Source: Thermoplasmata archaeon (lineage in GTDB: Archaea; Thermoplasmatota; Thermoplasmata; Thermoplasmatales; Thermoplasmataceae). Taken from it: DNA of 32,044 bases. Under the pieces are notes generated by a model. The model was not told the origin of the DNA and ran no database searches. It worked only from the letters and a program-made list of their open reading frames with translations. How positions within the stretch are numbered: position 1 is the stretch's first letter; every line of letters begins with the position of its first letter. The stretch is taken from contig JAKATN010000012.1 in assembly GCA_021818715.1 (NCBI GenBank), forward strand, positions 1,326 through 33,369, given 5' to 3'. Below are positions 1 to 32,044 of this stretch, in pieces. The translations under genes were made by a program, and so were the position numbers.

Positions 1-252
1 GTGATCAACGGTGCAACAAATAAGGTAATAGGTACAATAACGGTAGGATCATATCCAATTGGAGTCTCCTATGACCACAGAAACGGGTATGTGTACGTTA
101 CAAGTTCTTTTTCTGACAGCGTATCCGTGATCAACGGTGCAACAAATAAGGTAATAGGTACAATAACGGTAGGATCATATCCAATTGGAGTCTCCTATGA
201 CCACAGAAACGGGTATGTGTACGTTACAAGTTCTTTTTCTGACAGCGTATCC
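1..252 (+). repeat. Two identical 126-bp tandem repeats
   Basis: Bases 1-126 and 127-252 are identical, while all later repeats of the same gene differ at many positions. This indicates a very recent duplication or gene conversion of one propeller blade (42 codons, in frame). More identical copies may lie to the left of the window. Confidence 0.93.
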
Positions 253-1143
253 GTGATCAACGGTGCAACCAATACTGTGATAGATACAATAACGGTAGGA
301 TCAAGCCCAGAGGGAGTCTCCTTTGACTCCAGCAACGGATACGTGTATGTTGCAAATTCTTATTCTGACAGCGTATCCGTGATCAACGGTACGACAAATA
401 AGGTAATAGATACAATAGGTGTCGGCTTATATCCAGAGGGAGTCTCCTTTGACTCCAGCAACGGATACGTGTATGTTGCAAATTCTAGCAGCGTATCAGT
501 GATCAACGGTGCAACCAATACTGTGATAGATACAATAGCGGTTGGATCAGGTCCAGGGGGTGTCTCTTTTGACCCCAGCAACGGGTACGTGTATGTTGCA
601 AATTTTTATTCTAACATTGTATCAGTAATCAACGGTGCGACCAATACCGTGATAGGTAACATAGCGGTTGGATCGGGACCACATGGAATATCCTTTGACT
701 CCAGCAACGGATATTTGTATATTGCAAATTCTTATTCTAACAGCGTATCAGTGATCAACGGTGCAACTAATACAGTGATAGGTAACATTGCAGTTGGACC
801 AGAAATTGGAGGAGAACCCCTAGGTATATCCTTTGACTCCAGCAACGGATACGTGTACGTTACAAATTATGCTTCTAACAGCGTATCAGTGATCAACGGT
901 GCGACCAATACCGTGATAGGTAACATAGCGGTTGTTTCAACTCCATATGGAGTGTCCTGTGACCCCAGCAACGGGTATGTGTACGTTGCAAATTATTATC
1001 CTGGAACAGTCAGTATAATTGCCGCACCAACTGCAACATCAGAATCAGGAATATCTAGCACTGAGCTATACAGTATTATTGGGGCAGTTGCGGTAGTTGC
1101 GGTAATCGGATCAGCGCTAACAATTATGGGGAAGAAGAGGTAA
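1..1143 (+). CDS. YVTN-repeat beta-propeller surface protein (5' end outside window)
   Basis: The reading frame is open from the first base and begins inside a repeat, so the true N-terminus is almost certainly upstream of the window. Eight tandem repeats of about 42 residues follow (DNA starts at 1, 127, 253, 379, 499, 625, 751 and 889). Each carries the YVTN-family signature NGYVYV(A/T)N followed by SVSVINGATN, which forms one blade of a seven- or eight-bladed propeller. Repeat 4 is two residues short and repeat 7 has a four-residue insertion. The C-terminus has a hydrophobic helix (about residues 352-375) followed by GKKR, a typical tail anchor of an archaeal surface protein facing outward. 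The protein is probably extracellular, in adhesion or S-layer-associated binding; the ligand is unknown. The family assignment is firm, the role is inference. Confidence 0.88.
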   Translation: MINGATNKVIGTITVGSYPIGVSYDHRNGYVYVTSSFSDSVSVINGATNKVIGTITVGSYPIGVSYDHRNGYVYVTSSFSDSVSVINGATNTVIDTITVGSSPEGVSFDSSNGYVYVANSYSDSVSVINGTTNKVIDTIGVGLYPEGVSFDSSNGYVYVANSSSVSVINGATNTVIDTIAVGSGPGGVSFDPSNGYVYVANFYSNIVSVINGATNTVIGNIAVGSGPHGISFDSSNGYLYIANSYSNSVSVINGATNTVIGNIAVGPEIGGEPLGISFDSSNGYVYVTNYASNSVSVINGATNTVIGNIAVVSTPYGVSCDPSNGYVYVANYYPGTVSIIAAPTATSESGISSTELYSIIGAVAVVAVIGSALTIMGKKR

Positions 1144-1289
1144 TACCTCTTCTAAAGTTCTTGTTGTGGCGCTATTCGATTAGAAGAATACTTGCACAGT
1201 GGTCTTCCGCATAAAACAGTCAAATCGCCACTTTCATAATAGAAAGTAGAAAGAATTAACCGCAGGCTTTGGAAAAAATTCAACCGGCG

Positions 1290-1563
1290 TTGACACAGGA
1301 AATTAAGAAATGATGTCCGATCCCTTATCTCACTTTCGATCTTTGGACCGGAGAGGTTGTACCATTGCCGGAATAGGAGAATCTTCACCATTAGAACTGG
1401 ATCTTAATTTGGTCTTCCACCATTCTCTTTACCGCTTGTCAAGAGATCAGCATTATCGGTCTGATCCTTTCAAAGTCAATGCGAACTGCTATTCCTATGA
1501 GAAGATCCCCAAGTGCCCCAATTTCCTGTACAATTCAGATAAACCGGTGTGGTAAAATTCCAT
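1290..1563 (-). pseudogene. Decayed IS5-like transposase fragment (N-terminal part)
   Basis: On the minus strand an ATG at 1563 starts a frame reading MEFYHTGLSELYRKLG and, further on, RIDFERIRPIM, which stops at 1439-1441. The similarity continues in another frame as ENGGRPN, an in-frame TAA (1404-1406) where such proteins normally have Tyr, then DPVLMVKILLFRQWYNLS and IRDRTSFLNFL. This order (DFERIRP, GGRPN-Y-DPV, QQWYNLSD, IRDRxSFxxFL) is the DUF772-type N-terminal domain of IS5-family transposases. Similarity ends near 1296, and no DDE catalytic region or terminal inverted repeats were seen. At least one frameshift, one nonsense codon and loss of the C-terminal two thirds make it a dead remnant. 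Family identity is recalled from motif order, not from a search. Confidence 0.72.
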
Positions 1564-1761
1564 GTATATTGATCATATGAGTTCATGAAAAATGATTTCA
1601 GTTGAGGTTTTTGGAAAAGCTCTCAATTTATTCAATTGCCTGGTAATTCAGGCATGTTCACTGGTGTTTAACATTTCAGCCTCAAACCTTTTTTTGTGAC
1701 ATCAATTCTATCATGTTGTTAATTGCAATGTGAGTCAAATCTGAATTATACTGGGTACAAC
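1564..1761. other. Non-coding stretch between IS remnant and AGT-EndoV gene
   Basis: Together with the IS remnant this makes a gap of about 600 bp without an intact gene. The stretch is A/T-rich. I see no convincing ORF, RNA gene or strong hairpin in it; it may contain the eroded end of the insertion sequence. Confidence 0.5.
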
Positions 1762-2694
1762 CTATATCTGGTCTGTTTTGGGTCTGCTCATATATATCTC
1801 TCTGACGTATGTGGCTGCATCGTGGGCCTCTTTCGTCAGGTGTATGGCTTTTCTGTCATTCTTGATTGAGTTGACAGAGGTTTTCAGATCGATAAGGTTT
1901 CCGGGGCTGATGTATCTGCCCATGGCAATTCCGGCCACCTCCCTGCCGGATATCAGGACCGATTTATCTCTAACCTCTCCGGAGAGGCTGCTTTTGCCAA
2001 CGCCGATTGTGGCACAATCCCTGTTTAACCCAATGTAAGAAGCCAGTCCGCAGAATCTTGGATGATAAATCCCCTGCCCATCCACCAGCACGGTACCTTC
2101 AAAATCTCCGATTGCACCTAGCATCACGTCACCTTCCCTGTAAGTCAGATAAGTCGGGATATAGGGAAAATTAACCTCCTTGCTATAATAACGGGAATGA
2201 ACAATTCCATCTTCGGCCCACACCAGTGCCGCGTATGCCATTCTGCCGTCGTATGAAACATCCACTGCACCCAGGGGTTCCGTTGCTTCCCCATGGAGTT
2301 CGATCTGATCTGCCATCATGGACTGTTCGTCGGACATGGCGGCCAATGGTCTGCTTGACCTGAATTCTGTAAACCTGATTTTTTCAAAATTGTCTATCTT
2401 TCCATCGGTGACGGATATTCCATCGTTTTCAAGTCTCCCGATCTTTTCCTTCTGCCCGAGGGGGTGTGTGAAGTTTCCAACTTTCCCGTCACTTAGAACT
2501 ACCCGGAAGCATTCAGTCCCTTCGGGATCGGGGTTTTCCGAAAGCATTAACCCAACTGCTCTGGCAGATACGGGATCACCGAGCGCCCTGGCAAGGTCAC
2601 CATAGGTGCACACCATTCCGGATGGTATCTGTCGTACCAGGGAATAGAAATAGTCGTAAAGATTGAAATCTGAGTACCTGCTTTTTGCTGGCAT
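1762..2694 (-). CDS. nfi: Fused O6-alkylguanine-DNA alkyltransferase-like domain and endonuclease V
   Basis: This is a two-domain DNA-repair protein of about 310 aa. Residues about 10-95 form the DNA-binding/active-site domain of an alkyltransferase (IPSGMVCTYGDLA, ARAVGLML). Residues about 130-310 are endonuclease V, which cuts next to deaminated bases: GAVDVSYDGRMAYAA, then YIPTYLTYRE and LVDGQGIYHPRFCGLASYIG carry the expected metal-binding Asp, Glu and Asp. A bifunctional protein of this architecture was described from Ferroplasma acidarmanus. Two oddities: the alkyltransferase PCHR(V) box is ECFRV (Cys62 kept, Pro and His lost), and the endonuclease V SPGH motif reads SPGN (about residue 266). 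The ATG at 2694 is chosen over the GTG at 2700 because a TATA-like ACTTTAATT lies about 26 bp upstream. It is divergent from the MMPL gene. Confidence 0.88.
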   Translation of the reverse strand: MPAKSRYSDFNLYDYFYSLVRQIPSGMVCTYGDLARALGDPVSARAVGLMLSENPDPEGTECFRVVLSDGKVGNFTHPLGQKEKIGRLENDGISVTDGKIDNFEKIRFTEFRSSRPLAAMSDEQSMMADQIELHGEATEPLGAVDVSYDGRMAYAALVWAEDGIVHSRYYSKEVNFPYIPTYLTYREGDVMLGAIGDFEGTVLVDGQGIYHPRFCGLASYIGLNRDCATIGVGKSSLSGEVRDKSVLISGREVAGIAMGRYISPGNLIDLKTSVNSIKNDRKAIHLTKEAHDAATYVREIYMSRPKTDQI

Positions 2695-2753
2695 ATTCAC
2701 GCAGTATCAGCCGAATTAAAGTTTTTACCATATTAGCTATTACCCGACTGCCA

Positions 2754-5700
2754 ATGTTTGAGAAACAGTTCAGATCAATAGCAAAATTCGCGATAAAGAA
2801 CCGGAAGAAGATCATCATTGCCTGGATCATTCTTTTCCTTGTGCTCTCTCCATTTGCAATCGATTTTATCAGCAATACAAATTTCAACTTTGCGAATGGC
2901 CTTGTTACCAAACAGTCCGAGTCATTCAACGCAAACCTCACATTTTCTGAGCAGTTCGGCAGCAGAGCGCAACAAGATCCGACCATGGTGATTGTGACAA
3001 CAGGCACCAATATCAACAACGCTCACGACGCCGCACAGTTGATCGAACTGCAAAATAATCTCACCAGCTACTTTTCCTCACATAATCTCGGATTCCGGAA
3101 ACTGCAGAGCATATTCACAGTTGAGAAGAGCATCCTGTCCAGTGTTACTGGCAATGCCACGCTGCAGCTTAACGGGACAAAGCAGCTAATCGTGAGCGCC
3201 AACAATGCTGTTTATACTCTCATTCCGCAGGCCAACGGCACCGCCAGTTTCTTCTATGGGCTGGTCATGGTTTATTTCCAGCACTTTGTGAAGGACATCG
3301 GCAGCCACGATGTCAGTTACAGCCTCAATGACTCTTATAATTTCACCCGGCAATACATCGCATTCTACGTCACTCCCAATGGGCTATTTACACCGCAGCT
3401 CGCTTATTCGTATATGGACAACCTAACAGGTGTGTGGAACGGGACCGTTAAGCTCGCCAATCCATCAGCTGACAACCTGAGTCTTATGAATTCGGCGCTG
3501 AACACAACAGTGCTAGAGCCTACGCCATTTTCCAGGGATCTTTACAACCTCAGCCATGAAGTTGCTGGTCTAACTGCCATGATAGTTTCAAACATAACAC
3601 TTTACCAGTTTTCGAACCCTTCGCTGTACAAATATGCTCTGGATGAATTTTCCGTTGGCATCATCTCCTCAAATTCGACAATAGATTCAGCAGTTGCACG
3701 GCTTGGGCTAGTTGTTTCCCCGTATACGCTGGTTTATGACGCTTTCAATCTCTCTTCCAGTCCACAGAACAACATTTTCCTCAATTATACTGCCTCTAAT
3801 TTCGTTCTTTATTCCCTGGAGGCTATATTCGCAGGCCAGCCGACAATTAGGGCAAACTCCGGTATTGCACTGGGGTATCTGGATTATCTGCAGAACACGA
3901 CATTACCGGTTTCACAGATTGTACAGGTGGAATTGCAGAAAGGATTCTCCGCTTATCCGTTTGTCCCTAAGTGGTACGTCCTTCATCAGCTTGTGGGGTA
4001 TGATAATTCTACAACTATCATCGAGGCAACATTCTCGAAAAACTTTGGCATAGATCTGGTAAACTCAGTCACTTCCCTTGCAGAAGGGTTTTCCACGCAA
4101 TCTGGATTGCCAGGCAGTTCCTTTTACGTTGCAGGTTCCAGTGCATCTGCCTCCGAATACGAGCAGCAGTCAATGTCTGGATTGGTCACAGCCTTGGTCA
4201 TCGGCATACTTCTGTCTGTGTTAATCGTAGGCATATTTTTCCGGTCTCCGGTTGCCGCACTCATCCCGCTGTCAATTTTCATGCTGTCAGCGATCATATC
4301 AATGGGCCTGGGATATCTGGTATACGACGAGTTTTTCCACAGCCAGGTCTCTTTCATTACCCCAACACTTCTTCTCATTCTGCTTCTCGGTATCACCTCT
4401 GATTACGTCGTTTACATAATGTCCAGGTACCGCAGGGAACTGAGAGTTAATAGTCCTGAGCCGATTGAGGATGCAGGGCAGTGGGCAGGACATGCGGTTT
4501 TCACTTCCGGAATAACCGTGGCTGCCTCATACATGATTCTCTGGTTGGCTAACGTGCCTCTTTTCAGTGATGCAGGGATAACAAATGCCATCGGAGTCAC
4601 CGTGACAATCATTCTTGCAAACACTTTCCTGATAGCACTGCTGCAGATCCTTAAGGACCGCATATTCTGGCCTTCAAAACCGGGTGAAATGACACATGCT
4701 TCATTCGAAAGGCCGATGAGCAGGATTGCAGGTGTAGTTACTACTCACAAATACCAGTTCATGGCGATATTCGTGGTAATCTCCCTATTAGGGATATACG
4801 TGTACGCAGTTACGCCAACCGGGCTTGACATATTTGCACTACTGCCAAACAACAGCAGCACTCAGGCAGTCCAGGCTGTTAACTCTTCCTTCAACGGCGA
4901 TTTCTTTGAGAGGAACTACATGATCCTGGAAATGCCTTCCCCCATCTACCAGAATGTTTCTGGTAATATCACGTATAACAATACAGAGATGACCCATATC
5001 ACGCAGGTCGAGGACCTTCTTCTGAACCAGTCGCAGATATCACAAGTCTATGGCCCAAGTTATCCGTACGGGTACTATCAGAACTGGTCGCTGTCAAACA
5101 TAACTGGGTCTGACATTAATCATTACACCAATCCATATACTTCCATGATCCTGTCTTATTTTGGGAACAATTCAAGGTACGCCATAATATACTACCAGAC
5201 ATCCGCACTGGCATATTCACCATACATCACGAATGCCATGAACGGGATTGATCAGAAGGTGGCAGCACTTGGATCTGCGGACGGCTTTCAGTATTACAAC
5301 GGCGGCCTCTCACAGGGATTGACCGACGCCAACTCCTACAGCCATTCTGCTTACAACGAGATAGTTCCCCTGATTGTCATAACTGTTGCGATAATTCTGC
5401 TTATCCAGCTGAGTTCGCTTCTCACACCAGTACGGCTGCTGATAATGGTTCTTGCAATGGTGGTGTTCTCGCTCGCACTGACTTACATATACTTCTTCTA
5501 CATTCTTTCGCTTCCGGTCATAATTTTCCTGCCGATGTTCGTTTTTGTCACTCTGCTGGCTGTTGGGCTGGACTATGACATATTCATGATTACCAGAGTG
5601 AGGGAGGAGGTTATCAAGGGATCGAGCACAGATGAAGCAATCCGGAAGAGCGTTTCCGAGAACGGTGGAGTCATAGTTGCGCTCGGGAGCATCCTGTTTG

Positions 5701-5876
5701 TGACATTCTTTGCTCTCAACTTTGCCAATTTCAGCATACTGTCCGAGATTGGTACAGGCCTTGCACTTGGCATATTGCTTGACACGTTCGTAAGCTGGCC
5801 TTTCTTTGTGCCAGCCATCATGACCATAATGGAGAAATACAACTGGTGGCCATCCTCGATCTCTAAGCGTGATTAG
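2754..5876 (+). CDS. MMPL-family RND-superfamily membrane exporter
   Basis: This is a 1040-aa integral membrane protein with the RND repeat plan: one TM helix near the N-terminus (IIIAWIILFLVLSPFAI), a large extracytoplasmic loop rich in N-X-S/T sites, a block of TM helices, a seventh helix starting the second half, a second external loop and five final helices. Each half carries the MMPL signature at the end of its fourth helix: GITSDYVVYIMSRYRREL in the first and AVGLDYDIFMITRVREEV in the second. Such proteins export lipids or hydrophobic compounds using the proton gradient; the substrate here is unknown. I use the ATG at 2754 (MFEKQFRSIAKFA). The in-frame ATG at 2685 would add a poorly matching 23-residue leader and run into the divergent gene's promoter. 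The many glycosylation sequons fit an outward-facing archaeal protein. Confidence 0.9.
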   Translation: MFEKQFRSIAKFAIKNRKKIIIAWIILFLVLSPFAIDFISNTNFNFANGLVTKQSESFNANLTFSEQFGSRAQQDPTMVIVTTGTNINNAHDAAQLIELQNNLTSYFSSHNLGFRKLQSIFTVEKSILSSVTGNATLQLNGTKQLIVSANNAVYTLIPQANGTASFFYGLVMVYFQHFVKDIGSHDVSYSLNDSYNFTRQYIAFYVTPNGLFTPQLAYSYMDNLTGVWNGTVKLANPSADNLSLMNSALNTTVLEPTPFSRDLYNLSHEVAGLTAMIVSNITLYQFSNPSLYKYALDEFSVGIISSNSTIDSAVARLGLVVSPYTLVYDAFNLSSSPQNNIFLNYTASNFVLYSLEAIFAGQPTIRANSGIALGYLDYLQNTTLPVSQIVQVELQKGFSAYPFVPKWYVLHQLVGYDNSTTIIEATFSKNFGIDLVNSVTSLAEGFSTQSGLPGSSFYVAGSSASASEYEQQSMSGLVTALVIGILLSVLIVGIFFRSPVAALIPLSIFMLSAIISMGLGYLVYDEFFHSQVSFITPTLLLILLLGITSDYVVYIMSRYRRELRVNSPEPIEDAGQWAGHAVFTSGITVAASYMILWLANVPLFSDAGITNAIGVTVTIILANTFLIALLQILKDRIFWPSKPGEMTHASFERPMSRIAGVVTTHKYQFMAIFVVISLLGIYVYAVTPTGLDIFALLPNNSSTQAVQAVNSSFNGDFFERNYMILEMPSPIYQNVSGNITYNNTEMTHITQVEDLLLNQSQISQVYGPSYPYGYYQNWSLSNITGSDINHYTNPYTSMILSYFGNNSRYAIIYYQTSALAYSPYITNAMNGIDQKVAALGSADGFQYYNGGLSQGLTDANSYSHSAYNEIVPLIVITVAIILLIQLSSLLTPVRLLIMVLAMVVFSLALTYIYFFYILSLPVIIFLPMFVFVTLLAVGLDYDIFMITRVREEVIKGSSTDEAIRKSVSENGGVIVALGSILFVTFFALNFANFSILSEIGTGLALGILLDTFVSWPFFVPAIMTIMEKYNWWPSSISKRD

Positions 5877-6032
5877 GGCGGTTACAGGCTTCATGCCTGA
5901 AGTCTGTGCCATCTAATCTCTCACTTTTAACGTGTTCGATCAGGGCGTCTTCATTTTCAGGATCGTTCAACGCTGCCCCATTATTCCAATGAAAAGAAAT
6001 TAATAGCTCCCAGCAATGAGACTGCAAGGCCA

Positions 6033-6260
6033 ATGAAAACCTACCTAGACGTGACCTTCTCAAGCGAAGGTGCGAAACCAAGCGAAATCATAAACAGGCT
6101 CAGATCACTTGGATTCAAGCCAATCATAGGCGAGCACGATATGGTGTATGAGTGGGGCAAAAATGCCACCGCAGAAGACTCTATCTGGTTTGCGGACAAG
6201 ATACAGGCCGCAATGGAAGGATTCAAGGTCATGTTCCATATAGAGACGACCAGCGACTAG
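6033..6260 (+). CDS. Small conserved-looking protein, function unknown (75 aa)
   Basis: This is a short soluble protein with no signal peptide or TM helix. It reads like a compact alpha/beta domain: a beta strand (KTYLDVTFSS), a helix (KPSEIINRLRSLGF), a central acidic/aromatic segment (EHDMVYEW) and a helix near the C-terminus (WFADKIQAAMEG) followed by a strand. An AATTAATAG element about 30 bp upstream of the ATG could be its TATA box. It overlaps the convergent RNase P subunit gene by 4 bp. I recognise no family. Codon usage and composition match the neighbours, so it is probably a real gene. Confidence 0.7.
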   Translation: MKTYLDVTFSSEGAKPSEIINRLRSLGFKPIIGEHDMVYEWGKNATAEDSIWFADKIQAAMEGFKVMFHIETTSD

Positions 6261-6574
6261 CGGTAAGGTATCCTCCTGACATTATTGCAGTTCTGGCATG
6301 TCAGGACTATTAAGCCATTGTTCAGTCTCACCATAGAATCTGTTCCGTAAAGGGTGAGGCACTTCTTGCAATATGACCTCTTAATGTTCGCGGGGAGGGT
6401 GATATCCATCCTTTTGGCGATCGCTTCCATAATACCAAGATATCTTCGCGACAGGGTGGGATCGCCGGTTTCCGTTGCAAGCTGAAACAATCCGGTTATC
6501 CTGGTCAGGGCCACCTGCCTGATCTCCTTTTTTCCAGGTTCTCCTGCCGGCTTTCTAATTCTAATCACCAGCAT
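6257..6574 (-). CDS. rnp4: RNase P protein component 4 (Rpp21/Rpr2 family)
   Basis: This is a protein subunit of archaeal RNase P, which trims tRNA 5' leaders and binds the specificity side of the RNase P RNA together with Rpp29. The sequence shows a helical N-terminal half (TRITGLFQLA, YLGIMEAIAKRM) and a zinc ribbon with two Cys pairs, YCKKC and TCQNC, followed by the basic tail NVRRIPYR. The length (105 aa) is normal. I chose the ATG at 6574 (MLVIRIRKPAGEPGK) rather than the TTG at 6601. It overlaps the 3' end of pyrC by 14 bp, so it is the last gene of a queE-pyrC-rnp4 run. Confidence 0.88.
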   Translation of the reverse strand: MLVIRIRKPAGEPGKKEIRQVALTRITGLFQLATETGDPTLSRRYLGIMEAIAKRMDITLPANIKRSYCKKCLTLYGTDSMVRLNNGLIVLTCQNCNNVRRIPYR

Positions 6575-7808
6575 TAATGAACTTCCCGAATCTCTCTTCA
6601 ATCAATTCATAACCGTCTATGGCAATGTTTCCGCCGATTACAACGTGGGAGGGGAAAACAGCACCGAAGCCGTGGAAAGGCGTCACTGGAGTCCTGGAAT
6701 GCAGCCTGTCCTGGTTTATCCTGATCTCGTTGGAGAAATCGACGCACATGAAATCTGCCGAATATCCTTTTTCGATCAATCCTTTCCTGATGCCGAAAAG
6801 CGCATTCGGGAAGGTTGATGATGATGATAGCAGGGTGTCAAGCCCGACAATCTTCCTCCTTACCAGGGCAAGGAACAGCGGCACTCTGGTCTCAACTCCA
6901 ATTATGCCAGATGCGGCATGTGCAAAACCACTTTTGTCCTCTTCCGTGTGTGGCGCATGGTCAGATGACAATATCCTGTATTTCCCGGCAATGTAATTGC
7001 CAAGCAATTCCTCCTGTGATCGGCTGTCCCTGAGAGGCGGATTTACTTTTCCCCATGAGTTTTCCACTTTGCTGTCATTCAGGAGGAGGTGATGAGGTGT
7101 GACCTCAACATCGTAGCCCGCCTCGACTTCCATGGGTGCCGAGAGATGGGCTATTATCCCTCTTTTTACCCCGAAGGAAACCGCATCAGATACTGCAGTT
7201 CTTTCGCATTCCACTGGCCTCGAAAGGTTATGATCCCTGCAGCTCGTTTCTACCATACTGTGGCGATCGAGGCATTTTCCGTCCTCCGCATGAAAGATGA
7301 CGGGTTTTCCGTACTCCTTCAGAAAAACCCTTGCATGTTCGTTCAGTTCCCCTACCGGCAATGCATTGGTGCTCCCGCCAAGGTATATTTTCAGGCCGAA
7401 GCTCCTTTTATCAAGGACGTCCTGATTGCTCCCATTGAACAGGGAATAGAGCCCGAAATCGCAGTATGCCCTGCTGGTTACGGAATCAAGCTTGTTTTCG
7501 AACCTCTCATAGTCAGTGACCGGTGGGATGTTGTTAGGCATATCGATCACGGTTGTTGTTCCACCAAAGAGGGCGGAAGTTGATCCCGATCGAAAATCCT
7601 CCTTCTGCGTTTCCCCCGGGTCCCTGAAGTGGACGTGTATGTCGGTCCCGGCAGGCAGTACAGCATGGGGTAACACAATCTTGACGTCTCCCTTCGTATC
7701 CTTTCCTATTTCCGTTATCACGCCATCCGTCACCCCCACGGCAAGGTCTTCGAACTTCCCGTGGTAATAGAACCTGCCTGAAAACACGGTGTCAGCCAAA
7801 TCAGACAC
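6561..7808 (-). CDS. pyrC: Dihydroorotase
   Basis: Third step of de novo pyrimidine synthesis: cyclisation of N-carbamoyl-aspartate to dihydroorotate by a cytosolic zinc amidohydrolase. Visible motifs: the metal-binding HVHFRDPGETQKEDF near residue 57, the TTTVIDMPNN segment, FHAED, a metal His in IAHLSAP, VTPHHLLL, and the catalytic Asp motif ILSSDHAPHT. The length (415 aa) fits type I dihydroorotases. The start is GTG at 7808, inside the last codons of queE (8-bp overlap), with a purine-rich GAGAGGAAAG just upstream that can act as ribosome binding site. Translational coupling with queE and rnp4 is likely. Confidence 0.95.
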   Translation of the reverse strand: MSDLADTVFSGRFYYHGKFEDLAVGVTDGVITEIGKDTKGDVKIVLPHAVLPAGTDIHVHFRDPGETQKEDFRSGSTSALFGGTTTVIDMPNNIPPVTDYERFENKLDSVTSRAYCDFGLYSLFNGSNQDVLDKRSFGLKIYLGGSTNALPVGELNEHARVFLKEYGKPVIFHAEDGKCLDRHSMVETSCRDHNLSRPVECERTAVSDAVSFGVKRGIIAHLSAPMEVEAGYDVEVTPHHLLLNDSKVENSWGKVNPPLRDSRSQEELLGNYIAGKYRILSSDHAPHTEEDKSGFAHAASGIIGVETRVPLFLALVRRKIVGLDTLLSSSSTFPNALFGIRKGLIEKGYSADFMCVDFSNEIRINQDRLHSRTPVTPFHGFGAVFPSHVVIGGNIAIDGYELIEERFGKFINAGD

Positions 7809-8427
7809 CTTTCCTCTCTCCCCAAATAAGCTTATGCAACTGCGGGAGTACCCTGACGTTTATGCCGTCCCTTATTGCGGATTCCACCAGCCACTTCAAA
7901 TCTGTACCGCCGCATGGCTGGAATATGGCCTCTATGCTACCCAGTCTCCCAAGCCAGTCAACGGCAAAATCATAATCTGCCTGATTCTTTATGACAAACT
8001 TTACGTAGTCCCCATGTTTGAGATACCCTAGATTTCCTGCAAACAGCGAGGACTCTTCACCCGAGGAAGGGGTCTTTATATCCATGTCAAAAAATACGTT
8101 TCTGGTAGCCGCGAACTTTCCAATATTGATCGATCCTGATGTTTCAACAAGGGTTTTCTTCCCGGCTTTCGAAACACCTTGCAGGAACTCCAGTGCCTCC
8201 GCCTGAATAAGCGGCTCTCCGCCTGTGAAGCAGATCCATTCTTCCCATGCTGATGCCGCCCGCGCAACAAGATCATTAAGATCAATTTCAGAGCCCCCGC
8301 TGAAAGAATATGTTGTGTCGCACCAGGTGCACCTGAGGTTGCACCTGTTCGTCCTTACAAAGAACATTGGAAGTCCGGAATACAGGCCTTCCCCTTGAAT
8401 GCTATGGAATGTCTCGGTAATCAGCAA
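7801..8427 (-). CDS. queE: 7-carboxy-7-deazaguanine synthase (radical SAM)
   Basis: Converts 6-carboxytetrahydropterin to 7-carboxy-7-deazaguanine, a step toward preQ0 and, in archaea, archaeosine at tRNA position 15. The N-terminus has the substrate loop FHSIQGEGLYSG and the radical-SAM cluster motif CNLRCTWCDT (CxxxCxxC binding the 4Fe-4S cluster), then CFTGGEPLIQ (the GGEP SAM motif) and VETSGS. The 208-aa length is usual. The only suitable start is a TTG at 8427; a TATA-like stretch (AAACTATTAACC, minus strand) lies about 26 bp upstream, suggesting an almost leaderless message. No other archaeosine gene is in the window. First gene of the queE-pyrC-rnp4 unit. Confidence 0.93.
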   Translation of the reverse strand: MLITETFHSIQGEGLYSGLPMFFVRTNRCNLRCTWCDTTYSFSGGSEIDLNDLVARAASAWEEWICFTGGEPLIQAEALEFLQGVSKAGKKTLVETSGSINIGKFAATRNVFFDMDIKTPSSGEESSLFAGNLGYLKHGDYVKFVIKNQADYDFAVDWLGRLGSIEAIFQPCGGTDLKWLVESAIRDGINVRVLPQLHKLIWGERKGV

Positions 8428-8583
8428 CAGGGGTAAAGTGCCTGGAAGGTTAATAGTTTATCAGAGTGTTGAAGCGATTATCTATGGTTCAACGCCGCAT
8501 GATTTCAAGCAGTGCAATGCTGCACGCTTTGATTATGGATTTTTCCGTGGCATAACTAATAATAACCGCTCTCATTTTTGGTT

Positions 8584-9663
8584 ATGGAGTACAAACACAT
8601 CTTCGATTATGCCAGAGAGGTTGACACAATACTGATAGTCAATGGAGGAGAAAATTCCATAGACAAGAACTTTTTCTATCTGACGCAGGCGAAAAGCGGC
8701 GTATTTGAGGGATCGATGCTCATAGTGAGCCCTTCAAGAATCAAGATACTCACATCCATACTGGAAGAGGAGGCGGCCAGGGATACTGGACTTGAGGTAA
8801 TAACCGCCAGCAAGAAGAAGGATATAGAAAGGATTCTTCAGGCAGAACTCAAGAACGTGGATGTTGTCGGTCTGAACTATGATTCCATAACCCTCAGCGA
8901 CTACACCGATCTGAGCAAGATGATCCCCGACAAGAGGTTCGTGGACGTATCGGTCTCAATCCAGGAAGCAAGAAGAATAAAGACTCCTGAAGAGCTCAAA
9001 AAAATACGCGAGGCGGCGAAGATTGCCAGTGAATCTTTTGAATCAGTCCTTGGCAGGATAAAGGAAGGGATCACCGAGACGGAGCTAGCCTCAGAGCTCG
9101 TTTACCAGATGCTGAAACATGGAGCATCTGAACCTTCATTCAGCAGCATTGTTGCCTTCGGATCAAACAGTTCCCTCCCGCATTACAGCCCAGGCAACCG
9201 TAAACTGAAAAGAAATGAATTTGTACTCATGGATTTCGGCGCTCTTTTCGAAAGGTACTGCTCGGATGTCACCAGGACAGTTGTATTCGGAAAGGCGTCG
9301 GAAGAGCAGAGGGATGTCTATTCTACGGTGAAAAATGCCCAGGAGAAATCCATGAACGCCATCAGGGAAAACGTTAACGGAAAGGACATAGACAAAATAG
9401 CAAGGGACGTTATTGATTCCACGAAATACAAGGACAGGTTCATCCATTCCCTGGGGCACGGGCTGGGCATGGACGTGCATGATCACCCTGCACTGAGCCC
9501 TGGCGTAGACCTTCCGTTGAAGGAGAACATGGTTGTGACGGTGGAGCCAGGAATTTACATTCCCAAGTTCGGTGGAGTAAGGATAGAGGATGATGTCGTG
9601 GTGAAGAAGAACGGCTATGAAAGAATCACGACAGCGCCAAGGGACCTGATAGAAATCTCATGA
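8584..9663 (+). CDS. pepQ: Xaa-Pro dipeptidase / aminopeptidase (M24 family)
   Basis: Cytosolic metallopeptidase that removes an N-terminal residue before proline; family M24B. The first ~130 residues form the creatinase-like N-terminal domain. The catalytic pita-bread domain follows and carries all five metal ligands: Asp in LMDFGALF, Asp in CSDVTRT, His in SLGHGLGMDVHDHP, Glu in VTVEPGIYIP and Glu in VRIEDDVVV. The length (359 aa) is normal. The ATG at 8584 is preferred to a TTG two codons earlier; an A/T-rich CTAATAATAACC about 26 bp upstream is a plausible TATA box. The stop overlaps the priL start (ATGA), so the two are probably cotranscribed. Whether the in vivo substrate is dipeptides or longer peptides cannot be read from sequence. 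Confidence 0.92.
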   Translation: MEYKHIFDYAREVDTILIVNGGENSIDKNFFYLTQAKSGVFEGSMLIVSPSRIKILTSILEEEAARDTGLEVITASKKKDIERILQAELKNVDVVGLNYDSITLSDYTDLSKMIPDKRFVDVSVSIQEARRIKTPEELKKIREAAKIASESFESVLGRIKEGITETELASELVYQMLKHGASEPSFSSIVAFGSNSSLPHYSPGNRKLKRNEFVLMDFGALFERYCSDVTRTVVFGKASEEQRDVYSTVKNAQEKSMNAIRENVNGKDIDKIARDVIDSTKYKDRFIHSLGHGLGMDVHDHPALSPGVDLPLKENMVVTVEPGIYIPKFGGVRIEDDVVVKKNGYERITTAPRDLIEIS

Positions 9664-10676
9664 TGCAAACGGCTTCATTGCCGGTCCTTTCCAGATCTGT
9701 CTATTCGGACGAGGTTCTGGAAGGTATATTCAGATCTTTTCAGAAGGATGACATAGAAAGTGTGAATTTTGCCGTGACTCTGGCGCTTGATTTCATTGAA
9801 AAGGGGGAATCAGAATTTCTAAACAGGACCTCGGGCAGATTCCTCGCAGTCCTCCTGACGCTGCTCAGAGGAGTGAACGAGAACGTGCTGACCAACAGGA
9901 TTCTCATCAGCTACAGGAAAGAGGTCGAAAGGGCCTGCAGAACAATGACCCTGGAAGATGTTGAGGGATATTCCATCAGGCTGGGGATAGACGCCAACCT
10001 GGAATTCGAGGAGGAATGCATCTCAGTAAGCCTCAGGGATTATGTGGGTATTGCCGGCAGGATATCCGGATCCACCCACCACCTCATTTTCCAGGAATTG
10101 AGGCATGGAAGAGTTTTCCTGAACCGGGACCAGGTAGCCAAGCTTCTCCGGGAGTATTTCTACAACAATGTCAGGGCTTTCTATGACTCTCTGACCTATG
10201 AGGATGCAGTCAGGATCACATCGCCTTACCAAAAGGAGACCGGATATGTCAGGGAACTGTACCTGAAAAACGCAGGAAAGAATTCGCCGGAACTTGGAGA
10301 AGTGGAAGCAGAGAAATTCCCTCCCTGCATAAAGGAGTACGTAAAGCAGGTTTCAGAAGGGATCAACATTCCTCACCTTGCAAGGTTCACCATGGTGAGT
10401 TTCCTGCACAAGATAGGCCTGCAGAACAACAGTATAATGGAGATATTCAGAACAGCACCTGATTTCAACGAGAAGATTACATCATACCAGGTCAACCATA
10501 TAACCGGAGAGTCTTCAGGGACCCAGTACTCGCCGCCCAAATGCGTAACCCTTCAGTCCAATCATCTTTGCTACAAGGGAGATGACCCCTTATGCAACAA
10601 GGAATGGCTGAAACATCCATTGAGATACTACGAGATCAAAAAGTCGGCGAAGGAAAGGGGCGTCAAAAAATCATGA
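9660..10676 (+). CDS. priL: DNA primase large subunit
   Basis: Regulatory subunit of the archaeal two-subunit primase; with PriS it makes primers for DNA replication. The N-terminal two thirds are helical. The C-terminal Fe-S domain is recognisable from FPPCIKEY, then PPKCVTLQSNHLC, DPLC and the closing KHPLRYYEIK, giving four cysteines placed as in PriL iron-sulfur domains. The length (338 aa) fits archaeal PriL. Translation starts at the ATG that overlaps the pepQ stop (ATGATG context), so expression is probably coupled. The gene converges on the SRP19 gene with a 6-bp overlap. The catalytic subunit gene is not in the window. Confidence 0.9.
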   Translation: MMQTASLPVLSRSVYSDEVLEGIFRSFQKDDIESVNFAVTLALDFIEKGESEFLNRTSGRFLAVLLTLLRGVNENVLTNRILISYRKEVERACRTMTLEDVEGYSIRLGIDANLEFEEECISVSLRDYVGIAGRISGSTHHLIFQELRHGRVFLNRDQVAKLLREYFYNNVRAFYDSLTYEDAVRITSPYQKETGYVRELYLKNAGKNSPELGEVEAEKFPPCIKEYVKQVSEGINIPHLARFTMVSFLHKIGLQNNSIMEIFRTAPDFNEKITSYQVNHITGESSGTQYSPPKCVTLQSNHLCYKGDDPLCNKEWLKHPLRYYEIKKSAKERGVKKS

Positions 10677-10931
10677 CTGGGCAATCTTTCGCTCAATCAT
10701 CTTCAGCAATGTGCCCTTCTTGACTTCTGATTCGACCTCAAATATAAACGATTCACGCCATGGGGTTCTTGGATATTTACCGGTTCTTTCCGAGAAATGG
10801 ATATTGAGGGATTTCAGAATTTCCCTGAGGTCGTTGCCATCGATCAATTTGCGTGAAGGCTTACTTATCCGCCTTCCGTACTTTCTTGTGTTCCTTGGAT
10901 CAAAATAGTCCGGATAAAGTACGTATTTCAT
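10671..10931 (-). CDS. srp19: Signal recognition particle protein SRP19
   Basis: SRP19 binds helices 6 and 8 of archaeal SRP RNA and prepares it for SRP54, for targeting of membrane and secreted proteins. The N-terminus MKYVLYPDYFDPRNTRKYGR is the family hallmark (VLYPxYFD...TRxxGRR), followed by the basic RISKPSRKL and a C-terminal Lys-rich end. The 86-aa length is normal for archaea. The start ATG overlaps the S8e stop by 4 bp (ATGA), so the two form an operon. Confidence 0.93.
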   Translation of the reverse strand: MKYVLYPDYFDPRNTRKYGRRISKPSRKLIDGNDLREILKSLNIHFSERTGKYPRTPWRESFIFEVESEVKKGTLLKMIERKIAQS

Positions 10932-11308
10932 TGCACAAGAACAGCGTTTATGGCACCTTCCTGTCCTGGCCTTGAGGTGATCCTTGCCAGACCAGCTTCA
11001 GTCTGTACAAGCGTGCCCTTATTCATGATGTTTCTCTGTACATAATGTGAATTGGCAGGATTTTCCTTAACTGTGACTATCTTTACCTTCTTGCAGGACT
11101 TGTCCTTCGGGTTGAGGAGGTTGACGTACTCTGCCCTCATGACTATCATCTTCTGCCCGCCGCCCAGGACTCTTTCCTTTTTGGTTGCTGTAGCGCCTAT
11201 CCTGGTGAAAGTAGGTTCCCGTCCAAGCTCATATTTCCTCTTGATCCTGGCAGTCCTTCGTTTTCCGCCTGAAGGTTTCTTGTGGCTTTTTCCCTGAAAT
11301 ATGGTCAT
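10928..11308 (-). CDS. rps8e: Small ribosomal subunit protein S8e
   Basis: Archaeal/eukaryal-type ribosomal protein of the small subunit. The N-terminus FQGKSHKKPSGGKRRTARIK is diagnostic, followed by KRKYELGREPTFTRIG and a C-terminal beta-rich part. The 126-aa length is usual for archaea. A clear TATA box (TTTATATATC on the minus strand, about 11326-11336) sits just over 20 bp before the ATG, so the mRNA is probably leaderless or nearly so. It is followed immediately by srp19. Confidence 0.95.
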   Translation of the reverse strand: MTIFQGKSHKKPSGGKRRTARIKRKYELGREPTFTRIGATATKKERVLGGGQKMIVMRAEYVNLLNPKDKSCKKVKIVTVKENPANSHYVQRNIMNKGTLVQTEAGLARITSRPGQEGAINAVLVQ

Positions 11309-11383
11309 TCAAGACCGAATCGGTGACAGATATATAAACAAATCAGCAATTTCTCTGGGATTTTGCCAGGAGCAACAACCATG

Positions 11384-11947
11384 TCACGTCATGGATTGAA
11401 ATTTAGGCCCTACAGCGTATCTTAGCTCCAGGTTCATGACGACAATGGTATCTTCCAGAGCAAACTTCTTAACCCTGCTGTAAACACTGTCACAGATATC
11501 ACGCCATCCTTTCTCGATCTCAGGAAGCATTCCCAGAAGCAGGTCATGTTTCGCCCTGAAGATTGAATCAACCTCTGACGGGTCGAACTTTCCGGAGGGG
11601 GGCAGTTTCAGGAATGAGAAAATGGCGCTGTCGACCATTTCAATGATATTCCTCCTTGTGATGTCCACATGGTCTGGAGAGGAGGAAAACATCCTTTTTA
11701 TCGATTCCGGCATGAACTGGTTTGCATCAATGTTGACTTCGGCCAGTTTTATACCAAGTTTGGAAGATTTTGCCTTGAGTCCGTCCCTTATACTCTGGTC
11801 TGGCTTGAAAATCCCCTGGTAGTTGTCGATGGAAATACATATTGCATTCTTGAATTCATCAGTCAAAGCACCGGCTACCTCTTCGGGTCCAAAACCGTTC
11901 ACGAACCCAGACTGTGTGCCATAGAAGCAGGCAAATTTAGGCTGCAT
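11384..11947 (-). CDS. Hypothetical protein, 187 aa
   Basis: I recognise no family. The ATG at 11947 (MQPKFACFYGTQSGF) is preferred to a TTG at 11956 that would overlap the upstream gene. The protein begins with a strand and Gly-rich turn (FACFYGTQSGFVNGFG), has a helical middle (SIKRMFSS, NIIEMVDSAIFSFL), and ends with a strand-like segment (DTIVVMNLELRYAV). No TM helix, signal peptide or Cys-based metal site is seen. It lies 5 bp downstream of the 102-aa unknown gene on the same strand, so the two are probably cotranscribed, and it sits upstream of S8e-SRP19. Confidence 0.72.
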   Translation of the reverse strand: MQPKFACFYGTQSGFVNGFGPEEVAGALTDEFKNAICISIDNYQGIFKPDQSIRDGLKAKSSKLGIKLAEVNIDANQFMPESIKRMFSSSPDHVDITRRNIIEMVDSAIFSFLKLPPSGKFDPSEVDSIFRAKHDLLLGMLPEIEKGWRDICDSVYSRVKKFALEDTIVVMNLELRYAVGPKFQSMT

Positions 11948-11952
11948 GATTA

Positions 11953-12261
11953 TCAACTGTACTTGCTGTAATCAAACACAAGATCAAGTAGTCTCTTTTC
12001 GAGTGCAACATCAATGATTCCCTCCTCCCTTTTCTGGGTGATATAATCCTTGGCTTCCTTGGACCCTTTCCTGGAGGCGATTGAATATATGCTGCCTTTA
12101 ATGGCTCCCCTCAGGCTGTCCGGAAGATTTTCAACTGCCATTGAAAGCAGGTACTGGAACTCATCAGTTCTTCTCATGTCCAGTTTTCTGGATCTTTGCT
12201 GTGTATTGTTATTGCCTCTATGGAGGTAATTTGCATTCCTCCTGCTGTATTTCCTGTTCAT
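11953..12261 (-). CDS. Hypothetical basic protein, 102 aa
   Basis: Unrecognised. The first ~30 residues are strongly basic and Asn/Arg-rich (NRKYSRRNANYLHRGNNN, then QQRSRKLDMRR), which suggests nucleic-acid or ribosome contact. The rest is predicted helical (FQYLLSMAVENLPDSLRGA, KEAKDYITQKREEG). The start ATG is about 29 bp downstream of a TATA box shared with the divergent DUF357 gene, consistent with a leaderless transcript. Its partner downstream is the 187-aa unknown protein. The function is unknown; an RNA-associated role would be inference from charge only. Confidence 0.7.
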   Translation of the reverse strand: MNRKYSRRNANYLHRGNNNTQQRSRKLDMRRTDEFQYLLSMAVENLPDSLRGAIKGSIYSIASRKGSKEAKDYITQKREEGIIDVALEKRLLDLVFDYSKYS

Positions 12262-12284
12262 TCTTCAAATTCCTATCGGGGAAC

Positions 12285-12295
12285 GCTATAAATAG
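12285..12295. promoter_or_regulatory. Shared TATA element of divergent genes
   Basis: CTATAAATAG is nearly self-complementary and lies about 29 bp from the start codon of the minus-strand 102-aa gene and about 33 bp from that of the plus-strand DUF357 gene. It can serve as TATA box in both directions in a 62-bp intergenic region. Confidence 0.6.
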
Positions 12296-12323
12296 GTTGT
12301 GACGCTGATGGCATTGTTGCTAT

Positions 12324-12614
12324 ATGCCAGATGATCTGGAAAGTACCTGCAGAAGATATTTGAACCTGTCAAAAAGTGCGCTGGAGAAGCTCCAGATTTC
12401 CGCGCCTAAGGACTCATACATGGAGGTTCTTGCTAATGATTTCCTCACAATGATCAGGGGGTATCTGCAGGATGCGACGCATTTCTACGAGAAGGGAGAT
12501 CTTGTGAAGTGCATTTCAGCCATCAACTACGCGTATGGCTGGATTGATTCCGGCGCAAGAATAGGGTTATTTGACGTCAAGGGGGATCATGTGAATTTCA
12601 CACTCTACAGATGA
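12324..12614 (+). CDS. DUF357 family protein
   Basis: This is a 96-aa soluble helical protein. The sequence LANDFLTMIRGYLQDATHFYEKGDLVKCISAINYAYGWIDSGARIGLFDV (here split: LTMIRGYLQDATHFYEKGD, then CISAINYAYGWIDSGARIG) matches the archaeal DUF357 family, whose hallmark is AlsyAygWLDaGarlG. The function of the family is not known to me. It stands alone just upstream of the S13 ribosomal operon, separated by 122 bp with its own promoter signal, so it need not be cotranscribed with it. Confidence 0.82.
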   Translation: MPDDLESTCRRYLNLSKSALEKLQISAPKDSYMEVLANDFLTMIRGYLQDATHFYEKGDLVKCISAINYAYGWIDSGARIGLFDVKGDHVNFTLYR

Positions 12615-12680
12615 TGGATTCCCGGCAAGTAGAATCGAGTTTCGCAAGGGCTAATTCTTAGGGCTTTTTCAATAGAATAA

Positions 12681-12690
12681 GCTTTTAAGG
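12681..12690 (+). promoter_or_regulatory. Likely promoter of the rps13-rpoD operon
   Basis: GCTTTTAAGG in an A/T-rich context lies about 50 bp before the S13 ATG. A start of transcription about 26 bp downstream would give a leader of roughly 25 nt. It is inferred from position only. Confidence 0.4.
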
Positions 12691-12736
12691 AGTTCATAAT
12701 TCCGATAAACCGTTACCATCTCAAGGTTAGATAACT

Positions 12737-13429
12737 ATGGCAAAAAAAGAAGAGGTTCCCAAGGGGGCAGAAGCCGAAAAGGTCGTGAAAGAGAATCCCG
12801 AAGCAGAGGCAAAACCCCAGAAGGCATCCAAAGAGTCAAAGAAGACCAAAGTTCAGAAGGAGGAAGGTCAAGATGCCCAGGCAAAGAGCTCAAAGGGAAA
12901 AGGAGAGAAAAAGGGCGAAAAAGAGGCTAAGCCTGCAAAGGCAAAGCAAAAGGAGGATGAAAATCTTCTCTATATCGTGAGAATAGCCAGCAGGGACCTG
13001 GATGGGGAGAAACCGGTCAAACTTGCACTTTCGGAACTCAAGGGAGTCGGTATGCGACTCGCTGAAATCATCCCGAAGAAATTAGGAATTTCCCCTTCCG
13101 TGAAAATAGGGAGCCTCGGGGAAGCAACAATTGAGAAACTGAAGAACTACATAGAAGCGAAGGAATACAATGACATCCCGGCATGGCTGCTTAACCACAG
13201 AAACGAGACCGTTTCAGGCAAGAATTTTAACCTTGTGTCCAATGATCTTGATATACAGCTTCAGGACGACATCAATTATATGAGAAAGACCCGTTCCTAC
13301 AAAGGTATACGGCACGAAACTGGTCATAAGGTGAGAGGGCAGAGAACCAGGTCAAACGGCAGGAAAGGTCTTGCAGTTGGGGTCATAAAGAAGAAAGAGG
13401 GGCTGGTGCAGCCGGAAAAGAAGGAGTGA
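12737..13429 (+). CDS. rps13: Small ribosomal subunit protein S13 with long charged N-terminal extension
   Basis: S13 sits in the head of the small subunit and contacts P-site tRNA. The S13 core starts near residue 76 (NLLYIVRIASRDLDG) and shows LKGVGMRLAEII (helix-hairpin-helix), the coiled middle, and the tRNA-contacting tail SYKGIRHETGHKVRGQRTR. The first ~75 residues are an extra low-complexity Lys/Glu/Ala tract, bringing the protein to 230 aa against roughly 150 for most archaeal S13. No in-frame ATG occurs at the core boundary, and the codon style of the tract matches the gene, so the extension looks translated. First gene of rps13-rps4-rps11-rpoD-nadK-JAMM. Confidence 0.94.
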   Translation: MAKKEEVPKGAEAEKVVKENPEAEAKPQKASKESKKTKVQKEEGQDAQAKSSKGKGEKKGEKEAKPAKAKQKEDENLLYIVRIASRDLDGEKPVKLALSELKGVGMRLAEIIPKKLGISPSVKIGSLGEATIEKLKNYIEAKEYNDIPAWLLNHRNETVSGKNFNLVSNDLDIQLQDDINYMRKTRSYKGIRHETGHKVRGQRTRSNGRKGLAVGVIKKKEGLVQPEKKE

Positions 13430-13433
13430 TTTC

Positions 13434-14057
13434 ATGGGGGATCCAAAATTCAGGAGAAAAACTTACTCAGCACCCAGGCATCCATGGGATAAGACCAGGA
13501 TAGATGCGGAAAATGAACTGGTAGTAAAATACGGCTTGAAGAACAAGCGGGAACTCTGGAAGTCCCAGGCAACGCTTGCCTCCTTCAGGACACAGGCAAG
13601 AAATCTTCAGGCAAAGATGAGGATAAGTGACCCAAATGCAAAGGTCGTTTTCCAGAAGCTGATAAACAGGCTGAACAGGTACAAAATCCTTGGCAATGAG
13701 GCAACGCTTGATGATGTCCTTTCCCTGTCTATCGAAAGCGTCCTTGATAGGAGGCTCCAGACTATAGTCCACAAGAGGAGCTTGGCCAGAACTGTAAAAC
13801 AGGCGAGGCAGCTCATCACCCATGGTCATATTACCCTCAACGGGAGGAGGGTAAACATCCCTGGAGTCCTTGTCGAGGGTTCAAACGAGGAATCAGTTCA
13901 GTACTTCGGCAGATCGCCCATCGCGGATCCGGATCACCCGTTGCGCAAGTCCTTTGAGGAGAATTCAGGCAGGGAAGAGGGTCCAGTGGCGGGAGGAGAT
14001 GCAGTTCCTGCACCTGCAGAAGAGACAGGGACGGAGAGCAAGGAGGGGGCGCAGTAA
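13434..14057 (+). CDS. rps4: Small ribosomal subunit protein S4
   Basis: Primary 16S rRNA-binding protein needed for early small-subunit assembly. Archaeal S4 motifs are present: [15 protein letters not shown] near the N-terminus, [10 protein letters not shown], and the S4 RNA-binding domain [19 protein letters not shown]. The C-terminus adds an acidic, Gly/Ala/Glu-rich tail of about 30 residues after the conserved part (from about residue 175), rather like the charged extension of the neighbouring S13. The start ATG follows S13 by 4 bp, with AAGGAGTGA as ribosome binding site. Confidence 0.95.
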
Positions 14058-14440
14058 TGACTAGAGTAGGAGTTGCCCATATTTTTGCCTCTCAGAATAA
14101 CACCATAATATTAGTTACGGACTCAACCGGCGCTGAAACCTTGGCCAAAGCCTCCGGCGGTATGGTTGTGAAAAATGACAGGGATGAATCAAGTCCGTAT
14201 GCGGCAATGAAGGCGGCTGATCTCGTGAGCGAATCACTCAAGGAAAAGGAGATCACCGATCTGATCATCAGGGTCAGGGCGCCTGGAGGAAACAAATCAA
14301 GAATACCTGGGCCAGGAGCGCAATCCGCAATAAGGGCGCTTTCCAGAGCAGGGTTTAAGATTCTCAGGATCGAGGAAGTCACTCCGAACCCCCACGATGG
14401 AACTAAAAAGAAAGGCGGAAAGAGGGGAAGGAGAGTCTGA
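14057..14440 (+). CDS. rps11: Small ribosomal subunit protein S11
   Basis: Platform protein near the mRNA exit. Family motifs: [20 protein letters not shown] at the N-terminus, [30 protein letters not shown] and the basic C-terminus [16 protein letters not shown]. The length of 127 aa is typical. The ATG overlaps the S4 stop by one base (TAATG) and has a strong AGGAGG a little upstream, so translation is coupled within the operon. Confidence 0.97.
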
Positions 14441-15261
14441 TGGAACTCAAGATACTGGAGCTTAGGGATAATTTCGCGAGGTTCAGCATATCCGATATTA
14501 CACCGTCTATAGCTAATTCGATCAGGAGGACCCTCATATCTGACATTCCAAAACTCGCTGTCGAAAAGGTGATCATACATCATGGGCAGATTAGGGACAT
14601 GCAGAACCACCAGTATGACTCTTCACTACCGCTTTTTGATGAGGTTGTGGCACAGAGAATCGCAATGGTCCCCATAAAAACCGATCTGAAGATGAATTTC
14701 AGAGAGGAGTGCTCTTGCAATGGACAGGGTTGCGCATTGTGCACTGCAACCTATTCAATCAATAAGCTTGGACCATGCGTGGTTTATTCTTCAGATATCC
14801 AGGCTGTAAGTAATCCAGACGCTACCGTGGCCGATCCCAACATACCCATAGTCAAGCTTGGCCCAAAACAGGCTTTGCTGGTGAGTGCAGAGGCCATCCT
14901 GGGAAGAGGTTCCACGCACAGCAAGTGGCAGGCCACCAGTGGGGTTTCACACAAGTACCACCGTGAGTTTATTATAAACAAAAAACAGTTCGAAGACTGG
15001 GACAGGTATAAAAAGTCATATCCCAGGTCTGTTCTTAAGGAAAATGACAAAGAAATCACCTTCACTGATGATTTTGGTGTTAAGGGCGTTTCACAGCTGT
15101 TCGAAGCGCCCGGCGTGGAGATAAGGGAGGACAGCACCAACTTTGTGTTCAAGTTTGAAACAGACGGCTCCCTTAAGGCAATGGATGTCCTGGAATACGC
15201 CCTGAAAAGACTGCCCCAGAGGCTAAATATAATGCTTGACAGCCTTGTTACCCCAGACTAG
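14440..15261 (+). CDS. rpoD: DNA-directed RNA polymerase subunit D
   Basis: Archaeal counterpart of bacterial alpha / eukaryal Rpb3; pairs with subunit L to start polymerase assembly. The N-terminal dimerisation motif [20 protein letters not shown] and the [10 protein letters not shown] segment are clear. Domain 3 holds a compact cysteine group, Cys91, Cys93, Cys98 and Cys101 ([11 protein letters not shown]), the position where many archaeal D subunits bind a 4Fe-4S cluster. The length of 273 aa is normal. The start ATG overlaps the S11 stop (TGATG) with AAGGAG upstream. Confidence 0.95.
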
Positions 15262-15266
15262 GGCGG

Positions 15267-16094
15267 GTGATATTCCTGGATGTAGCCTTTGTCATAAGGC
15301 GAGATTGCCCAAGATGCGCTTCAATTGTCAGGAGAATACTGGATATAGTTCCTGCTGACTGGAATCTTATCTTCGAAAACGAAGTCGCCCGATTCATTGG
15401 AAAGAAGGGAGTGCCTCTTGACAGCGTTAAGGCCGACATAATTGTGACAATAGGAGGCGACGGCACTGTGCTGCGCACTCTCCAGAGGGCACACGGCCCT
15501 GTTCTGGGCATCAACATGGGCGGTCTTGGGTTTCTGTCGGAAGTGGAACTTGGCATGGTTGAAAATACCATATATAAGCTTGAAAGGAAAGAATACAGGA
15601 TCGAGAAGAGCATTAAACTGAAGGTCACCCTCAATGGCGTGAGACAGATGGATTGTACCAACGAGGTACTGATACATTCTGACAGGATCGCAAAAATCAG
15701 GAGATTCGGGATTTACACCAGCGATAACTTCATCGATCTGGTTGCTGCGGACGGAGTGATAGTTGCCACTCCGGTTGGTTCCACTTCCTATTCATTCAGT
15801 GCCGGTGGACCCATTATATACCCGACCCTGGATGCTGCCGTTATTACCTACCTTGCACCTTTCATATCTGGATCAAGATCAATCGTGATCCCGCCAGACC
15901 AGGAGATCAACATCAGGATTTTGGGGAAGGATCAGGATTGCACACTAGTTCTGGACGGCCAGGAGAATGTTAAGGTTTCGCAGGCCGACGATATAAGGGT
16001 CTCTCTCTCCGAAAACAAGGCGGAATTTGTAAATGTTGGCAGGACATTCTTCGAGAGGATGAGGGACAAGCTGATCAAGAATGTGGTCGATTAG
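15267..16094 (+). CDS. nadK: NAD kinase
   Basis: Phosphorylates NAD(+) to NADP(+) in the cytosol. The signature IIVTIGGDGTVLRT (GGDGT ATP/NAD site), INMGGLGFLSEVE, the Asn-Glu motif CTNEVLIH, and the Gly-rich ATPVGSTSYSFSAGGPI are all present, as is LVLDGQ near the C-terminus. The length (275 aa) is usual. The start is a GTG at 15267, five bases after the rpoD stop. Its last 14 bases overlap the JAMM gene, so it belongs to the same transcription unit as the ribosomal/RNAP genes. Confidence 0.93.
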   Translation: MIFLDVAFVIRRDCPRCASIVRRILDIVPADWNLIFENEVARFIGKKGVPLDSVKADIIVTIGGDGTVLRTLQRAHGPVLGINMGGLGFLSEVELGMVENTIYKLERKEYRIEKSIKLKVTLNGVRQMDCTNEVLIHSDRIAKIRRFGIYTSDNFIDLVAADGVIVATPVGSTSYSFSAGGPIIYPTLDAAVITYLAPFISGSRSIVIPPDQEINIRILGKDQDCTLVLDGQENVKVSQADDIRVSLSENKAEFVNVGRTFFERMRDKLIKNVVD

Positions 16095-16443
16095 GAAGAA
16101 AGTGCTGCAGATGGTGATGGAGGCGTCGAAGGACAGCTATCCTAACGAGTTTGGTGCATTCCTGAAGGCAGAGAATGAGATAGTCTATGAAATCGCCGTG
16201 CTTCCGGGGACGGTTTTCGGAGATCGGCACACTATTTTCCAGATGTGGAACAAGCCAATTGACTTTTCAATAGTCGGCAGCATACATTCTCATCCGTCAG
16301 GTGTCTGCTTACCATCCGATGCGGACAGGCAGATGTTCTCCAATACAGGTGCACTGCACATCATCGTGGGATACCCTTACGGGATCACAAACTTCAATGC
16401 TTTCAACAGGAAAAGTGAAAAGATCGAGATACACCTGCTTTAA
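16081..16443 (+). CDS. JAMM/MPN+ metalloprotease (Mov34/PAD-1 type)
   Basis: This is a single-domain zinc isopeptidase-like protein of 120 aa. The JAMM motif is complete: Glu23 (NEFGAF), then His69, His71, Ser79 and Asp82 in HSHPSGVCLPSDAD. Archaeal members include desampylases that remove ubiquitin-like SAMP modifiers or process sulfur-carrier proteins, so similar activity is a fair guess; the substrate is not visible here. The ATG lies inside the end of nadK (14-bp overlap), so the two are translationally linked. No E1-like or SAMP gene is in the window. Confidence 0.9.
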   Translation: MWSIRKKVLQMVMEASKDSYPNEFGAFLKAENEIVYEIAVLPGTVFGDRHTIFQMWNKPIDFSIVGSIHSHPSGVCLPSDADRQMFSNTGALHIIVGYPYGITNFNAFNRKSEKIEIHLL

Positions 16444-16512
16444 CGAATTACGGAATTGATTTCCGAAGTGAGGGGAACTATTTTCGATGTTTGCCCGGAC
16501 TTTGCATTCAAT

Positions 16513-17565
16513 CTAGCGGAGCGTCAGATCCATCTTTCCCACGTAATGGGCCAGCGGCCTGATCAGCTTGTTGTTGGACATCTGCTCAGAATAATGCGCA
16601 ACCCATCCGAAGGCCCTTGCGGCGGCAAAAATAGGCAGGTAGAATTTCTCATCTATCCCGAGAAGATGCATGTAGAGCGCCCCATAGAAGTCAACATTTG
16701 CTGCCAGAGCCTTTTTATTCCAGATGTATTCTTCCATGTACACTGCATTCTGCACAGCAGGGTTGTCCCGGAAATTTTCCAGAAGAATTTTCTTGATGTA
16801 CTGCGCCCTAGGATCCTTGTCCTTGTACACCCTGTGTCCGAACCCCATAATCTTTTCCTTCTTCTCCAGGGCACTGTCCACGTATCTCTTCACTTCGTCC
16901 CGGTTCTTGATACCAAGGAGGAACTTTAGAACTGCGGAATTGGCGCCTCCATGCAAGGGCCCTTTAAGCGTGGCAAGTGCGGTTGTGAATGCGCAGACAG
17001 GATCGGCCATTGTAGATGCAGTCACTCTGAGGGCAAAGGTGGATGCATTGAATTCGTGTTCCATGTACATAATCAGGATTTTTTCGAGCAGTCTCGCTTT
17101 ATTTCTGTCCTCTTTCCCGGTGAGAAGATAATAAAACCGATCCGGATACGCCTCAGGGAGTTTGCTGCCTGCAGGCGAACTGTTTGCGGCACTGTGAATT
17201 ATCTCGGGGAATTTCGCTGCAATGGAAAGCAGGGCATCAGTGTTCACCCCCTCCGGCTTCAGGGAAGATACTACGGTCCTCAAAACGTCAATTACCGGTC
17301 TCCCTTTCATGATTCCGGCAATCTTCCCTGACTCCTCTGATATCTGCGCATTTTCGCGCAGAAAGCTGGAAAAAGCCCTGGATTTATCTGCATCAGGTAT
17401 GCTGCCATAGACTACAAGATAAGCTATGTCCTCAAAACTCGTTTTATCAGCAAGATCTATTACCCTGTACCCCCTGTAAACCAGGTTTCCGGTCTTGTCT
17501 GTCGTGGCAATTTCAGTGGTATCTACGTAAACGCCTTCCAGCCCCTTAGGTGCGAGATCTACCAT
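16513..17565 (-). CDS. prpC: 2-methylcitrate synthase / citrate synthase
   Basis: Condenses propionyl-CoA (or acetyl-CoA) with oxaloacetate. Citrate-synthase signatures are complete: MEHEFNASTFALRVTAST, LKGPLHGGANSAVLKFL (catalytic His), GFGHRVYKDKDPRAQYIK (catalytic His) and the C-terminal LPIFAAARAFGWVAHYSEQ (catalytic Asp is in NVDFYGALYMHLLG). The length (350 aa) matches the short archaeal type, which in several species uses both acyl-CoAs, so sequence alone does not settle citrate versus methylcitrate. Its place directly after prpD and prpB favours methylcitrate. The ATG at 17565 overlaps the prpB stop (TGATG); a GTG one codon earlier is an alternative. Confidence 0.88.
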   Translation of the reverse strand: MVDLAPKGLEGVYVDTTEIATTDKTGNLVYRGYRVIDLADKTSFEDIAYLVVYGSIPDADKSRAFSSFLRENAQISEESGKIAGIMKGRPVIDVLRTVVSSLKPEGVNTDALLSIAAKFPEIIHSAANSSPAGSKLPEAYPDRFYYLLTGKEDRNKARLLEKILIMYMEHEFNASTFALRVTASTMADPVCAFTTALATLKGPLHGGANSAVLKFLLGIKNRDEVKRYVDSALEKKEKIMGFGHRVYKDKDPRAQYIKKILLENFRDNPAVQNAVYMEEYIWNKKALAANVDFYGALYMHLLGIDEKFYLPIFAAARAFGWVAHYSEQMSNNKLIRPLAHYVGKMDLTLR

Positions 17566-18447
17566 CACGATCTTCCTCTTTTGTAACTGTATTCCCTATC
17601 GTTTTCCTCATATTGATAATATCCTATGAGCCTGTAATATTCCTCACGTGTCATTAGAGAATCAATGAAGGTGCGCTGTGTTCCGGTTGCCGCTAGATCC
17701 CGATATACCTTCTCAAGTGTTCTCAGGGCCGCACGAAAACCAGTCAGAGGGTATATCACGATTTTATAGCCAATCTTTTCAAGTTCATCGGCGGACAGCA
17801 GTGGCGATTTGCCGAACTCTGTCATGTTGGCGAGGAGTGGAACTTTTGTGTTCCTGGCAAGCTTTTTAAAGTCTTCCGCTGATTCCGGGGCTTCCGGAAA
17901 AATTGCATCGGCACCCTCTTCAGCATAGAGGTTTGCCCTTTCGATTGCAGACTCGATCCCCTCAACTGCAATTGAATCAGTCCGGGCGATTATCATGAAA
18001 TCATCGTTCCGTCTTGACTTTACAGCAGCCCTTATCTTGGAAGCCATTTCATCCCTTGGAACGAGTTCCTTACCTGAAAGATGACCGCACTTCTTGGGAA
18101 GCACCTGATCCTCAAGATGAATTCCTGCTGCACCCGCAGATTCTATGGTCGCAACAGTCCTGGAAACGTTCAGGGCCTCACCAAAACCGGTGTCGGCGTC
18201 GACAATAAGCGGCCGGCTCGAAATTCTTGTGATTCTTTCAGTTTCAAGACATACCTCTGAAAGGGTTGTGAGTGAGAGATCTGGTAAGCCCATGTTTCCA
18301 GCCACCCCAGACCCTGAAAGATACAGGCAGCCAAAACCGGCAGACTCTGCCAATAGAGCGCTAATCCCGCTGAAAACTCCTGCGGCCTTCACGATGCCAT
18401 TTCCCAGCATCAGTTTGCGCAGGCCGGCGGGTCCCTCGTTTCGGTTG

Positions 18448-18464
<17 letters not shown>
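17565..18464 (-). CDS. prpB: 2-methylisocitrate lyase
   Basis: Cleaves 2-methylisocitrate to pyruvate and succinate, the last step of the methylcitrate cycle. Belongs to the isocitrate lyase/PEP mutase superfamily: metal-binding VDADTGFG, IHLEDQVLPKKCGHLSGK with the lyase-specific KKCGH active-site Cys, IIARTDS, and ANMTEFGKSP, which resembles the methylisocitrate-lyase loop. The 299-aa length matches PrpB rather than the ~430-aa isocitrate lyase. The ATG lies inside the end of prpD (17-bp overlap). Second gene of prpD-prpB-prpC. Confidence 0.92.
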
Positions 18465-21758
<3,294 letters not shown>

Positions 21759-21810
21759 TGTATGGCTTAATCAATGGGAAGTATTTTTATCTACGACAGA
21801 TTGTCTTTTC

Positions 21811-22566
21811 ATGCGGCTGGTATACGGCGGGTTGCTGGTTATAATTTCATTACTGATTGTCGCCCCGCTCAGCGCAGCGTCTAATCCGGGACAGGTGTCT
21901 CCTGCATTTTCTCTGAGCAACATTGCAAGCAGTCCACCAATCTGGGCATTCAACGGTTCGTACGAGGTCTACAACGGCAGCCTTGAAATAAACGGGTCCA
22001 CGTCACAGGTCAGTCTTACAATGACCATTGAGAACGTGGACTACTCGAATTCCACGCTTCTAGTAATTGTGAACGGTTCAGGTTCCGCTGAGATCTCCAG
22101 ATTGAGCAGTGGTCTTTCGCAGGGTACTGAGCGCACATTTAACAATCCTTTACCATTTCTTGCAGTGTCCCCGACCTTTGCACCACTTCTCCCCCTAGTA
22201 CAGATCCTTAATAATTTTTCAGGGAATGCTTCAATATCTGTCAGTTCGGCTGAGATAGTCACCACCCCTGCAGGCACTTTCAGCGGTTTCGACGTAAACT
22301 TTGGCCTCACTTCGGAGAGCGCTTCTGCTTTTATCAACGTGATGAACGGGATTTTTGTCAAAGTGAGCTTTTCCGATCCATCGAATGGAGTTGACGCCAA
22401 CCTGGTGCTGGTCAAGACCAACGTGCCTGCGACCCAGTACGCATTTGTCAATGACCTTAACGGCTATCTTGGCGGGGACAACGTGTACATTATTGGCGGG
22501 GCCCTCACCGTGCTTGATGCCGCGGTAATTGCGCTTGTGGTCTCAAAGAGGTTAAGAAGGCATTAA
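21811..22566 (+). CDS. Secreted, C-terminally anchored surface protein, unknown
   Basis: 251 aa. The N-terminus is a clear signal peptide (MRLVYGGLLVIISLLIVAPL, cleavage likely near SAAS). The middle is Ser/Thr/Asn-rich with many N-X-S/T sequons and beta-strand character (QVSLTMTIENVDYSNSTLLV), and the C-terminus has one TM helix (VYIIGGALTVLDAAVIALVV) followed by the basic SKRLRRH. This is the topology of an outward-facing archaeal envelope protein. No recognised domain. A TATA-like GTATTTTTATC sits about 26 bp before the ATG, suggesting its own leaderless transcript. Confidence 0.8.
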   Translation: MRLVYGGLLVIISLLIVAPLSAASNPGQVSPAFSLSNIASSPPIWAFNGSYEVYNGSLEINGSTSQVSLTMTIENVDYSNSTLLVIVNGSGSAEISRLSSGLSQGTERTFNNPLPFLAVSPTFAPLLPLVQILNNFSGNASISVSSAEIVTTPAGTFSGFDVNFGLTSESASAFINVMNGIFVKVSFSDPSNGVDANLVLVKTNVPATQYAFVNDLNGYLGGDNVYIIGGALTVLDAAVIALVVSKRLRRH

Positions 22567-22596
22567 AGATAAAATCCGGAGTCGGCATTACTTGCA

Positions 22597-23883
22597 GTGA
22601 ATGAATCCGAGAGGCTCTTTGAAATTTCCCGCAGGATTTTCCCAGGCGGTGTCAATTCGCCCGTCAGGTATTACCAGCCTTTTCCCATCTTTATAAGGAG
22701 CGGTAGCGGGCCAATAATTAGAGACGAAGACGGCGGGGAATACATAGATTACTGCCTCGGTTTCGGCCCTCACATCCTCGGGCACAGTTTTCAGCCGATT
22801 GTGGACGCAATTTCGTCCCAGGCGCGCGAAATAATTTCACCGGGCACGGTCAACAGGGCTGAGCAGGAACTGGGTGTTATGATACTTGACGCAGTTAATG
22901 AGGAGCAGATAAGGTTCGCAAGCTCTGGCACCGAGGCAACCATGCACGCAGTACGCCTCGCAAGGGGAGTCACAGGCAGAAAGCTTATTGTCAAGATGGA
23001 AGGCGGCTATCATGGTGCACACGATTATTCCCTGATAAAGAGCGGAAGCGGGAACCTGACGTTCGGGGTACCCAGTTCCGAAGGGATTCCGCCAGAGGTG
23101 TCCAGCACTGTCATACCGGTAAATTTCAACGATGCGGCTAGCCTGGAGGCGGTCTTCAGGACGAAGGGAAACGAAATTGCCGGGGTTATCACCGAACCTG
23201 TGATGGGAAATACCGGGGTGATACCACCTGAGAGCGGCTTTTTAGAAAGGATCAGGGAGTTGTGCGACAGTCATGGAAGCCTGCTGATTTTTGATGAAGT
23301 GATCACTGGATTCAGATTCCACTATGGAAGCTTTCAGCAGATTGCTGGTGTACGGGCTGACCTGACCACCTATGGGAAGATCATCGGCGGCGGGTTGCCG
23401 GTGGGAGCAATAGCTGGGCCGCAAAATTTGATGAGGAATCTGTCCCCTGCAGGAAGAGTATACCAGGCAGGGACGTTTTCTGGCAACCCTCTTACCATGA
23501 GGGCAGGGACGGTCGCTCTGGAAGCCCTGCGGAAGGAATCCTACGAGAAAATAGACCTGCTGGCGGACTATCTGCTTTCCTCCATGGTAGATGTGATCAG
23601 ACAGGCAGGATTCACCGTTACAGGCAACAGGGTAGGCAGCATGTTCCAGCTATTCTTCAATGCGTCCATCGTGAAAAATTACACTGATGCAATGAAATCG
23701 GATCCCGGGACTTACATGAAGATCTTCAGAAGCATGCTGAAAGAAGGGGTCTATCTGGCTCCGGGGCAGTTTGAAACTAATTTCGTGAGTTTTTCTCACA
23801 GCAGGAATGACGCTGATAAGACAATAGAGGGGTTGGTGAACGCAGTTGGGAAAATTGGTGAGGATAGGGGCAAGAGGAAGTGA
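22597..23883 (+). CDS. hemL: Glutamate-1-semialdehyde 2,1-aminomutase
   Basis: PLP enzyme making 5-aminolevulinate in the C5 tetrapyrrole pathway. Motifs: FPGGVNSPVRYYQPFP near the N-terminus, the substrate/PLP segment FASSGTEATMHAVRLARG, GGYHGAHDYSL, LLIFDEVITGFR and the PLP-lysine motif TYGKIIGGGLPVGAIAG, then AGTFSGNPL. The 428-aa length is typical. The start is a GTG at 22597; a TATA-like TTAAAGATAAAA about 29 bp upstream suggests a leaderless mRNA. First of hemL-hemC-hemD, overlapping hemC by about 26 bp. Confidence 0.94.
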   Translation: MNESERLFEISRRIFPGGVNSPVRYYQPFPIFIRSGSGPIIRDEDGGEYIDYCLGFGPHILGHSFQPIVDAISSQAREIISPGTVNRAEQELGVMILDAVNEEQIRFASSGTEATMHAVRLARGVTGRKLIVKMEGGYHGAHDYSLIKSGSGNLTFGVPSSEGIPPEVSSTVIPVNFNDAASLEAVFRTKGNEIAGVITEPVMGNTGVIPPESGFLERIRELCDSHGSLLIFDEVITGFRFHYGSFQQIAGVRADLTTYGKIIGGGLPVGAIAGPQNLMRNLSPAGRVYQAGTFSGNPLTMRAGTVALEALRKESYEKIDLLADYLLSSMVDVIRQAGFTVTGNRVGSMFQLFFNASIVKNYTDAMKSDPGTYMKIFRSMLKEGVYLAPGQFETNFVSFSHSRNDADKTIEGLVNAVGKIGEDRGKRK

Positions 23884-24700
23884 ACTCTCCCGATATCAGG
23901 CCGGGATACTGGGTAAGGTCCTAGAGGGAGAGGGCTTTGAAACAGAATATCACTGGATAAAGAATACCGGTGACATCGATTTGACTTCCAGCCTTTACTC
24001 CAGGGGAGAGGGCGTGTTTGTTGATGCCATAAACTCCGCCCTTATGAGAGGCGATATCGACGTTGCGGTGCACAGCGCAAAGGATCTGCCTGGCGACTAT
24101 GACCATGGGATCGACATTGCTTTCGTTTCCAGGAGAGGTGACCCGCGCGATACGCTAGTTTCCCCGGTGAAGCTGGGGGAACTGCTGCCCGGATCCGTCA
24201 TAGGCACATCCTCCCTCAGGAGGCAGTTCCAGCTCCTTGACCTGAGGAGAGATCTTGATGTGAGAGACCTCAGGGGAAACATAGGAACAAGGATAGATAA
24301 AATAGGCCACCAGTACCAGGGGATCCTCATGGCACTGGCCGCGATCGAGAGGCTTAACATCAGGGCAGCAAATCATCCGTTCAGCATCGATGAACTGGTC
24401 CCTGCCCCGAACCAGGGATTTATAATAGGCATGACCCGCGCACATTCCGGGCTGGAGTTCCTTCGTGAGATGAACCAAAGCGATCGGGCCCTGCTGGAAA
24501 TGGAAAGGTACAGCATGAACTTCCTTGGCCTTGGGTGCTCGAAGCCCATTGGCATAATGGTTACAGGTAATGGCAAAGGATACGCGATCAGGCTGAAAAT
24601 TTACGATGGAAACGGGATCAGGACGGTTAACATCAGGGAGGAATTCGAAGACATGGAATCGCTGAAAAGCATACTCAAAGGGGTTCGTGAAAAACTTTGA
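23858..24700 (+). CDS. hemC: Hydroxymethylbilane synthase (porphobilinogen deaminase)
   Basis: Joins four porphobilinogen units into hydroxymethylbilane. Family motifs: RIGARGSELSRYQA at the N-terminus, the catalytic-Asp region AVHSAKDLPGD, IGTSSLRRQFQLL, DLRGNIGTRIDKI, and the dipyrromethane cofactor Cys in LGLGCSKPIG. The GTG at 23858 gives the usual start (M)RIGARGS; a TTG at 23846 would add four residues. The gene starts inside hemL and its stop overlaps the hemD start, so hemLCD are translationally coupled. About 280 aa, slightly short but complete. Confidence 0.93.
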   Translation: MRIGARGSELSRYQAGILGKVLEGEGFETEYHWIKNTGDIDLTSSLYSRGEGVFVDAINSALMRGDIDVAVHSAKDLPGDYDHGIDIAFVSRRGDPRDTLVSPVKLGELLPGSVIGTSSLRRQFQLLDLRRDLDVRDLRGNIGTRIDKIGHQYQGILMALAAIERLNIRAANHPFSIDELVPAPNQGFIIGMTRAHSGLEFLREMNQSDRALLEMERYSMNFLGLGCSKPIGIMVTGNGKGYAIRLKIYDGNGIRTVNIREEFEDMESLKSILKGVREKL

Positions 24701-25410
24701 AAACTAGGTTCATCATAACTACCAGGCCTGAAGCAAAGTACAGGAACCCCGGAAAGAACTATTCTTTCAGAGTGGTCAACATTCCGGTTTCAGAAATTGT
24801 CTCGGACAGGACGTTCTCACTGGAAGATTTCCATAGTTTCAGGGCAGATGTCCTGGTTTTCACAAGTTCTGTTGGGGCTTCAATCTTTCTGGAAAAATTC
24901 GGTAGATCCGCCCTGGGCAACAGTCAGATACTTTGCATAGGAAGAGATACGGCTGAACCATTCCTCTCATCCGGAATGGAAGTCAGCCTGCCTGAAACGT
25001 TTGACAGCAGGGGGCTCATCAGGCTGATTGGCAGCAAATTTCGTGGAAGAAGGATAGCGCTGCTGAGGAGCGACAAAGCAAATAGTGAACTCACGGATTT
25101 CCTTGCTGCGCATAACTACGACTTCATGGAATTCACCCTTTACAGGGTGAAGCGCATCGAGAGCGATCTTTCCGCTCTGAACGATACGGGCTGCGCCGGC
25201 ATCCTGATGACCTCGTCGTTCGAGGCATCTATCGTGATCGATTATATGGAAAGGGAGAGAACCAGAATACCGAATCTATATGCCATCGGTTCCACAACCG
25301 CAGAATTCCTGAAATCGAAGGGCTACAGTGTTGTCGGGGAAGTGCCAAACTCCAATTTCCTGGAGGCACTGGCAGAAATAGAGAAGGATATCGGCAGCAA
25401 TAAAAAATAG
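24697..25410 (+). CDS. hemD: Uroporphyrinogen-III synthase
   Basis: Closes and flips ring D to make uroporphyrinogen III, precursor of siroheme and heme. The family is poorly conserved; support comes from the two-domain pattern and motifs (ITTRPEAK; ADVLVFTSSVGASIFLEKFG; CIGRDTAEPFLSSGM; GRRIALLRSDKAN; LYRVKR; GILMTSSFEASIVIDYM; YAIGSTTAEFLKSKGYSVV) and from its place after hemC. 237 aa. It starts at a TTG overlapping the hemC stop (TTGA). Unusually, its TAG stop lies within the 3' end of a tRNA gene on the other strand. Confidence 0.9.
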   Translation: MKTRFIITTRPEAKYRNPGKNYSFRVVNIPVSEIVSDRTFSLEDFHSFRADVLVFTSSVGASIFLEKFGRSALGNSQILCIGRDTAEPFLSSGMEVSLPETFDSRGLIRLIGSKFRGRRIALLRSDKANSELTDFLAAHNYDFMEFTLYRVKRIESDLSALNDTGCAGILMTSSFEASIVIDYMERERTRIPNLYAIGSTTAEFLKSKGYSVVGEVPNSNFLEALAEIEKDIGSNKK

Positions 25411-25482
25411 CGGGGAATGGATTTGAACCATTGATCTACGGGTTATGAGCCCGTCGGGATTTCCTAACTACCCTACCCCGCT
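25408..25482 (-). tRNA. Initiator tRNA-Met (anticodon CAU)
   Basis: The minus strand folds into a full cloverleaf: acceptor AGCGGGG/CCCCGCU, anticodon stem ACGGG/CCCGU with loop CUCAUAA, five-base variable loop AGAUC, T stem AAUGG/CCAUU with loop UUCAAAU, and discriminator A. The D stem is three G-C pairs plus a U-U. The A1-U72 end pair and three consecutive G-C pairs next to the anticodon loop are hallmarks of archaeal initiator tRNA, as opposed to elongator Met or Ile2. CCA is not encoded; the next bases are a T6 run that may end transcription. No intron is seen. The 3' end overlaps the stop codon of hemD on the other strand. Confidence 0.93.
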
Positions 25483-25502
25483 GTGGTCACCACATAGATG
25501 CG

Positions 25503-25518
25503 GCGGATATAATGTTTG
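25503..25518 (-). promoter_or_regulatory. TATA box of the initiator tRNA gene
   Basis: On the minus strand AACATTATATCC is centred about 29 bp before the first tRNA base, the expected archaeal TATA distance for a tRNA starting at or near +1. The tRNA can therefore be transcribed on its own rather than only by read-through from dim2. Confidence 0.6.
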
Positions 25519-25585
25519 TTTGTAAGTCTACGGGAAACCCCTTCTGGATTCAGGAAAACGGGAAGTGAATCCAATTTTACAATCT

Positions 25586-26140
25586 TTAGGGCACTCCGTC
25601 AAAGGACTGCTCCAGCCTCTTAGTCTTGATCTCCCGGGTGGATTTCTCGAGAAACTGGTACACCGTCCTGTGCTTCTTCCCGTTTACAATCATCTCAATC
25701 CCATGAATTGCATACTGTATGGGAACCAGGTCCCCGATCACGGAAACGGTATCTCCGTAAACGCAGATATGGGTTTCAGTCAGCTCCTCCATTATCTCGC
25801 GGGTCCGGCCATTCTTCCCGATCAGCCTGGCCTTCATCTCATGGAGCCTGTGCGACTTAGGTTTGGCGAATTCCCTCAGGGATATGACTGCCAGCTGCAT
25901 TCCGGGTGTAAAGAGATCAAGGGACTTCTCGAATGAAAACCCCCGGCCGATGGCCTTGACCGCTTCAAATGTGGTACGGGTGAGGATGGCATCCTCCATT
26001 CCCTGTATGTAGACGTCCCCCGTGACCGAGTTGACCGTGATTCTGGATTTTCCAAGTTCTTCGAGCCGCTTCTTTGCTTCGCCATTCTTCCCGATGAGCA
26101 CCGGGATCCTCTCCCTGGGTATCCTTATCTCTTCATTCAA
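25586..26140 (-). CDS. KH-domain ribosome-assembly protein Dim2/Pno1-like
   Basis: An RNA-binding protein of about 184 aa with two KH domains, shown by the GXXG loops IPVLIGKNGEAKKRLEE (domain 1) and ARLIGKNGRTREIMEE (domain 2), and by the linking segment AVKAIGRGFSFEKSL, typical of archaeal Pno1/Dim2. In eukaryotes Dim2 binds the 3' end of pre-18S rRNA. Archaeal forms bind near the 16S 3' end and can stimulate aIF2-like or RIO partners, so a role in small-subunit maturation is likely. The start is TTG at 26140 (after GGTGG with five-base spacing) or GTG at 26149; the upstream extension of the open frame only overlaps rio1. It overlaps rio1 by about 8 bp. Confidence 0.88.
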   Translation of the reverse strand: MNEEIRIPRERIPVLIGKNGEAKKRLEELGKSRITVNSVTGDVYIQGMEDAILTRTTFEAVKAIGRGFSFEKSLDLFTPGMQLAVISLREFAKPKSHRLHEMKARLIGKNGRTREIMEELTETHICVYGDTVSVIGDLVPIQYAIHGIEMIVNGKKHRTVYQFLEKSTREIKTKRLEQSFDGVP

Positions 26141-26768
26141 CGGAACCACCCGTGACAAAATCGTAAAGCTCCTGTTCTTCCACCTGAATGCCCTTTCTTC
26201 TAAAGAAATTCGAGATATTAAAGATATCACGCCTGAGAAATTCATCGGCTGACGGATGACGCCGATCCACCATCTGCCCCACGTCAATGAAGTAGGGTTT
26301 TTTCCTGTAAACAAGGACATTGTATTCGCTCAGATCGGCATGCACAAGTTTCGCTGAACTGTACATAATTCTGAGCTGCCTTCTCAGTTCGGCATATAGG
26401 GGCTCGAGTTCCCCCCGGTAATCCCTTAGCTGAGGGGAAGGGCTCTTTGCAGTTCCCAGGTACTGCATTATAAGTACGTTCATGTTGTAATCATAAGGCA
26501 TAGGCGCGTTTATCTTCCATCTGTTCAGCTCATCAAGGTTGGTGTATTCCTTCCGGCACCAGAGAAAGACCCTGGTGGAACGGTCCTTTCTTTCATTCTC
26601 AAACCTGCGGTCTCCGTGGATATATCGTTCAAGCGTTGAAAATTTAATCGTGGAAATCTTGAAGATCTTTATCGCAACGGGCTTTTTGCCTATATATGCC
26701 TTAAAAACAACGGATTCCTTCCCGGAAGCGATAGGGTAATCGACATAGCTGATAGAGAGGTTCTCCAT
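26133..26768 (-). CDS. rio1: RIO1-family serine kinase/ATPase (apparent N-terminal truncation)
   Basis: Atypical kinase of small-subunit maturation. Motifs: ATP loop IASGKESVVFKAY, the Lys in KPVAIKIFKI, the RIO1-type insert YIHGDRRFENE, hinge VLIMQYLG, catalytic LVHADLSEYNVLV and metal-binding YFIDVGQMVD. From the only usable ATG (26768) the protein is 211 aa, short for archaeal RIO1. The same frame continues upstream of that ATG with clearly RIO1-like sequence (FDKRTITALYKLMENLS) but contains no ATG, GTG or TTG; see the separate entry for 26769-26907. Downstream it overlaps dim2, upstream it follows aIF1A. The kinase core is intact. Confidence 0.9.
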   Translation of the reverse strand: MENLSISYVDYPIASGKESVVFKAYIGKKPVAIKIFKISTIKFSTLERYIHGDRRFENERKDRSTRVFLWCRKEYTNLDELNRWKINAPMPYDYNMNVLIMQYLGTAKSPSPQLRDYRGELEPLYAELRRQLRIMYSSAKLVHADLSEYNVLVYRKKPYFIDVGQMVDRRHPSADEFLRRDIFNISNFFRRKGIQVEEQELYDFVTGGSVE

Positions 26769-26907
26769 CAGCTTGTAAAGCGCAGTGATAGTTCTCTTGT
26801 CGAATACAAGGGACTCAGTTTTTTTATCGAGATTGTTTGCATTCCTGAACTCCCCGCGCTCGATAAGCTCCTTAAGGGCGGAAATGTCTCTCTTTTCTAA
26901 AGCCCAT
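26769..26907 (-). other. rio1: Out-of-frame 5' part of rio1 (frameshift candidate)
   Basis: Between the aIF1A stop (26918) and the rio1 ATG (26768), the rio1 frame stays open back to a TGA at 26907-26909 and reads ALEKRDISALKELIERGEF, then LDKKTESLVFDKRTITALYK, conserved-looking coding sequence. The nearest ATG (26907), preceded by AGGGTG, is one base out of frame: it reads ATGGGCTTTAGAA and stops after 11 codons. Removing one G from the GGG run would give MALEKRDISALK fused to the kinase. It is either a sequence error, a real 1-nt mutation, or a recoding/non-canonical start. Confidence 0.75.
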
Positions 26908-26917
26908 CACCCTGGAA

Positions 26918-27250
26918 TCATTTGAAAATATTAATGACCTCAGGCAACTTGCTGCTCCTGCTTAAATAGTTTGCCTGCGTCTGTGTATATCTGTAAACAA
27001 CATCTGCCTTCTCACGCTGAAATTCCCACGGTTTCAGGATTACCAGATCCCTTTCCCTGATCCACATCCGTCTCTTCATCTTGCCGGGGATTCTTGTGAG
27101 TCTTGAAACCCCGTCTTCGCACATTACCATCATTCTGGAGGCGCCGAGCAGTTTTTCAACTATGCCGAACATTTCGCCCTTCTTGCGGTTGGGCATGATC
27201 GTTCGCGTAGTCATGCTTTCTAGACTGTCTCCGGTTTCTCCTTCGTGCAT
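26918..27250 (-). CDS. eif1A: Translation initiation factor aIF1A
   Basis: Archaeal homologue of eIF1A/IF1, an OB-fold factor that binds the A site of the small subunit during initiation. The core shows MPNRKKGEMFGIVEKLLGA, then MMVMCEDGVSRLTRIPGKMK, RRMWIRERDLVILKPWEF and DVVYRYTQTQANYL, all typical. The start is taken as the ATG at 27250: a strong TATA box at 27273-27283 lies 25-30 bp upstream of it, whereas the ATG at 27268 would fall almost on the TATA box. Length 110 aa. First gene of aIF1A-rio1-dim2. Confidence 0.93.
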   Translation of the reverse strand: MHEGETGDSLESMTTRTIMPNRKKGEMFGIVEKLLGASRMMVMCEDGVSRLTRIPGKMKRRMWIRERDLVILKPWEFQREKADVVYRYTQTQANYLSRSSKLPEVINIFK

Positions 27251-27272
27251 ATTTGAAGGAGATTGCATACTT

Positions 27273-27283
27273 ATTTATAAATA
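27273..27283 (-). promoter_or_regulatory. TATA box of the aIF1A-rio1-dim2 operon
   Basis: TATTTATAAAT on the minus strand, centred about 28 bp before the ATG at 27250. It excludes the upstream ATG at 27268 as a start and implies a leaderless mRNA. Confidence 0.68.
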
Positions 27284-27624
27284 TGGACAAATTTTTCAAT
27301 ATCCTCAGCGGGCTTTACTGGGCCGGCATTGGGAAGAGCAAATGTCGATAGTGGTTTATGAAAAAATTCGTCGAGATATTATACATTCTGCATGCAGTTA
27401 TTCCTTTAGCTGTCTGAGGATTGCGTTCCGGATGAGGTTTAATCAGCATAGCTGTTGAACGGTCATTGATCCACCAGTTCCTCACATTCCTGCGATGCCT
27501 TATGTCAGCAGCATAATATTGCAGGCGTACTGCATGTAATGCGAGACCGGGGATTGAGAAAAATCCCCTTAGGCCAAAAATGAGGAAAAAATACCAGAGA
27601 TAATTAAAAAAAGGTTAAAAAAAG
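27284..27624. other. Intergenic region without recognised gene
   Basis: About 340 bp between the aIF1A promoter and the terminator of the DUF4382 gene. No convincing ORF on either strand and no tRNA or box C/D RNA that I could support. It contains a perfect 7-bp hairpin, GGGGATT-GAGAAA-AATCCCC, at 27549-27568, of unknown role, followed by A-rich sequence. Confidence 0.5.
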
Positions 27625-27640
27625 AGCCCTTTGCAGGGCT
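27625..27640 (-). terminator. Hairpin plus T-run terminator of the DUF4382 gene
   Basis: AGCCCT-TTGC-AGGGCT forms a perfect 6-bp stem. Read on the minus strand it is followed at once by CTTTTTTTAACCTTTTTTT. It starts about 45 bp after the stop codon of the minus-strand gene ending at 27685, a good position for transcription termination (T-runs are the archaeal signal; the hairpin is an extra). Confidence 0.65.
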
Positions 27641-27684
27641 GTTGAAGAATTTAATTTAATATGACCGGACTGGAGTGGTCTGAT

Positions 27685-28182
27685 CTAGGTCATGCTCATG
27701 CTCGCTGTTGGAGTAAAGGTCTTAGCCATCAGGTTCAGATCCTGCGTCAGGTTAAATTCTATTATGATGTTGGTGGTGGAGTGGGCTGACACCGTGAATG
27801 GTGTCACGATATCAACATACCCGTTGGCGGAGGTGAAGTTTACATGCTGTCCTCCCATGACGACTGTGACATTCACTATGGCAAGTTTAATCATGGTGTA
27901 GGTTCCGGCTTTCAGTGAAATACTGCCGAAGAGTGATGCATTTGTGGTGGTAAGATCCAGTATGTCTATTGTTTTCGCAGTTACGCTGAAATTCTGCCAA
28001 CCGGTGGAGTTGCTGTGTACATAGACATCCTTGAAGGTAATGTAAACCGCGGACGCACCTACAGGCGCATCAGCGACCTTCACATTAACCGTCCCGCCGT
28101 TGTCGAAAAATTCATAGTATATCAAAACCCCTGCGGCTATCACTATTACAGCGACAATTATTCCCAATATTTTGGAGTTCAT
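27685..28182 (-). CDS. Membrane-anchored DUF4382-type surface protein
   Basis: 165 aa. The N-terminal hydrophobic helix (ILGIIVAVIVIAAGVLIYYEF) is a signal anchor or uncleaved signal; the rest is an outward beta-sandwich-like domain. The pattern VNVKVADAPVGASAVYITF, KDVYVHSNSTGWQNF, IDILDLT, SISLKAGTYTMIKLAIV fits the DUF4382 family (VxDAPvd...VyVtfxxVxvh...LLxL...LxaGxYtqirL), found in archaeal and bacterial secreted proteins of unknown function. Several N-X-S/T sequons are present. A TATA-like GATTAAAG lies about 25 bp upstream of the ATG; a terminator follows the gene, so it is a single-gene unit. Confidence 0.78.
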   Translation of the reverse strand: MNSKILGIIVAVIVIAAGVLIYYEFFDNGGTVNVKVADAPVGASAVYITFKDVYVHSNSTGWQNFSVTAKTIDILDLTTTNASLFGSISLKAGTYTMIKLAIVNVTVVMGGQHVNFTSANGYVDIVTPFTVSAHSTTNIIIEFNLTQDLNLMAKTFTPTASMSMT

Positions 28183-28214
28183 TGTCCAATCAAGGAGGAA
28201 TGCTTTAATCTGAA

Positions 28215-28244
28215 TTGTGGTACAAACTCCTCATATCACCACAA
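28215..28244. promoter_or_regulatory. Inverted repeat in divergent promoter region (possible operator)
   Basis: TTGTGGT (28215-28221) and ACCACAA (28238-28244) form a perfect 7-bp inverted repeat with a 16-bp gap. It lies between the divergent DUF4382 gene and the Fpg/Nei-like gene, about 35-65 bp upstream of the former's start and upstream of a TATA-like TAATTAAAC (about 28259-28268) of the latter. It could bind a dimeric regulator; chance cannot be excluded. Confidence 0.4.
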
Positions 28245-28286
28245 AATGTGACCAAACCGTAATTAAACCTGCCGCACTTACAAACA

Positions 28287-29006
28287 GTGGAAGGGCCAGG
28301 GTCCAGAATAATATTCAGGAAGTTGCAGAGACATGCCGGAAGGGCTTTTCAACTGCAGCTTGATGGGAAGGACATCGGTTTGGCCAGCCTTTCAAGGGTT
28401 GCCATTTACGGAAAAAGGATTTACCTTACGTTAGGTGGCGATTCCTATTCCATATTCTTCGGGATGTTTGGGCGCTTCAGTGAAGGGCAAATTACAGGAA
28501 AAAAGAAGCCTGGAATGGTCCTTGCCAGCAGCGCAGCGACGCTCTCATTCTATGGTTGCTCCATTAAAAGGATCCCAACCGACAGTTATCTTGGGTTCAT
28601 AGACGAAAGCAGGGATTTGACCTCGGTGGAATTTGACCTGGAAAATACAGCAAATGAAGCTAAGAAAGCAGCATCGGATGACGATCTCATCTGTGACGTG
28701 CTTCTGGATCAGTCAATATTGCCCGGGTCTGGTAACATAATCAAGAACGAGGCTCTCTTTCGTTCTTCTATGCATCCAGCCAGGAAAATGGGATACATTA
28801 CTCTGGATGAATTGTACGGTCTTTTCAGGCAGGCACGTGAATTCTCCATGAAATGGGTTGAGGCATCTGAAAAGGGAGAGAAGATTTCTCCACTTTTAAC
28901 TGTATACGGAAAGAAGCACTGCATGATATGCGGCCGTCCGCTTATGAAAGAGAAGATGGGACTGGGCAACAGGCAGACCTATTGGTGCTCAATCTGCCAG
29001 AAATGA
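28287..29006 (+). CDS. Fpg/Nei-family DNA glycosylase-like protein lacking N-terminal proline
   Basis: 239 aa. The C-terminal half is typical: the helix-two-turn-helix region (CDVLLDQSILPGSGNIIKNE) and the zinc finger with Cys212, Cys215, Cys234, Cys237 and Arg229 (CMICGRPL, GNRQTYWCSICQ). The family removes oxidised bases using the alpha-amino group of an N-terminal Pro in (M)PEGP. Here the only start, GTG at 28287, gives MEGPGSRIIFRKLQ: the Glu and GP are kept but the Pro is missing. Other Fpg/Nei-like proteins without this Pro exist, and I do not know their activity. A TATA-like element lies about 25 bp upstream. It is most likely a DNA-binding repair protein; glycosylase activity is uncertain. 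Confidence 0.85.
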   Translation: MEGPGSRIIFRKLQRHAGRAFQLQLDGKDIGLASLSRVAIYGKRIYLTLGGDSYSIFFGMFGRFSEGQITGKKKPGMVLASSAATLSFYGCSIKRIPTDSYLGFIDESRDLTSVEFDLENTANEAKKAASDDDLICDVLLDQSILPGSGNIIKNEALFRSSMHPARKMGYITLDELYGLFRQAREFSMKWVEASEKGEKISPLLTVYGKKHCMICGRPLMKEKMGLGNRQTYWCSICQK

Positions 29007-29063
29007 TGAAGGCATTGTCAACAGGATCAGACTTAGCTTCTTAAGTATCAGATGCAAATATCA

Positions 29064-29069
29064 ACTGGA
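29064..29069 (+). promoter_or_regulatory. Ribosome binding site deciding the GTG start of the HTH_10 gene
   Basis: TGGAGGAT lies six bases before the GTG at 29077, an exact match to the archaeal anti-SD complement. It supports this start and shows that the gene has a leader, unlike most first genes here. Confidence 0.6.
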
Positions 29070-29076
29070 GGATCAC

Positions 29077-29709
29077 GTGCTGGAGATTGAGATTGAATTC
29101 AAGGTCCCGGTGAGCTGGATTGATGATCTGGTAAAAAGCCATTCAGCCAGAATAAAGGTCAGGGATATCAGAAAAACCAGCAAAGGGACAATGGACCTGA
29201 TAGAAGTCTTCTTCCCGGAAGGCAACGTCAAAGCAATGGCCGAGGATATTGAAAAATACCTGCCTGAGGAGAACAGTTCCCTGAAAGCATTTGATGATAA
29301 TCACGCCACAGCGATTGTTGACGCCGGGGATTGCCCTATATGCAGAAACATGCAGAACTGGGATCTGTTCCTGACTGAAGCTTTCACAGAAGGTAACGGG
29401 GACATGCTTATGCGCCTGCTTGTTCCTGACGATGCAACGGCAGTGAGCTTCCTGAAGAGGCTCGAAGATGACGGAGTCAAATTCAGGCTGGTTAAGAAAA
29501 GGAATCTCACAAGGAAGAGCGATCTTACCGCAAGACAGGAGTTTGTGGTGAGGACTGCCTTTGATCTGGGATTCTTCGATTATCCAAAGAAGGTCAACCT
29601 GGAGGGTCTTTCAGAAAGGTTGAATGTATCATTCGTCACTCTATCTGAAATACTCAGGAGGGCAGAAAAAAACATCATATCCTCGTACTTCAGGCAAAAA
29701 GGGGAATGA
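29077..29709 (+). CDS. Bat-type transcriptional regulator with HTH_10 domain
   Basis: 210 aa. The C-terminal ~60 residues are the bacterio-opsin-activator HTH domain: LTARQEFVVRTAFDLGFFDY, then VNLEGLSERLNVSFVTLSEI and LRRAEKNII, the standard LTxRQxExLxxAxxxGYFDxPR...LAxxLGIS..T layout. The N-terminal ~150 residues are an alpha/beta sensing domain of unclear ligand with one close Cys pair (CPIC, about residues 87-90) that could be redox- or metal-sensitive. In haloarchaea Bat-like proteins respond to light or oxygen; here the hemerythrin and NADH dehydrogenase genes are neighbours, so an oxygen/redox role is a guess. It is followed convergently by the hemerythrin gene. Confidence 0.85.
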   Translation: MLEIEIEFKVPVSWIDDLVKSHSARIKVRDIRKTSKGTMDLIEVFFPEGNVKAMAEDIEKYLPEENSSLKAFDDNHATAIVDAGDCPICRNMQNWDLFLTEAFTEGNGDMLMRLLVPDDATAVSFLKRLEDDGVKFRLVKKRNLTRKSDLTARQEFVVRTAFDLGFFDYPKKVNLEGLSERLNVSFVTLSEILRRAEKNIISSYFRQKGE

Positions 29710-29721
29710 ATTTAAGGTGCC

Positions 29722-30204
29722 TCACCTGACCTGCCGGCCAGCTGTTGAATTTTTTTCCAGCGCAAGAAGCTCGCACGCAGCCTCAGCGGCAGGATATAGA
29801 ATTTCCTCCTCAAGCTCCACATGATGCAGCAGGCTCCTCCCAATTTCTGCAGCTTTTTGGCTTGAACCGGATTCCTTAGCCGATGCAACTTTCTCAATAA
29901 TCTGGGCCATTTCCCGGTGCTCAGATATCATCTCTTCGGCATCGCCAATGAACTTCCTTGACGCTGATTCCAGATCATGAAACCCAACTTCACTCCGGGC
30001 AGTACTCCGCGATTTGAGGTAAGCCAATAGCGGTATCACGGTCTCCTCCTCCTTATCCAGGTGGTAGCTGAATATGGAAAGAATCTCACCGTATAGCTCT
30101 GCGACCTTCCCTTTGCCTGCCGCAATCTCCGACATCTGTTCCAACAGTTCGCTATGTTCCCTGTCAAGGAAACCTTCCATTTCTGTCATAAAATTGTAAT
30201 CCAT
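29722..30204 (-). CDS. Hemerythrin-like HHE-domain protein (complete ligand set)
   Basis: 160-aa four-helix protein with the expected di-iron ligands: His17 (REHSEL), His48 and Glu52 (SYHLDKEEE), His96 (ISEHREM), His127/128 and Glu132 (LLHHVELEEE). Such proteins bind O2 or handle NO/iron in the cytosol. The length is normal and there is no signal peptide. The ATG at 30204 lies about 27 bp from the centre of a dyad (30222-30241), whose core could be its TATA position. It is divergent from a second hemerythrin-like gene and convergent with the HTH_10 regulator. Confidence 0.85.
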   Translation of the reverse strand: MDYNFMTEMEGFLDREHSELLEQMSEIAAGKGKVAELYGEILSIFSYHLDKEEETVIPLLAYLKSRSTARSEVGFHDLESASRKFIGDAEEMISEHREMAQIIEKVASAKESGSSQKAAEIGRSLLHHVELEEEILYPAAEAACELLALEKNSTAGRQVR

Positions 30205-30221
30205 TCCGCTTATTCTGGGTT

Positions 30222-30241
30222 ATCCCGAAATACTTCGGGAT
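30222..30241. promoter_or_regulatory. Dyad 1, ATCCC-N10-GGGAT (perfect 8-bp arms)
   Basis: ATCCCGAA-ATAC-TTCGGGAT is a perfect inverted repeat whose centre (30231.5) is about 27 bp upstream of the minus-strand hemerythrin start, where a TATA box of a leaderless gene would sit. It shares half-sites and spacing with dyad 2. As RNA it would also make a stable hairpin in a longer 5' leader of the minus-strand gene. Confidence 0.68.
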
Positions 30242-30254
30242 GCAGAAACAAGAC

Positions 30255-30274
30255 ATCCCTATATTTTAAGGGAT
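30255..30274. promoter_or_regulatory. Dyad 2, ATCCC-N10-GGGAT around a TATA box
   Basis: ATCCCT-ATATTTTA-AGGGAT; the N10 core TATATTTTAA is a good TATA box, about 45 bp upstream of the plus-strand hemerythrin start (a leader of about 20 nt). Half-sites and 10-bp gap equal those of dyad 1; centres are 33 bp apart, about three helical turns. Confidence 0.68.
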
Positions 30275-30309
30275 TACTGACATGCCATGTTTCACGCTTC
30301 TAGTTTTGT

Positions 30310-30729
30310 ATGGTGAAGATGATCAGCAGGGCAGAAGAAGAATTTACAGTTTTTGCTGAGAAGTACAACAATAGCTGGCAGAACGAGGGGCGCGCTTTCC
30401 TGGAACTGCAGGACCAGGTGCTTGAGCATTCGATTCATGAGGATGAAATTGTGGCGCCGCTTGCGGAAAATTTAGGAAATTCTCTTACGGGAAAAACAGG
30501 AGTGATTTCGGGGCGAGGGGGATCGACGTGCGAATTTTACACCCGGGATCGGTGCCCGGATAATGATCACGAGGAACTGAGGCGTGGGCTTTCCAGTTAC
30601 ACAGGGAATGCTCAAGCATACCGTTTCCGGATGATCATCAGCAGGCATGCGAAATTTGAAGGGATGATGCTGAAACTGGCACCAGCGTACTCTGTAATGA
30701 TCCCCTCTGACAAATTTGTAAAGGAGTGA
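30310..30729 (+). CDS. Divergent hemerythrin-like (HHE) protein
   Basis: 139 aa, helical. Three of the four ligand helices can be matched: LEHSIHEDEIVAPLAENL (His40/His43 with following Glu), NDHEELRRGL (His87) and ISRHAKFEGMMLKLAP (His113, Glu117). The His expected in the first helix is absent, so iron binding may be altered. A Gly-rich, Cys-containing loop (about residues 60-82; Cys74 and Cys82) replaces the usual short connection. Start at the ATG 30310 (or the ATG three codons later). It is followed by the NADH dehydrogenase gene after 6 bp, in an operon. A paralogue lies divergently across the shared promoter. Confidence 0.72.
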   Translation: MVKMISRAEEEFTVFAEKYNNSWQNEGRAFLELQDQVLEHSIHEDEIVAPLAENLGNSLTGKTGVISGRGGSTCEFYTRDRCPDNDHEELRRGLSSYTGNAQAYRFRMIISRHAKFEGMMLKLAPAYSVMIPSDKFVKE

Positions 30730-30735
30730 CATGCT

Positions 30736-32043
30736 ATGGGGACTGAAAACACCTGGATGAAGAATGGCAAAGAATCAAGGCGCATAAAGGTGGTTGTGCT
30801 TGGTGCAGGATTTGCTGGGTCATCATTTATAAACTCATTCAAAGGTAAGCTAAAGGGTAAGGACAGGCGCCGCATCGATCTTACTGTAATTGACGGCAAT
30901 TCCTATCATCTGTTCGCCCCGCTTCTATACCAGGTGGCTACTGGCAGCGTCCGCGACCGGCACATCTCCGCCCCACTCAATACTACAGCGGAAAGGAAAA
31001 AATTCAGGTTCATTAAATCGACAGTACTTCGGGTTTCCCCAGAGAGGAACCAGGTTATAACAACGACAGGAGTTGTTGGTTACGATTACCTGGTTGTCGC
31101 ACTTGGCGCTGAAAATAACAACTTCGGTATACCAGGGGTGGAGGAATATTCGGTTCCCCTGAAGAGTCTGCAAGATGGCAGGACGATAAGGGAAAGGCTG
31201 TTTAACTCGCTTATCCCTGAGAAGAATGCGCTTGGTAATGGTGTTGGGGTCCTTTCGCCGGTGAACTTTGTGATTGTTGGTGGCGGGGCTACAGGTGTGG
31301 AACTGGCCGCCTCCATGTCAGATCAGGTCATGGCGTTCTCAAGAAAGGCAGGCGTTAGGCATGACGGCATCAACATCTTTCTTCTGGAAGCTCAGGATCG
31401 CCTGGTAAGGGATGCGCCTCAGGAAGTATCTGATAGGCTGATGTCTGATATGGCACGCAGGGGGGTCAAGGTTAGACTCAATACCAGGATCATAAGGTTA
31501 GGGAGAAATGGCGTCGAACTTCAGAATGGAGGCTTCATAGAAACTGAGAATGTCTTCTGGGCGGCAGGAGTCAGGAATGGAAAAATAATAACTGAATTCG
31601 GCGGGAATCACGTTGAAAAGGTTCATGGGAGGATAGTAGTGGACAATTTCCTTAGAGTACCAGCGTTCAGCAATGTGTTCGTGCTTGGGGACAACGCACT
31701 GGCCAAAGACGCGACCAGCAATAACCCGGTCCCACAGACGGCTGCTGCTGCAGTGCAGGAGGGAAAATTCGCCGGGAAGCATCTGGCCTCGATCATAGGC
31801 GAAAAGATGAACTCTCATGGTTTCAGATACAGGGATACCGGATTAATGGTTGCCACCGGATCATACAGTGCAGTTTGCATGTTTCCAGGAGGGATCATCC
31901 TTTCAGGTTTTGGGGGCTGGATCATTTGGCACGCAGTGCACCTGTTTAAGTTGGATACGGTGAGAAACAAGATATCGGTAATGGCAGACTGGGCACTTCG
32001 GGATCGATTGATGCGAAATATGGCGGGACCCGGGTTGAACTGA
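30736..32043 (+). CDS. ndh: Type II NADH dehydrogenase (NDH-2-like flavoprotein)
   Basis: 435-aa FAD-dependent pyridine nucleotide oxidoreductase that probably passes electrons from NADH to quinone at the inner face of the membrane without pumping protons. The FAD site VVVLGAGFAGSSF near residue 20, NDH-2-type YHLFAPLLYQVATGSV, YDYLVVALGAENNNFGIPG, the NADH site FVIVGGGATGVELAASM, VFWAAGV, the second FAD motif NVFVLGDNALA and PQTAAAAVQEG are in order. The C-terminus (GGIILSGFGGWIIWHAVHL) is hydrophobic/amphipathic and likely docks to the membrane, as in NDH-2. A good ribosome binding site (AAGGAGTGA) overlaps the preceding stop. Quinone as acceptor is inferred; sulfide:quinone reductase is less likely because no SQR Cys pair is seen. 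It ends one base before the window end. Confidence 0.9.
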   Translation: MGTENTWMKNGKESRRIKVVVLGAGFAGSSFINSFKGKLKGKDRRRIDLTVIDGNSYHLFAPLLYQVATGSVRDRHISAPLNTTAERKKFRFIKSTVLRVSPERNQVITTTGVVGYDYLVVALGAENNNFGIPGVEEYSVPLKSLQDGRTIRERLFNSLIPEKNALGNGVGVLSPVNFVIVGGGATGVELAASMSDQVMAFSRKAGVRHDGINIFLLEAQDRLVRDAPQEVSDRLMSDMARRGVKVRLNTRIIRLGRNGVELQNGGFIETENVFWAAGVRNGKIITEFGGNHVEKVHGRIVVDNFLRVPAFSNVFVLGDNALAKDATSNNPVPQTAAAAVQEGKFAGKHLASIIGEKMNSHGFRYRDTGLMVATGSYSAVCMFPGGIILSGFGGWIIWHAVHLFKLDTVRNKISVMADWALRDRLMRNMAGPGLN

Positions 32044-32044
32044 A

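Follow-up and report, generated by a model that had tools for sequence, protein, structure and literature searches.

The window analysed here, a 32,044-nucleotide stretch of a contig assigned to a Thermoplasmata archaeon, contains two divergently oriented hemerythrin-type genes, an NADH dehydrogenase gene, a predicted regulator and two 20-bp palindromes (dyads) in the divergent intergenic region:

29077..29709, plus strand: HTH_10 regulator, candidate dyad binder (PF04967, E = 2.6e-17), tail-to-tail with the minus-strand hemerythrin gene
29722..30189, minus strand: hemerythrin (HHE) gene (PF01814, E = 2.3e-13); start moved from 30204 to 30189 on the basis of homologue starts and the fixed 32-nt gap
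30198..30200, minus strand: predicted promoter-proximal (-10) element, ATT here versus AAT in the consensus, with T at gap+24
30211..30218, minus strand: predicted TATA-like element (CAGAATAA), from dyad-anchored conservation at gap+8/+9
30222..30241, minus strand: dyad 1, 20-bp palindrome ATCCCGAAATACTTCGGGAT, exact match, ending 32 nt before ATG 30189; predicted operator of the minus-strand hemerythrin gene
30255..30274, plus strand: dyad 2, ATCCCTATATTTTAAGGGAT, exact match; predicted operator of the plus-strand hemerythrin-like/NDH-2 operon
30278..30285, plus strand: predicted TATA-like element (TGACATGC), its gap position matching the conserved A/T element of relatives
30319..30729, plus strand: second, divergent hemerythrin-like gene, first in an operon with NDH-2; start probably 30319 (or 30310)
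30736..32043, plus strand: NDH-2-type NADH dehydrogenase, in operon with the hemerythrin-like gene (PF07992, E = 1.2e-41; NDH2_C, 5e-6)

Membership of the hemerythrin HHE family is indicated by the PF01814 match for the minus-strand gene and by aligned ligand residues for the plus-strand gene. The latter gave no Pfam match on its own; one of its homologues (26–30% identical) matches PF01814, and alignment with hemerythrin homologues shows the HxxxE / H / HxxxE ligand residues to be kept. The pair formed by this hemerythrin-like gene (class HRL2) and NDH-2 also occurs in relatives G079, G080, G044, G114 and G045. Both divergent genes likely start downstream of the first ATGs of their frames, at ATG 30189 and ATG 30319; dyad 2 ends 44 nt before the latter and 35 nt before ATG 30310. 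The intergenic distance of 105 bp reported in the initial annotation holds for the starts as first given and becomes 129 bp with the corrected ones, because the starts of both genes were revised.

Re-reading of the sequence reproduced exactly the two ATCCC-N10-GGGAT dyads described in that annotation, with centres 33 bp apart. A pattern search of the whole window returned these two exact matches only, the chance expectation from base composition being 0.03 for the window and 9e-5 for 105 bp of sequence. In the organism's own genome, 1.39 Mb in 44 contigs, the exact pattern occurs at eight places and its reversed control at none; the six remaining places all lie within long open reading frames, which makes the pair in the window unusual for being intergenic. 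Rfam gave no match at the dyads.

Conservation of the operator across the order

Protein searches covered 117 genomes of the order, and the relatives obtained were only 27–47% identical. A dyad was found directly upstream of almost every hemerythrin gene in clusters bearing an HTH_10 gene. Spacing of the half-sites was examined in 21 larger regions (20 from relatives plus the window) and further loci, with genes classed by homology, giving 123 distinct upstream regions. The pattern CCC-Nk-GGG peaks sharply at k = 10, with 50 of the 123 regions against 1–12 for other spacings and 0 for GGG-N10-CCC; this result is independent of the window, since the window contributes few of these regions. The proposal that the dyads are a conserved regulator site is thereby borne out in the orthologous promoters of relatives, and the operator is conserved with a fixed spacing, a fixed position and a shared gene set. 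The dyads in the window are local copies of this predicted regulatory operator.

Aligned promoters yielded the operator consensus RTCCC(T/G)AA-N4-TT(A/C)GGGAY. In the underlying set of 47 promoters the CCC and GGG triplets are invariant by selection, whereas inclusion did not depend mainly on the flanking AT, the core TAA..TTA or the elements further downstream (the discovery scan required a flank score of at least 2/4 and an A+T-rich core). Searching the order with a form of the motif that has an A/T core returned no more hits than the reversed control did, and genome-wide the bare TCCC-N10-GGGA pattern carried no information. Such a lack of excess is to be expected of a regulon as small as three to six promoters, so that position and neighbouring genes are needed as context. 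The initial annotation had proposed a search of this genome and its relatives: conservation was found upstream of orthologous genes, but the motif alone is not enriched genome-wide. Our literature searches, with most subscription papers outside their coverage, found no description of this operator.

Position relative to promoter and start codon

In the hemerythrin, DUF2249, NDH-2 and 157-aa protein classes the dyad ends 32–33 nt before the start codon, and among relatives 15 hemerythrin genes have the site at this distance. In the HRL2 and POX (pyruvate-oxidase-like) classes the dyad mostly ends 42–44 nt before the start, a distance compatible with a short leader that contains a GGTAAT- or GTGA-like sequence. 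When the 47 promoters, belonging to unrelated genes, were aligned on the dyad, A or T was found at gap+9 in all 47, A at gap+8 in 35 and T at gap+24 in 38; every dyad is followed, 4–11 nt downstream, by a conserved A/T element. These positions fit a predicted TATA-like element near -25, a promoter-proximal AAT near -10 and transcription starting at gap+33. TATA-like words likewise peak at -28 from the ATG in 201 control promoters, suggesting that leaderless starts are common here.

A start at gap+33 would place the dyad centre near -43, upstream of BRE/TATA. The arrangement is that of an archaeal upstream activating site, namely a palindrome at a fixed distance just upstream of the predicted BRE/TATA (gap of 32–33 nt, A/T at gap+8/+9), and archaeal activators usually bind upstream of BRE/TATA (PMC5937170). 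Each dyad is predicted to serve one promoter, dyad 1 that of the minus-strand hemerythrin gene and dyad 2 that of the plus-strand hemerythrin-like/NDH-2 operon. At the TATA position, the dyad-bearing promoters do not differ in A/T content from the control promoters, and the idea of a specially weak, activator-dependent TATA box was dropped for that reason.

Target genes

Genes preceded by the dyad encode hemerythrins, the hemerythrin-like/NDH-2 operon, a DUF2249-cupin protein and a pyruvate-oxidase-like TPP enzyme, and in some genomes also a 156-aa membrane protein, a 157-aa protein and NDH-2 alone. NnrS adjoins DUF2249 in the clusters, and nitrate reductase subunits (NarG/NarI) lie within the clusters of several relatives. 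NnrS and hemerythrin genes are members of bacterial NO/nitrite regulons (PMC1274295), and the haloarchaeal denitrification gene set includes DUF2249 (PMC11218638). The 156-aa protein, which has no Pfam match (L144 2309–2776) and looks membrane-bound, adjoins DUF2249 in most clusters (14 of the 21 loci).

A search for a dyad combined with a start codon in 20 genomes was noisy, yet recovered a target in the organism's own genome: a pyruvate-oxidase-like gene on contig C44 (L183, 482–2155), with the dyad ATCCCTAAAAACATAGGGAC at 419–438, 43 nt before the ATG. This gene is a predicted third member of the regulon, located outside the window. DUF2249 and NnrS were not found in this genome, which is 91% complete. 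NarG/NarI, DUF2249 and NnrS, which would connect the regulon with nitrogen oxides, lie in the clusters of relatives, the organism itself having only the hemerythrins, NDH-2 and the pyruvate-oxidase-like gene.

The dyad is missing from the pyruvate-oxidase-like promoters of G085 and G086 (both without HTH_10) and of G089 (L200, L201, L203); in roughly its position they have a TTACATGTAAA-type palindrome, which suggests that another regulator may have replaced the dyad system there.

The HTH_10 regulator as candidate binder

The regulator scores 62.8 bits against PF04967, compared with a curated cut-off of 23.1. Its orthologues are 57–61% identical, and it is the most widely shared gene of the clusters (18 of 21 loci). 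Among genomes with an HTH_10 orthologue, 17 of 18 contain dyads, compared with none of the nine that carry target homologues and lack the orthologue (Fisher 2e-6, a value that ignores the kinship of the genomes). The exceptional genome, G104, possesses the orthologue and only degenerate sites (CCTAAATATTTAGG). Conversely, G114 and G064 have dyads and an HTH_10 protein only 40% identical, its gene being broken in G114. In G101 (L192, around 8745–9311) an HTH_10 homologue (44%) is interrupted by five stop codons.

The helix RLNVSYVTLAEILRRAEKNI and the residues C86 and C89 are nearly or fully invariant, and these two, forming a CxxC pair, are the only invariant cysteines in 17 orthologues. An AlphaFold model of the regulator was poor (pLDDT 67.5, about 50 in the HTH part), and its PDB matches, including Thermoplasma Ta1207, were set aside with it.

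The same operator in other archaeal phyla

The strongest test of this link reached beyond the order, using 36 loci chosen by HTH_10 alignment alone; 22 of them, from Nitrososphaerota, Sulfolobales, Desulfurococcales and others, hold distant homologues (26–43% identity). Scored with the matrix derived from the order, the 22 distant loci contain 18 intergenic sites of at least 14 bits, compared with 0 for the reversed matrix, 0.3 for shuffled matrices and 1 in control loci. Targets preceded by the operator include hemerythrin (gap 31) and DUF2249 (gap 35–36), and in Sulfolobales HTH_10 and a divergently oriented 7Fe/zinc-ferredoxin-like gene flank a strong dyad (L254 5756–5775, L256 7739–7758). 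In Nitrososphaerales, a dyad is found 51–56 nt before the ATG of a conserved gene, MWINDAERV..., probably encoding a winged-helix protein (L245 9270, L246 8340, L248 9291, L259 3261).

By these matrix scores, the predicted operator and the HTH_10 regulator clearly travel together. The initial annotation had named the nearby HTH_10 protein as the obvious candidate to bind the dyads; this candidacy is now strongly favoured, the gene being conserved with the site within the order and in other phyla, and we strongly infer that it is the binding protein. More tentatively, at a little under even odds, we propose that a single HTH_10/TCCC(T/G)AA-N4-TT(A/C)GGGA pair has come, through inheritance or transfer, to be common to Thermoplasmatota, Nitrososphaerota and Sulfolobales, and may control what in archaea corresponds to the NO/O2-stress regulons of bacteria, comprising hemerythrins, DUF2249, NnrS, 7Fe ferredoxin and pyruvate oxidase.

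Proposed mechanism and alternatives

Our preferred reading, to which we assign a probability of roughly 0.7, is that the dyads are upstream activating sites, bound by a dimer of the adjacent HTH_10 regulator, of a small hemerythrin/respiratory regulon that probably responds to NO, nitrogen oxides or low oxygen. An HTH_10 dimer would bind each ATCCC(T/G)AA-N4-TT(A/C)GGGAT palindrome, the centre of which would lie some 43 bp before the transcription start, and would aid the assembly of TFB/TBP on the BRE/TATA just downstream. The regulon would combine diiron (hemerythrin) and respiratory functions. Its signal, probably nitric oxide, nitrogen oxides or low oxygen, might be sensed through the invariant CxxC pair. 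From gene content only, we infer that the signal is a nitrogen oxide or oxygen; activation is preferred with moderate confidence, because of the dyad position just upstream of BRE/TATA.

The same operator and regulator might instead act in repression, with HTH_10 dimers blocking TFB at the BRE until a signal releases them. With its downstream half-site ending at about -33, the dyad may reach into the BRE; promoters with an ordinary A/T content at the TATA position might work alone, and bacterial NO regulons of the NsrR type are under repressor control (PMC1274295). However, every gene class has the centre fixed near -43 and upstream of TATA, which is a typical activator position (PMC5937170), and NarO, a known HTH_10 regulator of N-oxide respiration, is reported to activate the nar operon, though it also represses dms (PMC10062603). 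We therefore regard repression as unlikely, if worth keeping in mind.

A regulator other than HTH_10 could bind the dyads, HTH_10 merely belonging to the same gene island; its own promoter has no dyad in this order, arguing against autoregulation, and G114 has dyads without an intact HTH_10 protein closely related to this one. This is improbable, since no further regulator was found among the genes shared by the clusters and the site follows HTH_10 homologues across phyla with different neighbours, as at the Sulfolobales ferredoxin site.

The initial annotation placed the TATA boxes in the dyad cores, with two repressor dimers, three helical turns apart, covering both. The core of dyad 2 (TATATTTTAA) does resemble a TATA box, but most targets have cores that are not TATA-like and vary (GAAAAGCTTT, AACATATTAC, TAAAAATACA), the conserved A/T element is outside the dyad, on its downstream side, and start codons are fixed at 32–33 nt. 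A repressor over TATA is at odds with a site just upstream of BRE/TATA, the archaeal activator position (PMC5937170). The 33-bp pairing is not kept either: G034 and G039 also have divergent promoters with two dyads, but spaced by 56 bp, leaving the 33 bp without meaning, and most targets have one dyad. This arrangement now appears highly improbable. Finally, a chance or non-regulatory repeat, such as an RNA hairpin or terminator (dyad 1 could fold into an 8-bp stem with a 4-nt loop), is negligible given the spacing test, the dyad-aligned promoters and the cross-phylum matrix scan, as conserved spacing and position in 47 promoters indicate a DNA operator upstream of the start, which transcripts would exclude.

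Significance and comparison with known systems

To our knowledge, few archaeal regulators have a defined operator. The analysis supplies HTH_10, a large and mostly uncharacterised family, with a precisely defined candidate binding site and a mode of action, likewise predicted, together with a predicted target list for some 20 genomes, including cultured Ferroplasma acidarmanus. For acid-loving archaea, the low pH makes nitrite and NO particularly toxic, and the system offers a route to how these organisms sense nitrogen oxides or oxygen.

The Pfam HTH_10 domain of the regulator is, we assume, associated with Bat/NarO proteins. In the Bat/bop system of Halobacterium, an HTH_10-type regulator likewise acts upstream of TATA; Bat is set apart by its PAS/GAF sensor domains and a non-palindromic UAS. 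NarO has the cysteine motif CXnCXCX7C, which the regulator in the window lacks, only C86/C89 being invariant in 17 orthologues. The NarO system of Haloferax volcanii, like the motif CGAAYATDKTYG of haloarchaeal denitrification genes, resembles ours in having denitrification and DUF2249 genes under one palindromic promoter motif with bacterioopsin-activator-like regulators nearby (PMC10062603, PMC11218638). However, the operator is a 20-bp TCCC-N10-GGGA palindrome here and a 12-bp CGAACATGTTCG there, the NarO-type CGAAC-N4-GTTCG is not matched by RTCCC(T/G)AA-N4-TT(A/C)GGGAY, and the target set and lineage differ. In Hfx. mediterranei, NarO is absent and the protein binding the motif is unidentified (PMC10062603, PMC11218638).

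TFB-RF1 of Pyrococcus furiosus shares with our system a palindrome at a conserved distance just upstream of BRE/TATA, kept in orthologous promoters (PMC5937170). It recruits TFB, which the mode proposed here would match; its operator (TCTGAANTTCAGA) is unrelated, and activation is proven for TFB-RF1 and predicted here. The bacterial NO/nitrite regulons of NsrR, NnrR, DNR and HcpR have similar targets, namely NnrS, hemerythrin-like genes and nitrate reductase (PMC1274295), whereas their regulators and operators are unrelated and the promoters described here are archaeal.
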